Shown here piece by piece: positions 1-64,000 of a stretch of DNA of 64,000 bases; within the stretch, counting starts at the first letter, position 1; each line of letters opens with the position of its first letter. The stretch lies in NCBI RefSeq assembly GCF_000420805.1, contig NZ_ATVQ01000001.1, positions 1,116,001 to 1,180,000 on the forward strand, in the 5' to 3' direction. The stretch comes from Yaniella halotolerans DSM 15476. GTDB lineage: Bacteria; Actinomycetota; Actinomycetes; Actinomycetales; Micrococcaceae. Under the pieces are notes generated by a model. That model ran no database searches. It had not been told where the DNA came from and saw only the letters and a list, made by a program, of their open reading frames with translations. Made by a program: the position numbers and the translations under genes.

Positions 1-1
1 A

Positions 2-1024
2 GTCTCAGATGGGTCATTATTGTTTTTAATGCACCTGATCAGCAAACTGCGCGAACCCACCATCGATGACCACAACGTGGCAGGCCGCGGAGCCATCGTG
101 CTCAACGGGTCCCCTCTGTTTACTGGCGGTGCCGGCTCCGGGGAGTCCAATATCCGCAAATGGGTCCTCGATAACGACTATCTGGAAGCCATCGTGGGCC
201 TACCCACAGACATGTTCTATAACACCGGGATTTCAACCTATATTTGGGTGCTCAATAAAGCCAAACCCGACCACCGGCGCGGCAAAGTCCAACTCATTGA
301 CGCCACCGAGATGTATGTGAAGATGCGCAAATCCGTGGGCTCGAAACGCCACCAACTGTCCGACGAGAACATCACCACCATCGCGAAACTCTACGCCGCG
401 TTTGAAGACACCGAACATTCCAAGATCTTCAACACCACAGACTTCTACTACCGCACCATCACCGTAGAACGCCCACTGCGGCTCAACTACGCCTACACCC
501 CCGAACGCATCGAACGCGTCCTCGCCGCACGCCCCATCACCCGACTCGATAAGCCCACCCAAACCACACTGCGCCAAGCGTTGCAGCAAGCCCACCACGA
601 ACACGACGACCTGGTCTTTACGCAACGCCAAGCATTTACCGACGACCTGACCACCCGCCTGGACCAAGCCGGAATCGTGCTCACCCCCGCCGCGCTGCGC
701 ACCGTGGTAGCCGAACTCGGCGAACACGACGACAACGGGGAGCTGGTGACCAAACGCAACGGCGACCCCGAACCCAACACTGAGCTACGCGACACCGAAA
801 ACGTCCCCTGGGACCAGAACATTCACGAGTACCTCGAACAAGAAGTCAAACCCTTCATCCCCGATGCGTGGGTTGATGAAACCAAAGCCAAAGAAGGCGT
901 CGAAATCCCCTTTACCCGCCACTTCTACCAATACACCCCACCCCGACCCCTCGAAGACATCGACGCCGACCTCGACAAAGTCCTCGGCCGCATCCGCACA
1001 CGACTCGAACAGGTAAAAAAATGA
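2..1024 (+). CDS. hsdM: Type I restriction-modification DNA methyltransferase subunit HsdM (3' part)
   Basis: This is the C-terminal part of the modification subunit, which transfers a methyl group from S-adenosylmethionine to adenine when assembled with HsdS. The reading frame is open from the window edge, so the true start and the N6-adenine methyltransferase catalytic motif NPPF lie outside. What is visible begins DGSLLFLMHLISKL and continues with the HsdM hallmarks GRGAIVLNGSPLFTGGAGSG, LEAIVGLPTDMFYNTGI and STYIWVLNKAKP, followed by a helical C-terminal region that contacts HsdS. The stop codon overlaps the hsdS start as ATGA, so the genes are probably translationally coupled. A TTG at 20 could be mistaken for a start but lies inside a conserved segment. 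The family assignment is secure; only completeness is uncertain. Confidence 0.93.
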   Translation, partial: VSDGSLLFLMHLISKLREPTIDDHNVAGRGAIVLNGSPLFTGGAGSGESNIRKWVLDNDYLEAIVGLPTDMFYNTGISTYIWVLNKAKPDHRRGKVQLIDATEMYVKMRKSVGSKRHQLSDENITTIAKLYAAFEDTEHSKIFNTTDFYYRTITVERPLRLNYAYTPERIERVLAARPITRLDKPTQTTLRQALQQAHHEHDDLVFTQRQAFTDDLTTRLDQAGIVLTPAALRTVVAELGEHDDNGELVTKRNGDPEPNTELRDTENVPWDQNIHEYLEQEVKPFIPDAWVDETKAKEGVEIPFTRHFYQYTPPRPLEDIDADLDKVLGRIRTRLEQVKK

Positions 1025-2355
1025 GCTGGTCCTGGAAGCCTGCAGCACTCGGGATCACACCCCGGCATGATCTACCGTCAGGTTGGAAAGTCGCACGTGT
1101 GGGAGATCTGGCACATCTAATAAATGGGCAACCCTATGATTCGAAATTTTTCGGTCAAGAAGGTGTTCCGTTGATCCGCATCAGAGACATACTTGGTGGC
1201 TCAATCGAGACTAGATACAGTGGTGCGCCGTTGACCTCTCGACGAGTGCAATATGGTGATTTACTCATCGGGATGGATGGGGATTTCAATACCGGCCGTT
1301 GGGAACACTCTGAGCCAGGCTTACTAAATCAACGTGTCTTGGCTGTTGAAGCTTCAGCTGAGATTTCTTCATGGTTTGGCTACTGTTTGCCAGAACCTCT
1401 AACCATTATCAATGACTTAAAATATTCAACAACCGTCAAACATTTGTCGTCTAAAGATGTTGCTTCGATTCGTATCCCTCTACCTGGGAATACAGATTTA
1501 CTCAAACTCTTATATTTTCTTGATCGTGAGACGGCGGAGATTGATGCGTTTATTGCGGATCAGGAACGGCTGATTGAGTTGTTGGAGGAGCGTCGTGCCG
1601 CAACGATCACCCACGCCGTCACCAAAGGCCTCGACCCCAATGCCCCGATGAAAGACAGCGGTTTGGAATGGGTAGGCCAAATACCAGAGCATTGGCGCAT
1701 GATGCCGATAAAAAGGGTTGCTTCAATACGAGGGAGAATTGGCTTTCGCGGATACACGACCGCTGATCTAGTTGATGAAGGTAGCGGAGCGATTGCCTTG
1801 AGTCCGGGGAATATGCGAGCGGGACGCTTGCGCTGGCAGGATTCTACCTATATTTCATGGGAGAAGTACTTTGAATCCCCCGAAATTGTCGTATCTTCGG
1901 GTGACACTCTTTTGGTCAAAACTGGTTCGACATTTGGTAAGACCGCCTATGTAGAGTTGTCCGAGAAGTCACACGTGACTATCAACCCGCAGATAGTGAT
2001 CTTGCGTCCATACAATATGGATGGCTATTTTTTCCACTGTGCTATATCAAACAGTAGAGTGCATAATGAATTTCGATCATACCCAACCGGTGGAACCACA
2101 CCCACGATGACTGAAAGCAGAATCGGATCGATAGAAATTGCTGTGCCTGACTACAAAGAGCAGCGTGCGATTGCTGATTTTTTGAAGCGTGAGGCAGCAG
2201 AGTTGGATGCTGCGGTGGCTGATGCGCGGGAGGCGATTGTGTTGTCTCGTGAGCGTCGGGCTGCGTTGATTTCTGCTGCGGTGACGGGTCAGTTGGATGT
2301 GTCCCAGGCGCGGCGGCCGGTTGAAGAGGTGTTAGAAGACGAGGTGCGGGTGTGA
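1021..2355 (+). CDS. hsdS: Type I restriction-modification specificity subunit HsdS
   Basis: HsdS is the 444-residue DNA-recognition subunit; each of its two target recognition domains reads one half of a split target sequence. The layout is TRD1 (about residues 20-160), a central helical spacer (about 165-220, containing FLDRETAEIDAFIADQERLI and ending in the typical GLEWVGQIPEHW), TRD2 (about 225-375), and a distal helical repeat (FLKREAAELDAAVADAREAI). The two helical repeats resemble each other, as expected for the pseudo-symmetric fold. The stretches encoding the TRDs (about 1100-1520 and 1690-2150) are visibly more A+T-rich than the repeats and the flanking hsdM and hsdR, which fits TRD exchange by recombination. 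It overlaps hsdM and hsdR by 4 bp each. The recognition sequence cannot be read from the protein by eye. Confidence 0.93.
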   Translation: MSWSWKPAALGITPRHDLPSGWKVARVGDLAHLINGQPYDSKFFGQEGVPLIRIRDILGGSIETRYSGAPLTSRRVQYGDLLIGMDGDFNTGRWEHSEPGLLNQRVLAVEASAEISSWFGYCLPEPLTIINDLKYSTTVKHLSSKDVASIRIPLPGNTDLLKLLYFLDRETAEIDAFIADQERLIELLEERRAATITHAVTKGLDPNAPMKDSGLEWVGQIPEHWRMMPIKRVASIRGRIGFRGYTTADLVDEGSGAIALSPGNMRAGRLRWQDSTYISWEKYFESPEIVVSSGDTLLVKTGSTFGKTAYVELSEKSHVTINPQIVILRPYNMDGYFFHCAISNSRVHNEFRSYPTGGTTPTMTESRIGSIEIAVPDYKEQRAIADFLKREAAELDAAVADAREAIVLSRERRAALISAAVTGQLDVSQARRPVEEVLEDEVRV

Positions 2356-5300
2356 GTTTGGCGCATCAGGAAAAGGCATTTCAGCAGCAGATTGCCCAAT
2401 CTTTGGGTGCAGCTGGCTGGTTGGTGTCGGCGGATGCTTCAGGGTATGACGTTGAGCGGGCGTTGTTTCCGGAAGACCTGTTGGGGTGGTTACACGATAC
2501 TGATCCCGACAATTATGCACGGATTGTGCTCCCAGATGCTGATGCCGTGGTGCGTGAGCGTGGTGAGCGCCGGATTCTAGATCGGGTGGTCAAACAACTG
2601 AGCACCGATGAATCCCAGGGTGGGGGCACACTGAAAACCTTGCGGGGCAAATTACGGCTGCCGGGCGCTCGGGATTTTGCATTGTTGCAGTTCCCGCCGG
2701 CGGATACGCGCAATCCGGTGTTAGTTGACCGGTATCAGCGCAACCGGTTGCGGGTGGTCCCAGAGGTGGGGTATTCGACCAAACATGGTGGCCGGTTGGA
2801 TTTCGTGTTGTTTGCCAATGGGATCCCGGTGGCCACCATTGAGTTGAAAACTGAGATGACCCAAGCCTTAGAGGCGGCCAAGCGGCAGTATCGCAAGGAT
2901 CGTCGACCCCAGGGGGAGCCGTTGCTCACGGCTGGTCGTGGGGCGTTGGTGCATTTCGCGGTCTCGGAAGACCAGGTGGCGATGACGACCCGGTTGGCTG
3001 GGGATGCCACGGTGTTTTTGCCCTTTGATCGAGGCCACAATAATGGGGCGGGTAATGCGCCGGTGCCGGGCAAGGTGCCGGCAGCGTATTTTTGGGAAGA
3101 AATCTTGGAGCCGGATACGTGGCTGCATATTCTGACCAAGTTCATTTATATTAATCATCAGCGCCAAACTGATCCCACCACCGGTCGGGTCACCGAGTCT
3201 ACGCAGATCCGGTTTCCGCGGTATCACCAGTGGCGGGCCGTCACGAAACTCACCAAAGCTGCCAAGGCCCATGGGCCGGGGCGCAATTATTTGATTCAGC
3301 ATTCTGCTGGGTCCGGTAAAACGGATTCCATTGCCTGGACGGCCCACCGGTTGGCGTCGTTGCATACCGATGCTGGGGAGAAGGTTTTTGATAATGTGTT
3401 GGTGATTTCGGACCGACAAGTCCTGGACCGGCAGTTACAAGACGCGATCGATCAGCTCACCACTACCACTGGCACGTTTCAACCGATTACTTCAGGATCA
3501 GACCAGTCCAAGACCAACCAAGTCTTAGAGGCGTTAGCGGCGGATACCCCGATTCTTGGGTTAACCCTGCAAACCTTCCCCTATGCGTTGCAGAAGGTCC
3601 GAGATGAAGGTGGCCGGGTAGCGGGTCGCCGGTTTGCGGTCATTGCTGATGAGGCCCATTCCTCCCAGACCGGCCAAGCCTCCGCAGCACTCAAAGAACT
3701 GCTCTACACCAGCACTGAGCACCCGAATAACTCTAAGGACCCTGAGGAGGCCGAGGCGATTGGAGCCGATCAGGACGCGTTAGCGCGGATGGCCGCCCAG
3801 GTCGATGCGGATGACCGGATTAGTTTTTTCGCATTCACCGCCACGCCGAAAGAAAAAACCCTGGAGCTGTTCGGCCAGCGCAACCCCACCACCGACCAGC
3901 TGGAGGCCTTTGACCTGTATTCCATGAAACAGGCCATCGAAGAAGGCTTCATCTTAGACGTGCTGCAGAACTACACCAGTTTTGAGGTTGCCGCCCGGAT
4001 CGCCAGCAAAGCCGACACCACCGGCCACAACACCGCCGATGATGAGGTGGATGCGCGCCGTGGGGCCAGAGCGTTACTGGCCAAAGTCGAGCTACATCCC
4101 ACCAACATTCGCTCCAAAGTCCATGAGATCATTGAACACTACCAACGCGTGGTCCGCCCCGAGTTGGGTGGTAAAGCCAAAGCCATGGTCGTCACCGCAT
4201 CCCGAGCAGCAGCAGTACGATATCATCGGGCCTTCCAAGACGAAATGAAACGCCGTAACCTAGATCTGCAATCCTTAGTGGCGTTTTCTGGGGAGGTCCC
4301 CGACCCCGATGTGGAAGCACTGCATGACGCTGACCGACCCACGGTCACCGAGACCTCAGAGAACCCCGGCCTGCACGGTCGGGATCTAGCCACCGTATTT
4401 GATCAGGCAGGCCAGCATGTGTTGATTGTGGCCAATAAATACCAGACCGGGTTTGACCAACCCTTATTGGTGGCCATGTATGTGGATAAACAACTCTCCG
4501 GCATTGCCGCGGTACAAACCCTCTCCCGGCTCAACCGTACGGCCCCGGGTAAAGACCAAACCTTCATCCTGGATTTCATCAATGACCCAGAAGACATCCG
4601 AGATGCGTTTTTAGAATATTATGAAGACGCCCACGTCCAAACGGAATCCGATCCGGAACTGATCACCGATCTACGCACCACACTAGAAAACCAACAGATC
4701 TTCACCCACGCTGAAGTCGACCAGTTCTGGACCCAATGGCGGTCATCTGCCCAGCGCCACAACGCCGTCTATCAGTCCTTAGAACCAGCCAAACAACGAT
4801 TTGCCCACCGCTGGCAACAAGCCGTCTACGACCAGGACACCCATCACCTCGACGAACTGATGGCCTTCCGGTCAGCGCTTAGCCAGTACCCCAAAGCGTA
4901 CGCATTTTTCTCCCAAATCCTGGACTATGGGGACCCCTTCTATGAGAAACTCGCCGCCTATGCCGGGCTCCTCGCCCGCTTGCTGAACAACTTCACCACC
5001 GACGAGCCAGACCCGCATGCCGTCGACATCTCCGATGTGGTCCTGACACACTACAAATTAGAAAAAATCCGGGACGAAGCAAACCTCCGCCTAGCCTCCG
5101 AAGACACCCCAGGGTTGGAAGGCCTCACCGAAGCCGGCATGAACCGCGCCGCAGAACAACAACGCGCCGCCATGGCTGAGCTCATCGAAAAAGTCAACGC
5201 CTATCTCGGAGACCTGGAAGCCTCCGATGAATACAAAGTCGAATCACTGAAACTCCTGACCAATCAGATCGCTGCCGACCCCACCCTGCAGCAGCAGTAT

Positions 5301-5486
5301 CATAACAACACCGCCACCGATTTTCTCTATTCTCCCGCCCTAGTCGAAGTCTCCGAAGACGCCCTATGGTCCCACGAGACCCAAACCAACGAAATCATCA
5401 AACACCTCCGCGAGATGCCCAACCAAGACCGCATCCAACTCCTCGTGGAGGTTGGCCTGTTCGACGCCCTCGAACACGCCCAATAA
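2352..5486 (+). CDS. hsdR: Type I restriction endonuclease subunit HsdR
   Basis: This is the 1044-residue motor and nuclease subunit that translocates and cuts unmodified DNA in complex with HsdM and HsdS. An N-terminal PD-(D/E)xK nuclease is visible as GGRLDF (Asp150) followed by IELKTEM (Glu164, Lys166). The superfamily 2 helicase core follows: Walker A HSAGSGKTDS (about 317-326), DEAH (about 433-436), motif III FFAFTATPKEKT, and the late motif QTLSRLNRTAPG. The C-terminal third is helical and typical of the family. It starts with GTG inside the hsdS stop (GTGA overlap), giving one hsdM-hsdS-hsdR transcription unit. No frameshift or missing catalytic residue is seen, so the system looks intact apart from the part of hsdM outside the window. 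Confidence 0.95.
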   Translation: MSLAHQEKAFQQQIAQSLGAAGWLVSADASGYDVERALFPEDLLGWLHDTDPDNYARIVLPDADAVVRERGERRILDRVVKQLSTDESQGGGTLKTLRGKLRLPGARDFALLQFPPADTRNPVLVDRYQRNRLRVVPEVGYSTKHGGRLDFVLFANGIPVATIELKTEMTQALEAAKRQYRKDRRPQGEPLLTAGRGALVHFAVSEDQVAMTTRLAGDATVFLPFDRGHNNGAGNAPVPGKVPAAYFWEEILEPDTWLHILTKFIYINHQRQTDPTTGRVTESTQIRFPRYHQWRAVTKLTKAAKAHGPGRNYLIQHSAGSGKTDSIAWTAHRLASLHTDAGEKVFDNVLVISDRQVLDRQLQDAIDQLTTTTGTFQPITSGSDQSKTNQVLEALAADTPILGLTLQTFPYALQKVRDEGGRVAGRRFAVIADEAHSSQTGQASAALKELLYTSTEHPNNSKDPEEAEAIGADQDALARMAAQVDADDRISFFAFTATPKEKTLELFGQRNPTTDQLEAFDLYSMKQAIEEGFILDVLQNYTSFEVAARIASKADTTGHNTADDEVDARRGARALLAKVELHPTNIRSKVHEIIEHYQRVVRPELGGKAKAMVVTASRAAAVRYHRAFQDEMKRRNLDLQSLVAFSGEVPDPDVEALHDADRPTVTETSENPGLHGRDLATVFDQAGQHVLIVANKYQTGFDQPLLVAMYVDKQLSGIAAVQTLSRLNRTAPGKDQTFILDFINDPEDIRDAFLEYYEDAHVQTESDPELITDLRTTLENQQIFTHAEVDQFWTQWRSSAQRHNAVYQSLEPAKQRFAHRWQQAVYDQDTHHLDELMAFRSALSQYPKAYAFFSQILDYGDPFYEKLAAYAGLLARLLNNFTTDEPDPHAVDISDVVLTHYKLEKIRDEANLRLASEDTPGLEGLTEAGMNRAAEQQRAAMAELIEKVNAYLGDLEASDEYKVESLKLLTNQIAADPTLQQQYHNNTATDFLYSPALVEVSEDALWSHETQTNEIIKHLREMPNQDRIQLLVEVGLFDALEHAQ

Positions 5487-5539
5487 ACTCGACCACCCCA
5501 CCATCCTCAGATGAAAACCCAGCTAGGCAGCTGTAACGG

Positions 5540-5998
5540 TCAACAACTCACCCCAGTGAGTGGTGTACCTCGGTGACATAGTGCTCCGACGCATCTGCCA
5601 GGCCGGAGCTTGGGCAACAATGCTTTGGCGGTCCTAGTCAACACCACTGGATCGGCACTAGACCCCGGCAACGCCACCGTCACAGCGGGCTGGTGAGACT
5701 GATCGTCATTGAAGGCGCTGGTCATCGCCCACGCGGTGACCACCTTGGCCTCCAGGTGGTGGCGGTGTAACCGGGTGGACGCCTTTTGCGCGTAAATGCT
5801 CAGCACTTGGTCTATGCCGTGACGGTCGGTAACCGGATTAGCGAAACTGCGCGAATAGATCAGCCGGTCTTTCACCTAACGTGCTTCCTCCAGAGGAATA
5901 CAGGGTTTCTCTCGCAGCGCTAATAGTGTGTGCAGCTGCACCACCGGAGACGCCACCGCCTGGGGCTTCCTGTTAACCCGGATTCCGGCGCTACAGTC
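5540..5998 (-). pseudogene. Remnant of a UmuC-like Y-family DNA polymerase gene
   Basis: Reading the minus strand gives a C-terminal fragment of an ImpB/MucB/SamB (UmuC, polymerase V-like) protein. The recognisable parts are a VVQLHTLLALREKPCIPLEE segment, then KDRLIYSRSF (the conserved SRSF element), QVLSIYAQKA, AKVVTAWAMTS and AVTVALPG. An in-frame TAG lies at 5876-5878, exactly between LEEAR and VKDRLIYSRSF, where the family continues without interruption. The N-terminal palm and catalytic acidic residues are absent, and the C-terminus drifts out of homology after about 5600. It is therefore a broken, truncated gene rather than a short functional ORF. It sits between the restriction operon and a transposase remnant, which suggests a decayed mobile or accessory block. 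The family call rests on remembered motif similarity. Confidence 0.72.
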
Positions 5999-6114
5999 GT
6001 GGTCATCGATCGTGGATCCGGGTTAGCAGAATAGCATTCTGAGCATCAAGGATTCCTCAAGCAAAAGACCTCCGCCACCGACCCGATTGCCACTACCCCG
6101 TGGTGTTGGACGCG

Positions 6115-6390
6115 TGACCGAGTCCCAAGGCCTGGAACCTGCTGGCCACCCAGGACCGCGAGGGCACGCTATTTCAGTATTTACAGCCTGATCTGCTCGA
6201 CACGGTGCAAGCACCGGTGTCCTCGACGATCAATCTAATTGAAGGCGGGCTCAATGCACCTCTGCAACGAATGTTATCGCTACACCGCGGAATGCGATTG
6301 CCACGATGCTAACGGGCCGTGGAATGGACGCTGAATTAACACACCGAGGCACCAGCACCCGTGCACACCTTCATCCAACAGCGTCACTAG
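6115..6390 (+). pseudogene. Degenerate transposase fragment (IS1249/mutator-like C-terminus)
   Basis: In one plus-strand frame this stretch reads ...WNLLATQDREG, then LFQYLQPDLL, VSSTINLIEGGLNAPLQ and MLSLHRGMRLP, then a stop (TAA at 6309-6311), RAVEW, and another stop. The T-N-x-I-E-GG-x-N-A and HRG-M elements followed by RAVEW match the C-terminal part of transposases of the IS1249-like group common in actinobacteria. Stops occur upstream (TGA near 6116) and downstream, and no terminal inverted repeats are evident, so this is an old fragment rather than an active element. It is the only insertion-sequence trace recognised in the window and lies between the restriction-modification block and tRNA-Ala. 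The group assignment is tentative; that it is a transposase remnant is more secure. Confidence 0.6.
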
Positions 6391-6494
6391 GACCCGGCAG
6401 CACGCATCACACCACCGATCCTTGAGGATCCCATCAGTGGCGCCAAGATCAGGTACACATTTCTGCCTATAACTCACAAAACTTAGAATGTTTA

Positions 6495-6536
6495 ACAAAA
6501 AAAGGTCGAAACTGAAAATCAGTTCCGACCTTTTTC
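6495..6536 (-). terminator. Intrinsic terminator downstream of tRNA-Ala
   Basis: The arm AAAAAGGTCG-AACTGA (6499-6515, one mismatch) pairs with TCAGTT-CGACCTTTTT (6519-6535). On the minus strand the hairpin ends in a run of T just after the tRNA-Ala 3' end. The A and T flanks are symmetric, so it could work in both directions and would also insulate the tRNA from the restriction-modification block. Confidence 0.8.
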
Positions 6537-6541
6537 CTTGG

Positions 6542-6614
6542 TGGAGGCAAGGGGACTCGAACCCCTAACCCTCTGCTTGCAAAGCAGATGCGCTACCAAT
6601 TGCGCCATGCCCCC
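6542..6614 (-). tRNA. tRNA-Ala (anticodon TGC)
   Basis: The minus strand folds into a standard 73-nt cloverleaf. The acceptor stem is GGGGGCA/TGCCTCC (one G-U pair) with discriminator A. The D arm contains GGCGCAATTGGTAGCGC, the anticodon stem-loop is CTGCTTTGCAAGCAG with anticodon TGC, and the T arm is GGGGTTCGAGTCCCC. CCA is not encoded (the gene is followed by CC). It lies with tRNA-Ile downstream of gyrA. Confidence 0.97.
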
Positions 6615-6619
6615 GAAGG

Positions 6620-6739
6620 TTATTTGATTGTATCAGTTGCTGAATCCCAGATGTCTTGGGCTTCTTTGCGATCTGTAACAATCTTATAAGTTACACCCGC
6701 CGCGGTGATCATGGCAAGTCCGAGAAGAACTTTCTTCAC
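6620..6739 (-). CDS. DLW-39 family small protein
   Basis: A 39-residue protein is encoded between tRNA-Ile and tRNA-Ala. It starts MKKVLLGLAMITAAGV (one hydrophobic segment) and ends in a short charged helix containing QDIWDSATD. The length and the C-terminal D-(L/I)-W-xx-ATD signature match the actinobacterial DLW-39 family found beside gyrA and these tRNAs; here the middle residue is Ile rather than Leu. The GTG start at 6739 is chosen because AAGGAG lies 5 nt upstream; a second GTG two codons earlier would overlap that site. It is probably a membrane-anchored micropeptide. No function is known to me. Confidence 0.8.
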   Translation of the reverse strand: MKKVLLGLAMITAAGVTYKIVTDRKEAQDIWDSATDTIK

Positions 6740-6761
6740 AACCACTCCTTTGCTGGTGTAG

Positions 6762-6835
6762 TGGGCGTACCAAGACTTGAACTTGGGACCTCATCGTTAT
6801 CAGCGATGCGCTCTAACCGCCTGAGCTATACGCCC
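6762..6835 (-). tRNA. tRNA-Ile (anticodon GAT)
   Basis: The minus strand gives a 74-nt cloverleaf with acceptor GGGCGTA/TACGCCC and discriminator A. The D arm contains AGCTCAGGCGGTTAGAGC, the anticodon loop holds GAT within CATCGCTGATAACGATG, and the T arm is CCAAGTTCAAGTCTTGG. The Ile(GAT)/Ala(TGC) pair outside an rRNA operon, downstream of gyrA, is a familiar actinobacterial arrangement. Confidence 0.97.
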
Positions 6836-6883
6836 TCATTTCGATTCCGCCTTGCGACGTGAACCGAAATATAACCTTACACG

Positions 6884-6906
6884 CGATTTTCTAAAAAGCA
6901 AAATCG
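6884..6906 (-). terminator. Possible weak terminator after the DUF3566 gene
   Basis: CGATTTT (6884-6890) pairs with AAAATCG (6900-6906) around a 9-nt loop, about 15 bp past the DUF3566 stop. There is no T-run after it, so termination efficiency is doubtful. It may only be a processing hairpin ahead of tRNA-Ile. Confidence 0.35.
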
Positions 6907-6920
6907 GTGGGGTCTGTTTG

Positions 6921-7385
6921 TTAGTCGTCTGTCATGGTCAGACCAATTCCACCAACAAGAGACGCACAAACGTTGTATAACAGGGCCGCGAGTGCTGCTG
7001 CGACGGTGATTAATACCACGTTGAGTACGGCCATGATGGTGGCAAATGAGGCGACCTGGCCGAGGGTCACGAGCTCTTGAACCTGCGTGCCGCCGCCCTC
7101 GGTCCCCAAGATGGTGCCGAGCAGGGCATTGACGTCGTCGAAGATGCCGGTGAGGTCCATGGTGGTCCACATGAGGACAGCACCGACCACGGTAACGATA
7201 CCCAAGCCTACTGACAGGAGGAAGGAAATCTTGAAGACCGACCAGGAATCAATCTTGGCTATGACAAGTTTGGCCCGGCGTGCTTTGGCCTTTGGGGCTG
7301 GACGAACGAGTCCTTTTGCGGAACCGGTTTTGCCCGCTGGTCGGCTGCCACCCTTGTTGGGTTTGGCTGCTTGAGTCTTACTCAC
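6921..7385 (-). CDS. DUF3566 domain-containing membrane protein
   Basis: This 154-residue protein has a basic, disordered N-terminus (about residues 1-40, rich in K, P, G and A). Two transmembrane segments follow, [19 protein letters not shown] (about 54-72) and [20 protein letters not shown] (about 115-135). The membrane part, with its [15 protein letters not shown] lead-in and a central GTxLGTEGGG loop, is the DUF3566 domain that in actinobacteria is regularly encoded directly after gyrA. Its start overlaps the gyrA stop by 4 bp, so it is translationally coupled to gyrase subunit A. The function is unknown; the conserved linkage to gyrase is suggestive but does not show a role in topology. 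Confidence 0.88.
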
Positions 7386-9973
7386 TGTTCTCCTTCGTCG
7401 TCGAGGTCAGTATCCGAGGATACCTGATCTTGGACGGTGGATTCATCTGTTGTGTCGGTTTGCTCGGTTTCGTCGCCTTCTTCGGCGTCGTCTTCGAGTT
7501 CATCGATTTCGTAGTTGAGCGTAGCACCTACGATGCGATCTTTCTTGCCGGGTGAGGCAAAAATGACGCCCATGGTGTCACGACCACGGATGGGCACTTG
7601 CTCTACAGCTGAGCGTACGACGTTGCCTGATTCCATGACAACTAGTACTTCGGAATCGGCGACAACAATTTCGCCACCAACCAGTTCGCCGCGTGCCTCT
7701 GGCAGGTTGGCGACCTTGATGCCGAAGCCACCGCGGTTCTGGGTGCGGTATTCATCGACCGAGGTGCGCTTGGCGAAGCCGCCGTCGGTAATGGTGAACA
7801 CGTAGGACTCATCCTCGATGACCGACATGGTGAGCAGTTGGTCTTCGGTACGGAATTTCATACCTTTGACGCCGGCGGTGGCGCGGCCCATTGGACGAAG
7901 GGCTTCATCGGTGGCGGTGAAGCGCAGCGATTGGCCCTTCCGTGAGATCAGGATGAGGTCTTCGGTGTTGTCGATCAGCTTGGCTGCCACGACTTCGTCG
8001 CCATCGTTGAGGTTGATCGCGATGAGGCCGGCTTGGCGTGGGCTGTCGTAGTCGGCGAGGCGGGTCTTTTTGACCATGCCCGATTTGGTGGCCAACACCA
8101 AGTAGGGGGCGTCCTCGTAGGTATCGAGCGTGAGTACCTGGGCGATGTGCTCATCGGGTTGGAAGGCCAGTACGTTGGCAACGTGTTGTCCACGGGCGTC
8201 GCGTCCAGCTTCTTGAAGATCGTAGCCTTTGACCCGGTAGACACGGCCAAAGTTGGTGAAGAACAGTAACCAGTTGTGCGTTGAGGTGGTGAAGAAGTGT
8301 TCTACGACATCTTCATCCTTCAGCGCCGCACCGCGAACACCTTTACCGCCGCGGTTTTGTGCGCGGTAGTTGTCGACCTTGGTGCGCTTCACGTACCCGG
8401 AGCGGGTGATGGTGACGACGACTTCTTCTTCTGGGATGAGGTCTTCGATGGACATGTCGCCGTCGTAGCCGTAGAGGATTTCGGTGCGGCGGTCGTCCCC
8501 GTGTTTTTCAATGATGCCGGCGAGTTCTTCGGAGATGACTTCGCGCTGGCGGGTTGGGGATTCCAGGATCGCAATGTACTCGGCGATTTTGGCCTGGAGT
8601 TCGTCGTATTCGTCCTGGATGTTCTGGCGTTCCAGGGCGGCCAGCTGGCGCAACTGCATGAGCAGGATGGCGCGTGCTTGGTCGTCATCGATGGTCAGCA
8701 GGGTTTTGAGTTCTTCACGGGCCACATCGGCGGATGCGGAGGCACGAATGGTCGAAATGACTTCGTCGAGCATGTCCAGGGCTTTGAGCAGGCCCTGGAG
8801 GATGTGCGCGCGCTCTTCGGCCTTGCGTTTGCGATAGGCGGTACGGCGGACGATGACTTCGACCTGGTGTTTGACCCAGTAGTGGATGAAACCATCCAGG
8901 GACAGGGTGCGGGGCACACCGTCGACCAGGGCCAGCATGTTGGCCGAGAAGTTTTCTTGCAGTGCGGTGTGCTTATACAGGTTGTTCAGCACAACCTTTG
9001 GCACGGCGTCGCGCTTGAGCACGATGATCAGACGCTGACCGGTACGGCCGGAGGTTTCGTCACGCACATCGGCGATGCCCGAGAGTTTGCCCTCGTTGAT
9101 CAGCTCGGCGATGCGGCGGGCCAGGTTGTCCGGGTTGGTCATGTATGGCAGTTCGGTGACGACCAGGGCGGTGCGGTTTTGCACTTCTTCAACGTTGACG
9201 ACCGCACGCATGGTGATCGAGCCGCGGCCGGTACGGTAGGCCTGTTCAATGCCTGCGTGGCCAAGGATCTGAGCACCGGATGGGAAGTCTGGGCCTTTGA
9301 CGCGCTGAATGGCGGCTTCGAGTAGTTCTTCGCGGGTGGCTTCTGGGTTATCCAGGTACCACTGCACGCCTTCTGCTACTTCGCGCAGGTTGTGCGGTGG
9401 GATCTGGGTGGCCATACCCACGGCAATACCGGTTGAGCCGTTAACCAGCAGGTTGGGGTAGCGGGCTGGCAGGACGGTGGGTTCTTGTTGTTTGCCGTCG
9501 TAGTTGTCCTGGAAGTCGACGGTGTCTTCGTCGATGTCGCGGACCATTTGCATGGCCAGCGGGGCCATTTTGGTTTCGGTGTAACGCTGGGCGGCGGCGC
9601 CGTCGTTACCGGGGGAGCCGAAGTTTCCTTGGCCCAGGGCCAACGGGTAGCGCATGACCCAGCTTTGGACGAGACGCACGAGGGTGTCGTAGATGGCGCT
9701 GTCACCGTGTGGGTGGTAGTTCCCCATCACTTCGCCGACGACGCGGGCGGATTTGTTGAAGGACCGTTCTGGGCGGTAGCCGCCGTCGAACATGGCGTAG
9801 ATGACGCGGCGGTGGACGGGTTTCAGGCCGTCTCGCACGTCAGGTAGTGCACGTCCCACGATGACGGCCATGGCGTAGTCGAGGTAGGACCGTTTCATTT
9901 CGGTCTGCAGGTCGATTTGGTCTACGCCGGTTCGCGTTACGTCGTTTTCGGTGGGTGTTTGCTCGTCACTCAC
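7382..9973 (-). CDS. gyrA: DNA gyrase subunit A
   Basis: GyrA is the DNA breakage-reunion subunit of the A2B2 gyrase that introduces negative supercoils. The 863-residue protein has the usual order: an N-terminal winged helix with [20 protein letters not shown], the quinolone-pocket segment [11 protein letters not shown] with Ser92 and Asp96 (the residues usual in quinolone-sensitive enzymes), and catalytic Tyr131 in AAAQRYTE. A coiled coil follows, then the C-terminal pinwheel with GyrA-box-like [10 protein letters not shown] (and a second [10 protein letters not shown]). The tail is strongly acidic ([20 protein letters not shown]). It lies 53 bp downstream of gyrB on the same strand. The start at 9973 gives the expected N-terminal length. 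Confidence 0.98.
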
Positions 9974-10026
9974 GGGTTTGTCATCTCCGAGTTCGTCGAA
10001 AAGTTACTGAAAGGCTTGGTGGGGAC

Positions 10027-12150
10027 TTAGATGTCGAGGAAGCGCACGTCTTTGGCGTTTTCCTGGATGAAGTTCCTCCGGGACTCGACGTCTTCGCCCA
10101 TCAGCATGGAAAAGACTTGGTCGGCTGCTGCGGCGTCGTCCATGGTGACTTGCAGCAGGGTGCGCTGTTCTGGGTCCATGGTGGTTTCCCACAGTTCCTG
10201 GTAGTCCATTTCGCCCAGACCTTTGTAACGCTGGATGGCGTTGTCTTTTGGTAGGCGCCAGCCTTTTGCTTCGCCACGGGCCAGGGCTTCGTCGCGCTGT
10301 TCGTCGGTGAAGACGTGCTCATCGGCCTGGTTGGACCACTTGATCTTGTAGAGCGGTGGCTGGGCCAGGTACACGTAGCCGTGCTCGATGAGCGGGCGCA
10401 TGTAACGGAAGAGCAGGGTCAGCAGCAGGGTGGTGATGTGCTGGCCGTCCACGTCGGCGTCGGCCATAAGGACGATGCGGTGGTAGCGGGCTTTTGCGAT
10501 GTCGAATTCTTCGCCGATGCCGGACCCGAAGGCGGTGATCATGGCTTGGACTTCGGCATTGCCGAGAGCGCGGTCGATGCGTGCGCGTTCGACGTTGAGG
10601 ATTTTTCCTCGCAGCGGCAGGATCGCCTGGGTGCGTGGGTCGCGGCCCTGTTTGGCGGAACCGCCGGCCGAGTCACCTTCGACGATGTAAATTTCGGATT
10701 CTTCTGGGTCTTTCGACGAGCAGTCCGAGAGTTTACCGGGCATACCGAAGGATTCCAGCGGTGATTTGCGGCGGGCCTGTTCGCGAGCTTTCCGCGCGGC
10801 CATACGAGCCTGGGCGGCCAGCTGGGATTTGCGAATGATGTCGCGTGCCGGGCCGGGGTGGCTCTCGAGCCAGTCGCCGAGTTGTTCGGTCATGGCCGAG
10901 TACACGTAGCCGCGTGCCTCGGAGTTGCCGAGTTTGGTTTTGGTTTGACCTTCGAACTGTGGTTCGGACAGTTTCACCGAGATCACGGCGGTGAGGCCTT
11001 CACGGATGTCGTCACCGGTAAGGTTTTCGTCTTTGTCACGCAGGATCTGCTTTTCGCGGGCATACCGGTTGACCAGCGAGGTCAGCGAACCACGGAAGCC
11101 TTCTTCGTGGGTACCGCCCTCGTGCGTGTTAATGGTGTTGGCGTACGTGTGTACCGATTCGGAGTACGCGGTGGTCCACTGCATGGCCACCTCAATGGAC
11201 ATGCCCTGTTCGGTGTCTTCTTTTTCAAATGCGATGACGTCTTCGTGGATGAGTTCAGCACGTTTGGACGTGTTCAGGTGGGTGACGTAGTCGAGCAGGC
11301 CGTTTTCATACAGGTAATCGACGCGGCGAACGGTGTCCTCGGCCGAGGTTGCTTCACCGTCGCCGTCTTCGGACTGCAGTTCGGCTTCGGCATCGGCGAG
11401 GGTTTCGTTATCGGTTTCGCCGGCAATTTCGTCTGCGGTGATGGTTTCGGCCATCTCTTCGCGCTCATCGGTGAGCGTGATGCGCAGTCCCTTGTTGAGA
11501 AACGCCATCTGCTGGAAGCGTCCCCGCAGTGTTTCGAAATCAAAATTGGTGGTCTCGAAGATCTCTGCATCCGGGTAGAACGTCAGCGTTGTCCCGGTGG
11601 TTTCGGAGGTTTCGCCTTGTTGCAGTGCGGCATCGAGGATGCCACCGTTTTTGAACGAGATATCCCACAGGTAGCCGTCACGGCTGATGCATACGTCCAC
11701 GCGGGAGGACAGTGCGTTCACAACCGAGATACCCACACCGTGGAGACCACCGGAAACCGCATAGCCGCCGCCGCCGAATTTACCGCCGGCATGCAGGACC
11801 GTCATGACCACTTCAACGGTGGGTTTATTCTCGGTGGGGTGCATGGCCACGGGAATACCGCGACCATTATCTTCAACGCGCACACCGCCATCTTTTTGGA
11901 TGGTCACGTGGATGGTGTCGGCGTGGCCGGCCAGGGCCTCATCCACCGAGTTATCCACAACCTCATAGACGAGGTGGTGGAGTCCGCGTTCCGAGGTGGA
12001 GCCGATATACATGCCCGGACGTTTCCGAACTGCTTCGAGACCCTCCAGGACAGTGATGTCGCCTGCCTCGTAGGAATGCTCTACGCGTTGCATTTCAGAT
12101 TGCGCTTCTGTAGGCATCGCTACATTATTGTCAGTTAGGTTCTCAGACAC
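10027..12150 (-). CDS. gyrB: DNA gyrase subunit B
   Basis: GyrB is the ATPase subunit of gyrase. The GHKL ATP-binding domain is seen in [15 protein letters not shown] and [10 protein letters not shown] (residues about 60-100) and in the lid [15 protein letters not shown]. The Toprim domain carries [16 protein letters not shown] (about 490-505) and the metal-binding [11 protein letters not shown]. Residues about 232-272 form an acidic insertion in the transducer domain before [15 protein letters not shown]; this loop varies in length in actinobacteria. The 707-residue length is a little above the usual 640-690 because of the insertion and an N-terminal extension. It is followed by gyrA after 53 bp, so the two are probably cotranscribed. 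Confidence 0.98.
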
Positions 12151-12381
12151 GGGCCGTTTTGCTCCTTAACAGCACTGCAGATCAAAAACAGGAAGTCTAT
12201 AACGTGCCTATTCTACGACATGGGACACCATTTCGCCCAAAATGTGAGCGTGCCGTGAGCTAAAACTTCTGCCAGAACGCCCAAAATGGCCTCTGTGGCT
12301 GGATCACGGGGCAGATAATGAGGCGGGATCCACCTTCGGATCCATGAATCGATTTACAGGCGGTTCTAACGCTTCCACGTT

Positions 12382-12885
12382 TTACCGCCAGCCACCACGG
12401 TTCCGACGCCCATATTTGGCACCGGCCGGACCTTTAATTTCAAGCTTCGTGATGACGCCGGTTCCCAGCACATCATTGAACTTATGCATCAATTGCGGGG
12501 TGAGCAGGCGAAGTTGAGTGGCCCATGCGGTCGACGAGGCCCGCAGGACCAGGGTGGCATTCTCAAATGATTCGACTTCGGTGTTTTCAGCGATCTGTGG
12601 ACCCACAATCGAAGGCCAATCCGCTAGCACCGAACCGACGGCAACCGGTTCTTTCCAGCCGCGCTGTGCCAAAAATTTCGAGAATATATCGCCCAGTGGT
12701 TGCGGCCCAGCTGAACGCCCCGGTTTATCGCTCTTGGTACGCGGTCGTCTTCTCTTGCTGCGGTCGAACTGCCCTGCCATCCCGGGTTGAAATCCGGCTT
12801 CGGCAGCAGCTTGTCGCACGCGTTGAAGTGCGGCAGCAGCGGCATCAATAGAGTCTTCTTCGATGGCATCGTCGTCGTTACTCAT
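12382..12885 (-). CDS. DUF721 (DciA-like) protein
   Basis: This 167-residue protein has a disordered, basic N-terminus and a C-terminal DUF721 domain, recognisable from [44 protein letters not shown] (split here by shading of conservation), then [17 protein letters not shown] and IKGPAG. DUF721 proteins encoded between recF and gyrB are related to DciA, which helps load the replicative helicase in bacteria without DnaC/DnaI. The ATG at 12885 is preferred because it overlaps the recF stop by 8 bp, as for a coupled gene. An earlier in-frame start at 12909 would extend it deeper into recF. The helicase-loader role is inference from the family; the gene also fits the dnaB found at 57478. Confidence 0.82.
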
Positions 12886-14107
12886 CGGAAGATCCCTCGG
12901 CGTCTTCAAAGTAATTCGCCTCGGTCAGCTTCAGTGAGTCCAGGGATTCGAGGTGCTCACCCGACGAGGAGATGCCTTCACGCATGCGTATGGGAATATG
13001 CGTTCCGGTGAGTTCCGGTGGAATATCGGCACTGACCGCTGCGGTAATGATCAGTTGTTCTGCATCGCGGGTCATCTCGGCTAGACGAGCTCGGCGGGCC
13101 GCATCGAGTTCGGCAAAAACATCATCGAGGATCAGCACCGGCCGGGCATCAGGATTTGGATCATCTTTGGCCAGCACCCGGTATGACGCCAACCGCAGGG
13201 CAAGTGCTAAGGACCAGGTTTCTCCGTGCGAGGCAAAACCTTTGGCCGGCGCCGGGCCCAAGGTGACCACCAAATCATCGCGGTGTGGACCAACCAGGGT
13301 AACGCCCCGGTCCCGTTCGGATTGATACGCTTCTTCTAATGCTTCGACGATGGCGGTATACAGTACAGCCTCATCGGGTACTTCAGCGTGCTGCCCGGTA
13401 GCCATCGGAACCGTAGATTGGTAGGCGAATCCTGCGGGCTTATTGCCATTCGAGAGCTCGGCGTAAACTTCCGAAGTCGGTGCAGCCAGCAGGCGCAGCG
13501 CATGGAGCCGCCCATTAATGAGTCGAGCGGCGGCCCTGGCAAGGTGTTCGTTCCACACCGCCAACGTGGATTCATGTTCGTCGGTCCATGAGCCTGGTTT
13601 GCGGCCAGATTTTAACAATGCATTGCGTTGACGTAAGACCCTGTCGTAGTCACGTCGGGCGTCACCGAGTGCCGGGCGCATCTGAACGATGAGGTCGTCC
13701 ATAAAACGACGTCGAATATCTGGTTGCCCACTAATGAGTTCAATATCTTCGGGGGCAAAGAGGACAGCTTTGAAAATACCGTAAGCCTGCCGTGCGGCTT
13801 GCGGTGCCCCACGGTTAATAGCCACCCGGTTGGATTTGCCGGGGTTGATTTCGTATTCGATTGATACGGCTTGTTCCCCGCGGTGCACCCGTCCACGTGC
13901 TAGTGCTTGGGTTTGCCCGATTCGCACGAGTGGATGGTCATTGGAAACCCGGTGGGAGTGTTGCACAGCCAAATAATTCATGGCTTCGGCAACATTGGTT
14001 TTGCCAACACCGTTTGCGCCAATCAGGATGTTCGGGCCGGGCTTGAGTTCAATCTCGGCCTGTTCATACGAACGATAATTCGTGAGCGAAAGGTGTGAAA
14101 GGTACAC
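12878..14107 (-). CDS. recF: DNA replication/repair protein RecF
   Basis: RecF is a 409-residue SMC-like ATPase that works with RecO and RecR at gapped DNA. The Walker A motif is [14 protein letters not shown] (about 29-42). The signature region is [16 protein letters not shown], and Walker B with its D-loop is [18 protein letters not shown]. The N-terminus [14 protein letters not shown] is the conserved opening of the family. It ends in a longer acidic tail ([14 protein letters not shown]). The gene lies 2 bp after dnaN and overlaps the DUF721 gene, in the classical dnaA-dnaN-recF order. Confidence 0.96.
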
Positions 14108-14109
14108 GG

Positions 14110-15240
14110 CTAGTTCGGAATGCGGATCGGCATGACCAAATACCGGTAGTCCTCATTCTGCGGGCCTTCAAGTTCTTTTTTGCCCGTCAGTAGGGCCGGT
14201 TTTGGTGCACTGGTAAATGCGAAACGGGTGTAAGCCCCACCCATGACGTTGAGACCTTCGGAAAGGTACGAGGGGTTGAAGGCAACGGTAATGTCTTCGC
14301 CTTCCATTTGTACCGGAACGGATTCTGTAGCTGATGCGTCGTCACCTTGGCCTGCAGAAAGCGACACTTCGCCGTTACTAAAGACCATCAGCAGTGAGGT
14401 GTTGCGTTCTGCCACCAACGCAACGCGCTTGACGGCTTCGATCAACTGGCCGGTGTCGACGGTTGCGTAAATGTTGGATTCTTCTGGGAACAGTGAACGA
14501 ATCTTTGGGTATTCACCATCGACCAGCAGGCTGGTGGTGCGACGACCACCTGAGGAAAAGCCAACGAGTTCAGCATCGTCTGTTTCTGTGGCAAAACGGA
14601 ATTCAATTTCTCCGCCGCCACCGAGTGATCGAGCGACTTCGGTTAGCGTACGAGACTTGACCAGTACAGATGTCGAAATCTGTGGATCATGTGGTGTCCA
14701 GGTGATTTCTTTCATCGAGAGGCGGTACCGGTCGGTAGCCAAGAAGGTGATTTTGTCACCTTCAATTTCGATTTTGACTGCGGTCAAGATTGGCAGTGTG
14801 TCATCTTTGGATGCTGCAGCAGTTACCTGAGCGATAGCTTCAGCAAAGACTGAACCGTCAATAGTGCCGGCAACTTCAGGCATAGCTGGAAGTGCTGGGT
14901 ATTCATTGACCGGCATAGTTGCCAACGTAAACGTGGAATTCTGACAAGTAACGACTACTCGAGATTCGGTCAGTTCAATGGTGACTGGGGCATTCGGCAG
15001 CGACTTAACGATGTCACTGAGCATGCGGCCTTCAACCAGAATCTGGCCTTCGGACTCAATATGTGCCTCAACATCGAGTTGAGCAGATGTTTCATAGTCG
15101 AAGCTGGCGATTGAGACGAGGTTGTCTTCGGCGGTAATGAGCAAACCGCGTAAAACCGGTACGGGTGGTCGAGGAGACAGTGAACGTGCGGTCCAAGTGA
15201 CAGCGTCAGTAAGAACATCCCGTCCGATTGTGAACTTCAC
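14110..15240 (-). CDS. dnaN: DNA polymerase III sliding clamp (beta subunit)
   Basis: This 376-residue protein forms the ring-shaped clamp that tethers the replicative polymerase. Three clamp domains are present: [19 protein letters not shown] at the start, then [26 protein letters not shown] in the middle, and PTLT-type motifs replaced in the last domain by [15 protein letters not shown], ending [10 protein letters not shown]. The M-P-(I/V/M)-R-(I/L) C-terminus is the hydrophobic-pocket element. The GTG start at 15240 is chosen because it gives the conserved VKFTIGRD N-terminus and follows a GGGAAGG ribosome-binding site. A longer frame to 15303 has no family support. It is separated from dnaA by oriC. 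Confidence 0.97.
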
Positions 15241-15892
15241 GAAGAGTCTGCCTTCCCTCAGAAAATGGCAATACGCAATTGCCCAATGACAAAAATTGGA
15301 CACCCGAAATTATTAGGGGTGCTTAGACAGCTTAGCGTGATTTCAACTTCCCCGTCGACAAGCAGTTTGAAAAAGCAGTGGAGCTCGAATCAGTTTTTGA
15401 AAAGTGCATCAGCCAGAAGTCCGACTCATCGTTATTTAGAGGTGTTTAAAGGAATGGGGGTATTAGTAGGGGGTGTGGATACTGTGGAAAAGCCTGTGCA
15501 TCGGCGCCCCTATAAGCATTTGCCTGTGGAGCATTAAGTGCAGAGTGCTCGCTTCGGCTGTGGGTAAGTTGTGGGGACATCATTCCCTTACATCGTTGTA
15601 ATTCCACCGATTAAGCGAGTTATCCGCAGCCAGACCCAAGTTGTCCCTTAATTATCAACAGGGTTATCCACAAGGCCTTCAAGAAGCTCTAACCCTATTG
15701 TGGAAAACCTTGTGGATGACTGTGGATGACGGTGGACGCCTGTTTTGAGGATTCGAGGGACGCTCGACTCTCAGGCCGAAATAGGGTTAATAGGGGTATG
15801 TGGAGATCGCTTCAACCTTAACCTGAAGGTATCCACCTAAAACACAGAATTAAACGAATTTTTTGTGGAGTCTGGGATCACACAAAAAATTC
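15241..15892. other. Replication origin oriC (dnaA-dnaN intergenic region)
   Basis: This 652-bp gap between dnaN and dnaA holds a run of DnaA-box-like 9-mers. Positions are 15474 (TGTGGATAC), 15483 (TGTGGAAAA), 15620 (TTATCCGCA), 15652 (TTATCAACA), 15664 (TTATCCACA, perfect), 15699 (TGTGGAAAA), and 15711 and 15721 (TGTGGATGA twice, 10 bp apart). A weaker match lies at 15829. Boxes left and right of about 15640 are partly in opposite orientation. A+T-rich segments flank them, notably 15301-15450 on the dnaN side and 15838-15892 beside the dnaA stop; the latter could be an unwinding element. Gene direction diverges around dnaA (minus-strand genes to the left, plus-strand to the right), consistent with replication starting here. 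Exact unwinding site not determined. Confidence 0.88.
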
Positions 15893-17413
15893 TTAGACGT
15901 TGCGTGCCCGCTGCTTAATTTTGTTCGTAAGTTCCGTGACCTGGTTGTAAATCGCGTGCCGCTGGCTCATCAAATCTCGAATCTTGCGATCGGCATGCAT
16001 CACCGTGGTGTGGTCACGACCGCCGAATTCAGCCCCGATGCGCGGCAATGACATTTCGGTGAGCTCGCGCAACAAGTACATCGCGATCTGTCGGGCCGTA
16101 ACGAGCGTTCGGGTTCGAGACTTCGATTGCAGATCAGCCAAAGTAAACCCAAAGTAGTTCGCGGTTTCATCCATGATCAGATCTGAAGTGATTTCTTGTG
16201 CATCGTCGTCAGTGATCAGATCCTTCAGAATGTACTGAGCCTGGTCGAGATTGATTGGCTCATTATTCAACGAGGCATATGCGGTGACGCGAGTTAGGGC
16301 ACCTTCCAGTTCGCGAATGTTGGTATCGATCCGTGAAGCAATGTACTCCAGGGCATCTTTTGGCACGGTAATGCGCTCGGCATCAGCTTTCTTCGCCAGA
16401 ATTGCGATACGCGTTTCAAGATCTGGTGGCTGAATATCTGTGGTGAGTCCCCATTCAAAACGGGAACGCAGACGCTCTTCGAAACCAGAGAGCTGTTTTG
16501 GAGGCAGGTCTGATGTGATCACAACCTGCTTGTGGTTGTTATAGAGCGCGTTGAATGTGTGGAAGAACTCTTCAACGGTGGCTTCTTTATTCGCCATGAA
16601 CTGGATGTCGTCAATGAGCAAGATGTCCACGTTGCGGTAGATCTGCTTGAAGGATGCGCCTTCATCGTGACGAATCGAGTTAATGAAGTCGTTGGTGAAC
16701 TCTTCGGAGTTGACGTACCGAACGCGTAAACCCGGGAAGAGTTCCTGAGCATAGTGACCGATGGCGTGCAAGAGGTGGGTTTTCCCCAGACCTGATTCCC
16801 CGTAAATGAAGAGTGGGTTGTATGACTTGGCTGGCTGTTCAGACACAGCATAAGCGGCAGCATGAGCAAAACGGTTTGATGAACCGGTGATGAAATTATC
16901 GAAATGATAGTGCTCATTGAGCCGGGACCGTTCACCTGAATGTGGTGAAACAGTTAGCTGAGGGCCACCATAGGGAGCTGCAGCGGGGTTGGTTTGGGAG
17001 CTAAAGAGATCGTCCATGAGCGGTTCATCAGTCTGAGCTTTTTCCGCTGGGGCTTGGGACGCTTCAGATATGTCCACAACATTATCCACAACACGAGATT
17101 CGGGCGTGGATGGTCTTGGTGCGGTCGGAATTTCTGGGGTACTGGCGTGAAGATTGGTGTCGATCGAGTAGGCGCAATTGATATCAGTGCCAAAAACTTC
17201 GGTCAGGGCATCGGCTAGATAGTCGTGTAAACGGTTTTCTAAGATGTCGCGGGTCAACTCATTTGGGACGGCTAACAACAGGGTGTTGGCAATGAGTCCC
17301 TGCGGGTGTGCGAGGTCTAAAAAGCCCATCTGACTAAGGCCTACGTCACCAGAAGCGCGCACTTTCTCAACAACTCGTTCCCACGAGTTGATGATCGATT
17401 CGCTAACACTCAT
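15893..17413 (-). CDS. dnaA: Chromosomal replication initiator DnaA
   Basis: DnaA is the AAA+ initiator that binds DnaA boxes and opens oriC. The 506-residue protein contains domain I (about 1-85), a long Pro/Asp/Ser-rich linker (about 90-165), and the AAA+ core with Walker A GESGLGKTH (205-213), Walker B ILLIDDIQF and sensor/Arg-finger region. The DNA-binding domain IV carries the signature GAEFGGRDHTTVMHADRKI. The start at 17413 gives MSVSESIINSWERVVEKV, as in actinobacterial DnaA. DnaA boxes occur both downstream (oriC) and upstream in its own leader (17491-17606), consistent with autoregulation. Confidence 0.98.
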   Translation of the reverse strand: MSVSESIINSWERVVEKVRASGDVGLSQMGFLDLAHPQGLIANTLLLAVPNELTRDILENRLHDYLADALTEVFGTDINCAYSIDTNLHASTPEIPTAPRPSTPESRVVDNVVDISEASQAPAEKAQTDEPLMDDLFSSQTNPAAAPYGGPQLTVSPHSGERSRLNEHYHFDNFITGSSNRFAHAAAYAVSEQPAKSYNPLFIYGESGLGKTHLLHAIGHYAQELFPGLRVRYVNSEEFTNDFINSIRHDEGASFKQIYRNVDILLIDDIQFMANKEATVEEFFHTFNALYNNHKQVVITSDLPPKQLSGFEERLRSRFEWGLTTDIQPPDLETRIAILAKKADAERITVPKDALEYIASRIDTNIRELEGALTRVTAYASLNNEPINLDQAQYILKDLITDDDAQEITSDLIMDETANYFGFTLADLQSKSRTRTLVTARQIAMYLLRELTEMSLPRIGAEFGGRDHTTVMHADRKIRDLMSQRHAIYNQVTELTNKIKQRARNV

Positions 17414-17835
17414 CCGCTAAAACCCCACTTCATGATTCCCGTACTCTGCTGCGTTGTACACAGCAGGACGGCAATATCTTTACGCACGCATTATCCACAA
17501 GCCCCGGACCGGTTACATTGTGTTTTCAACGTTCTACAAGTCCGACCTCCCCAACCTTAGCCTTAATCTCCACAGGGTTGAGAGGGTTATGCACAGCTTA
17601 TACACAGAGCGGCATTTAGGATAACTGAAAACTTCACGTCAATTTGACCTAACCGACTGCTGTTCATAGACTTATTGAGTCTTGCCCGGGATGAGGCGTG
17701 CCATTTTTTAGCGCGCACCGGGAGAGTATGAACAAATAATGAACTAATATCGCCGAAGTTTTTTTGGGCTAACGCAGTTTGAGACGCACTTCCCAAAGTA
17801 TGCTTCTGCGTCTGACTGAGTGTGGAGAAATAACA
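17414..17835. promoter_or_regulatory. dnaA-rpmH divergent intergenic region with DnaA boxes
   Basis: This 422-bp gap separates divergent dnaA and rpmH. It contains a perfect DnaA box TTATCCACA at 17491-17499 and two one-mismatch boxes, TTATGCACA (17587-17595) and TTATACACA (17598-17606). These are placed to repress or activate dnaA, rpmH, or both. No open frame in it looks like a gene. A weak AGGAG-containing GTGTGGAGAAATAACA leader precedes rpmH. Individual promoters are not assigned. Confidence 0.7.
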
Positions 17836-17973
17836 GTGACTAAGCGGACCTTTCAGCCGAATAACCGCCGCCGTGCCCGCAAGCATGGTTTCCGTTCCCG
17901 TATGCGTACTCGCGCCGGCCGTGCAGTTTTGTCAGCACGTCGCGGCAAGGGCCGCGCACGTGTGAGCGCTTAA
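17836..17973 (+). CDS. rpmH: 50S ribosomal protein L34
   Basis: L34 is a 45-residue, very basic ribosomal protein. The sequence [19 protein letters not shown] followed by [19 protein letters not shown] covers the entire conserved family. The GTG at 17836 is the true start: it gives the exact family N-terminus and follows GGAG at 17824. The upstream in-frame extension to 17779 is not part of the protein. First gene of the rpmH-rnpA-yidD-yidC-jag-rsmG run. Confidence 0.97.
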
Positions 17974-18016
17974 GCTTTAAAGTGTCGGTGCCGGTGGCCA
18001 CAGGAGCACTGATTTA

Positions 18017-18400
18017 GTGCTGCCGCAACACCAACGGATACGCACTAGAGCACAATTTTCTGATACACAACGTTCCGGTTCCCGTTTCGGTAATCGGAAC
18101 GTTGTCGTATCTGCAAATATTCGACCAGCCACCGGTGATGACTCACGTGCAGGCTTTATTGTTTCCAAAGCCGTGGGGAATGCCGTCACCCGGAACGCTG
18201 TAAAACGTCGACTGCGTGCTATCGTCGCCGAACTCTTTGACCGTGATTTTGATATCGAAGTAGCTGAGGGCTCGGTTGACCTAGTAGTCAGAGCACTACC
18301 AACTTCTGCCAATGCCACCTTTGATGAGCTCAAAGAGGCGGCAACCCATGCAGTTCATGGGGCACTGAGAAAGTATATGCGGCGTGCAGAGCAACAGTGA
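18017..18400 (+). CDS. rnpA: Ribonuclease P protein component
   Basis: RnpA is the 127-residue basic protein cofactor of the RNase P ribozyme that matures tRNA 5' ends. The RNR motif region is SKAVGNAVTRNAVKRRLR (about 50-67), preceded by the conserved R-x-x-F (RAQF) opening and RAGFIVSKAVG. It starts with GTG at 18017 (LPQHQRIRTRAQF) with AGGAG upstream at 18003. Its 3' end overlaps the yidD start by 17 bp, so the two are likely coupled. Confidence 0.95.
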   Translation: MLPQHQRIRTRAQFSDTQRSGSRFGNRNVVVSANIRPATGDDSRAGFIVSKAVGNAVTRNAVKRRLRAIVAELFDRDFDIEVAEGSVDLVVRALPTSANATFDELKEAATHAVHGALRKYMRRAEQQ

Positions 18401-18794
18401 GCACCAAGATCTCCCCGACAGTGCGCAGCCTTCGCCATTTATCGTGAAGGACGGCGCAAAACAGTGGGGATTCATTCGTGCCCTGCCATCAACCGTGGTT
18501 GGTTGGCTGTTGCGAGCGTATCGCAGAATCATCTCTCCAACGTATGGAGACGTATGTAAATTCTTTCCAACGTGTTCAGCCTATGGCCTAGAAGCGGTTT
18601 ATACGCAGGGGGCCATTAAGGGTAGCCTTATGGCAGGATGGCGTATTTTGCGTTGTCATCCATGGCAAGACGGTGGCATTGATCCGGTCCCTCCAGGGAA
18701 TAGGATTTGGCCGGATGGCAAACAACCCTTCATTATTGAACTGAACCACCCGGTGATACCGCCGGATACCGAGGCCACCGAAGAGGATAAATAA
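18384..18794 (+). CDS. yidD: Membrane protein insertion efficiency factor YidD
   Basis: YidD is a small membrane-associated protein that supports YidC-dependent insertion. The family core is LLRAYRRIISPTYGDVCKF (about 42-60), then PTCSAYGLEAV, GAIKGSLMAGWRILRCHPW and GGIDPVP; the conserved cysteines are all present. At 136 residues it is longer than the usual 70-110 because of an N-terminal extension (about 35 residues) and a C-terminal acidic tail. It starts with GTG inside rnpA and ends 3 bp before yidC, a tight operon. Confidence 0.94.
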   Translation: MQSNSEHQDLPDSAQPSPFIVKDGAKQWGFIRALPSTVVGWLLRAYRRIISPTYGDVCKFFPTCSAYGLEAVYTQGAIKGSLMAGWRILRCHPWQDGGIDPVPPGNRIWPDGKQPFIIELNHPVIPPDTEATEEDK

Positions 18795-18797
18795 ACT

Positions 18798-19760
18798 ATG
18801 GGATTTTTTGACACAATTCTTCTCCCCTTCACATGGGCGGTCTCATGGGTGCTGAGCATGTTTCACACCGTGCTGGGCTTCCTTGGAATGGACTCGGCAT
18901 CGGGCTGGACTTGGACACTCGCACTCGTCCTGCTGGTGATCTTGATCCGTACCTTGCTCATCCCGGTATTCGTCAAGCAGATTAAATCCCAGCGGGCCAT
19001 GCAGGAATTGCAGCCCGAGATCAAAAAGCTGCAAGCTAAGTACAAGAATAAAAAAGACCAGCTCTCCCGCCAGGCTATGGCGATGGAACAGCAACAGCTG
19101 TTCAAGGACCGCGGCACCAGTCCGTTTGCGGCATGTCTGCCCATGCTGGTGCAGATGCCATTCTTCTTTGCGCTCTATCGTGTACTCGTCAGCGCGTCAC
19201 AAGCTGCCGACAATAATGAAACGATCGGTGCACTTTCAGCAGACGAAGTGCACTCATTCGCGAATTCGTCTTTCGCCGGCGCACAAATGTCGGACGTCTT
19301 GAAGGACAATGTCGGGGAAAACTTCGACCTGAACGTTGTCGTCGTCGCCGTCATTCTGATTATCCTCATGGTCACTGCCATGTTCTACATGCAGAAGACC
19401 CTGATGGGGAAGAACATGTCCGAAGCCGCGCAGACCGGACAGTTCGCACAGACCCAGAAGATCATGCTGTACGCACTGCCTGCTGTCTTTGCCATCGGTG
19501 GTTTCAACTTCCCAGTTGGCGTACTCATCTACTGGACCGCAACCAACTTCTGGGCCGTTGGACAGCAACTCTTTATTATCCGCCGGAACCCAACGCCAGG
19601 CTCCATTGCCGAACGTGAACTCAATGAACGTCGCGCTGTTAAAGGCTTGCCTCCAATTGGCAAAGCAGCCCAAGAAGCCGAAGAGAAATCTCAGGCTGAA
19701 GCTCAGAAGCCTAAAGGCCAGCGTCACCAACCTGTGAAAAAACCTAGGAAGAAACGATGA
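18798..19760 (+). CDS. yidC: Membrane protein insertase YidC
   Basis: YidC inserts and folds membrane proteins alone or with SecYEG. This 320-residue protein is the short, Gram-positive/actinobacterial form without the large periplasmic domain. Hydrophobic segments include WTLALVLLVILIRTLLIPV (about 36-54, carrying the Arg in the groove), MLVQMPFFFALYRVLVSA, NVVVVAVILIILMVTAMFY and the pair around YALPAVFAIGGFNFPVGVLIYW. The cytoplasmic coiled hairpin SQRAMQELQPEIKKLQ is typical. The C-terminus is basic (KGQRHQPVKKPRKKR), as in forms that contact ribosomes. It overlaps jag by 4 bp (ATGA). Confidence 0.97.
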   Translation: MGFFDTILLPFTWAVSWVLSMFHTVLGFLGMDSASGWTWTLALVLLVILIRTLLIPVFVKQIKSQRAMQELQPEIKKLQAKYKNKKDQLSRQAMAMEQQQLFKDRGTSPFAACLPMLVQMPFFFALYRVLVSASQAADNNETIGALSADEVHSFANSSFAGAQMSDVLKDNVGENFDLNVVVVAVILIILMVTAMFYMQKTLMGKNMSEAAQTGQFAQTQKIMLYALPAVFAIGGFNFPVGVLIYWTATNFWAVGQQLFIIRRNPTPGSIAERELNERRAVKGLPPIGKAAQEAEEKSQAEAQKPKGQRHQPVKKPRKKR

Positions 19761-20281
19761 ACGCAGAACAAGCTAACGCGTCGGAAGACGTCACCGAAGA
19801 GGTCAACGAGTCCTCTGACATTGAAGCCGAAGGCGACCACGCCGCCGACTACATTGAGGAACTTCTGGATATCGCCGACCTCGATGGCGATATTGATATT
19901 GAAGTCCGAAACAACCGGACCTACCTCTCCGTGCTTGCCGCTGAAGATGACGAAGATATCGCCGGTCTCATTGGTAAGAACGGCAAGACTCTAGACGCTC
20001 TGCAGGAGCTCACTCGCCTCGCGGTACTCTCCTCCACAGGGGAACGTTCACGACTCATCTTGGACGTAGCTGGGCACCGTGTACAGCGCGCTGACGCCCT
20101 ACGTGACCAAGCTCGTGAAGCCATTGCCAAAGTTCAGGAATCGGGCGACGTCGAGCACATGAAGCCGATGAGCCCATACGAGCGCAAAATCGTTCACGAC
20201 GTAGTCGCTGAAGCTGGCCTGTACTCCGAATCGGAAGGTGAAGGCCCACGCCGTCACGTCGTCATTAGTGCCGGAGAGTAG
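19757..20281 (+). CDS. Jag/KhpB-like single-stranded nucleic acid-binding protein (KH + R3H)
   Basis: This 174-residue protein is the jag homologue normally found after yidC. A KH-like part is visible in DIAGLIGKNGKTLDALQELTRL (G-x-x-G loop KNGKT at about 74-79), and a C-terminal R3H domain in MSPYERKIVHDVVAEAG, ending GPRRHVVIS. The first about 35 residues are acidic and disordered. R3H/KH proteins of this type bind RNA and affect cell division or envelope genes in other bacteria; the role here is inferred from family and position only. Between yidC (4-bp overlap) and rsmG (2-bp gap). Confidence 0.93.
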   Translation: MNAEQANASEDVTEEVNESSDIEAEGDHAADYIEELLDIADLDGDIDIEVRNNRTYLSVLAAEDDEDIAGLIGKNGKTLDALQELTRLAVLSSTGERSRLILDVAGHRVQRADALRDQAREAIAKVQESGDVEHMKPMSPYERKIVHDVVAEAGLYSESEGEGPRRHVVISAGE

Positions 20282-20283
20282 CC

Positions 20284-20964
20284 TTGACCGAGAATCCTAT
20301 TCCTGACGCTGATCCATCCGACGCCGAACTCGGTCGCCAAGAAGACTGGGTTGTTGACGCTGTCGAGGTGCTCTACGGAGAATCCACAGCTACCGTCGAA
20401 CGGTTTGTACACCACCTCGTGACAACTGGCATCGAGTGGGGACTCCTTGGACCCCGAGAGATCCCGAAAATGTGGGATCGACACGTGCTCAATTGTGCTG
20501 TGGTTCAAGAGCTGTTGCCCAAGGGCGCCCTTGTCGCCGATGTTGGCTCAGGTGCAGGACTGCCCGGTATCGCTCTGGCTATCGCTAGACCAGATGTCCA
20601 GTTCGTTCTCATCGAGCCATTAGAACGACGTGTCGACTGGTTAGAAATGGTCGTTGAAGATCTTGAACTGGAAAACGTCGATGTTGTACGTGCCCGTTCA
20701 GAACAGGTCTTCGAAACGGTCGATGTGGATATAGTGACCGCACGTGCTGTTTCGGCAATGAAATCTCTAGTTCCGATGACTGTGCCGCTACTGCATGGCT
20801 CGGGTGAATTACTAGCGATTAAAGGCAAAAGTGCTGCCAATGAAATTGAAAAGGCAGATAAAGTTTTGCGCAAATTCAAAACGAAGCACTCGGAAGTTCT
20901 TACAGTCGGGGACGAACTCTTGGCAGTTCCCACGACTGTTGCAAGACTTACGTATGATTCCTAA
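20284..20964 (+). CDS. rsmG: 16S rRNA (guanine-N7) methyltransferase RsmG
   Basis: RsmG methylates a conserved guanine of 16S rRNA (G527 in E. coli numbering). The 226-residue protein shows the SAM-binding loop VADVGSGAGLPGIALAIARP, the acidic FVLIEPLERRVDWL, and later AVSAMKSLVPMTVPLLHGSGELLAIKGKSA. The start is TTG at 20284, just after the jag stop; the acidic opening TENPIPDADPSDAELGRQ is typical of actinobacterial versions. It precedes the partition genes, as in most origin regions. Confidence 0.95.
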   Translation: MTENPIPDADPSDAELGRQEDWVVDAVEVLYGESTATVERFVHHLVTTGIEWGLLGPREIPKMWDRHVLNCAVVQELLPKGALVADVGSGAGLPGIALAIARPDVQFVLIEPLERRVDWLEMVVEDLELENVDVVRARSEQVFETVDVDIVTARAVSAMKSLVPMTVPLLHGSGELLAIKGKSAANEIEKADKVLRKFKTKHSEVLTVGDELLAVPTTVARLTYDS

Positions 20965-21009
20965 TCTGTAGGAAATAATTACTTCAACTTTAAAGTAAGG
21001 GAGGCTGGC

Positions 21010-21945
21010 TTGGTCGAGAAGGAAAATGTTTCAGGTGAAACTGCGCAGTCTACGAATAGCGCTGCTTCGACACCGCTGGCCAGACAGTTGGAGTCAGAAA
21101 AGCGTCGACGCGAGAAGTTGAAAACAAAGCGGATGCCAAAGCCTGAACACACTCGCATCATGACGATTTCTAACCAAAAGGGTGGCGTCGGTAAGACTAC
21201 GACGACGGTGAATGTTTCGACCGCTATGGCGCGTGCTGGCATGAACGTTTTGGTGATTGACACCGACCCCCAGGGTAATGCTTCGACCGCGTTGAATATT
21301 GACCACCATCAAGGTGTCCCCTCGATCTACAACGTCCTTATCGAAGACTATGACCTGAAGGACGTACTTTACGAGAACCCGGACACTGACGGTCTCCTAG
21401 TCGCCCCATCGACAATTGACCTCGCTGGCGCAGAGATTGAGCTTGTCTCACTTGTTGCACGCGAGCAGCGACTCTCGCGTGCCCTCGACCGCTACTTCGA
21501 GTATCGCGAAGAAGTAGGCCTTCCTCGTATCGACTATGTTTTTATTGATTGTCCACCGAGTCTTGGATTATTAACCGTAAACGCTTTCGTTGCTGCGAAT
21601 GAAGTACTGATTCCGATCCAGACTGAATACTATGCACTCGAGGGGCTTTCACAGCTGGTTAAGAATATTCAGATGATTCAGGAACACCTTAATCCTGCGC
21701 TGCATATCTCTACCATTCTTCTCACGATGTATGACTCGCGGACAAACCTTGCAGTGCAAGTTGCCGAAGAAGTCCGGGATTACTTTCCGCAGCAAGTGCT
21801 AGATGCTGTCATTCCAAGGAACGTACGTATTTCTGAAGCCCCCTCGTACCAGCAGAGCGTTCTCACTTACGACCCAAGTTCCACCGGCGCCCTCAGCTAT
21901 CGCGAGGCTGCTATGGAGATAGCTTCTCGGGGTAATGCTCAGTAG
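21010..21945 (+). CDS. parA: Chromosome partitioning ATPase ParA (Soj)
   Basis: ParA is the deviant-Walker ATPase that binds DNA nonspecifically and moves ParB-parS complexes. The 311-residue protein has a 45-residue, Lys/Arg-rich N-terminal extension, then ISNQKGGVGKTTTTVNVST with the KGGxxKT signature (invariant Lys62), VLVIDTDPQGNASTA and YVFIDCPPSLGLLTVNA. Start is TTG at 21010, preceded by GGGAGG with 5-nt spacing; no better start is seen. A one-mismatch parS (21028-21041) falls inside the 5' coding sequence. parB is not adjacent but 1.9 kb away, beyond a parS array. Confidence 0.95.
   Translation: MVEKENVSGETAQSTNSAASTPLARQLESEKRRREKLKTKRMPKPEHTRIMTISNQKGGVGKTTTTVNVSTAMARAGMNVLVIDTDPQGNASTALNIDHHQGVPSIYNVLIEDYDLKDVLYENPDTDGLLVAPSTIDLAGAEIELVSLVAREQRLSRALDRYFEYREEVGLPRIDYVFIDCPPSLGLLTVNAFVAANEVLIPIQTEYYALEGLSQLVKNIQMIQEHLNPALHISTILLTMYDSRTNLAVQVAEEVRDYFPQQVLDAVIPRNVRISEAPSYQQSVLTYDPSSTGALSYREAAMEIASRGNAQ
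21028..21041. promoter_or_regulatory. Near-parS (one central mismatch) inside parA
   Basis: GTTTCAGGTGAAAC differs from the parS core GTTTCACGTGAAAC at one central base (C to G), which breaks the perfect palindrome. It encodes V-S-G-E-T of ParA's extension. It may be a weak ParB site or chance. Confidence 0.4.
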
Positions 21946-22147
21946 TGAACAGTCATTTTTCCACGTCATAGTCGTCAGTTAGTTCGCGCCGCTCAATTAT
22001 AGCTCTGTAAACTGACTGCCGAGCATACTAGTCCTTTGACGTGAAAAAGGATTCGCCAGGCTGCTATGGTGTCTTCCTTTGGTACCTCGTTCTACCGACT
22101 CGTCGGCGGTAACTCTGTTCCCCTGAATCGTGATATAGCGCTAGAGC

Positions 22148-22161
22148 GTTTCACGTGAAAC
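22148..22161. promoter_or_regulatory. parS: parS site 1
   Basis: Perfect 14-bp core GTTTCACGTGAAAC, flanked by C on both sides. Leftmost clear site of the array. Confidence 0.92.
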
Positions 22162-22292
22162 CACCGGATAGCTATATAGTCGTTTGCGTCTGCGCACTCA
22201 TGCCAACGTTTGGTTTGTCCAAAATATTGTATTAGGTGCGTAGAGTCGCAATTTAAACTCAACTGGAAAATTGGACCGTGCGGGTTCGGGAC

Positions 22293-22306
22293 GTTCCACG
22301 TGAAAC
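22293..22306. promoter_or_regulatory. parS: parS site 2 (one mismatch)
   Basis: GTTCCACGTGAAAC: one T-to-C change in the left arm compared with the core. It lies 145 bp after site 1, so it keeps the array's spacing and is probably still a (weaker) ParB site. Confidence 0.8.
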
Positions 22307-22466
22307 ACGGACCGGTATGTCAATACGACGTGGTGCTTGGCAGATACGTAGCTATTGAAGCAGCAAATCGTTGTCATTACATATCTAAGCCCGCCATCAG
22401 CTCAAAGCACTAGGCTTCGCCAATATATCGATTAAATCTGGCACTATGAGTTTGGGCGTTGCCCCC

Positions 22467-22480
22467 GTTTCACGTGAAAC
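22467..22480. promoter_or_regulatory. parS: parS site 3
   Basis: Perfect GTTTCACGTGAAAC core, 174 bp after site 2; flanked C/T. Confidence 0.92.
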
Positions 22481-22611
22481 TCTGCGTGCTATTACGAGCG
22501 GGTTCCATATAGCGGATCGTGTCCAGGTATTAGGTGCACTTTTGCTGAGATTAGTTTCAGTATGCAAGCCAACACCGTGTCAGTTTTGAAGGACCAAACT
22601 TTTACGGAAAC

Positions 22612-22625
22612 GTTTCACGTGAAAC
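22612..22625. promoter_or_regulatory. parS: parS site 4
   Basis: Perfect core, 145 bp after site 3, the same spacing as between sites 1 and 2. Confidence 0.92.
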
Positions 22626-22801
22626 GAGATTAGACGCACTCCAACGCGAGTTCGGTAAGACTAGTTTGGGTAGCAAGCTGATTAGTGAATGCTCAACAAA
22701 CACTCAATCGTTAGAGAACCACAGCAGACGATGCACGGAAGCTGGTACACTCTTCGGGGCTAGACACTCTGGTGTATAAAAGTTCAGGAACATAACCTTG
22801 C

Positions 22802-22815
22802 GTTTCACGTGAAAC
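22802..22815. promoter_or_regulatory. parS: parS site 5
   Basis: Perfect core with the extended right flank A (GTTTCACGTGAAACA), 190 bp after site 4. Confidence 0.92.
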
Positions 22816-23061
22816 ACGAAAACTGTGCAGTACTCGATGCCGAGCAGTTTATGCTGGCGACGATCGATAGACACATATTCTTGCCATTTGAGTCTATGTA
22901 CAAACCTCATATATGTGTGTCGTAAAACTAGGCCCTCACATAGAAGTAGTCTGTTTTCGTTAGCGGTCTCACCTGCGATTGCCCACGGTACCCAACGAAT
23001 AATACACAGCATGACATGTTGAGCATGGTACGGGTGAGGGTTGCGATTGGTTCTCGCGCTG

Positions 23062-23075
23062 GTTTCACGTGAAAC
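23062..23075. promoter_or_regulatory. parS: parS site 6
   Basis: Perfect core after the longest gap in the array (260 bp). Confidence 0.92.
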
Positions 23076-23193
23076 GTCATTTGAGAAACCATGTTCGAGG
23101 CACCTATCCAGGGCAAAGCAGACCATATCATGCTGTACCTAGGACAATCATCAAAAAGTACGCTCTGCTCCTGCTTCTAATGCTTGGAAAAGG

Positions 23194-23207
23194 GTTTCAC
23201 GTGAAAC
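23194..23207. promoter_or_regulatory. parS: parS site 7
   Basis: Perfect core with right flank A, 132 bp after site 6, the shortest gap in the array. Confidence 0.92.
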
Positions 23208-23357
23208 AACCCAGGTAAGAAAGTGAGATCGTCCCTCTATGAGAACCATACGCATTGATTGCTGTCGTGGATAAAACTTAGCTGAATCACGACTCTGGCG
23301 ATATCACAACACCAAGTTTTAGTCGTATAAGAGAGTAGTAATCCGCCTAACTCATAT

Positions 23358-23371
23358 GTTTCACGTGAAAC
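23358..23371. promoter_or_regulatory. parS: parS site 8 (full 16-bp consensus)
   Basis: The full consensus TGTTTCACGTGAAACA is present at 23357-23372, so this should be one of the strongest sites. Confidence 0.95.
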
Positions 23372-23600
23372 ATTACAACCATTCAATCTTCCTTGTCCTC
23401 TATCCACCAAGAGAAGTTCACCTCACTACCGGGGCTAGACGTGATGGTATGTGCGGAAAATTCTGCTCACATGTCCCGATAAGCTGCTAAAAACAGTGTT
23501 TTCACTATAAAGCGGGTGGAGTACGGGCTAGCGTCTAAACCAACTGTACATTCTGGACTCATCGAGCCCAAGTCAGCCTGTGGAGGCTCGGGATAGAAGC

Positions 23601-23614
23601 GTTTCACGTGAAAC
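23601..23614. promoter_or_regulatory. parS: parS site 9
   Basis: Perfect core, flanked C/C, 243 bp after site 8. Confidence 0.92.
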
Positions 23615-23768
23615 CGAATGCTGAAAACAAGTAGCGCTCACCTATTGCGGCGCTGGCCGACGACTGCAAATATTCTTTGACCTATTTTGAGCTCGGCATC
23701 AGACAAAAAATGGAGGATTAAATTGCAAACTATCGACCAACGATAGCTGGTGGCAGAACACAACGCGT

Positions 23769-23782
23769 GTTTCACGTGAAAC
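23769..23782. promoter_or_regulatory. parS: parS site 10 (full 16-bp consensus)
   Basis: TGTTTCACGTGAAACA is complete at 23768-23783, only 70 bp before the parB start codon. ParB bound or spreading here could repress parB. Confidence 0.95.
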
Positions 23783-23852
23783 ACAGCAAACAGCAGGAAT
23801 AGCAGATATGCTAGGTGTGGCTGTAGTTTCAGAAGCAACAACGGAGGTATTG

Positions 23853-25181
23853 ATGGCGCAACAACCCAAGAAATCTCGTAGAGGATTGGGTCGAGGACTG
23901 GGTGCTCTGATACAGAACACATCTCAGGAAGAACCTGCACCAGAAGAAATCGAAGAAGCACCGGACCAGCAGGAAGCTGCACCAGCAGCAGACGAGAATC
24001 GATCTGCAGAGGCATTCATCATCGCAGATGAAGCGCCAAAGATTGATTTATCGCAAGATACTGAACCTGTTGAATCTCGCTACCTGGAAGGCGTACGACC
24101 CGCCAGTAGAAGACGCCGTCCGTCAGACCTCTTCTTTGGAGATGATAGCGCGGACGACAGTGACTCCGAGACCGCTCCCGTGAACACAAGTTCCAGTATC
24201 ACGTCAGGAACTCCATCTGTAGAGCGAACAAAGGCTAGCCGTGCCGCTATGCCAAACCCGATACTCGAGCGTCCACGGAAGAAAACTACCGAAGTGTCTG
24301 CAGAAGAAACCGCAGTAGAAGGACCTGCCGTTGAAGAGCTGCCTCAAGAAGTGACCGAGACGGAGCAGGGCAGCTTGCTGAACGAGATTCAAGTAGATGC
24401 CATCGTCCCGAACCCACGACAACCACGTGAAGAGTTTGACGAAGAAGCAATGGTCGAGCTTGTCGCTTCGGTGGCCGAGGTAGGGGTTCTACAGCCTGTC
24501 GTCATTCGACCTACTGACACCCAGGGCAAGTATGAACTCATCATGGGTGAGCGCCGTTGGCGCGCGAGTAAACGTGCCGGACTAGACACTATCCCGGCGA
24601 TCGTTCGCGATACTGCCGATCAAGATCTCCTGCGTGATGCACTTCTCGAAAACATTCACAGAAGTGAACTGAATGCGCTTGAAGAAGCCGCAGCTTATCA
24701 GCAGCTGATGAATGACTTCGGTTGGTCACAAGAGATCTTGTCGAAACGTGTGGGCCGATCACGGCCACACATTTCAAATACGCTGCGCCTCATGAACCTG
24801 CCCCCTGCTGTGCAACGTCAGGTCGCAGCCAACGTGTTATCGGCTGGACATGCACGTGCCATTCTCGGCGTCAATGACGAGACGTTGATGACCCAGTTAG
24901 CACAGCGCGTCATCAACGAGGGCCTGTCAGTCCGTGCCACTGAAGAGCTCGCAAGTCTCATGCTACGGAACATGCACAATGCAGGTCAGCTTGCTCCACG
25001 CCCTCGTCGAAACACTCAGCAGTTCGATGAGTTGGCGTCAACACTGACGGATCTCCTCGATACCTCCGTGAAGATCACCCTCGGAGCCAAGAAGGGACGT
25101 ATCGCGATCGACTTTGCGTCTGTCGATGATCTCAACCGGATCATGGCTGTCATCAATAGTGAGGCTACCGAAAACGAATAG
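23853..25181 (+). CDS. parB: Chromosome partitioning protein ParB
   Basis: ParB is the CTP-dependent clamp that loads at parS. The 442-residue protein has the ParA-stimulating basic N-terminus SRRGLGRGLGALI (8-20), then an unusually long acidic/Ser/Glu-rich linker (about 21-175). The CTPase domain has NPRQPREEFDEE and GERRWRAS (232-239), plus ENIHRSELN (266-274). The helix-turn-helix is around SKRVGRSRPHISNTLRL, followed by a C-terminal dimerisation domain. The ATG at 23853 is chosen because GGAGG lies about 7 nt upstream and MAQQPKKSRRGLGRG is the family N-terminus; an earlier in-frame start at 23808 has no support. The ten parS sites lie directly upstream. Confidence 0.96.
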   Translation: MAQQPKKSRRGLGRGLGALIQNTSQEEPAPEEIEEAPDQQEAAPAADENRSAEAFIIADEAPKIDLSQDTEPVESRYLEGVRPASRRRRPSDLFFGDDSADDSDSETAPVNTSSSITSGTPSVERTKASRAAMPNPILERPRKKTTEVSAEETAVEGPAVEELPQEVTETEQGSLLNEIQVDAIVPNPRQPREEFDEEAMVELVASVAEVGVLQPVVIRPTDTQGKYELIMGERRWRASKRAGLDTIPAIVRDTADQDLLRDALLENIHRSELNALEEAAAYQQLMNDFGWSQEILSKRVGRSRPHISNTLRLMNLPPAVQRQVAANVLSAGHARAILGVNDETLMTQLAQRVINEGLSVRATEELASLMLRNMHNAGQLAPRPRRNTQQFDELASTLTDLLDTSVKITLGAKKGRIAIDFASVDDLNRIMAVINSEATENE

Positions 25182-25211
25182 CAGCCTGTAGCTTCTGAAC
25201 TAATAAAAAAT

Positions 25212-25238
25212 GGTGCTGGTCAGACTCTGACCAGCACC
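25212..25238. terminator. Bidirectional terminator between parB and trxA
   Basis: GGTGCTGGTCAG (25212-25223) pairs perfectly with CTGACCAGCACC (25227-25238) around a 3-nt loop. An A-run precedes it and CTTTTCT follows, so it can end transcription of the convergent parB and trxB-trxA units. Confidence 0.88.
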
Positions 25239-25260
25239 ACTTTTCTAGTGTGTGAATACC

Positions 25261-25584
25261 TTAGTTCAGATAGTCAGCAAATTCCTTCTCGAGTGCGTGG
25301 AGTGGCTTCGCTCCGACTGACTCGTGAGCTTTCTCGCCGTCTTTGAAAACGTAGACGGTCGGGATGCTGGTGATACCGTATTTTGCTGCGATACCTGGGT
25401 TGTCGTCAACATCTACAGTGGCAACGGTGACCTTGTCAGCGTATTTGTCACTGATTTCTTCCAGGACTGGAGATAGTTGACGGCATGGGCCACACCATTC
25501 GGCCCAAAAGTCGACGATGACTGGTTTGTCTGCGTCGATAACCTTTTCTTGGAAATCTTGATCTGTTACTGCGATGGTCGCCAT
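25261..25584 (-). CDS. trxA: Thioredoxin
   Basis: This 107-residue cytoplasmic thiol-disulfide reductase has the active site WAEWCGPCRQ (Cys31, Cys34), the buried Asp in IVDFWAEW, and the cis-Pro element GITSIPTVYVFKDGE. It lies 48 bp after trxB on the same strand, so electrons from NADPH reach it through the neighbouring reductase. The length is the family norm. Confidence 0.97.
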   Translation of the reverse strand: MATIAVTDQDFQEKVIDADKPVIVDFWAEWCGPCRQLSPVLEEISDKYADKVTVATVDVDDNPGIAAKYGITSIPTVYVFKDGEKAHESVGAKPLHALEKEFADYLN

Positions 25585-25632
25585 AATATTCCTTCCGATT
25601 GAGTTGAATACGCCTAGCGGGCGTTGAGAGTC

Positions 25633-26574
25633 TTAGCCGAGGAAATCTTCTACGTCGATAGCAGCCTTAGCACCCATGCCGGCTGCGGTAATAGCCTGAC
25701 GGTACTTACCATCTACGACGTCTCCTGCGGCGAAGACGCCCGGGATCTTTGTGGCAGTTGATGGTTCTTGCACCACGATTGTGCCATCGGTTTCGTCAAT
25801 ATCGAGCTGGTCTTTGACCAAGTCTGTACGAGGATCGGAACCAATCGCAATGAAGACACCGTTTACATCGAGGGTGCTGGTCGTGCCGTCAACGATATTC
25901 TCAACATCAAGTGATTCGACTTTAGTATCACCGTTGATCGCGGTGACAGCCGAGTTCCAGATAAATTCGATCTTCTCGTTGGCTAGTGCACGGTCTGCCA
26001 TGATCTGGGAGGCACGCAGCTCGTCGCGACGGTGAATGACATAGACTTTCGAAGCGAACTTGGTGAGGAACAGGGCCTCTTCCATGGCGGAGTCGCCGCC
26101 ACCGACGACAGCTAGTGGCTGATCGCGGAAGAAGAAGCCGTCACAGGTTGCACACCAGGACACACCCTTCCCTACCAGAGCGCTCTCACCGGCCAAGCCG
26201 AGCTCGCGGTACTTGGAGCCGGTCGCCAAAATGACGGCACGTGCTTGGTGGATGGTGCCATCGGCCAGGGTGATACGTTTTGGCTGCACGTTGAGGTCCA
26301 GCTCGGTGACGTCCTCGTACTGGACATCAGTTCCAAAGCGACGGGCCTGTGCTTCAAAGTGGCCCATGAGTTCTGGTCCCATGATGCCTTCTGGGAAGCC
26401 CGGGTAGTTCTCAACGTCGGTGGTGTTCATGAGTTCGCCGCCTGCTTCGACGGAACTGGTGAACAGGATTGGGTTCAGGTTCGCGCGGGATGCGTAAACA
26501 GCGGCGGTATAGCCGGCTGGGCCAGATCCGATAATCACAACGTCGTGTACGTCGGCGGTGAGGTTCTCTGCCAA
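25633..26574 (-). CDS. trxB: Thioredoxin reductase
   Basis: This is the NADPH-dependent flavoenzyme that reduces thioredoxin. The 313 residues include the FAD-binding VIIGSGPAGYTAAVY (about 13-27), the redox pair in SWCATCDGFFF (Cys141, Cys144), the NADPH site VVGGGDSAMEEALFL, and the second FAD motif GVFAAGDVVDGKYRQ. It is the low-molecular-weight type typical of bacteria. Upstream of trxA, and probably transcribed with it. Confidence 0.97.
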   Translation of the reverse strand: MAENLTADVHDVVIIGSGPAGYTAAVYASRANLNPILFTSSVEAGGELMNTTDVENYPGFPEGIMGPELMGHFEAQARRFGTDVQYEDVTELDLNVQPKRITLADGTIHQARAVILATGSKYRELGLAGESALVGKGVSWCATCDGFFFRDQPLAVVGGGDSAMEEALFLTKFASKVYVIHRRDELRASQIMADRALANEKIEFIWNSAVTAINGDTKVESLDVENIVDGTTSTLDVNGVFIAIGSDPRTDLVKDQLDIDETDGTIVVQEPSTATKIPGVFAAGDVVDGKYRQAITAAGMGAKAAIDVEDFLG

Positions 26575-26701
26575 GAGTATTTCCTTTGCTCTGATGAGGC
26601 GGAGGGCACAGTAAGCAGGGCCCTAGGGTATTGGTTCCGTCAGTGACAACGAAGGCACCATAAAGAATATTCCATTCCCCATGGCGCCTTCGTGTTCTGG
26701 A

Positions 26702-28408
26702 CTAATTGACGTCGATTTCCGCGATGCGTAGACCGTATGGTCGTTCAGGCGAATTAGTATTCGACAGGGTCGGTAGTTCGGTGAAGTTGATGATCACGTA
26801 GCGGGCTTCAATGGGCTCGCCGTCTTCGTTGTGGGCATCAACCGTATATTCGGGTCCGGTGAATGAACCATCGGTGAGCATGACGCCACCTGTTGGATCC
26901 GGTTCGTTGGAAACGGCCACCGTGAATGCCCCACCGCTGCCCTGATTCTGGGCAATGGTGATTTCCGAGATCGGGGCCTTTTCTTCCAGCTCGACCACCA
27001 GTGCGAGGTTGGAGGCGAATCCACCAAACTGCGGGCTGGTGAACGTCAGGGTGTGCCAGGCGGTTGCTTGGTTACCATCGACGATCGCTGGTAGATCAGA
27101 CTCGTACTCGTTGGAGAGCTGTGGTGCATCCGGTACGACACGTTCTACCGAAGCTGGGACGGGGTCGGGTAGATCCTCGGATTCCTCTTCGTCGGGTTCA
27201 TCCGTCTGTCCGTCGGCCGGTTGTTCTTCGGTTGGTTCCTCGGCGACCGGTGGCTCTTCTTCCTGTTCAGGGGAGCCTAGGAATTGGAAGCCAACGATGA
27301 CGGCACCGACGAGGACAGCAACGAGCAAGAGGCCCGCGAGCCAACGTCCCAGGGTGGAACGCTGCCGCTCATCGGTGTATTGGATGGCGTAGCCCTCTTC
27401 AGCGGTGGGCTCGTCGGGTGCGGGTGGTGGGATAATCGGTGCAGCAGCGCGTTGCTTGGAACGCTCTTCTGCTGGTTGGTCCGGTGCAGGTTCCTGGGCA
27501 GCGGCAGCTTGTGGTTGGCTCTGGGTGATCGGCTCTTGGGTCACCGGTGGAACGATCTGGGTGCGCTCTTCCGGTGCTTCTTCTTCAGGTTCAGAATCGA
27601 CCGGTTCTTGCGGCGGCGTTGGCTGTTGCGGTTGGCCAGGCTGGACGCGCTCTTCGACCTCATCGTCGTCCTGGTCATCATCCAGGATCGGCAGCTTGGA
27701 ACGGGCTGGTTCTTGCTGCTCGGTCTGCTCCGTCTTCGGACCGTCAGTATCGTCGTCATCGCTGTTCTTCGATGCTCCGGCTGCAGCGGCACCTGCACCG
27801 GCTGCCGCACCCAGGCCTGCGGCAGTACCAATGCCGGATTTACCAGAGGAATCATGGGGACGTCCGGGAGCAATGGGGGCTTCGTTATTCTCGTCCTGTA
27901 GCCAGTTATCGATGCGATCGGAGAGCTTATTCAAAAACTCTGGACGATTTGAGCCTTCGTCCTGTTCTTCTTCCAACTCATCTTGAAGATCAGCGTAGTA
28001 CTCGGCGTCATCATCAAAGGTTTGTGGCGTATTCGACCGGGATTCGCCAAAGAGTTCGGTGCCCAGGGCTTCGGTGAAGAATGGTTCAACGTAGACCTCT
28101 TGGTTGGTCAGCAGCGCCAACAGGGCTTCGACGTCAGAGTTGCCGGGTGCAACCAGATAGGTGCGGTCATTCGACAGGCCCAGATCCAGAATTTGGATCG
28201 AGCTGGCGCGTTCACCGGTGGCCAACTGGCGGGCAGATTGTGCGGCCTGGGAAGCGTTCTCACGCGAAGCGACGAGGATCAGCACCTCGCGGTTGAGTAC
28301 CTGGTCGAGCCCGTTGAGCACCTGATCGCCTTGCGAGGATGCCATGACGCGTCCGGTGATCTGGTAGCGGCCACCAAGTACCGCGCCTTCGTCTAAGTTG
28401 GCCACCAA
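26702..28408 (-). CDS. Kinase-like (pseudokinase) membrane protein with discoidin-like exterior domain
   Basis: This 568-residue protein sits directly downstream of murJ. Residues 8-100 look like the N-lobe of a Ser/Thr kinase (LGGRYQITGRVMASSQGDQV) but lack the catalytic lysine (REVLILVAS where VAVK is expected), and no HRD or DFG is visible. A long acidic, Pro/Gln/Glu-rich linker (about 130-350) follows, then one transmembrane segment (LAGLLLVAVLVGAVIVGFQF, 357-376) and an outer domain (about 420-568) of the discoidin/galactose-binding type (PAIVDGNQATAWHT, LVVELEEKAPISEITIAQ). The known M. tuberculosis MviN carries MurJ, pseudokinase and such a domain in one chain; here they are two genes. 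A peptidoglycan-regulation role is inferred. Confidence 0.7.
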   Translation of the reverse strand: MVANLDEGAVLGGRYQITGRVMASSQGDQVLNGLDQVLNREVLILVASRENASQAAQSARQLATGERASSIQILDLGLSNDRTYLVAPGNSDVEALLALLTNQEVYVEPFFTEALGTELFGESRSNTPQTFDDDAEYYADLQDELEEEQDEGSNRPEFLNKLSDRIDNWLQDENNEAPIAPGRPHDSSGKSGIGTAAGLGAAAGAGAAAAGASKNSDDDDTDGPKTEQTEQQEPARSKLPILDDDQDDDEVEERVQPGQPQQPTPPQEPVDSEPEEEAPEERTQIVPPVTQEPITQSQPQAAAAQEPAPDQPAEERSKQRAAAPIIPPPAPDEPTAEEGYAIQYTDERQRSTLGRWLAGLLLVAVLVGAVIVGFQFLGSPEQEEEPPVAEEPTEEQPADGQTDEPDEEESEDLPDPVPASVERVVPDAPQLSNEYESDLPAIVDGNQATAWHTLTFTSPQFGGFASNLALVVELEEKAPISEITIAQNQGSGGAFTVAVSNEPDPTGGVMLTDGSFTGPEYTVDAHNEDGEPIEARYVIINFTELPTLSNTNSPERPYGLRIAEIDVN

Positions 28409-28505
28409 GACCTCCCTGTTACCGATGGATGTTGAAACACTGTGTCTAGTTTATGGTATTCGTTGGGAACTGTTGGGATCTGACACCGTTACCGTCACAC
28501 TGTTG

Positions 28506-30245
28506 TTATCCGGTGTTGGTCTTGCGTTTTAACCGCTTGGTGATGGGATTGAGGAACTGATTGAGCTCACTGACATCCAAGATTCGGCAGGCCACCAGAT
28601 AGACCACAACCATGACTGAACCGACCAGTCCGCACGCGATGACGGCGTTGACAATGGAGCTCATTGCCCACCCGCCGGTGTACCCGCCGAGCGGGTAGAG
28701 CAGGGCAAAACCGAAGACCCCTGCCGCTATCGCTGCCCAACCGGTTCGAATGTAGGTGGATAGGACGTGCTTGACTCCGTAGTCACCAAAGAACCGTTTG
28801 ACCAGGATGTGGGTCAGTGCCAGCTGCAGGACGTGGACGACGGTGAAGATCAGGGCGATCAGATACGCCATGTTTTCGATCGGCATGATCGGCGCCAACC
28901 CGTAGGACAAGCCCAGCGACACCGCTGCGGCACCGATTTGGACGATCATGGGGATCATGGCGTTCTCGGCCGCATAGAAGACGCGCAGCAGATAGAAGTG
29001 CGCTGAGCGCAGCGGCATCCCAAGGGCCAACAGCAACAGGATTTGGGCGATCGCGTGCGCGGAGATAACCGCGGTTTCGGCCGAACCGGCAAACAGTCGT
29101 CCGATGGGTGGTGCCAGCACTATGACGCCGACCACCGAAATCATCATCGGCACCGCGAATGTGCGCAGGCCTGAGCCGGTGGTGCGCCGGGCGGTGTCCA
29201 TATCTTGTTCTTGCATCGCACGGGCTAGGTGGTTGAACAGTACGGTGGCAATCGACAATACGAACACTGAATGCGGTAAGACCGTGATCAACTGGGTGAT
29301 GTTCAGGGCCTGGAGCCCTGGAATCGAGGCGCCCTCGGCAACGGTACCGCTGATCTCACTTCGCGCTTCAGTGGCGCCGGTGACCAGTCGATTGATCATG
29401 AGGTTTGAGACGTTGCCAACCACCATCGTAACGATCGTAAAACCAGCTAGTCGACCGGTGTGGCGTAAGCCCATGCCCTTCCACCCGAATTTGGGTTTCA
29501 GCCCGAGACCGAGGCGTTTGAGCGGCCAAAGAAGTACGACCGCCTGCGCGACGATGCCCAGCGTATGCCCGCCAGCGAGGATGATCGTATGCGTGGTCGT
29601 CCACTGTGCTAATTGTTCGGCGTCCGGAATGGCCACGTAGGCCCCGAATGTCGCCATATAGAAGAGAATGAACCCGATAGCGATAACGTTATTAGCCACC
29701 GGCGCCCACATATACGCGCCGAAGCGGCCGTGGGCGTTGAGCACCTGGCCGATGATCGCGTACATGCCGTAGAAGAAGATTTGCGGCAGCGTCCAGAACG
29801 CAAACGCGGTACCAAGAGCCAGCTTGGGCTCCGACCATCCGAGGGTGAGCGCTTCGATAATCGGTGCTGCTAAGAAGGTCAGGGCGATCGTGAACGCACC
29901 GATAATGATTGCCGCCAACGTAATGAGCCGCGACGTGTAGTCGGCACCCCGGTCGGCTTTCTTGGCCTGTTTGATGATCTGCGGGACCAGCACGACGTTG
30001 AACACGCCGCCCGCCAGCAGCATGTAGATAACGTTTGGGATGGTGTTGGCGGATTCGAAGACATCCGACACCAAGGCAGTCGAACCGATCGCCACGAATA
30101 GCAGCGAGCTCCGGACAAACCCAAGCACTCGGGAGACGATCGTCCCGGCCGCCATGAGCGCCGAAGCTTTTGCGGCAAGGGAGCGGGACCTCGAGGCGTC
30201 CTTGGGATCTGGAGTAGCCTGTTCGGCCTGGGGGGTTTCGGTCAT
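28506..30245 (-). CDS. murJ: Lipid II flippase MurJ (MviN)
   Basis: MurJ moves lipid II across the membrane for peptidoglycan synthesis. The 579-residue MOP-superfamily protein has many hydrophobic segments. The family opening ALMAAGTIVSRVLGFVRSSL appears about 35 residues in, after a polar N-terminus, and is followed by FESANTIPNVIYMLLAGGVFN. It lacks the pseudokinase/exterior domains fused to it in mycobacteria; those are in the gene immediately downstream (97-bp gap). The start overlaps the Nudix gene by 4 bp. Confidence 0.94.
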   Translation of the reverse strand: MTETPQAEQATPDPKDASRSRSLAAKASALMAAGTIVSRVLGFVRSSLLFVAIGSTALVSDVFESANTIPNVIYMLLAGGVFNVVLVPQIIKQAKKADRGADYTSRLITLAAIIIGAFTIALTFLAAPIIEALTLGWSEPKLALGTAFAFWTLPQIFFYGMYAIIGQVLNAHGRFGAYMWAPVANNVIAIGFILFYMATFGAYVAIPDAEQLAQWTTTHTIILAGGHTLGIVAQAVVLLWPLKRLGLGLKPKFGWKGMGLRHTGRLAGFTIVTMVVGNVSNLMINRLVTGATEARSEISGTVAEGASIPGLQALNITQLITVLPHSVFVLSIATVLFNHLARAMQEQDMDTARRTTGSGLRTFAVPMMISVVGVIVLAPPIGRLFAGSAETAVISAHAIAQILLLLALGMPLRSAHFYLLRVFYAAENAMIPMIVQIGAAAVSLGLSYGLAPIMPIENMAYLIALIFTVVHVLQLALTHILVKRFFGDYGVKHVLSTYIRTGWAAIAAGVFGFALLYPLGGYTGGWAMSSIVNAVIACGLVGSVMVVVYLVACRILDVSELNQFLNPITKRLKRKTNTG

Positions 30246-31132
30246 GTGTTTCGTTTACGGTGTTTCTCAAATAGTGCCGCCGAAGGTTTGGGAATCTTCG
30301 GTTGCTCTGGTTCGGGGGAAGTTGATTCCTCAGGCTGACGCTCAGGGGAATCTTTGGGTAGGTTACCAGGCTGTTGGTCGGGTTGCTTGGCCCTGGCCAA
30401 CTTTTGAGCCAGTTCATAGGGTGTGGGCGGCTTTTTCTCAGTTTCAGCGTCGTGGTCATCGCGGAACTGCGGGGGAATTAACCCAGAGGGCAGCCGACGA
30501 ATCATCGGAATAATCCGGCGCGGCCGTACGACGGCAGGTGGCGGACCGATATCGAAAAACTCGGCCATCAAATCGCGGGCCATTTCAACAATACGGCGCT
30601 CATTGAGGAACGTCAGGCGGCCGGTGAGACGATCGACATCAACCCAGGCAACGTCGACGGCCTCTTGATCCGGATCGTTTTCAATGGTCAGTTCCCCGCC
30701 GGTGGCACGCAATAAAAAGTGGTGCACGGTTTTGTGGATGCGCCGACCCGGCACCGTAAACGTGTAGTCGATGTGGCCCAACGCCGTCAGCACATCGCCG
30801 GAAATGCCGGTTTCTTCAGCGACCTCGCGCATGGCGGCTTCGTGATGGTCTTCTTCGCCTTCGGGGTGGCCTTTGGGCAGCACCCATTCGAGTCGTCCGC
30901 CGCGGTTATACCGTGCGATAATGGCTACCTGGTGTGCCCCGCGGTGCTCCCGGACCACCATGCCACCGGCGGAAATTTCGCTTACAGTTGGTATCTGACC
31001 CGAGCCTGTAGCAGACTCGGTGCGTACCCTGGCAGTCTGTGCATCGCGGCGAACCCGCCGGATCGTAGACGCACTGGTGCCCCAGACATTGGGTGGGGTG
31101 CGATCGGAAGCACCACGGGCACGGTGGGACAT
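30242..31132 (-). CDS. Nudix hydrolase
   Basis: This 296-residue protein contains the Nudix box GHPEGEEDHHEAAMREVAEE (about 88-107, followed by TGI), which fits G-x5-E-x7-REUxEExGU with all acidic residues present. It therefore should hydrolyse a nucleoside diphosphate linked to another group; the substrate is not evident. The box sits in a MutT-like domain (about 52-190), and the last about 90 residues are charged, Pro-rich and probably disordered. The ATG at 31132 is preferred over an upstream TTG/ATG frame because it leaves space for the divergent CCA gene's promoter. Coupled to murJ by a 4-bp overlap. Confidence 0.85.
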   Translation of the reverse strand: MSHRARGASDRTPPNVWGTSASTIRRVRRDAQTARVRTESATGSGQIPTVSEISAGGMVVREHRGAHQVAIIARYNRGGRLEWVLPKGHPEGEEDHHEAAMREVAEETGISGDVLTALGHIDYTFTVPGRRIHKTVHHFLLRATGGELTIENDPDQEAVDVAWVDVDRLTGRLTFLNERRIVEMARDLMAEFFDIGPPPAVVRPRRIIPMIRRLPSGLIPPQFRDDHDAETEKKPPTPYELAQKLARAKQPDQQPGNLPKDSPERQPEESTSPEPEQPKIPKPSAALFEKHRKRNT

Positions 31133-31244
31133 ACAATCCACTCTAGCCCGTAGTGTCCGAGCCAGCATTGTCTGGCGCGCAATACGGGGACACCGACTAA
31201 CAAAAATTTCAACTGACCTATCGGATCGAATACGTACTTACCTC

Positions 31245-32726
31245 ATGTCGAATACCAGCCACCTCAACCAAGCCACCGTGGACTTACCCGCCGGTTTCCC
31301 CGCCGACGTCACCCTGCCAAAATTCGTTGTGGATCTTGGGGCACGGTTTGCTGACGCTGGTTTCGAGCTGGCCCTGGTCGGTGGCCCAGTACGTGATATG
31401 TTTCTGGGTTCACAAGTCACCGATCTCGACTTCACCACCGATGCCAAACCCGAACAGATCCAACAGATTCTGACCGGCTGGGCCCACGCGCAGTGGGACA
31501 TCGGGGCAGCTTTCGGCACGATCGGCGCCCGCTACGGCGATTGGATCGTCGAAATCACTACGTACCGGGACGAGAAGTACGATCCGGATTCGCGGAAACC
31601 TGAAGTCGTTTTCGGCACCGAGCTCGTCGAGGATCTGCGTCGTCGGGATTTCACCGTCAACGCCATGGCGTTACGCCTGCCCGATTTTGAACTTGTCGAT
31701 CCGTTTGGCGGCATTAAGGCGCTGGTGGCCGGTGTGCTCGATACGCCCGGCACTCCCGAAGACTCCTTTTCCGATGACCCGCTGCGGATGATGCGCGCCG
31801 CACGGTTTGCCGCCCAACTCGGTGTGACCGTTTCCGATCGCGTTGCCACCGCCATGGGTGAGATGGCCCAGCGCATCGAGATCATCTCGGCCGAACGCGT
31901 GCGCGAAGAACTCGTGAAACTCATGATCGCCGACAAACCACGCCGTGGTCTCGACCTTCTCGTCGCCTCTGGAATCGCTGATTTCGTGCTGCCCGAACTC
32001 CCCGCGATGCGCGAAGCCTCGGACGCCACCCACCGCCACAAAGACGTGTACGAGCATTCGTTGCAGGTCATGGAAAACGCCATCCAGCACGAAGCTGATT
32101 ACGTTGACGCCCCGAATTTTGTGCTCCGCTTCGCAGCCCTGATGCACGATATCGGCAAGCCCAAGACCCGCCGATTCGAGAAAAACGGCAAGGTCACGTT
32201 CCGTCACCACGACGTCGTCGGAGCAAAACTCGCGGCCAAACGCATGCGAGCCCTGCGCTTCGATAAGGACTCGACCAAAGCCGTGGCCCGACTCGTCGAG
32301 CTGCACATGCGGTTCTACGGCTACGGCGAAGGTGAATGGTCCGATTCCGCGGTACGCCGCTACGTCACTGACGCCGGGAACCTACTCGACCACCTCCACG
32401 CACTGACCCGTTCGGATGTGACCACCCAGAACAAGCGCAAGGCCCGTCGTTTGGCCACTGCCTACGACGATTTGGAAACCCGCATCGAGCAGCTAGCCGA
32501 GGAAGAAGAGCTCGCCTCGATCCGCCCGGACCTCGACGGCAAACAGATCATGGAGATCCTGGGCCTCAAACCCGGCCCGCTGGTCGGACGCGCCTATAAC
32601 CACCTGCTGAATCTCCGGCTTGACGAAGGTCCCGCCGATTTCGAGGCCACCAAGACCGCCCTGCTGGACTGGTGGGCGGATCAGCCTGAAGCCCAAACCC
32701 CTGACGACGACGCCACCGACACATAA
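31245..32726 (+). CDS. CCA tRNA nucleotidyltransferase / poly(A) polymerase-family protein
   Basis: This 493-residue enzyme adds or repairs the 3' CCA of tRNA. The catalytic signature is LALVGGPVRDMFLG with DLDFTTDA (Asp60 and Asp62), followed by the RRDFTVNAMALRLPD motif and the neck region RMMRAARFAAQLG. A C-terminal HD domain (HRHKDVYEHSLQVMEN and FAALMHDIGKPKTR) makes it the HD-containing form usual in actinobacteria. The ATG at 31245 is chosen as it starts just before the conserved domain; in-frame sequence upstream to 31020 overlaps the divergent Nudix gene and has no family similarity. The tRNA genes here encode no CCA, so such an enzyme is needed. Confidence 0.93.
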   Translation: MSNTSHLNQATVDLPAGFPADVTLPKFVVDLGARFADAGFELALVGGPVRDMFLGSQVTDLDFTTDAKPEQIQQILTGWAHAQWDIGAAFGTIGARYGDWIVEITTYRDEKYDPDSRKPEVVFGTELVEDLRRRDFTVNAMALRLPDFELVDPFGGIKALVAGVLDTPGTPEDSFSDDPLRMMRAARFAAQLGVTVSDRVATAMGEMAQRIEIISAERVREELVKLMIADKPRRGLDLLVASGIADFVLPELPAMREASDATHRHKDVYEHSLQVMENAIQHEADYVDAPNFVLRFAALMHDIGKPKTRRFEKNGKVTFRHHDVVGAKLAAKRMRALRFDKDSTKAVARLVELHMRFYGYGEGEWSDSAVRRYVTDAGNLLDHLHALTRSDVTTQNKRKARRLATAYDDLETRIEQLAEEEELASIRPDLDGKQIMEILGLKPGPLVGRAYNHLLNLRLDEGPADFEATKTALLDWWADQPEAQTPDDDATDT

Positions 32727-32771
32727 TCTAGGGTAGAAAGCGTAACAACAACGCCATAGCAAGGAGACCAC

Positions 32772-33287
32772 GTGGGTAACGGCGTCTGGTACAACCCCCT
32801 GAGCTGGGATGGACCCTGGATCTGGGTGTGGATCGCGCTGTTTGCCATCGTCTTCCTCCGCGCCGGCGGTACCTACCTCATTGGCCGCGCTGCCCGAGCC
32901 GGTATGGCTCGGATCAAGGCCGTCCAACGGATCATGGCCTCGACCGTGTATCAGCGTGCCGAACGAGCCCTGGACCGGTGGGGGCCACCCGCCGTCGCCG
33001 TCTCCTTTCTAACCATCGGCTTCCAAACCGCGATCAACCTCGCCGCCGGCGTCGTTAGAATGCGGTGGTACCGGTATCTGCCAGCACTGATACTTGGCGG
33101 AGCGACCTGGGCGACCATCTATACGACCATCGGATCGGTATCCATTGCAGCCCTGGGTATCGCGTATTCCAGGTGGCCCATAACGACGGTCGCGGTAGTT
33201 ATTGCGCTGGTTGTTGTGTTGATTGCGTGGATCATCTGGCGTCTGACCAGTACCGATAAGAAGGCGTCAGAAAAAATCCAAAGTTAA
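32772..33287 (+). CDS. DedA/VTT-like membrane protein
   Basis: This 171-residue integral membrane protein has about four hydrophobic segments (WIWVWIALFAIVFL, a re-entrant-looking AVAVSFLTIGFQTAINLAAG, YLPALILGGATWATIYTTIG and TTVAVVIALVVVLIAWIIW). The motif RWGPPAVAVSFLTIGFQTAI with GVVRMRWYRYLPAL resembles the SNARE-associated/DedA (VTT) domain, whose members move lipid carriers or lipids. Start is GTG with AGGAGA upstream. The call is by pattern; the specific lipid is unknown. Confidence 0.7.
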   Translation: MGNGVWYNPLSWDGPWIWVWIALFAIVFLRAGGTYLIGRAARAGMARIKAVQRIMASTVYQRAERALDRWGPPAVAVSFLTIGFQTAINLAAGVVRMRWYRYLPALILGGATWATIYTTIGSVSIAALGIAYSRWPITTVAVVIALVVVLIAWIIWRLTSTDKKASEKIQS

Positions 33288-33335
33288 TGTGGTCGGCCCT
33301 TCCTTAAAAACAGTGACGTAGCTAACCTTGCACGT

Positions 33336-35024
33336 ATGAATGATGCTGAAATATCACTGGCTGCCACACTGCAACCGATCTCCGACATTGCCGCCTCGGT
33401 CAACATTTCTGACGAGGCGCTTATCCCGTATGGCCACCACATGGCCAAAGTCGATACCCAAAAAGTTCAAGGTTCCGGCAAGCGAGGCAAACTCGTGCTG
33501 GTCACCGCGGTCTCCCCAACACCTGCGGGTGAAGGGAAATCCACCGTCTCCGTCGGTATCGCCGACGCCCTGAACCTGGTGGGTTCTAAGACCATGGTGG
33601 CGCTGCGTGAGCCATCGCTGGGCCCCGTATTTGGTATGAAGGGCGGTGCTACCGGCGGCGGTTACGCCCAGGTGGTACCTATGGAAAACATCAACCTGCA
33701 CTTCACAGGTGACTTCCACGCCATTACCTCGGCCCACAACCTGCTGTGCAACCTCGTGGATAACCACATTTTCCACGGCAACGAACTTGGTATCGACCCT
33801 CGAACAGTGCGCATCAAGCGCGTACTGGACATGAACGACCGCAACCTGCGAAACGTGACCATCGGCCTGGGTGGACGCGCCTCCGGAACGCCTCGCGAAG
33901 ATCACTTCGAAATTACTGTGGCCTCCGAAACTATGGCGGTCTTCTGCCTGGCCAAAGACATTGACGACCTGAAAGACCGTCTCTCGCGCATCGTGGTTGC
34001 GGAAACCTATGACCGGAAACCAGTAACCGCCGCTGAACTTGGACCAAATGGTGCACAGGGTGGCATGGCGATTCTGTTGCGCGATGCCATGAAACCAAAC
34101 CTTGTCCAGTCGATCGGTGGGACACCGGCGCTGATTCACGGTGGACCATTCGCCAACATCGCCCACGGTGCAAACTCAGTGATCGCCACCAACACTGCAT
34201 TGGATCTGGCCGAAACCGTCGTCACCGAGGCCGGCTTCGGTGCTGACCTTGGTGCCGAGAAATTCGTAAACATCACCGGTCCGGCCGGTGGTTTCGCTGC
34301 CGACGCCGTAACTGTCGTCGCGACGGTACGCTCCGTGAAATACAACGGTGGCCTATCGCTGGACGAGGTCAATAAACCCGGCGATGACCGCTCTGGACAC
34401 ATCGAAGCCATGGAGAAAGGCTCCAACAACCTGGCCCGCCACCTGGATAACGTCAAGTCCTATGGTGCGCCCGTCATCGTGGCGATCAACCAGTTCCCAC
34501 AGGACACCGACGAAGAGCTGCAGTGGGTCAAAGACTTCTGTGAAGCTCGCGGCGTTGAAGCCGAAGTGGTCAGTGTCTGGGCCAACGGTGGTGAAGGTGC
34601 CAAAGCGTTGGCAACCAAATTGCGCGGTATGCTCGACGAAGGCAACGACCCGGTCCAGCCAATGTTCTCGGACGACACCGGCGTGCGTGCTCGCATCGAG
34701 CACATCGTCAAGAATATCTACGGCGGCGAAGGCGTCGACTTCTCCTCAGCAGCTGAGAAGCAGCTCAAACAGCTCGAAGACGCCGGCGAAGATAAAGTGC
34801 CGGTGTGTATGGCCAAGACGCAGTACTCGTTTACTGACGATCCAAAGGACCTCGGTGCGCCAGAAGGCTTCCGTGTGACCGTTCGCGAGCTGAATGTTCG
34901 TGCCGGTGCAGGATTCGTCGTCGCGCTGACCGGTGCAATGATGACTATGCCTGGCCTGCCAAATGAGCCAGCTTCTGACAACATGGACGTCAATGCTGAA
35001 GGCGAGATCCTCGGCTTGTTCTAA
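33336..35024 (+). CDS. fhs: Formate-tetrahydrofolate ligase
   Basis: The enzyme makes 10-formyl-THF from formate, ATP and THF. The 562-residue protein carries the P-loop TPAGEGKST (62-70) and family blocks MVALREPSLGPVFGMKGGA, LHFTGDFHAITSAHNLL and AGAGFVVALTGAMMTMPGLP. Its length matches the family. ATG at 33336 has no clear Shine-Dalgarno sequence (upstream CTTGCACGT), so initiation may be weak or leaderless. A strong terminator follows at 35043. Confidence 0.97.
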   Translation: MNDAEISLAATLQPISDIAASVNISDEALIPYGHHMAKVDTQKVQGSGKRGKLVLVTAVSPTPAGEGKSTVSVGIADALNLVGSKTMVALREPSLGPVFGMKGGATGGGYAQVVPMENINLHFTGDFHAITSAHNLLCNLVDNHIFHGNELGIDPRTVRIKRVLDMNDRNLRNVTIGLGGRASGTPREDHFEITVASETMAVFCLAKDIDDLKDRLSRIVVAETYDRKPVTAAELGPNGAQGGMAILLRDAMKPNLVQSIGGTPALIHGGPFANIAHGANSVIATNTALDLAETVVTEAGFGADLGAEKFVNITGPAGGFAADAVTVVATVRSVKYNGGLSLDEVNKPGDDRSGHIEAMEKGSNNLARHLDNVKSYGAPVIVAINQFPQDTDEELQWVKDFCEARGVEAEVVSVWANGGEGAKALATKLRGMLDEGNDPVQPMFSDDTGVRARIEHIVKNIYGGEGVDFSSAAEKQLKQLEDAGEDKVPVCMAKTQYSFTDDPKDLGAPEGFRVTVRELNVRAGAGFVVALTGAMMTMPGLPNEPASDNMDVNAEGEILGLF

Positions 35025-35042
35025 ACCTCTTCCATAGCATGC

Positions 35043-35084
35043 ACTGCAGCGGGTCTGGACCTTCGGGTCTGCACCCGCTGCAGT
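35043..35084 (+). terminator. Terminator after fhs
   Basis: ACTGCAGCGGGT (35043-35054) pairs perfectly with ACCCGCTGCAGT (35073-35084). The 18-nt loop contains a small GGACC/GGGTCT pairing, and ATTTAAAT follows. Stem strength makes it a good terminator although the T-run is short. Confidence 0.8.
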
Positions 35085-35178
35085 ATTTAAATCAGGGCAT
35101 CTAGTCTACTGTCAACCTGGTTTGTTGTGATTGTGGGAAATTTGATTGAAGGTTTGAGTTGTTGAAGTTGGGCTTATC

Positions 35179-36573
35179 ATGTCCCTGCCCATCTATAGAC
35201 TTGTGTGCATGAAAGATTCAGCAGTGACAGGCAGGGAAGCAACGACGCAGCTTCGTGCCGCTTTAGGGCTACTGGATACCATTGACTCCTCCACTCAAGG
35301 CATTGATCGGTTGCAGTTGATTGCGGCCCAGAAGGCGACGTTGGATGCGATTGAGGCCCAAGAAATCGCTGACCTGGCAGCCATCCGGGCTGAAGAAGAG
35401 GCTGCCCAAGGCGTCCCGAAATCAGAGCGGTGTAAAGGATTAGGTTCAGAAATTGGGTTGGCAATCGGGGAGTCCACGTTTCGTGGTAACCGGCTGCTGA
35501 ATGCCTCGCATGCGTTGGTGTATGAAATGCCCAACACTATGGACGCCCTGGCTGCTGGTGAGATCAATCTTGAACGCGCCAACGTGGTGGTGACCGAAAC
35601 GAACTGGCTATCCACCCAGCATCGGGCTGAGGTTGATGAGTTGATGGCGGGCAAGTTTGTTGGTCTTGGACCTAAGAAGCTGGGTGGCAAGGTCCGTGCT
35701 CATGCTCAAACGTTGGACCCTGTTGGCGCCGTGAAACGCCATGACAAGGCCGTCACCGAGCGTCGGGTGTCGGTGCGGCCTGCCGCGGACGGGATGTCCT
35801 ACCTGACTGCATTGTTGCCGACTCAGCAAGCAATTGCTGCCTATGCGGCCCTGCAACGCCGAGCCACCACTCAGGGCACTCCACAAGCCGATGACAGTGA
35901 AGATCCCGAGCAGCAGCCGCGAACCCGGGATCAGATTATGGCCGATAGTCTCGTCGAACTGACCACCGGTCAGACCACTGCCGATGGTGTGGCCATTGAG
36001 GTGCAGTTGGTGATGTCGGATGGTGCACTGTTTGGGGTTGATGAAACCCCAGCGAAACTGGTCGGTCATGGCCCGATTCCAGCACACCTGGCCAGGCGCA
36101 TGCTGGAAAACCCCGAAGGCGAAAAGTTCTTACGAAGACTGTTCACCAGGCCCAAGGATCATCAGTTGGTGAGTTTGGAGTCGAGGGCGAGGTCCTTTCC
36201 CAAGGGGATACAACGCATGCTCGCGTTGCGTGACAATACGTGTCGGACACCGTTTTGTGATGCCCCGATTCAGGAGTATGACCATGTCACTCCGTACTAC
36301 GAGGGCGGGCCAACGAATTGGGCGAATGGGTCGGGGTTGTGTGCTGGATGTAATCAGGCCAAGGAAAACCGCGGCTGGCTGCATGCCGTCACCGATGAAG
36401 GGCTGACGGTGACCACCCCGACCGGTCATACCTACACGACACCAAACGGTCCCATCCTCGAAGGACTGCCATCCAATACAGGATCACCGGACGATGAAAC
36501 CGACGATGAGCTCACCACGGATATCGGACCAATCAATATCGCGATGCCACGGCAGCTAGTCAGCATGACATAA
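35179..36573 (+). CDS. DUF222/HNH endonuclease-domain protein (13E12-type)
   Basis: This 464-residue protein belongs to the multi-copy actinobacterial DUF222-HNH family. The helical DUF222 part covers about residues 20-310. The C-terminal HNH motif is CRTPFCDAPIQEYDHVTPYYEGGPTNWANGS (split by me into CRTPFCDAPI, DHVTPY and GGPTNWANGSGLC) with CAGCNQAKEN, containing the paired cysteines and catalytic histidine. Members are often scattered in genomes and spread as homing-type or repeat-borne genes; the actual target is unknown. The start is uncertain: ATG at 35179, or ATG at 35209 (MKDSAVTG), as neither has a strong ribosome-binding site. Confidence 0.88.
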   Translation: MSLPIYRLVCMKDSAVTGREATTQLRAALGLLDTIDSSTQGIDRLQLIAAQKATLDAIEAQEIADLAAIRAEEEAAQGVPKSERCKGLGSEIGLAIGESTFRGNRLLNASHALVYEMPNTMDALAAGEINLERANVVVTETNWLSTQHRAEVDELMAGKFVGLGPKKLGGKVRAHAQTLDPVGAVKRHDKAVTERRVSVRPAADGMSYLTALLPTQQAIAAYAALQRRATTQGTPQADDSEDPEQQPRTRDQIMADSLVELTTGQTTADGVAIEVQLVMSDGALFGVDETPAKLVGHGPIPAHLARRMLENPEGEKFLRRLFTRPKDHQLVSLESRARSFPKGIQRMLALRDNTCRTPFCDAPIQEYDHVTPYYEGGPTNWANGSGLCAGCNQAKENRGWLHAVTDEGLTVTTPTGHTYTTPNGPILEGLPSNTGSPDDETDDELTTDIGPINIAMPRQLVSMT

Positions 36574-36586
36574 AGGGCCCTGGGTC

Positions 36587-37747
36587 TTAGAGCTTCTCGA
36601 CCTCCGCAAAGAATGCGTCGAACTGATAGTCCAGGAGCAATTGAGCTAGGAAGCCTGCCGTCTGTATGTCCGGCACCCAGTTAAAGACGACCCAGGCCGC
36701 GTTGTCGACCGATTGACGCAAAGCGCGCTCATAGAGCATGACCGTTGCCGGATCATCGTTAGCTGCTTCCTCAACCAACTGACGAGTTTGGAAAATATCG
36801 GAAGAAATCGCTCCGATAATGCCTCGTTCCTGGAGCTGCTCCACACGGGAGATCAGTTCAGCGATGTACATGTCCGTATGCTCATCCGAAGCAATCTCGG
36901 GGTGTGGATCCAAACACTGCGAAGCCCACGCAATCCCCATCGTGGCTTCCAACCTGGACCGAACCACCGAAGCATCATCCCATGGTGCAGGAGCCGAGCC
37001 CTCCTGCAATGCGCGGGTGATCATCGTCAGCTCGTAAATCATCTGCTGGGTTGCGCCGTCTGACGTCGAAACATCGTTTTGCTTGATCTCATCGGGCCAA
37101 TACGCAAAACCTTCATGGTCAATGGGTTCGTCAGCATCCATCGGCCGCAAATCCAGCTCATGGACGACGGTCATCTGCAATGTTTGCTGCGGCAGACGAA
37201 AGACCGGATTTGCACCCTGTTCCAGCGCATCCGACGGCAACTCGCTCCCGAGTGATTCCCCAACCTTCGGCAGTACATGATCCACCAACCGCGCGTAGTT
37301 GCCCGACATGAAATGTCCCAGCAGTCTGCGGTTGACCACGGTCGGTGCACCATAATTCAGCACGATATGCGTGCCGAGACGACACACATCGTCGACGTGT
37401 TGACGCGATAAATACGTGGCATCATCGCTGCGCCCCCGCATGTTGAGGTCGCGCCGATACTGATAGACCGCACCGGTTAACACAATCTGCAACCAACCAT
37501 AGACACCGTGGGCCATGATGTTTTGCTGATTGGCCTGAACCACCTGCACGAACTGAGGTTTAGCGGCCAGATTCCCAGCGCGCCCCAACCACTTGGCGAA
37601 ATCTGCAAGGTTTGTTGGGCCGTACAACTCGAAACTGCGGTCAGTAAGCTTTTGCGCCGACGACGCGAGTGCCTTCAACCCACCGAGTTGTCGGTGGCGA
37701 GTCAGGATGTCATCGGTATCAATTTCGTAATCCGTCACGGCGCCCAT
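36587..37747 (-). CDS. Uncharacterised protein, 386 aa
   Basis: I do not recognise a family. The protein is soluble-looking, without a signal peptide or transmembrane helix, and moderately acidic. Features include several Trp/Tyr-rich segments (FAYWPDEIKQ, WVVFNWVPDIQTAGFLAQLLLDYQFDAFFAEVEKL split across the C-terminus) and a mid-region HELDLRPMDADEPIDHEG. The C-terminal half (about 260-386) appears helical with repeated short hydrophobic blocks. The ATG at 37747 gives MGAVTDYEIDTDD; a longer frame to 37906 would run into the divergent gene's promoter. It is divergent from the ATP-grasp gene (147-bp gap), so they may share regulation. Confidence 0.6.
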   Translation of the reverse strand: MGAVTDYEIDTDDILTRHRQLGGLKALASSAQKLTDRSFELYGPTNLADFAKWLGRAGNLAAKPQFVQVVQANQQNIMAHGVYGWLQIVLTGAVYQYRRDLNMRGRSDDATYLSRQHVDDVCRLGTHIVLNYGAPTVVNRRLLGHFMSGNYARLVDHVLPKVGESLGSELPSDALEQGANPVFRLPQQTLQMTVVHELDLRPMDADEPIDHEGFAYWPDEIKQNDVSTSDGATQQMIYELTMITRALQEGSAPAPWDDASVVRSRLEATMGIAWASQCLDPHPEIASDEHTDMYIAELISRVEQLQERGIIGAISSDIFQTRQLVEEAANDDPATVMLYERALRQSVDNAAWVVFNWVPDIQTAGFLAQLLLDYQFDAFFAEVEKL

Positions 37748-37894
37748 CGTACAACGCGCGGTAGAACAGTGCGCATAAGAGGCCCGTTCCCACGCGGAGT
37801 CGCGTACTTTATACTGAGAACACCGCGCACGATTGCCAAGACATTTGTCTATCTGGTGCGACGCGTAGATTCTATATTCGGGCAGGAGAAGCCC

Positions 37895-39214
37895 ATGCCA
37901 CAGCACATATTTGTTCTAGGACTTGAACCCAGAAACTTAGCAGAGCTTGAGGCGCTGCCTAATGCCGAGCAGTATATTTTTCACAGTCTGCTGACCATCG
38001 AAGAAATGCAAGAGGGCCGTGTGTCCTTTCCCAAGATCTTGCAAAAAGCCCAAGATCGGCTTGACCAATTTGAAGGGCCGATTGACGCCATCGTTGGGTA
38101 CTGGGACTTTCCGGTCAATATGCTGGTGCCGATTCTGTCGCAGCAATACGGCTTGCGCTCCAAAGAGCTGGAAGCGGTGGTCAAGTGTGAGCACAAGTAT
38201 TGGTCTCGGCTTGAACAACAGAACGTGATCGATGTACATCCCGCATTCGGGCTGATCGACGTCGACGACCCGATGGCAACCCTGCCATCGCACATGATAT
38301 ATCCGGTCTGGGTAAAACCGATTCAATCCTTTTCTTCCCAGGGAGCACACTATGCCTCCGATGAAGGCGCACTGCGTGCGGCGCTAGAGACGGAACGGCA
38401 GCAGACGCATAGCACCGGGGATGCTTTTGACGAGGTGCTCAAATTGCTCGACCTGCCCGACGAGGTGGCGGATATCTCCGGGCATGCCTACATGGTGGAA
38501 GAAGCCGTATTCGGTCAGCAGTGCACGCTGGAAGGCTATAGTTGGGGCGAGAAAGTAGAGATCATCGGCGTCGTCGATTCAATTCTCTACGATGACGCCC
38601 CGAGTTTTCTGCGCTATCAATACCCATCGCAACTGCCCGAACATGCGCTAGCAAAAATGGCAGAAACTACCCGCCGAGTGCTCGGTGCGATCGGTCTGAG
38701 AAACAGTACATTCAATATCGAATACTTCTGGGACGAGGCGACGCAGCACCTGGCGTTGCTGGAGATCAATAGTCGACATTCACAATCCCATGCAGAGATT
38801 TTCCGGTGGGTTGACGGTATGCCCAATCACTTAGCCATGATGGACCTTGCTTTGGGACGTCGTCCGCACATGCCAGAGGCGCAAGGCGAGTACCGGATCG
38901 CCGCGAAATGGATGCTCCGACGTTTTAGCGATGGCTTCGTTCATCGGGTGCCGAGTGCTGCAGAAATTGCCGAACTTGAGCAGCGTTTTCCCGCAGTCCA
39001 CATTAAGATTGTGGCAAAGGAACACATGTGGCTGTCGGATCTCGAAGGGCAGGATAGCTATAGCTTCATGTTGGCGGAAGTTTATGTTGCCGGGCAGAGC
39101 GAACGCGAACTGCGATCCATTTACGACTACTGTTGCAATGAGTTGGTGTTCACAATCGAGGATGACATCAAGGAGCAACGTGGCGACGTCTCAGAACGCA
39201 ATGCAACCGACTGA
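37895..39214 (+). CDS. ATP-grasp domain enzyme
   Basis: This 439-residue protein has an ATP-grasp fold. WVKPIQSFSSQGAHYASDEGAL (split at the nucleotide-binding Lys of VKP) is followed by the adenine-binding region YMVEEAVFGQQCTLEGYSWG and the metal-binding E-x-N-x-R signature LLEINSRHSQSHAE. Such enzymes join a carboxylate to an amine or thiol using ATP; the partner substrate here is unknown. ATG at 37895 follows GGAGAA (about 37884). It resembles PylC/carbamoyl-phosphate-synthetase-like carboxylate-amine ligases rather than biotin carboxylase, but this is only impression. Overlaps the next gene, so they are probably coupled. Confidence 0.85.
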   Translation: MPQHIFVLGLEPRNLAELEALPNAEQYIFHSLLTIEEMQEGRVSFPKILQKAQDRLDQFEGPIDAIVGYWDFPVNMLVPILSQQYGLRSKELEAVVKCEHKYWSRLEQQNVIDVHPAFGLIDVDDPMATLPSHMIYPVWVKPIQSFSSQGAHYASDEGALRAALETERQQTHSTGDAFDEVLKLLDLPDEVADISGHAYMVEEAVFGQQCTLEGYSWGEKVEIIGVVDSILYDDAPSFLRYQYPSQLPEHALAKMAETTRRVLGAIGLRNSTFNIEYFWDEATQHLALLEINSRHSQSHAEIFRWVDGMPNHLAMMDLALGRRPHMPEAQGEYRIAAKWMLRRFSDGFVHRVPSAAEIAELEQRFPAVHIKIVAKEHMWLSDLEGQDSYSFMLAEVYVAGQSERELRSIYDYCCNELVFTIEDDIKEQRGDVSERNATD

Positions 39215-39614
39215 GGTCGATCCCAGAGAGTTCATCGCAACCGTGGATCATGCAGTCCGGAGGGCTGACGCCGAACGACTGCTAACCATCATGGGTGGAG
39301 TAACCGGTGAGCGCCCGGTGATGTGGGGTCCGAGCATCATCGGGTTCGGTAGCTACCACTACGTCTACGCTTCGGGGCGGCAAGGCGATGCGCCCGCCGC
39401 AGGGTTTAGCCCGCGAAAGGCGCATCTCGTGGTGTATTTATTGGGAGGTCTTGAGGAGCGTTACGCCGAACAGCTGGCGCAACTCGGCCCCTATAAGGCC
39501 GGGAAGTCCTGCCTGTATCTGAAGAAACTTGAAGACGTCGACGAGACGGTGCTTCGGTTTCTGATCAAGGACTCTTTTGACTTCATCAAGGCGGAGTTTC
39601 CAGACGAGGCTTAG
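39180..39614 (+). CDS. DUF1801 domain-containing protein
   Basis: This 144-residue protein carries the DUF1801 pattern: RRADAERLLTIMGGVTGERPVMWGPSIIGFGSYHYVYASGR (here given as MGGVTGERPVMWGPSIIGFG and YHYVYASGRQ), then KAHLVVYLLGG and YKAGKSCLYLKKLEDVDE. The family forms small, soluble dimers of unknown function. The GTG at 39180, overlapping the end of the ATP-grasp gene, is preferred because AGGAG precedes it by 4 nt; an ATG 7 codons later lacks a site. Its stop overlaps the convergent transporter's stop. Confidence 0.85.
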   Translation: MATSQNAMQPTEVDPREFIATVDHAVRRADAERLLTIMGGVTGERPVMWGPSIIGFGSYHYVYASGRQGDAPAAGFSPRKAHLVVYLLGGLEERYAEQLAQLGPYKAGKSCLYLKKLEDVDETVLRFLIKDSFDFIKAEFPDEA

Positions 39615-40972
39615 TGTTCGTGCGTTTCGAGGTCGAGGTTCTTGGATTCGCGCGTCAGGATGATTGCAATCCCCGAGATGAGGGCCAGACCGACGAGGTA
39701 CCAGATTACGGTGGTCACTGATGTGCCGCCGGAGGCTGCGTAGAGCGAGGCCAGGATGGTTGGGGTAAAGCCCGCCCCGATCAGGGTGGCCAGCTGGTAA
39801 CCCATCGATGCACCTGTATAGCGTGAGCTGGTACCAAACTGCTCGGAAATGAACGCCGCCAACGGACCGAAGATCACCGCGTGTAACGCCAGCGCGATGG
39901 TGAACGCCAGCAGAATGAGCGCCCAGTTATTGGAGCGCATCATGGCAAAGAACGGCTGCAGGAAAGCGACGAATAGGGCGAGGCCCACGAGCATGACCGG
40001 ACGGCGTCCAAAACGGTCGGAAATGTGAGCAAAGTAGATCACGAAGAAGATCGAGGCAACCGAAGCGAATGCGAATGCGTAGAGCACCGAGGCGCGCTCG
40101 GCACCGAATTCGGTCGCGTAGCTTACCGCGAAGGTTGAGAGGAGTACCTGCAGTGCGAAACCGGAAGCACCGGCCAGCATGGTCAAAATCAGGGCTTTCG
40201 GACGACGCAGTACCTCCAAGATGGGCAGTTTCTTCTTGGCCTTGACCGGTTCGTGCTTTTCCTTCTCCAGGGCAGCCAGGAAGATTGGGGACTCAGTGAT
40301 CTTGGAGCGCACGATCATACCGATGACCAGCAGTGCGAAGGATAGTAGGAAGGGTACGCGCCAACCCCAGGACAGGAACTCATCCTGCGGCAGCACCGCC
40401 GCGAACGTGCCGAGCACAAATGTCCCGAGTGCTGCACCGGTTGGTGCACCTGCGTTAGTAAAGGAAGCGGCGAAACCGCGTCGTCCTTTTTCGGAGTGTT
40501 CCAACGCCATCAGCGCGGCACCACCCCATTCACCGCCAACCGCGATGCCCTGGAACATGCGCAACATAACCAGGATGACGGCGCCCCAGGAACCGATCAT
40601 CTCGGCGCTGGGGACGAGGCCGATCAGCGTGGACGCGATGCCCATGATGAACATGGACAGCACCAGCATTTTCTTGCGGCCCAGCTTGTCGCCGAAGTGG
40701 CCGAAGATTGCACCGCCGAGTGGGCGGGCAAGGTAACCCGCTGCGAACGTTCCGTATGAGGCGATGGTCCCGGCCAGCGGATCGAGATCGCTGAAGAAGA
40801 CGGTTGGGAAAACTAATGCTGACGCCGATGCGTAGAGCAGGAAGTCGTAGAACTCGATCGAGGAGCCCAGATAGCTCGAAAGAATGACTCGAAGGGATTC
40901 CTTTTTCTTCTGCGCGGGCGTGAGCTCGTGCAGGGTTGTGTCAGAGGCGGGCACGGTGGCAGAAACGCTCAT
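39611..40972 (-). CDS. MHS-family MFS transporter (organic acid/betaine type)
   Basis: This 453-residue 12-helix symporter has the metabolite:H+ symporter signature: SSIEFYDFLLYASASALVFP, ARPLGGAIFGHFGDKLGRKK, MLRMFQGIAVGGEWGGAALM and FTNAGAPTGAALGTFVLG. The family imports compounds such as proline, betaine, citrate or shikimate with protons; the substrate cannot be told. ATG at 40972 follows AAGGAG and gives MSVSATVPAS; the longer frame is unsupported. Its stop overlaps the DUF1801 stop by 3 bp (convergent). Confidence 0.93.
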   Translation of the reverse strand: MSVSATVPASDTTLHELTPAQKKKESLRVILSSYLGSSIEFYDFLLYASASALVFPTVFFSDLDPLAGTIASYGTFAAGYLARPLGGAIFGHFGDKLGRKKMLVLSMFIMGIASTLIGLVPSAEMIGSWGAVILVMLRMFQGIAVGGEWGGAALMALEHSEKGRRGFAASFTNAGAPTGAALGTFVLGTFAAVLPQDEFLSWGWRVPFLLSFALLVIGMIVRSKITESPIFLAALEKEKHEPVKAKKKLPILEVLRRPKALILTMLAGASGFALQVLLSTFAVSYATEFGAERASVLYAFAFASVASIFFVIYFAHISDRFGRRPVMLVGLALFVAFLQPFFAMMRSNNWALILLAFTIALALHAVIFGPLAAFISEQFGTSSRYTGASMGYQLATLIGAGFTPTILASLYAASGGTSVTTVIWYLVGLALISGIAIILTRESKNLDLETHEH

Positions 40973-41113
40973 GGTGACACTCCTTGAAGTGGGGAAGGTT
41001 CTGTGGTTTGGATCACCGTCAATCCAACTAGAGATAGATGAAGATGTCAAGCATTGCGAAATTGATGCGTTGTGAAACTCAAGAAATTACCGGGTGTGCT
41101 CGTGGAACGCAAA

Positions 41114-41135
41114 AGACCCCGCCGAAGCGGGGTCT
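41114..41135 (-). terminator. Terminator after inositol-3-phosphate synthase
   Basis: AGACCCCGC (41114-41122) pairs with GCGGGGTCT (41127-41135) around a CGAA tetraloop; the plus-strand AAA run before it becomes a T-run on the minus strand. Clear intrinsic terminator. Confidence 0.9.
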
Positions 41136-41171
41136 ATATGCTGTACTGGCTAGTTAACAGCCAGAGAAAGT

Positions 41172-42260
41172 CTAGCGTTCGATGTCTCCAGCGATGAAGG
41201 CTTCGACGAGGTCGTGTGCCATGTCATCGTGGTGTTGCACCGGTGGGGACTTCATGAAGTAGCTCGACGCCGAAAGAATCGGTCCACCGACTTTGCGGTC
41301 TAGGGCGATCTTCGCGGCACGAATCGCATCGATGATCACACCGGCTGAGTTCGGGGCATCCCAAACTTCCAGCTTGTATTCCAGAGAGACTGGTGCGTCA
41401 CCGAAGTTGCGACCTTCGAGGCGGACGAAGGCCCACTTGCGGTCATCCAACCAGGCAACGTAGTCGGATGGGCCAATGTGGACGTCGTCGACATCCAGCT
41501 CAGCCTTGAGATTGGAAGTCACGGCCTGGGTTTTGGAAATCTTCTTGGACTCGAGGCGTTCGCGCTCCAGCATGTTCTTGAAGTCCATATTGCCACCCAC
41601 GTTGAGCTGGTAGGTGCGATCCACGGTCACGCCGCGGGCCTCGAATAGTGCGGCCAAGGCACGGTGGGTGATGGTCGCGCCAATCTGGGATTTGATGTCG
41701 TCACCAATAATTGGCACACCGGCGTCGGTAAATTTTTGGGCCCAGGTCTCATCCGAGGCAATGAACACGGGAAGGGCATTCACGAAGGCAACGCCAGCAT
41801 CAATTGCGGCCTGTGCGTAGTGCTTGGCGGCGGCTTCGGAACCGACCGGGAGGTAGCAGACCAGGACATCGACCTGATCGTCTTTGAGCTGCTGAACGAC
41901 ATCGACTGGTTCAGCATCAGATTCTTCGATGGTTTCGCGGTAGTACTTGCCCAGCCCGTCCAGAGTTGGGCCGCGCAGCACCTGCACACCGGTTTCGGGA
42001 ACGTCGGTGAGCTTGATGGTGTTGTTTTCTGAGGCGCGGATAGCTTCCGAGATGTCGCGGCCAACTTTTTTGGCGTCGACCTCAAAAGCGGTCACGAATT
42101 CGAGATCGGAGACATGATAGTCACCGAACTGTACGTGCATCAGACCCGGAACAACGTCGTCATTCGAGGCATTCTGATAATACTCAACGCCTTCGATCAG
42201 CGAGGTAGCGCAGTTGCCCAGACCGGCGATTGCAACGCGAACTTTTTGGTTGGACAGCAC
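41172..42260 (-). CDS. ino1: Inositol-3-phosphate synthase
   Basis: This NAD-dependent enzyme makes L-myo-inositol 1-phosphate from glucose 6-phosphate. The product feeds mycothiol and phosphatidylinositol, which are actinobacterial hallmarks. The 362-residue protein has the NAD-binding [22 protein letters not shown] (given in parts), then VFVNALPVF-type segments, the catalytic [17 protein letters not shown] and [10 protein letters not shown]. The GTG at 42260 is chosen since AAGGAG lies 4 nt upstream and it gives [13 protein letters not shown]. It is divergent from the GT87-like gene, 119 bp apart. Confidence 0.95.
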
Positions 42261-42379
42261 GAGACTCCTTGGACGGGATATGGGTTTAAGCCTATGGACC
42301 CCTCGTATTGTACGACAGTTCACCCAACCCTCCGTGCACGTGATGCGGTATAACCTTCGATATCGGTAGACTTTTGCTT

Positions 42380-43834
42380 ATGGCGAGTGAACAGAACCTA
42401 GTGACGGCGAAAGACCCTAGGGGAAAGCACTCGAATTCTGGCCACCATCGCGTGGCACCGCGGGGAAAATACACGGTTGCCGGGCGGATCCGAACATTCT
42501 TCAATCCCGCCCGGGTGCTCATTCTGCTGGTGACGATCGCAGCAATTATTGCAGCAGTGTTGAAGACTCCGTGCCGTACAGGTGGTTGGGGTGCACCCGA
42601 AGTGTATTTCGCCGGGTGCTATGCGGACTGGACGGGGTTGTGGACGTCGCGAGGTTTCGCTGATGATCCTTGGGCGCCGTTCAGATTCGACAGCGGGTTT
42701 GAGTACCCGATCCTCATCGCGGTGATCGCCTCGGTTTTGGCGTGGTTGGCACATGCCGTGGCCGCTGGCGCCGAAAGCTTAGGGTTCGAGGTCGGAACGA
42801 ACGTGGTGTTCTATGACCTAAACTTCTTGGCGGTGGTGGCGTTATGGATGTTCGTGACCGTGGTGGTCGCCAAATTGGCCAGCATTCGGTACTGGGACGC
42901 CGCGATGGTTGCGGTGGCGCCGGGCATCATTTTTGCCGGGTTTATCAACTGGGACATGTGGGCGGTAGCATTCATGGTGACGGCGATGTGGGCCCTCGCC
43001 AAACACCGTTACGCGCTCGCAGGAGTGCTGGTTGGGCTGGGGGCCGCCGTCAAACTGTTCCCGCTGTTCCTGTTGGGCGCCATTATCGTCTTGGCCATTC
43101 GCACCAGACGTTACTACCCGCTCCTGATCACCGCAGCGAGTGCTGCGATTGCCTGGCTGACCGTCAACCTACCGCTCTTGGTGTTCAACCCGGATGCCTG
43201 GGCGGTGTTCTACGAATACTCATCAACCCGTGAACCCGGCTGGTCCTCGATCTGGCATGCTTACACCACCGCAACCGGTGCCGATATCAGCGGGGATGAG
43301 CTGGCCGGGTGGGCCTTTTGGTCCTTTGTCATCGCGTGCGCGGCAATTGCCGTCGTCGGACTCACCACCCGGCACCGTCCACGTCTGGCCCAACTGCTGT
43401 TGTTGATCGTGGCCGTATTTATTCTGGTCAATAAGGTGTACTCGCCGCAGTTTGTGCTCTGGCTGATCCCGCTCATCGTGCTCGCACTGCCCAACTGGCG
43501 CGACTTTCTGATCTTCTCGACCGCCGAACTCCTGCACTTTTGGGCAATCTGGGGCTACCTGTCGGGCCAGACCTCCGGGTTTGATTCCCAACACCTCATG
43601 GACGACACCATTTACGTGGGGGCTGTGGCTCTCCACGTGACCGCGCTGGTCTACCTGATGATCCGGGTGCTCGTCGACATGTACGATCCCATCAACGATC
43701 CAGTACGCACCACGCTCGAGGAAACGACGCATCCGCTGCTGCCGAAAGACGACCCGCTCGGAGCAGAGTTCGACGACGCCGACGATGCTTTCGCGCTGCG
43801 GTCGAGGCGCATCCAGCCTAGACTCGAAGCATGA
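42380..43834 (+). CDS. GT87-like (DUF2029) membrane glycosyltransferase
   Basis: This 484-residue polytopic membrane protein has about ten hydrophobic helices and an extracellular-type loop containing DWTGLWTSRGFADDPWAPF and SGFEYPIL. Helices such as MVAVAPGIIFAGFINWDMWAVAF and KLFPLFLLGAIIVL resemble the GT87/DUF2029 polyprenol-phosphate-mannosyltransferase group, which builds lipomannan-type glycans. The ATG at 42380 follows a TTG that could extend it by two residues; no clear Shine-Dalgarno site precedes either. It overlaps the aminopeptidase gene by 4 bp. The donor and acceptor are unknown. Confidence 0.82.
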   Translation: MASEQNLVTAKDPRGKHSNSGHHRVAPRGKYTVAGRIRTFFNPARVLILLVTIAAIIAAVLKTPCRTGGWGAPEVYFAGCYADWTGLWTSRGFADDPWAPFRFDSGFEYPILIAVIASVLAWLAHAVAAGAESLGFEVGTNVVFYDLNFLAVVALWMFVTVVVAKLASIRYWDAAMVAVAPGIIFAGFINWDMWAVAFMVTAMWALAKHRYALAGVLVGLGAAVKLFPLFLLGAIIVLAIRTRRYYPLLITAASAAIAWLTVNLPLLVFNPDAWAVFYEYSSTREPGWSSIWHAYTTATGADISGDELAGWAFWSFVIACAAIAVVGLTTRHRPRLAQLLLLIVAVFILVNKVYSPQFVLWLIPLIVLALPNWRDFLIFSTAELLHFWAIWGYLSGQTSGFDSQHLMDDTIYVGAVALHVTALVYLMIRVLVDMYDPINDPVRTTLEETTHPLLPKDDPLGAEFDDADDAFALRSRRIQPRLEA

Positions 43835-45084
43835 CCCAATTCCTTGATGATCTAGCCGAGTTCATACACACTTCACCGACCCCGTATCACGTAGTCGCCC
43901 AGGTGGCCTCCCGCGCCACCGAAGCAGGATTCACCGTGGTCAACGACACTCCGGGCGAGCTGCCTGATGCCCCCGGCGGCTACGTCTTAGTTCGTGACGG
44001 CGCCGTCATCGTCTGGCACGTGCCCGAAAACCTGCCCGAACACCCAAGCTTCCGCATCGTTGGTGCCCACACTGATTCCCCAACATTTCGCGTGAAACCA
44101 CTGCCGGATAATACCTCGGCCGGCTACAACCGTGTCGGAGTCGAAGTCTATGGCGGAGCGCTCGCAAACTCCTGGCTCGACCGGGATCTAGGCTTCGCGG
44201 GTCGCCTGATCACCGAACACGGCGAACACCTCGTCCACACACCCCCCATGGCGCGCATTCCGCAGCTAGCCATTCACCTGGACCGCAGCGTCAACGAGGG
44301 GCTGAAGCTGGACCGCCAACACCACCTGGTGCCCATCGTCGGGGCCGGCGGTGAGGTCAACATCATCCACGAAATCGCGAAGTATACCGGCGTCGATCCA
44401 GCCGAAATTACCGGATTCGACCTGCTGCTCACCGATACTCAGCCCCCGGCAACACTGGGTGTTCATGACGACTTCTTCGCTGCACCGCGCTTGGACAACC
44501 TCGTCTCCGTCCACGCCGGACTGCGTGCGATCCTCGACGCCGAATCGGACAAGATCACCATGCTGGCGGCCTTCGACCACGAGGAAGTCGGCTCCGAAAC
44601 CCGCACCGGCGCAGGTGGGCCGCTCCTTGAAGAGATGCTCACCCGCATCCTCACCGCCCAGAGCATTCCGTCCCACTTGCACCGCAGCATCATCGCACAT
44701 TCGATACTGCTCTCGGCCGACGGCGGCCACCTGGTCCACCCCAACTACACTGAACGCCACGACGCTGATCACCGACCACAGCCCAACGCCGGTCCGATTC
44801 TGAAAGTTAACGCCACCCAGCGTTACCTCTCTGACGGGCGCGGCGCCGCCAAGTTCACCCGCTGGGCCGAACGCGCAGAGGTCCCACACCAGGTGTTCGT
44901 GTCGAACAACAACCAGCCGTCCGGGTCAACGATCGGCCCGATTTCGGCTACTCGTTTGGGTATTGAAACCATTGACGCCGGCATTGGCCTACTCTCGATG
45001 CACTCGGCACGCGAAATGTGTGGTGCCCAAGACCCAGAGCACCTGTCCAAGCTGGCCGCAGCGTTCTACGCAGATCAGATCTAG
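43831..45084 (+). CDS. M18-family aminopeptidase
   Basis: This 417-residue metallopeptidase shows the M18 zinc-ligand set: VGAHTDSPTFRVKP (His), DDFFAAPRLDNLVS (Asp), AAFDHEEVGSETRTGAGG (Glu/Glu) and the late HS-x-x-REMCGAQDPEHL with the C-terminal His. It removes N-terminal (often acidic) residues from peptides in the cytoplasm. Starts ATGA within the upstream gene's stop and is followed after 16 bp by a small membrane protein gene. Length is normal. Confidence 0.95.
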   Translation: MTQFLDDLAEFIHTSPTPYHVVAQVASRATEAGFTVVNDTPGELPDAPGGYVLVRDGAVIVWHVPENLPEHPSFRIVGAHTDSPTFRVKPLPDNTSAGYNRVGVEVYGGALANSWLDRDLGFAGRLITEHGEHLVHTPPMARIPQLAIHLDRSVNEGLKLDRQHHLVPIVGAGGEVNIIHEIAKYTGVDPAEITGFDLLLTDTQPPATLGVHDDFFAAPRLDNLVSVHAGLRAILDAESDKITMLAAFDHEEVGSETRTGAGGPLLEEMLTRILTAQSIPSHLHRSIIAHSILLSADGGHLVHPNYTERHDADHRPQPNAGPILKVNATQRYLSDGRGAAKFTRWAERAEVPHQVFVSNNNQPSGSTIGPISATRLGIETIDAGIGLLSMHSAREMCGAQDPEHLSKLAAAFYADQI

Positions 45085-45100
45085 CCTGCAGGAGGCCCCC

Positions 45101-45655
45101 TTGTCGCAGCCGTCCCCGCAGCAGCCACTCCCACCGTCCCCGCCACCACAGTTTCACCAACCACCGCAACTGCCTCCACCGAGCCCGGGGATGGGGTTCG
45201 CGATCGGTGCCGTGATTGCTACCGCAAGCGTGGTTTCGGGCATGGCCGTTTTTGCCATGTTTGAGCCGGACATGGTGGCCCTCATCATGATGACCCTGCC
45301 CTCGGGCATCATGCTCCTCATTGCCGCCATCGTGTTGGCGGTACTCGTGCGCCGACGCAAACGTCGTGGGCTGCCGTGGCATCCCACCATCCCGATCTTG
45401 GTCGTTGCCGGTATCGGGGGTATGCCGCTGATGGCATTGATATCGACCATGATCTTGTTTAGTAGTTCCGGCCACCTGTTCCTGCCGATGACCGTCCTGT
45501 TCACTATTTATGCCATCTTCTTGGGCGGCGGCTTCGCGGTGATCGGAAGCATTGTCGTTGCCGTCATAGCGCACAACCAGCGCAAGAAACTGCTGCCACC
45601 TCCCGGATACTATGCTGCGCACCCAGGCCCCTACTATCCACCGGGCTGGCAGTGA
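45101..45655 (+). CDS. Small proline-rich membrane protein
   Basis: This 184-residue protein has a Pro/Gln-rich N-terminus (SQPSPQQPLPPSPPPQFHQP), four hydrophobic segments (GFAIGAVIATASVVSGMAVF, VALIMMTLPSGIMLLIAAIV, IPILVVAGIGGMPLMALIST, LPMTVLFTIYAIFLGGGFAV), and a C-terminal Pro/Tyr/Gly tail (LPPPGYYAAHPG). TTG at 45101 is chosen because GCAGGAGG lies 5 nt upstream. Such proteins are common in Micrococcales with no known function. Confidence 0.75.
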   Translation: MSQPSPQQPLPPSPPPQFHQPPQLPPPSPGMGFAIGAVIATASVVSGMAVFAMFEPDMVALIMMTLPSGIMLLIAAIVLAVLVRRRKRRGLPWHPTIPILVVAGIGGMPLMALISTMILFSSSGHLFLPMTVLFTIYAIFLGGGFAVIGSIVVAVIAHNQRKKLLPPPGYYAAHPGPYYPPGWQ

Positions 45656-45933
45656 GTCGCGAGGATCTGCTTACCCTCGTGTTATCAACTGTTTATCGAA
45701 ACGTCACTCATCCGTTGAGTGTCAGATGGGTCCAACGCGCGCCGATGCCCCTAGATTGAGAAGTGTCAGAACACTGACCGGAAGGCCCAAAAGGTTATGC
45801 CACGCGACACCAGGGGCCGGTACGGTTCCTGGCCGCACGCAAGGCTCGGGCCGACCGATCACCCCATCCGCGAAACGATGTGAGGCATGGCGGATTCGTT
45901 GATTGATCCGTCTGTCCCTGGTTTGGAGTCACT

Positions 45934-47289
45934 GTGGCCACGCTCAACACCCCTACTGTTACAGACCTCGACGCAGCGGTTGCTTCTGCGGTCGCGCAAA
46001 AGTCGTATGTGCTGGATACTTCCGTGCTGCTGTCGGATCCCAAAGCCCTGCTGCGCTTCGCAGAACACGAAGTCATCATACCCATCGTGGTGATCACCGA
46101 ACTCGAAAAGAAGCGCCACGACTCCGAACTGGGCTATTACGCGAGGTCAGCGCTCCGATTACTCGACTCCCTGCGGGTCCGCCACGGTTCCCTGAACCAA
46201 CCGATCCCATTGAACGACGACGGCGGTCACCTGCTCGTCGAGCTCAACCACATCACCGAAACCGTCCTGCCCGCCGGATTCCGTCAGGGCGATAATGATT
46301 CCCGTATCCTCGCCGTCGCCAAAAACTTCGCCGATGAAGGCCGAGCCGTCACCGTCGTGTCCAAGGATTTGCCCATGCGCGTCAAAGCCTCGGCGATGGG
46401 GCTTGCGGCCGATGAATACCGCAATGAATGGGTCACCGATTCTGGTTGGACCGGCCTCGAATACATTGACGCATCTGACGAGCAGCTTACGCAGCTCTAC
46501 AACGGTGAGCGCATCGAACTCACCGACGCCAATGACCTCCCCACCAACACCGGACTGGTCATCTCCTCGGGCAACAGCTCGGCCCTGGGCCGAGTCAAAA
46601 CTGATGCGACCTCCCATAAATATGTTGAAGTCGTCCGCGCGGACCGCACCGTCTTCGGGCTGCACGGCCGCTCGGCTGAACAACGCCTGGCCATCGATAT
46701 GCTGCTCGACCGCGACATCGGCATCGTCTCGATGGGTGGCCGCGCCGGAACCGGTAAATCAGCGCTCGCCCTGTGCGCCGGTCTGGAAGCCGTGTTGGAG
46801 CGCGGCGACCACAAGAAAATCATTGTCTTCCGCCCGCTCTACGCGGTTGGTGGTCAAGAATTGGGCTACCTGCCGGGCAGCGAAGAAGAAAAAATGAACC
46901 CGTGGGCTCAGGCTGTGTACGACACCCTGGGCGCGCTGGTCAGCGAAAACGTGTTGGCCGAGGTTATGGATCGCGGGCTCATCGAAGTCCTGCCGCTGAC
47001 CCACATTCGCGGACGCAGTCTCCACGATGCCTGGGTGATCGTGGATGAAGCCCAATCACTCGAGAAGAACGTGCTGCTGACCGTGATGTCACGCATGGGC
47101 CAGAATTCCAAGATTGTGCTCACCCACGACGTCGCCCAACGCGACAACCTGCGGGTCGGACGGCACGACGGCGTTGGTGCTGTGATCGAGATCTTGAAGG
47201 GCAATTCGCTGTTTGCCCACGCAACGCTGACGCGTTCGGAGCGCAGCCGCATTGCAGCACTGGTCACCGAACTCCTCGAGGAACACTGA
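45934..47289 (+). CDS. PhoH-family ATPase with N-terminal PIN domain
   Basis: This 451-residue protein joins a PIN ribonuclease-like domain (about 20-150: [12 protein letters not shown] with Asp28, [33 protein letters not shown]) to a PhoH ATPase domain (about 240-450: [16 protein letters not shown] Walker A, ADE-like [12 protein letters not shown] Walker B). PIN-PhoH (PhoH2) proteins unwind and cut RNA in mycobacteria. Start is GTG at 45934. A 278-bp upstream gap carries only an ACTCA/TGAGT inverted pair and no other clear feature. Confidence 0.93.
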
Positions 47290-47296
47290 GGCCACA

Positions 47297-48814
47297 TTAG
47301 TTGAGGCGCCCAGACATACGGACTCGCATTCTTCGACTGGCAACGTTGAGTCCTTGGATATCGACCGCTTTGCCGTAGTGCTGATATTTCAATGTGACTG
47401 AATCTAGCGCGGCGATGGTGGAGGCGTCCCAGAGGTGAGATTCTGAGAAATCTATGACGATACGGTTTGGGTCTTCGGCGTAGTCGAACAGCGTGTAGAG
47501 GTCGTTGGAGGAAGCGAAAAACAATTCGCCCGTCACTGTGTAGTGTGCGACGGTGTCGTCGCCCTCGCCGGTGATGTGGCGGGTGACTTTCGTGAAGCGC
47601 GAGACGCGCTGGGCAAACATCACCATGGCGGTGAGCACGCCCAGAGCAACGCCGACGGCTAGGTTATCCGTCGCCACGGTACCGATTACCGTGATGACCA
47701 TGACCGCGGTCTCGGACTTTGGCATGAACTTCAGGGTCGATGGCCGGACGGAGTGCCAGTCGAAGGTCGTGACGGAGACGAAGATCATCACGGCCACCAG
47801 GGTGGCCATCGGAATCATCGCCACCAGGTCTCCCAGAGTCACTGAAAGGATCAGGATCAGCACACCGGCTGTGAATGTGGAAATCCTGGTTCGGGCGCCC
47901 GATGCGTTGACGTTGATCATGGTTTGGCCAACCATTGCGCAACCGCCCATCCCACCGAAGAAGCCGGTGATGATGTTCGCGGCACCTTGCCCCCAGGATT
48001 CGCGGACCTTATTGGAGCGGGTGTCCGTGACGTCGTCGACCAGTTTCGCCGTCATCAACGATTCCAACAGACCGACCAGTGCCATGCCGATGGCGTAGGG
48101 GGCAACGATCTGGAACGTCTCAAAGGTCAGGGGCACATCCGGCAGGAAGAAGGTCGGGAACGCTTCCGGCAGTTGTCCTTTATCGCCCACGGTGGGCACG
48201 TTGACGGAAAATACGACGGCGATGGCGGTGACCAGGACGATGGCCACTAATGGTGCCGGGACGGCCTTGGTGATGCGCGGCAGCAAGAAGATGACAATCA
48301 AGCTGAGCGCTGTCAATGGGTAGACCAGCCGCGGCACACCGATCAGATCTGGTAGCTGCGCGGTAAAGATCAAAATCGCTAATGCGTTGACGAACCCGAT
48401 CATCACAGACCGCGGAATGAACCGCATGATCCTTGCGACGCCGAGCACCCCGAGCAGCACTTGGAAGATCCCCGCAAGAATGACGGCGGCGATAAAATAG
48501 TCGATGCCATGTGAATCAACCAGCGGGGCAATGACCAGTGCGGTGGCTGCAGTGGCCGCCGAAATCATCGCCGGGCGGCCGCCCAGAAAAGCGATGGAGA
48601 CCGCCATGGTGAACGATGCGAAGAGTCCGAATTTTGGATCGACCCCGGCGATCAGCGAGAAAGCGATGGCCTCGGGGATAAGTGCCAGAGCAACTACTAA
48701 ACCGGCCAAGATTTCGGTTTTGAGTAAACGTGGCGATTTCAGGGTCCGCCACACAGATTGACGCTCTTCCGGTGTGATCCCCACCGGTGGGGTCGAGTGA
48801 ATCGAGGTCGACAA
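47297..48814 (-). CDS. SulP-family anion transporter
   Basis: The 505-residue protein has 10-14 hydrophobic segments, with the SulP core (LAGLVVALALIPEAIAFSL, FASFTMAVSIAFLGGRPAMIS) followed by a C-terminal cytoplasmic STAS domain (IDFSESHLWDASTIAALDSV, about 425-505). SulP transporters carry sulfate, bicarbonate or chloride; which one is not clear. The gene lies 101 bp after a MerR regulator gene, with a MerR-type operator between them (48850-48879), suggesting regulation by that protein. Confidence 0.93.
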   Translation of the reverse strand: MSTSIHSTPPVGITPEERQSVWRTLKSPRLLKTEILAGLVVALALIPEAIAFSLIAGVDPKFGLFASFTMAVSIAFLGGRPAMISAATAATALVIAPLVDSHGIDYFIAAVILAGIFQVLLGVLGVARIMRFIPRSVMIGFVNALAILIFTAQLPDLIGVPRLVYPLTALSLIVIFLLPRITKAVPAPLVAIVLVTAIAVVFSVNVPTVGDKGQLPEAFPTFFLPDVPLTFETFQIVAPYAIGMALVGLLESLMTAKLVDDVTDTRSNKVRESWGQGAANIITGFFGGMGGCAMVGQTMINVNASGARTRISTFTAGVLILILSVTLGDLVAMIPMATLVAVMIFVSVTTFDWHSVRPSTLKFMPKSETAVMVITVIGTVATDNLAVGVALGVLTAMVMFAQRVSRFTKVTRHITGEGDDTVAHYTVTGELFFASSNDLYTLFDYAEDPNRIVIDFSESHLWDASTIAALDSVTLKYQHYGKAVDIQGLNVASRRMRVRMSGRLN

Positions 48815-48849
48815 TTCCTACTCCTGTTCAACGTGCAAGATGCAAACCA

Positions 48850-48879
48850 AAACTCTACCCTAACGTAAGAGTAGAGTTT
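48850..48879. promoter_or_regulatory. MerR-type operator upstream of sulP
   Basis: The inverted repeat AAACTCTAC (48850-48858) / GTAGAGTTT (48871-48879) has a 12-nt spacer. A dyad of this kind in a regulator-target gap is where a MerR-family protein untwists a promoter. It precedes sulP on the minus strand. Confidence 0.7.
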
Positions 48880-48915
48880 GAAGCGCAGTTTTCCGAAGCG
48901 GAAATTGTCGATGAA

Positions 48916-49278
48916 TTAGTTCGACAGGTGCTCTAATGTTTTGATGAGCCCATCAGCTTGGCGTAGTTTCCGGGCAAGTTTTTGACGCGCGGTACGTGCA
49001 CGCTCCAGGAATTCAATGACCGCTTCCTCTGAGCCACCGTGTTCAATAAGTTCTAGTAATTCAGCGGTTTCTTCGAGGCTAAAGCCCAGCGGGGTAATGC
49101 GTCGTATGTGGTGCAGACGTTCGACGTCATCTTCGGTGTAGAGACGGAATCCACCTTCACTGCGAGCCGAGGGTGGTGCGAGACCGACCTGATCGTAGTG
49201 GCGGATTGTACGAAGGGACAGCTGAGTGCGTTCGGCGACTTCGCCAATCTGCATCGTGACTGCATCCTTGTCCGACAC
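48916..49278 (-). CDS. MerR-family transcriptional regulator
   Basis: The 120-residue protein begins with the winged-helix domain QIGEVAERTQLSLRTIRHYDQVGL (about 10-33), then GFRLYTEDDVERLHHIRRI and a C-terminal coiled coil. It has no visible metal-binding cysteine pair, so its signal is unknown. Start is GTG at 49278 with GGAGG upstream. It is encoded in the same direction as sulP, which it probably controls through the dyad at 48850. Confidence 0.93.
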   Translation of the reverse strand: MSDKDAVTMQIGEVAERTQLSLRTIRHYDQVGLAPPSARSEGGFRLYTEDDVERLHHIRRITPLGFSLEETAELLELIEHGGSEEAVIEFLERARTARQKLARKLRQADGLIKTLEHLSN

Positions 49279-49711
49279 GATATTCTGCCTCCAATACTTT
49301 CCACACGAGGGACCCCTCGATCCTAATCGAAAAGCGTTGTTTACACCGCAAACCTCTGATATCAGGGCTCGTTGATGGGTCAGTGCTTCGAATGGGGCGG
49401 TGGCCGTACCCAGCAGGGGTTTTCATTTGAAGAAGAATCTCAAGGTGTTTTGATATATCTTTGTCTACCCCGGCCAATAACGCTATTGCTTCTCGGATTT
49501 TTCCGCGTAGTCAGATCAGAGATTGCAGTGTTCTCTGCTCCCGTGTCGAGATCATCGCTCAAGACGGCTGTGTATTTCTGGGGCAGTCACATATTGGCTT
49601 GAACGAGCAAGGACAGTGAGCACCTGGGAGTCCAGGCCCACTGGACTAATCATTGCGAAAGGATTCTGAAATCGCGCGGCTGCTCCTTAAGTTGTTCTGC
49701 ACGTGAGTTCA
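49279..49711. other. Intergenic region without recognised features
   Basis: This 433-bp stretch between the MerR gene and the DUF1648 gene contains no credible gene: a 76-codon plus-strand frame (49372-49602) lacks a ribosome-binding site and family similarity. I see no repeat, clear terminator or promoter pair. Confidence 0.6.
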
Positions 49712-50770
49712 CTATTCTGCTTCGACCGGGTTGGTCTCAACGTGTGCTTGGAGGACGCCTGCGCCCGTGGTTGCGTCGGGCACGGTGACCACGAAGTCGC
49801 GGCCCGTGGATTTATGGACCTGGATGGCAGGACCTCGGCCGGTGATTACACCGAAGCGTTTTGGTGCCAGCCGTAAACCCCAGCCACCAAATTCGGCCAT
49901 CGGCTCGACTTTGGTCGTCGTCACTGACTCAATGTCCTGCAGCGGCACCGTGAACCGGGGCAGTCCCGTCACTGAAGTGACAGTTAATCCCCGGTGATCC
50001 ACTCGCACCCGGAAGGCGATCATTGTCGCGGTAAGGACTGATATCAACAGCGCCAGACCCAACAGGCCGAGCGCGACACCGCGTTCTTCTGCCATCCAGG
50101 AAGTGACAATCCCGATGACTAACAACAGCTCTACCGTCGCTATTGTCGCCACAAAGAGTTTGGGCATACTGGTGTACCGGACCCATGTCAGGCTCTGGGT
50201 CTGGGCGGATTCAACTGGTTGAGCTGCAATATCTGCTTTGCTGCGATTCTGCTGCGCGGGTTGGATGAACCATGCAAGCAGCCCCAGCGCTAGGGCACCA
50301 CCAAACCCGATCAGCATGACTTCGCCAATGCCACCGACCTCCCGAGCATCGTCGAGTCCGCGCTGTATCCACAGGATGCCGGTCAAGAGTACCGCTATGA
50401 GCCCCGCTGTCCCGGCAGCGATTGCGCCCATGAAGCGATAGACTGGGCCGCGCTCGCCGCGGCGTAGACCGGGAATGAGCAATGCGGCAATGAGAACCGC
50501 GGAACCAAACCCGATGAGTGCAGTCATCAGTGGAGCGGAGCCCGGTGACGAAAATCCGTCGGTCGCACCGTCTGGGCCCCAGTGCGTTGCAATAGGATCG
50601 GGCACTGCAGGTAGCAGCATCAGCTGTGCGATACAGGCTAGGACAACGACAACGACCGGCAGGACGATTGCCGCCAGGATAAAGCGGCTGATCACTCGTG
50701 ACTGGGCAATATCTTGGGACCGATCAGCGATGGCAGACCTCCTGGAATAGAGCGGGGATGCTATAACCAC
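49712..50770 (-). CDS. DUF1648 membrane protein
   Basis: This 352-residue protein has four or more transmembrane segments (VISRFILAAIVLPVVVVVLACIAQLM; SAPLMTALIGFGSAVLIAALLIP; and others). The DUF1648 domain is recognisable as PDPIATHWGPDGATDGFSSP. A soluble C-terminal half (about 235-352) is PH-like. It is unclear where translation starts: GTG at 50770 has no ribosome-binding site, whereas AGGAGG occurs inside the frame at about 50737 just before an ATC (residue about 14). The family's function is unknown. Confidence 0.8.
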   Translation of the reverse strand: MVIASPLYSRRSAIADRSQDIAQSRVISRFILAAIVLPVVVVVLACIAQLMLLPAVPDPIATHWGPDGATDGFSSPGSAPLMTALIGFGSAVLIAALLIPGLRRGERGPVYRFMGAIAAGTAGLIAVLLTGILWIQRGLDDAREVGGIGEVMLIGFGGALALGLLAWFIQPAQQNRSKADIAAQPVESAQTQSLTWVRYTSMPKLFVATIATVELLLVIGIVTSWMAEERGVALGLLGLALLISVLTATMIAFRVRVDHRGLTVTSVTGLPRFTVPLQDIESVTTTKVEPMAEFGGWGLRLAPKRFGVITGRGPAIQVHKSTGRDFVVTVPDATTGAGVLQAHVETNPVEAE

Positions 50771-50810
50771 CGATCATAATCTTTGAGTTCAGTTTTGGGC
50801 GACTGTCAGC

Positions 50811-50915
50811 TATAATGTTGAGGTTGCTGTCTGCCCCCAAATGGGACAGGCGCTTGCACTAGAACCTCCTGTTACGGAAATACCGTGACCACCAGACCAG
50901 AGGAGGTGGGTTCAC
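50811..50915 (+). promoter_or_regulatory. rpsF leader with base-paired ribosome-binding site
   Basis: A TATAAT at 50811-50816 could be a -10 box. Downstream, ACCTCCT (50864-50870) can pair with the ribosome-binding site AGGAGGT (50901-50907), and ACGG/CCGT forms an inner stem (about 50873-50885). The inner loop contains CCGTGACCACC. Ribosomal protein S6:S18 binds a similar CCG-containing element in its own mRNA leader in other bacteria, so autoregulation is plausible. Not verified by alignment. Confidence 0.5.
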
Positions 50916-51218
50916 ATGCGTGCATATGAACTGATGGTGCTCATCGATCCAGAGATCGACGAGCGTACAGTTGAACCAACCTTGCGTAAATATCTTGATG
51001 CAATCATCACAGATGGCGCGACCGTAGACGAACTCGAAGTATGGGGTCGTCGTCGCCTTGCCTATGAAATCCAGAAGAAAAACGAGGCTGTCTATGCCGT
51101 CGTTGCCTTCACTGCTACTCCTGAGCAGTCGAAAGAACTGGATCGTCAGCTCGGCTTGAACGAAACCGTTATGCGCACCAAGATCATCCGTCCGGAAGAT
51201 CAGAAAATTACCCTCTAA
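50916..51218 (+). CDS. rpsF: 30S ribosomal protein S6
   Basis: This 100-residue protein has the S6 fold, with [20 protein letters not shown] at the start and [20 protein letters not shown] in the middle, and the normal family length. AGGAGG lies 9 nt upstream but can be sequestered in the leader. First gene of rpsF-ssb-rpsR-rplI. Confidence 0.97.
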
Positions 51219-51256
51219 GTTTTAGTACCACAAGCTGCTACGCATAGGAGCGTGTC

Positions 51257-51799
51257 ATGGCCGGAGAACCATATATCACTGTGGTTGGCAACCTGGCAGG
51301 TGACCCAGAACTGCGGTTTACCGCATCGGGTCACGCAGTTGCGAACTTCACGATTGCTCAAACCCCGAGAACGCGAAACCAACAATCCGGTGAATGGGTT
51401 GATGATGAAACGTTGTGGGTCCGGGCCTCCGTATGGCGTGACGTTGCCGAAAACGTGGCAGAGTCGCTGACCAAGGGTATGCGCGTTGTCGCGCACGGTC
51501 GGCTCAAAGCTCGGTCATTCGAGACCAAAGAAGGTCAACAACGGACCAACTGGGAACTCGATGTAGACGAGATTGGTCCCTCACTTCGCTGGGCTACCGC
51601 ACAGGTCAACCGCACACCACGTTCCGGTGGTGGCGGCGGATTCGGCGGTGGCGGCCAGGGTGCACCCGGTGGAAACTGGGGCGGCGCACCAGCTGGCGGC
51701 GGTGGCTGGGGTCAACCCGCACCGAATAATGACCCGTGGGGTGGCGGAGGATCTGCCGGATCTTGGGATCAGGGCAACGACTCGCCTCCACCGTTCTAA
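51257..51799 (+). CDS. ssb: Single-stranded DNA-binding protein
   Basis: SSB protects single-stranded DNA and recruits repair proteins. The 180-residue protein has the OB-fold ([39 protein letters not shown]), a Gly-rich linker from about 117, and the acidic tip ending DSPPPF needed for partner binding. Encoded between rpsF (38-bp gap) and rpsR. Confidence 0.97.
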
Positions 51800-51871
51800 A
51801 ACCTTAATTACCACTCAAATACCATCCCGCCGACCGGCGGGCTCCAGGTTAACAAATAAAGGAGCACCACG

Positions 51872-52108
51872 ATGGCTAAAGCTGAAATTCGCAAGCCGAA
51901 ACCAAAACCGAATCCGTTGAAAACAGCGGAGATCGATTACATCGACTACAAAGATGTTGCTTTGCTACGCAAGTTCATCTCCGACCGCGGCAAGATTCGT
52001 GCACGTCGCGTAACCGGTGTCACCGTCCAACAGCAGCGCAAAATCGCGCAGGCAATTAAAAATGCCCGCGAAATGGCTCTGCTGCCATACTCCGGTTCCG
52101 GCCGCTAA
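51872..52108 (+). CDS. rpsR: 30S ribosomal protein S18
   Basis: The 78-residue protein shows the S18 core [20 protein letters not shown] and [20 protein letters not shown], with a Lys/Pro-rich N-terminus. AAAGGAG precedes ATG at 51872. No Cys zinc-binding motif, so this is the zinc-independent version. Confidence 0.97.
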
Positions 52109-52131
52109 ACGCTGATCAAGGGAGAGAAATC

Positions 52132-52596
52132 ATGGCGAATCAGAAAGTCATTTTGACCCAGGAGATCCCGGGCCTCGGCTCGGCCGGTGACGTCGTTGAT
52201 GTACGCAACGGTCACGCGCGGAACTACTTGATCCCACGTGGCGAGGCAGTCCGTTGGACCCAGGGTGCGCAGCAGCAGGTAGAACAGCTGCGTGCAAACC
52301 GCGAAGCTCGTCAGGAACGCAGCATTGAAGCCGCACAGGCACAGGCTGCACAACTGGCAGAAGCACCAATTCAGATCCAGATGCAGGCCGGCGACACTGG
52401 CCGTCTGTTCGGTTCCGTAACCACCAACGCCATCGTTGACGCGATCGCTGCGGCTGGTAAGGGCGACGTCGATCGTCGTTCCATCATTGGAGCCAACGAC
52501 ATTCGTGCATTGGGTACCTACCCAATCCAGATCCGTCTGCACGAAGACGTACTGGCTGAAGCAAAAGTGTCGGTCATCCCGGCACGGAAGAAGTAA
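52132..52596 (+). CDS. rplI: 50S ribosomal protein L9
   Basis: The 154-residue protein begins with the L9 N-terminal domain (MANQKVILTQEIPGLGSAGD, VVDVRNGHARNYLIPRGEA). The long connecting helix and the C-terminal domain (FGSVTTNAIVDAI, AKVSVIPARKK) follow. Length and order with rpsF, ssb and rpsR are standard. Confidence 0.97.
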   Translation: MANQKVILTQEIPGLGSAGDVVDVRNGHARNYLIPRGEAVRWTQGAQQQVEQLRANREARQERSIEAAQAQAAQLAEAPIQIQMQAGDTGRLFGSVTTNAIVDAIAAAGKGDVDRRSIIGANDIRALGTYPIQIRLHEDVLAEAKVSVIPARKK

Positions 52597-52615
52597 GCTT
52601 CTTCAACCCACTTTT

Positions 52616-52644
52616 GGGCGGACTCCCTCAACGGGGGTTCGCCC
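52616..52644 (+). terminator. Possible terminator after rplI
   Basis: GGGCGGACTCCC (52616-52627) can pair with GGGGGTTCGCCC (52633-52644) with two mismatches around a TCAAC loop. A T-run is lacking (GCAGTGTTT follows), so only a probable terminator. Confidence 0.45.
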
Positions 52645-52777
52645 GCAGTGTTTAACGCACCACACTTGCTCCTGAGAGCGGCATCAGCGTGAAGAGTTTC
52701 ATATACCTGCCTCATCCTGGCACAATTATTCGTTCATCAATCCTGACAAGTAATGACCTGTCCGGATAGGGTCGGCG

Positions 52778-53671
52778 GTGGGCATCTCTAGGAAAGTGCG
52801 CACCCTGGGACATGAAACGGCCGGGACGATCGCCAAGCTTGGTTCGAACGTTTCCGATTCCTGGAACGTCGGAGACCAAGCCGTGGTCCACCTTGTGGTT
52901 TCTTGTGGTGTATGTTCCGAATGCCATGCGGGACGTGATCACCAATGCGAGGTCGCGAATGAGGGCCCAATCCCAATGTCCTACGGCATTGGACAGCCAG
53001 GTGGAACGGCCGACTATATGGCTGTGAATGCGCGGCACCTGATCAAACTTGAAGACGTGGATCTGGCCGAGGCCGCACCGCTTGCTGACGCTGGATTGAC
53101 ACCAATGCAGGCTGTGAATTCTGTGCGCGATCGTCTCACCCCTGAAGCGACCGTCGTCGTCAGCGGTTTGGGTGGCCTGGGCCATGTGGGATTACAGATT
53201 ATTCTTGCGACCACAGGAAGTCGCGTCGTGGCGCTGGATACCGACCAAGAGAAGGTCGACTATGCCACCCAGAAGGGTGCTATCGGTATGGTAAGCGATG
53301 AGTCCGCTGCTGAGAAGATCCGCGAGATGACTGGCGGTATCGGTGCCGATGTGGTCCTAGATTTTGTGGGTGTTCAACCAACGGTCGACATCGCCACACA
53401 AGTGATCCGTAACGGCGGCGCTATCCGTTTTGTTGGGCTTGGGCGTGGCGAGTTCCCGTATATTGCCGGAGACACGAAAGTGCTGCCCTGGAACGTCAAC
53501 ATCCAGCTGCCCTACACTGGGACGCTATCTGATTTGCGTCAGGTGGTGGCGTTAGCTGCCCAGGATAAGCTGCACGTCGAAGTGGAACGGTATTCATTGG
53601 ATGATGCTGTTACCGCATTCGAGGACCTGGCAAATGGCAGAATTCAGGGTCGCGCCGTACTCGTGCCTTAA
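52778..53671 (+). pseudogene. Zinc-binding alcohol dehydrogenase, N-terminally truncated
   Basis: The 297-residue frame starts at KVRTLGHETAGTIAKLGSNV, i.e. at about residue 55-60 of a normal medium-chain dehydrogenase. The first catalytic-zinc Cys and its surrounding strands are missing. The rest is intact: structural zinc cysteines (CGVCSECHAGRDHQCE), cofactor motif VVSGLGGLGHVGLQIILAT and the C-terminal half. An in-frame TGA occurs at 52754, and nothing upstream to the rplI stop restores the N-terminus. It is probably a pseudogene after an N-terminal deletion, or a noncatalytic remnant. Confidence 0.75.
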
Positions 53672-53692
53672 CCCGTTTTGGGACATGAAAAT

Positions 53693-53732
53693 AGTGGGCG
53701 GCCACGCAGTTTGTACTGCATGACCGCCCACT
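53693..53732 (-). terminator. Terminator of the cold-shock gene
   Basis: AGTGGGCGG (53693-53701) pairs with CCGCCCACT (53724-53732), with an inner GCAGT/ACTGC pair (53706-53710/53715-53719). It lies just after the csp stop on the minus strand. It may also serve the dehydrogenase remnant on the other strand. Confidence 0.75.
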
Positions 53733-53782
53733 TGAAGCGATTCGACTACCGGTTAGACCGGCAGCATCATCACAGGGAGAGC

Positions 53783-53986
53783 TTAGATACCACGGATGTT
53801 GGTAGCCTGTGGGCCCTTCTGGCCCTGCTCGATGTCGAATTCAACCTTCTGGTCTTCTTCAAGGTTGCGGTGACCGGAACCCTGGATAGCCGAGAAGTGT
53901 GCGAAGACATCCGATGAGCCGTCATCTGGAGCGATGAAGCCGTAGCCCTTGTCGGAGTTGAACCATTTGACTGTACCTGTAGCCAT
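53783..53986 (-). CDS. Cold-shock protein (CspA family)
   Basis: This 67-residue single-domain RNA chaperone has RNP1 (KGYGFIAP) and RNP2 (DVFAHFSAI) and the opening [17 protein letters not shown]. It is the usual length. AGGAAA is 7-8 nt before the start; the 445-bp upstream gap to mocR may include the long cold-shock leader. Confidence 0.95.
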
Positions 53987-54431
53987 AAATATTTTTCCTA
54001 ATCAGTCTGAGATCACGAGTGTGATCCGAATAGCCGCGAAGACGGTGCCGACGCGGAATTTGTGGGGCAGCAATGTGCCCTGCGTTTTATTGCGGGTGCA
54101 ATACGACGCGGTAGTGGTTGAGCTGGGGACTAAAAGAGATCGTGGACCAATGAGGTGCGGTTAAGTCACGCGAAGTTCATGATCGGACGATGTGACAACA
54201 CGGGCAGATTCAGCGGTGTTGTGGGTAATGCAATGGTGGAAATCAAAAACCAATTCGTTCAAAAGTCTTGCAACCCCGAGTACTCGGGGTCCTGGTCCGC
54301 GAAGGAAAAGAAACCAAGCAATTGGAACCACCATGCGCGAGCGCTGTTGGAAAATCTGTGAGATTCTCAACAGCGATTCTTACTCTACCCCACAGCTTGC
54401 CAAATTACCTAATGGCGCTATGCGAAAGATT
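53987..54431. other. Csp-mocR intergenic region with two strong palindromes
   Basis: This 445-bp gap holds no gene. It contains a perfect 16-bp palindrome CCCCGAGTACTCGGGG (54274-54289) and a second inverted repeat CGCTGTTG/CAACAGCG (54342-54349/54368-54375) with inner ATCT/AGAT pairing. Neither has a T-run immediately after it on the minus strand, so they may be operators, weak terminators of the MocR gene, or processing hairpins. The csp leader and promoter should also lie here. Confidence 0.5.
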
Positions 54432-55775
54432 TCAAGAGCCCTCTTGAGCCAGTATGGCAGTCAGATCTGCCACGAAGTGTTCTACCTGTATCGTGCTCAA
54501 TTGGTGGATAGTCACGCGGATGTGTTCCACGGCGTCGTCGGTATGATCGAGGGAAAATTCCGCACCATCACGGACCAGCCAACCACGCCGGCTGAGTGCT
54601 TCGACAATGGGTGAAGCGATGGTGCCGAGATTGATCCACGCATTGACGCCGTCGTCAGAGACGGCCGCAATGCTCTGGGCAGCCAGTGCAGCCACCAACC
54701 GAGCGTTGGCCTGAGCGTATTCAGCTGCCGCATATTCAAGCTTTGCCGGTGTCTCAGGGTTGCTTGTCAGCAGGTAGGTGAGTCGCTGCAGAAGGTGGGA
54801 AACCCACATGGCGCCCGAGCGAATGTGTGTACTCAGACGAGACGCGGTGAGCGTATCGGAGCCGACGATGCCCACGCGCAGATCCGGGCCCAGTGACTTC
54901 GAGACGGAACGGACCAGGGCCCAACGCGGGTGGTCCTGGGGGATGATCGACCGGTAGGGGTGGCCGGAGAGCTGCCAAAAATGATCGTCTTCAATCACGA
55001 GCACATGTGGATAATCGGTCAGTAAGTCACGCAGTGCTTTCGCGCGAGGTTCTGAAATGACGACGCCGGTGGGGTTCTGTGCGCGCGGAGTGACCACGAG
55101 GGCTCGGATGCCCTCATCGAGGGCGGCACGCAGTCCTTGAACGGTGAGTCCCTCGGTATCTACGGGCATGGCAACTGGCCGATATCCAGCGGCCTGGGCT
55201 GTCTGGATGGTAGTCAAGAAGCACGGTTGCTCGAACCCTACGGCGTCGCCGATGGTCAATGAGTCCGCCAGTAACCGTTGCACGGCATCTGCTGATCCTG
55301 CCGTGACGGTGAGTTCGGCATCCCCGACGTCGGTTGTTAGGGCTTTACGGGCCCAGGCGGCTAGATCAGGGTCGATCACGGGTTGACCGTAGAGCACCGG
55401 CTCATCGGCGGCTAATTGCGCCAGCGCCTTCGACGCGGGCGGCAAAAGATCAGGGTCTGGATTGCCTGAGGCAATGTCGACCATACCGGTGATATTCGCG
55501 AAACCTTCTTGGGGGAGCGGCTGAAGGTCAACGATCTTGGTACCGGCACGGCCACGAGTTACCGCAACACCGGCCTGGACAAGGAGCCCATAGGCGGCAA
55601 CCACCGTGTTGCGATTAACCTCCAATTGCTCGGCGAGAGCGCGCACCGGTGGTAACCCCGCACCGGGTGCGAGTTTGCCGGTATCGACCAGATCTCGCAC
55701 CGACTCAGCAATCTCTGCGGCGGTTTGGGCGGTGATCGATGCAATCGGGTCGGACGGAACGGACGGTTGGGGCAC
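54432..55775 (-). CDS. MocR-family regulator (GntR helix-turn-helix + aminotransferase-like domain)
   Basis: This 447-residue protein joins an N-terminal GntR winged helix (LPPVRALAEQLEVNRNTVVA, about 41-60) to a class I aminotransferase-like domain with the PLP lysine in VRSVSKSLGPDLRVG (Lys293). MocR members bind PLP as a signal; several control vitamin B6 genes. It is divergent from the YggS PLP-binding protein gene, with a 74-bp gap. The GTG at 55775 is preferred over TTG at 55778 because GAGGAG is spaced better. Confidence 0.9.
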   Translation of the reverse strand: MPQPSVPSDPIASITAQTAAEIAESVRDLVDTGKLAPGAGLPPVRALAEQLEVNRNTVVAAYGLLVQAGVAVTRGRAGTKIVDLQPLPQEGFANITGMVDIASGNPDPDLLPPASKALAQLAADEPVLYGQPVIDPDLAAWARKALTTDVGDAELTVTAGSADAVQRLLADSLTIGDAVGFEQPCFLTTIQTAQAAGYRPVAMPVDTEGLTVQGLRAALDEGIRALVVTPRAQNPTGVVISEPRAKALRDLLTDYPHVLVIEDDHFWQLSGHPYRSIIPQDHPRWALVRSVSKSLGPDLRVGIVGSDTLTASRLSTHIRSGAMWVSHLLQRLTYLLTSNPETPAKLEYAAAEYAQANARLVAALAAQSIAAVSDDGVNAWINLGTIASPIVEALSRRGWLVRDGAEFSLDHTDDAVEHIRVTIHQLSTIQVEHFVADLTAILAQEGS

Positions 55776-55849
55776 CAAAACTCCTCAACAACCCACCAAG
55801 GACGCGGGTTAAAGGCTGAAATACGTTGTTCCTATGTTACATTTTGGTC

Positions 55850-56590
55850 ATGTCCACGCCTGAGAATGCATCTACTGTCGCCACTACTGAAATCGAGTTC
55901 CGGAAAGCCCTCGACGCGGTCTACGAAAATATTGCCGTTGCCGCCGAACGAGCAGGTCGAGACCCCCGTGATATTCGCCTGTTACCGGTCTCAAAAACCG
56001 TCACCGCGGAACGTATGCGGGCAGCTTTCGCAGCAGGTATGACAGCATTTGGTGAAAACAAGGTCCAAGAAGCCGAACGTAAAGCAGAGGCCATGTCCGA
56101 TCTGGGCGCGCACTGGGCAATCATTGGTCCACTCCAGTCGAATAAGACTCGCAACGTCGCCGAGTTTGCTCATGAGTTTCAGGCGTTAGATCGTATCCGC
56201 ATCGCTCGCCGTCTCGACAACCAGTTGAAGGAATTTGATCGTACTCTCGATGTCTTTGTTCAGGTCAACGCTTCGGGTGAAGAAACGAAATCTGGCATCG
56301 AACCGGGTGAGGTAGAGGAGTTTTTGGAGCAGCTCCAAGAATTTGAGAACCTGCAGGTCAAAGGTTTGATGACCATGGCGCTGCATTCCGACGATGAAGT
56401 GGTCATTCGTGAGAACTTCGCAATGCTGCGAGCTCTTCGTGATGACATTAGCCGGCGTCGTCCGGAGCTGATCGGTGATGGTGAGCTATCCATGGGCATG
56501 TCCAGTGATTACATGATCGCCATTGAAGAGGGCGCCACCGTTGTACGCGTCGGCAGTGCGATTTTTGGAGAACGCGAGTACTCCAACTAG
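55850..56590 (+). CDS. YggS-family PLP-binding homeostasis protein
   Basis: This 246-residue protein has the PLP lysine in LLPVSKTVTAERMRAAF (Lys49) and AHWAIIGPLQSNKTRNVAEF, then ELSMGMSSDYMIAIEEGATVVRVGSAIFGEREY (shown in parts). It controls free PLP levels in other bacteria. The ATG at 55850 has no clear Shine-Dalgarno site; TATGTT (55833-55838) lies so close that a leaderless mRNA is possible. The divergent MocR may regulate it. Confidence 0.93.
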   Translation: MSTPENASTVATTEIEFRKALDAVYENIAVAAERAGRDPRDIRLLPVSKTVTAERMRAAFAAGMTAFGENKVQEAERKAEAMSDLGAHWAIIGPLQSNKTRNVAEFAHEFQALDRIRIARRLDNQLKEFDRTLDVFVQVNASGEETKSGIEPGEVEEFLEQLQEFENLQVKGLMTMALHSDDEVVIRENFAMLRALRDDISRRRPELIGDGELSMGMSSDYMIAIEEGATVVRVGSAIFGEREYSN

Positions 56591-57477
56591 GTTGTCCACA
56601 GTCGTTTCCACAAGTGTGAATTACTTACACGCATGTACCTCTCCAGGTCAGAATCGTTAAAGTACGCTTTCGGATTGCTATAAGAGGTAGCCGTATGTGC
56701 GATGCTCGCGATGTGCTCCAGCGTGTAAACGTCCTGGGCAGATGTTCGTTGTGCGACGTCCTCGGTGTCGCGGCACGATGCGGCGCAGAGGCGTTCCCGG
56801 TTCTTCGTTCCCGCATGAATTAAGGCATCCGGGCTGTGTGATTAAATCGGTGAACAATTTTTATGTCGGATTTCACGGCGTCATGAAGTGTGTTTCTCAT
56901 CCACCGAAACCGGTTTAAAACGATTCACCGAGACGGTTGTGATGGCCATTTCGGGGAAGATCAGCTCGACTTGAAATTTTCGGAACTTTTGCACTCGTAA
57001 ACCAACAGCATCACGACATGCCGGAAAACACGCCAAATGCTACGTGAATGACATGCGTGTAGTTTACCCACAGTGTGTGCATAACCTGTGGATAACTCGT
57101 GGGAAAGATGTGAATAGAGTTAAAACCGCTTTAAATCTAGGTTGTCAAATCACCAAAAATAGGGGTGGAAATTCGGTTATGCACAGGATGTGACTATCAT
57201 CTTCCCTTGTCAGGTTGATGTTTGTGGATACTGTGCATAAGTAATCCACGCTTGGTCCACATTTTGTGCACAGTCCCCACAACTTAATCCACAGGTTATC
57301 CACAATTAAAGAGTTTTCGGCAGTTGATCCACAGGAAATGGCCGGGTATCGTCGCAGGGTACTTGCTCGTAGCGGCCGATATTGGCATTACGAAAATGGT
57401 GCGTGCATCGGTCGCGCTACGGGCTCGAGTTTTGGCATTCTGCTGCCGGGGTAGGGGAGGGCATCTTTTAGATAACA
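56591..57477. other. Gene-free region upstream of dnaB with a dense DnaA-box cluster
   Basis: The 887-bp gap contains no credible gene. From 57064 to 57333 it has a dozen DnaA-box-like 9-mers. Two are perfect, TGTGGATAA (57087) and TTATCCACA (57296). Near matches are TTACCCACA (57064), TGTGCATAA (57076, 57232), TTATGCACA (57177), TGTGGATAC (57223), TAATCCACG (57242), TTGTGCACA (57264), TAATCCACA (57285) and TGATCCACA (57325). An A+T-rich segment (about 57096-57176) lies inside. TTGTCCACA at 56592 is a further copy. The part 56600-57060 shows only an AAACCGGTTT palindrome near 56909. The cluster ends 145 bp before dnaB. Confidence 0.75.
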
Positions 57478-58851
57478 ATGGCAAACTTTAACTCAATGGA
57501 TACAGCCAACGGAGTCTCAGCAAACCCACGTACACCCCCACAAGACCTTGACGCGGAACGGTCTGTTCTGGGTGCGATGATGTTATCCACCGATGCGATC
57601 GCCGAAGTCTCGGAAATTATTCGCCCCGAAGACTTCTATTCCCCTGGTCACGAGCTGGTCTACACGGCAATCACTGACCTTTTTGCTGCAGGTGAGCCGG
57701 CCGATGCCATTACCGTCACCTCGATGTTAGATCGGCGCAAGGAGCTCACCCGAACCGGGGGTGCGGCACACATCCACACCTTGGTTCAGGCAGTACCAAC
57801 TGCCGCGAATGCTTCCTTCTACGCAGAAATCGTTTCTGAGAAGGCCATTTTGCGCCGCATTGTCAACGTCGGCGCCAAAATCTCGCAAATGGGCTACAGC
57901 GCAGACGGCGAAGTCGAAGCCATCGTCAATGAAGCACAAGCAGAGATCTATAAGGTCGGCGATAACCGTTCCGGCGAGGACTACGTTGCTCTCGGCGACA
58001 TTCTGGCCGAAACCATTGACGAAATTGAAGCAGCATCGACGACCGGCGACGGCATGTCCGGGGTGCCGTCGGGTTTTGACGAATTCGACGAGTTGACGCA
58101 GGGCTTACACGGTGGACAAATGGTCGTCATCGCGGCCCGTCCGGCAGTTGGTAAATCCACGCTCGGGCTCGACTTTGCGCGCGCTGCGGCCGTCGGTCAC
58201 AGCATGACCACCGCATTCTTTTCGCTCGAAATGTCCAAAACCGAGATTGCCATGCGTCTACTGTCTGCCGAAGCCACCATTTCGCTGACCGATCTGCGTA
58301 AGGGAACCCTGGATGAAGGGCAGTGGCGCAAAATGGCCCTGACCCTACAGAAACTCAACGAAGCACCGTTTTTTATCGACGACTCTCCGAACATGTCGAT
58401 GATGGAGATTCGCGCCAAGTGTCGCCGACTGAAACAGCAGCACAACCTCAAAATGGTGGTGCTGGACTACCTGCAGCTGATGAGCTCGGGTAAACGGGTG
58501 GAATCACGTCAGCAAGAAGTCTCCGAATTCTCACGTTCGCTCAAACTGCTGGCTAAAGAACTCGAAGTCCCCGTTGTGGCTCTGTCCCAGCTGAACCGTG
58601 GTTCCGAGCAGCGTACCGATAAGCGCCCTCAGGTCTCGGACCTGCGTGAATCCGGTTCGATCGAGCAGGACGCCGACATGGTCATTCTGTTGCACCGTGA
58701 GGACATGTACGATAAGGAATCTCCGCGTGCCGGTGAGGCCGACCTGATTGTGGCCAAGCACCGTAACGGTCCCACGAAAACCATTGAACTGGCTTTCCAA
58801 GGGCACTACTCACGGTTCGCCAACATGGCACCGTCCGATGGTGGCTTCTAG
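57478..58851 (+). CDS. dnaB: Replicative DNA helicase DnaB
   Basis: DnaB unwinds DNA ahead of the replisome. The 457-residue protein has the N-terminal domain (PPQDLDAERSVLGAMMLSTD), the RecA-like Walker A ARPAVGKST (220-228), Walker B (MVVLDYLQLM) and the C-terminal RESGSIEQDADMVILLHRED. No intein is present. ATG at 57478 has GGGGAGGG about 15 nt upstream, a poorly spaced site; ATG at 57496 would be closer to optimal for neither. DnaA boxes lie upstream. Confidence 0.96.
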   Translation: MANFNSMDTANGVSANPRTPPQDLDAERSVLGAMMLSTDAIAEVSEIIRPEDFYSPGHELVYTAITDLFAAGEPADAITVTSMLDRRKELTRTGGAAHIHTLVQAVPTAANASFYAEIVSEKAILRRIVNVGAKISQMGYSADGEVEAIVNEAQAEIYKVGDNRSGEDYVALGDILAETIDEIEAASTTGDGMSGVPSGFDEFDELTQGLHGGQMVVIAARPAVGKSTLGLDFARAAAVGHSMTTAFFSLEMSKTEIAMRLLSAEATISLTDLRKGTLDEGQWRKMALTLQKLNEAPFFIDDSPNMSMMEIRAKCRRLKQQHNLKMVVLDYLQLMSSGKRVESRQQEVSEFSRSLKLLAKELEVPVVALSQLNRGSEQRTDKRPQVSDLRESGSIEQDADMVILLHREDMYDKESPRAGEADLIVAKHRNGPTKTIELAFQGHYSRFANMAPSDGGF

Positions 58852-58854
58852 CGG

Positions 58855-59724
58855 CTAGCTCTTGCGGTTGTACATAAACATGGACACCGGCCCAAAGATC
58901 ACAATGAGCACACCGCAGCACAGTGCTACGAGTCCAAGTGAGCTCAAACTATAGGTTCCGGCCATCATTTCGCGAATCGTTGTGACGACGATCGATACGG
59001 GATTCACCTCAACGGCACGCTGGAGCCACGTAGGCATTGTCGACGGGTCGACAAAAATATTTGAGGCAAACACCAGGGGCATCATCACGAACATCGAAAC
59101 ACCCATGGCCGCCTGTTCAGTGCGAACCGCTAACGAAACGGCCGTCCACACCCAGGACAGGCTGAAACTGAATACCAACAGCAGCGCAAAGGCTGCGAGC
59201 ACACCGGTCAATCCGCCCTCCGGACGAAAGCCCAGAAAGAATCCGACGGTCAAAATGATCGTCCCCGCCAAGAGGTAGCGAATCTGATCCCCCAGCAGGG
59301 CGCCCACCAGCTGTGCGGGCCGCCAGACCGGGAGCGAACGGAATCGGTCAAAGACTCCCTTGGAAAAATCGCGGTTCAACGTCAGCCCCGTGTACATGGT
59401 GATCATGATCAGGGTTTGAACGAAGATACCGGGGATCAAAAATTGGACATAGTTATCCACCGAGCCGCCGATGGCCCCGCCAAAGATGAACGTAAACATC
59501 AAGGTCATCATGACCGGGAAAATGGTGACATCGATAAGCTGCTCAGGCAGGTGCTTGATCTTCAACAAGGCCCGCCACCCATAGGCCACGCAAGCCGTCA
59601 GCGCGGAGGCCGGTGCCGGACGGTCTTGCTGCGGCACCAATACCTTGCGAATCCGTTCGGGTTCGCCGCTGGCAACTGGTGTGGCAGGAGTCGAAGATTG
59701 CGTAGTGGACTGAGAATTCGTCAT
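58855..59724 (-). CDS. ABC-2 type transporter permease (DrrB-like)
   Basis: This 289-residue permease has about six hydrophobic helices ([62 protein letters not shown]; and more) after a polar N-terminus. It pairs with the neighbouring ATPase gene, with which it overlaps by 4 bp. DrrB-type systems export hydrophobic drugs or lipids; the substrate is not known. Confidence 0.9.
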
Positions 59725-60701
59725 GGGGCACCTACCTCGGGCGCTGAATCGGAGTGTGGAGTAGACGCTGTACCGGTGAGGGTCAAAAAGACTTCGTCGA
59801 GGCTGGGCTGTCCGTAGGAGAAGGAAGCGACCTCGATCGATGCATGCGCGAGCGACTCGAGCGTGTGGGTCACATCGGCACTGTGTTGAACTTGCACGGT
59901 CAGCGCTGCCGGATCGGCTTCGGGGGTAACGGGCGTGCCCTCTCGACGCAGGAGTTCAACCGCTTGATCGCGTGCGCTCACGTCATGGAGCCGAACGCGC
60001 AGTGCGCCAGAACCGACTTCTGCCTTCAGCTGTCCGGGTGTCCCCTCTGCTACCACCGTGCCGTGGTCGATCACCGCGATACGGTCGGCTAGCTGATCGG
60101 CCTCTTCTAGGTACTGGGTGGTCAATAGGATCGTGGTGCCACCGTCGACCAGCGTGCGAATAATATCCCAGACCTGGTTGCGGCTGCGCGGATCAATACC
60201 GGTGGTCGGTTCATCGAGAAACATGAGCTGCGGGGTGACGATCAGGGATCCGGCAATATCTAACCGACGACGCATCCCACCTGAATACTTTTTGACCGGT
60301 CGATTTGCGGCCTTCGTCAACCCGAATGCCTCCAGAAGATCCATCCCGCGTTTGCGAGCAATCCGATGTTTATAGCCCAGGAGTCGGCCGAGCAGGATCA
60401 TGTTCTCGATGCCGGTCAGATCTTCATCCAGGGACGCGAACTGCCCGGTCAACGCAATCTTTTCGCGAATGGCCTGGGGTTCGGTGTAGACATCATGGCC
60501 GAGGACTTTCGCCTCGCCGGCATCCGGGCGCAACAAGGTGGCCAGCATACGCATGACCGTCGTTTTTCCTGCACCATTGGGGCCAAGCACTCCGTAGATG
60601 CCGCCCTGGGAGATCGAGAGGTCGACGCCATCGACGGCGGCTGTGTCGCCAAATTTTTTGACCAGCCCCTGGGTCTCTACGGCGGGGATGTCGGTTGTCA
60701 T
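59721..60701 (-). CDS. ABC transporter ATP-binding protein (DrrA-like)
   Basis: The 326-residue ATPase has Walker [15 protein letters not shown], the signature [15 protein letters not shown] and Walker [16 protein letters not shown]-terminal extension of about 90 residues follows, as in daunorubicin-resistance DrrA proteins. ATG at 60701 follows AAGGAAG; the longer start is unsupported. It powers the permease encoded downstream. No regulator gene is adjacent. Confidence 0.93.
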
Positions 60702-60859
60702 AATTCTTCCTTTCAACCGGTCGCACGCCCTAGCCTAAGATGCTAGGGCAATTGTCGGGCCACAACCACGCGCACGGGCGGCGGATGCTGTTCGTGGGAG
60801 TGACAGGACCGTTGCAGAATTTTACATTGTTCCACGATTTTCCTGGCTACTGGAGCCCG

Positions 60860-60889
60860 TTGACGATGCAGTGTGATTTGGCATACTAG
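60860..60889 (+). promoter_or_regulatory. Promoter for a leaderless transcript
   Basis: TTGACG (60860-60865) and TACTAG (60884-60889) form a -35/-10 pair with an 18-bp spacer. The -10 box ends only 4 nt before the ATG at 60894, so the transcript would begin at or near the start codon. AGGAG (60888-60892) is too close to act as a ribosome-binding site. Confidence 0.6.
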
Positions 60890-60893
60890 GAGC

Positions 60894-62093
60894 ATGGCAG
60901 CCTCAAAATTCTCCCCCAGTCGTCGTTCCGCGGTTTCGCGCTTTCAAGTCATGGATATCGTCGGTGACGTCGAAGCCATGAAGGCTCAGGGCATTGATGT
61001 CATCTCCCTGGGGGCCGGCGAACCCAGCGGCGGTGCGCCAGCTGCCGTCAACCGTGCGGCAGCCACCCTGCACAATTCTGAAACGCCGATCTTCAACTAC
61101 ACCCCATCATTAGGCACCCAGAAGTTGCGCGAAGCCATCGCCGAGCACTACCGCACCTGGTACAACCTCGATGTCAGCTACGAGTCGGTAGCCGTCACCA
61201 CGGGCTCCTCAGGCGCCTTCGTTGCCAGTTTTATTGCTGCCTTCGACGTCGGCGACCGCGTTGGTCTGGCCCGTCCCGGCTACCCCGCCTACCGCAATAT
61301 TCTTCGAGCCCTCGACGTGGACGTCGTGGATCTACCCGCCGGCATCGACACAAACTTCCGCTTTGACGTCGACAAACTAGCCGAGGCCCACGCAAAAGAA
61401 CCACTGGACGGGCTGATCTTGGCCTCACCGAATAATCCGACCGGGACCATGGTCACCCGTCAAGACATGGAACGTATTGCGACCTGGTGCGGTGAAAACG
61501 GAGTCCGCCTGGTCTCCGACGAGATCTACCACGGCATTACCTACGGCCAGGACAAGGGTGTTTCCGCGTGGGAGTATGACCGCAACGCGATCGTCATTTC
61601 CTCATTCTCCAAGTACTGGGGCATGCCCGGCTGGCGTCTGGGCTGGATGCTCATGCCTGAAGATCTCGCACCGGCGGTTTCCGGGCTGGCCGGTTCCATC
61701 TCCCTGTGCCCACCGGCGGCCGGACAGTATGCGGCCATTGAAGCCTTCAGCCACCAAGCCTACGAAGCCTCAGACGCAGAGGTCACCGAATTCGCTCGCA
61801 CACGCCAGCTGGTGCTGGAGAACGCGGAGCGCCTGGGCTGGCGTAATTCCGCGCCCGCCGACGGCGCCTTCTACTATTACGCCCAACCCTCCGAGAAGAT
61901 CCTTCAACGCTACGGCAATACCGTCGACTACGCGGCGGCCGTGCTCGAACACGCACACGTGGCGCTAATTCCCGGCGTGGACTTCGACAAGGTGGACGGC
62001 GATCAGTTCATTCGCGTGTCTTTTGCTGCCGGATACGAGGCCGTGGAACGCGCCATCGAACGCATCGTCGAATTCAACAAGACCATTGACTAA
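60894..62093 (+). CDS. Class I/II pyridoxal-phosphate aminotransferase
   Basis: This 399-residue enzyme has the class I pattern: VISLGAGEPSGG, NYTPSLGTQKLREAIAEHY, LILASPNNPTGTMV and the PLP lysine in VISSFSKYWGMPGWRLGWM (Lys240). Aspartate or aromatic amino acid aminotransferase-like; the actual substrate is unclear. The ATG at 60894 is at the end of a -35/-10 pair, giving a probable leaderless mRNA. A reductase gene follows after 9 bp. Confidence 0.93.
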   Translation: MAASKFSPSRRSAVSRFQVMDIVGDVEAMKAQGIDVISLGAGEPSGGAPAAVNRAAATLHNSETPIFNYTPSLGTQKLREAIAEHYRTWYNLDVSYESVAVTTGSSGAFVASFIAAFDVGDRVGLARPGYPAYRNILRALDVDVVDLPAGIDTNFRFDVDKLAEAHAKEPLDGLILASPNNPTGTMVTRQDMERIATWCGENGVRLVSDEIYHGITYGQDKGVSAWEYDRNAIVISSFSKYWGMPGWRLGWMLMPEDLAPAVSGLAGSISLCPPAAGQYAAIEAFSHQAYEASDAEVTEFARTRQLVLENAERLGWRNSAPADGAFYYYAQPSEKILQRYGNTVDYAAAVLEHAHVALIPGVDFDKVDGDQFIRVSFAAGYEAVERAIERIVEFNKTID

Positions 62094-62102
62094 TCCCACA
62101 GT

Positions 62103-63320
62103 ATGCGAGATTCCATGGAACATATCGTCCTGGTCGGGGCGGGGTTAGCCAGCACCTATGCTGCAGCTCAGTTGCGCTCATCCGGCTACAACGGCCGGAT
62201 CACCATGCTGAGCGAAGAAACAGAACAGCCCTATGACCACGTGCCGCTCTCCAAAGATTTTCTCTACGGCGGGGAGGGCTACCACGAGCTGTATCTGCGC
62301 GACGCTGAGTTCTACCGCCAACATGACATCGACTTGAAACTCGACACACCGGTTACCGGCCTCGATGCAGAAGCCAAGGTGCTGCACTTGGGTACCGGCG
62401 CAACGATGGACTATTCCTCGGCACTACTGGCCACCGGTGCTACACCACGTCGACTCACTGTACCGGGGGCTGACGAACTCACCGGCGTACAGTATCTGCG
62501 TACCCTCAACGATGCTACTGCGCTGCGAAGCCAGCTTTACGATTCCGAGCGGGTCGCCGTCATCGGTGCAGGGTTGCTCGGCTGTGAAGTAGCAGCCAGC
62601 GCCGCGATGCTGGGCAAAGACGTCACACTGATCTGCCGGTCATCGCTACCGCTACGCAGTGCTCTGGGTGAGGAGATGGCCACGGTCTACCGCGATCTGC
62701 ACGTCGAACAGGGTGTCAGCATCCTGACCAACACCGAGGCGACCGCACTACACGGCAACGGCAGGGTAGAACAGGTGGTGTTGGACAATGGCATGACGGT
62801 GGAGGCAGGCACCGTGCTGATTGCGGTGGGAGCGACACCGCGGACTGCGCTCGCAGAACACGCCGGTCTTGAGGTCAACAATGGTATCGTGACGGACGCG
62901 TCGTTGGCGACCAGCGTTCCGGACGTCTTTGCCGCCGGTGATGTGGCGTCCGTGTGGAATCCGACGATCGGGCGACACGAACGTCGAGAACACTTCAACA
63001 CCGCGCGGACCCAGGGCAAGGCGGCCGCACGCAGTATGCTCGGCGAAGCAGTCAGCTACGACGTCATCCCATTCTTCTTCTCCGACCAGTACGACGTGTG
63101 GATGGAATACACCGGCACCGCCGGAGGTGACTGTGAAGTGGTGGTGCACGGCGATGTGCCCTCACATCGATTCGTAGCCTTCTGGTTGCGCGATGGACGA
63201 CTCCAAGCCGCGATGAACATGGGGCTCAAAGGCGTGCCTCGCGCGGCCAGGCCCCTGATCCGATCGAGGGAAACCGTCACGGATCAGATGTTGCGGCGTA
63301 TCGTCGAGCAAGCTCAGTGA
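62103..63320 (+). CDS. FAD-dependent NAD(P)H:ferredoxin reductase-type oxidoreductase
   Basis: This 405-residue flavoprotein has EHIVLVGAGLASTYAAAQLR (first FAD motif), GATPRRLTVPG, the NAD(P)H-binding VAVIGAGLLGCEVAASAAML and the second FAD motif VPDVFAAGDVASVWNP. It resembles the ferredoxin/rubredoxin reductases that serve cytochrome P450 or dioxygenase systems. The ATG at 62103 (or 62115) lies 9 bp after the aminotransferase. No partner ferredoxin is seen nearby. Confidence 0.9.
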   Translation: MRDSMEHIVLVGAGLASTYAAAQLRSSGYNGRITMLSEETEQPYDHVPLSKDFLYGGEGYHELYLRDAEFYRQHDIDLKLDTPVTGLDAEAKVLHLGTGATMDYSSALLATGATPRRLTVPGADELTGVQYLRTLNDATALRSQLYDSERVAVIGAGLLGCEVAASAAMLGKDVTLICRSSLPLRSALGEEMATVYRDLHVEQGVSILTNTEATALHGNGRVEQVVLDNGMTVEAGTVLIAVGATPRTALAEHAGLEVNNGIVTDASLATSVPDVFAAGDVASVWNPTIGRHERREHFNTARTQGKAAARSMLGEAVSYDVIPFFFSDQYDVWMEYTGTAGGDCEVVVHGDVPSHRFVAFWLRDGRLQAAMNMGLKGVPRAARPLIRSRETVTDQMLRRIVEQAQ

Positions 63321-63550
63321 GGGCAACGCTATTGCACCAGGTCGGAGCTGGAAACCGCACCAGATTATTGAACCGAATGTCCCATATAAGCTTCAACCTC
63401 AAAACGTTACTGACCAGTAGAAAATCCGAACATCTGGTGGATAATGCCTGAAAATTCACTGAATTCGCATGACATTGCGTGACATTTGAGGGTTTCGGTA
63501 GGTAACGTCGTAGACGGAAAACTTTCCGCGAACCTGAGAGGTGAAATTCC

Positions 63551-63769
63551 ATGGGAATTGAAGACAAAGCAGACGCCAAGAAAGACCAAGTAACCGGCAA
63601 GGCGAAAGAGGCCGCAGGTAAAGCCACAGGCGATTCCAAGGCTGAAGGTGAAGGCAAAGCTCAGGATCTCCAGGGCAAAATCAAAGACACCACCGAGCAG
63701 GTCAAGGACACCGCTGGTGACGTCAAAGATAAGGCTAAAGGCTTTACTGACGGCTTCGGTAAGAAGTAG
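63551..63769 (+). CDS. CsbD-family stress protein
   Basis: This 72-residue, Lys/Asp/Gly-rich hydrophilic protein (MGIEDKADAKKDQVTGKAKE, AAGKATGDSK, DKAKGFTDGF) fits the CsbD family, which in other bacteria is induced by general stress. AGGTG lies 9-10 nt before the start. A 230-bp gap separates it from the reductase gene; a strong terminator follows. Confidence 0.92.
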   Translation: MGIEDKADAKKDQVTGKAKEAAGKATGDSKAEGEGKAQDLQGKIKDTTEQVKDTAGDVKDKAKGFTDGFGKK

Positions 63770-63793
63770 TACCGAATACGAAGTACTTGAGTA

Positions 63794-63827
63794 GAAACCC
63801 GGGAAGGTGCTCAACCTCCCGGGTTTC
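63794..63827 (+). terminator. Terminator after csbD
   Basis: GAAACCCGGG (63794-63803) pairs with CCCGGGTTTC (63818-63827), with an added GGT/ACC pair inside. A strong stem, with TCTCG after it. Confidence 0.85.
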
Positions 63828-63895
63828 TCGCTGTCCAGATAGGCTGGGAGGCGCATTCAATGCCCATCCCGGCTATTCACAATCAAAGGAGCAGC

Positions 63896-64000
63896 ATGGT
63901 AGATATCAACGAACTCGCTCGACTTGGCAATGACCAATTCGCCCGACTAGAAGAAGCCGCCGAATTCTCCGTCACTTCCACCACCGTGACGCAAGGACAA
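63896..64000 (+). CDS. Unidentified protein, N-terminal fragment
   Basis: An ATG at 63896 follows AAAGGAG with 4-nt spacing, and the frame stays open to the window end (35 codons). It begins MVDINELARLGNDQFARLEE and is acidic and helical-looking. Too short for a family call; the gene continues beyond the window. Confidence 0.55.
   Translation, partial: MVDINELARLGNDQFARLEEAAEFSVTSTTVTQGQ

Follow-up and report, generated by a model that had tools for sequence, protein, structure and literature searches.

Organization of the parA–parB locus

The window, by which we mean the whole 64-kb stretch of DNA analysed here, carries parA and parB separated by a spacer that bears an array of parS sites. 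parA (21010..21945, plus strand) encodes a chromosomal Walker-type ATPase (Pfam AAA_31, 2.3e-57) and has gidB/rsmG (20284..20964, plus strand; Pfam GidB, 1.3e-48) as its upstream neighbour. The ParA protein, with 311 amino acids, is of the short chromosomal kind, and no DNA-binding domain occurs among the seven Pfam families matched. parB (23853..25181, plus strand) encodes a protein of 442 amino acids with a GLGRGL motif at its N-terminus, an acidic linker and the ParB_N, HTH_ParB and ParB_C regions; Pfam domains PF02195, PF17762 and PF23552 account for the N-terminal, helix–turn–helix and C-terminal dimerisation parts. GERRWR and ENIHR, readable in the translation, we take to be the CTP-pocket motifs. 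The best start of parB is the ATG at 23853, which lies behind GGAGG. Starts of parB were re-estimated across the loci compared below, and a few outside the window's genus look misplaced (for example L137 and L148).

The gene order is dnaN-dnaA-...-rnpA-yidD-yidC-jag-gidB-parA-array-parB; beyond parB, trxA and trxB are encoded on the opposite strand. Pfam identifies dnaN, dnaA, jag, gidB, parA and parB; the remaining genes near the array are presumably rnpA, yidD, yidC, trxA and trxB. With dnaN and dnaA at 14110-17413, the array lies a few kilobases from dnaA and thus near oriC, as in chromosomal ParABS systems. Nine DnaA-box matches were found in the window, three of them in and beside dnaA (15664, 17082 and 17491). 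The contig is 1.59 Mb long and its gene context is that of a chromosome rather than a plasmid; SMC and ScpA genes are present in the genome above the curated cut-offs. Further along the window, 26702-28408 (minus strand, adjoining murJ) encodes a protein with an extended acidic central part, for which Pfam gives nothing stronger than weak matches (DUF6479, and F5/8 type C below the cut-off). Its N-terminus resembles a kinase-like domain, which invites comparison with the pseudokinase linked to MviN in mycobacteria.

The spacer between parA and parB (21946..23852, 1907 bp, no strand assigned) was delimited from the ORF list and the choice of parB start and searched against Pfam and Rfam. Of the reverse-strand ORFs within or overlapping it, two were searched and neither matched a Pfam family; a search of 21800-24000 gave no Rfam match at E <= 1; and the longest open frame in the spacer (144 codons) is not significantly longer than in shuffled sequence (mean 107, P 0.08). 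These searches revealed no hidden RNA or gene, and the gene-free stretch described in an earlier, sequence-only reading of this DNA does indeed contain no recognisable gene. There is no evidence of a terminator after parA, since 21800-24000 holds three terminator-like sites where 2.0 are expected.

The parS array and its uniqueness in the assembly

Sites were searched for with the palindromic 14-mer GTTTCACGTGAAAC. At up to two mismatches, 12 matches occur in the 64-kb window, compared with a mean of 0.35 and a largest count of 4 in 100 shuffles. The array itself, to which no strand is assigned, comprises nine perfect copies at 22148..22161 (parS 1), 22467..22480 (parS 3), 22612..22625 (parS 4), 22802..22815 (parS 5), 23062..23075 (parS 6), 23194..23207 (parS 7), 23358..23371 (parS 8), 23601..23614 (parS 9) and 23769..23782 (parS 10), together with parS 2 at 22293..22306, which has one mismatch (GTTCCACGTGAAAC). 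The sequence-only reading had counted nine perfect copies and one single-mismatch copy within 1.64 kb, with ParB encoded 70 bp beyond the last site; our count over 22148-23782 and the interval from the end of parS 10 to the parB ATG agree with both, and the extent it gave, 22148..23783, starts correctly and ends one base too late. A two-mismatch match lies apart, at 44085.

The genome-wide search for the 14-mer that the same reading had suggested was made in the assembly of 2.78 Mb in six contigs, so that sequence missing from the assembly could still carry a site. Allowing up to one mismatch, it returned 11 sites, all at the parA–parB locus: besides the ten array members there is one near the 5′ end of the parA coding sequence. 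The reversed control pattern returned none. Every one of the nine perfect copies in the assembly belongs to the array. Tandem duplication was considered as the origin of the array and rejected, as its three direct-repeat families are all centred on the parS-like motif and their flanks are weak.

The site in the 5′ coding region of parA (21028..21041, no strand assigned) differs from the consensus at one position (GTTTCAGGTGAAAC). In the sister loci L091 and L095 the equivalent position, 918-921 bp ahead of the parA stop, carries a perfect site. Near this place, taken as about 910-1190 bp before the parA stop, the site has one mismatch in the window and in genome G002 and is perfect in G003, G008 and many other family members. 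One possibility is a long-standing parS in coding DNA that has decayed where the spacer array is rich.

Conservation within the genus, the family and beyond

The nearest named relatives of the window are Yaniella and Enteractinococcus: ParB is 81-97% identical at the named loci of Yaniella sp. (L051), Candidatus Yaniella (L052 and L053) and Enteractinococcus coprophilus DSM 24083 (L054), and 54-57% identical at the other four of the eight named loci. Within the window's genus, ParB is present in eight of nine genomes, the exception (G007) being 71% complete. All seven loci with a complete spacer carry the array in it, with 6-10 sites at up to one mismatch in 1.68-3.40 kb, so that the comparison of the parA–parB interval in relatives proposed earlier finds the array kept. 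Together with the confinement of all perfect sites of the assembly to the array, this is the sequence evidence that the earlier reading had named as support. In G004 the contig ends before parA; six perfect sites precede parB, consistent with an array, and a seventh lies on another contig.

For the family, which we take to be the Micrococcaceae, 112 stretches around parB were collected, including the window, G002 and G004; three (L092, L134 and L196) do not contain parA and were excluded, leaving 109 loci. At least three sites lie in the spacer in 35 of these (11 genera), and the spacer is at least 800 bp long in 35 (10 genera). It is shorter than 150 bp in 48, none of which has two sites in it; the sites of such loci are found within parA or parB, or further downstream. 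Outside the family, none of 32 loci has a site between parA and parB, in a non-random sample made up of eight loci picked for parS hits, four named loci (two nearly alike) and the 20 best remaining extra-family ParB matches, five of which have no perfect parS in the stretch. These counts for the genus, the family and beyond indicate a layout common to a lineage, and the 48 short spacers indicate that segregation as such can do without an enlarged spacer. The locus had been proposed as a distinct partition-locus architecture, which holds in that the layout is unusual and fails in that it is not peculiar to this genome.

Every perfect parS of the genome falls within the parAB stretch (up to 19.5 kb, or the window) in 32 of the 34 family loci compared. 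The earlier reading had contrasted the locus with familiar actinobacteria, in which parA and parB are adjacent and parS sites are spread over many kilobases around oriC; in this family 48 loci have the short spacer, and the sites are generally grouped tightly around parAB, as in these 32. The two exceptions are G010 (genus g3), with four of its 11 perfect sites in the 19.5 kb around parB, and G013, with six of seven. A separate observation concerns G072, of a related genus, where an IS110-family transposase gene (L136:4737-5999; Pfam DEDD_Tnp_IS110) lies inside a 6.8-kb spacer with 11 parS-like sites, presumably as an insertion element within what is presumed to be the centromere.

The linker of ParB had been described as unusually long and acidic. 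It is indeed acidic, with only two of the 109 family loci showing a higher net negative charge per residue; its length is ordinary, as the 172 amino acids before the core exceed those of 62 loci in a range of 63-387, and we do not regard this mid-rank length as special. Spacer length and linker length correlate across the family loci (Spearman 0.38), a value from which we draw no conclusion because the genomes are related.

A FastTree phylogeny built from ParA together with the core of ParB (121 rows, none of them plasmid proteins) places the window with its genus. The array-bearing genera g13, g15, g4, g2 and g1 group together, with a support of 0.52 for the whole group and 0.90-1.00 at the inner nodes that join genera. 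The sister of g1, the window's genus, is g17 (G024, L111), which has a spacer of 98 bp with a single imperfect site, an apparent loss of the array. The genera g21, g14 and g11 also have at least three spacer sites, as do single genomes in g12, g3 and g6. The tree fits both an early origin of the arrangement in the family, followed by its loss from the large short-spacer clade, and more than one origin.

Spacing and divergence of the array

The start-to-start spacings in the window are 145, 174, 145, 190, 260, 132, 164, 243 and 168 bp. The smallest, 132 bp, has P = 6e-5 under uniform placement of the sites in the spacer, in a locus tested because its spacing had already been singled out. The corresponding values for the other six genus loci are 0.001, 0.008, 0.011, 0.005, 0.12 and 0.48, and the spacing is over-even in five of the seven loci and not in G005 and G006. 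Without the window, Fisher's combination gives 2.5e-6, which is too optimistic because the loci are related (in three of them, the last two sites precede parB by 68-70 and 238 bp). Across the family, P < 0.05 for evenness is reached by nine of 27 in-spacer arrays and, among the 38 clusters that lie beyond the start of parB, by four. Regular spacing does not hold as a general rule, since g11, g13, g14 and all five g4 arrays fall short of P < 0.05. Helical phasing at 10.5 bp, the best of five periods tried, is not convincing either (R 0.109 for 174 in-spacer spacings, about 0.067 by chance; R 0.182 for 78 exact-site spacings, about 0.100 by chance). Of the suggestion that the spacings of 132-260 bp, twice exactly 145, may be functional, the evenness survives as unusual and the coinciding pair means nothing alone.

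The bases between the sites have changed thoroughly among close relatives. ParA of the window is 95.8% identical to that of G002 and 96.8% to that of G001, and the spacer, with its last 75 bp removed and the sites masked, shares 9 and 12 9-mers with theirs, compared with shuffle means of 9.2 and 9.9 and maxima of 22 and 25. No count of shared 10- to 12-mers exceeds the shuffle maxima for these two genomes, and the 60-bp flanks of the second- and third-last sites show an ungapped identity of 15-27%. Four-fold degenerate positions of parA are themselves near saturation (identity 0.43 with G002 and 0.41 with G001; 0.39-0.43 over parA and parB), and hence the spacer need not outpace neutral evolution; an accelerated spacer is not needed to explain the data. 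It is against this nearly saturated background that the parS sites are conspicuous.

The last site and the putative parB promoter

All seven genus loci with a complete spacer have a site 68-76 bp ahead of the parB ATG; in all five g4 loci the distance is 44-48 bp. Between the last site and parB we place a putative promoter and leader (23783..23852, plus strand) that contains the GGAGG and, chosen by visual inspection, a TATGCT resembling a -10 element; its first 60 bp are 62-63% identical to those of loci L089 and L090. Compared with G002 and G001, identity is 0.62-0.63 over the 60 bp after the last site and 0.33 and 0.47 upstream of it. A sigma-70 consensus scan of 21800-24000 found no promoter where 2.8 are expected.

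From the position of a parS adjoining this putative promoter we infer a negative feedback on ParB, and give about an even chance that ParB represses its own gene through the last site. The excerpted literature points both ways: in Mycobacterium bovis BCG, a parS overlaps a -10 hexamer that precedes gidB, and a regulatory effect has been suggested (PMC2346475), whereas in Bacillus subtilis the loss of Spo0J left the expression of parS-adjacent genes unchanged (PMC7022226), which, like the empty sigma-70 scan, counts against autorepression.

Discussion

The array is very likely the main, and probably the only, chromosomal centromere, belonging to a ParABS system whose parS sites are gathered in an expanded parA–parB spacer near dnaA. 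It is established in other systems that ParB loads at parS with CTP and slides. Here the ten sites, standing close together, would be entry points for ParB–CTP clamps, which would then slide onto adjacent DNA and condense it into one partition complex moved by ParA. The array would serve as a strong, gene-poor loading zone and would mark one loading spot for SMC–ScpAB, giving one entry point per origin, and ParB on the last parS may repress parB and so set its own level. Binding, sliding, condensation, SMC loading and autorepression are all predicted here from the sequence.

Excerpts of published work bear on whether many sites are of use. Clustered parS sites are common, within 5-40 kb, and their clustering in B. 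subtilis is thought to limit collisions of SMC complexes (PMC8357415). Condensation by B. subtilis ParB in vitro under force needs between five and seven parS sites and rises with their number (PMC8299390). Against a need for many sites, the secondary diagonal in the contact map of Corynebacterium glutamicum persisted with parS1 as the sole site (PMC7083940), and a single parS is reported as sufficient in P. aeruginosa (PMC4368675).

How far selection has shaped the layout is a separate matter. One tentative possibility is that the spacer is a dedicated centromere in which selection keeps the length, the site count, a separation of at least about 90-135 bp between neighbours and the site at the parB promoter, leaves the bases free, and lets the array sense the level of ParB. 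Equally tentative, and compatible with a centromere role, is a neutral origin in which the spacer grew by chance, parS sites gathered in gene-free DNA and the layout as such has no function. The position of the cluster is flexible, to judge from family members in which it lies downstream of parB or in parA; the four-fold sites are nearly as diverged, so that the spacer bases call for no special explanation; and evenness is missing in G005, G006 and several other genera. Such a useless spacer, however, would be expected to shrink, whereas all seven complete genus loci keep 1.7-3.4 kb with 6-10 sites, more evenly spaced than random in five of them.

It is improbable that the array is mainly regulatory, with ParB-bound sites silencing or tuning parB and uncoupling it from parA, and with the centromere role secondary. 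The constant site before parB in the genus and in g4, the promoter-associated site of M. bovis BCG (PMC2346475) and the reported repression of promoters next to parS3 and parS4 in P. aeruginosa (PMC5521831) are what such a role would lead one to expect. One or two sites would be enough for it, yet 6-10 are kept at each complete genus locus, and the assembly offers no other perfect site to act as centromere. Capture of a plasmid or phage partition cassette is scarcely credible: a clustered, iteron-like centromere in a par cassette does resemble plasmid loci in general, and the likeness drawn earlier to a plasmid centromere is fair to that extent, but a plasmid nature is at odds with the common chromosomal parS consensus and with the gene order dnaN-dnaA...jag-gidB-parA-parB; the window also groups with its genus, in a tree built without plasmid proteins.

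The chromosomal centromere that we favour has counterparts in the systems described in excerpts of the literature. Closest in compactness is Myxococcus xanthus, where 22 parS sites form a 3-kb cluster near parAB, compared with ten in 1.64 kb here; that cluster is bound by ParB in vitro. It differs in lying about 4 kb upstream of parA and not between parA and parB, in its consensus TGTTCCACGTGGAACG, and in that the two genes share a transcript and are located about 35 kb from oriC (PMC3899335). C. glutamicum likewise has an actinobacterial ParB–SMC system with ten sites (parS1-10) near oriC; there, however, the sites extend over 35 kb, 73 kb from oriC, one of them inside trpCF, with three zones of ParB propagation (PMC7083940). 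Mycobacterium shares the order jag-gidB-parA-parB, and M. bovis BCG has parS in the coding DNA of parA and at a promoter; it has two parS sites in all, none described in the parA–parB spacer in the excerpted text, and in M. smegmatis this spacer is 59 nt (PMC2346475). Bdellovibrio has two parS sites near its origin (PMC10547168). Among the other genomes of the family the cluster is tight around parAB and, in several genera, lies inside an enlarged spacer. Among the papers listed by searches of open-licence PubMed Central texts we have not met a parA–parB spacer array in print, and the survey of Livny and others (2007) may list related cases. Compact parS clusters are thus already known, and the present locus is most likely a chromosomal ParABS centromere of the ordinary type whose unusual layout is shared across a lineage.

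The locus offers natural arrays of 6-10 loading sites, varied in spacing and set in otherwise unconstrained DNA, with relatives that have the layout and relatives that do not. They provide a ready comparative test of how the number, spacing and position of parS affect condensation and the loading of ParB clamps and of SMC; the papers cited approach these questions with engineered sites. The parS beside parB makes self-regulation of ParB testable in a chromosomal system. If the dedicated spacer outlined above were true, it would be a compact centromere defined by the geometry of its sites rather than by its sequence, which would also sense the level of ParB.
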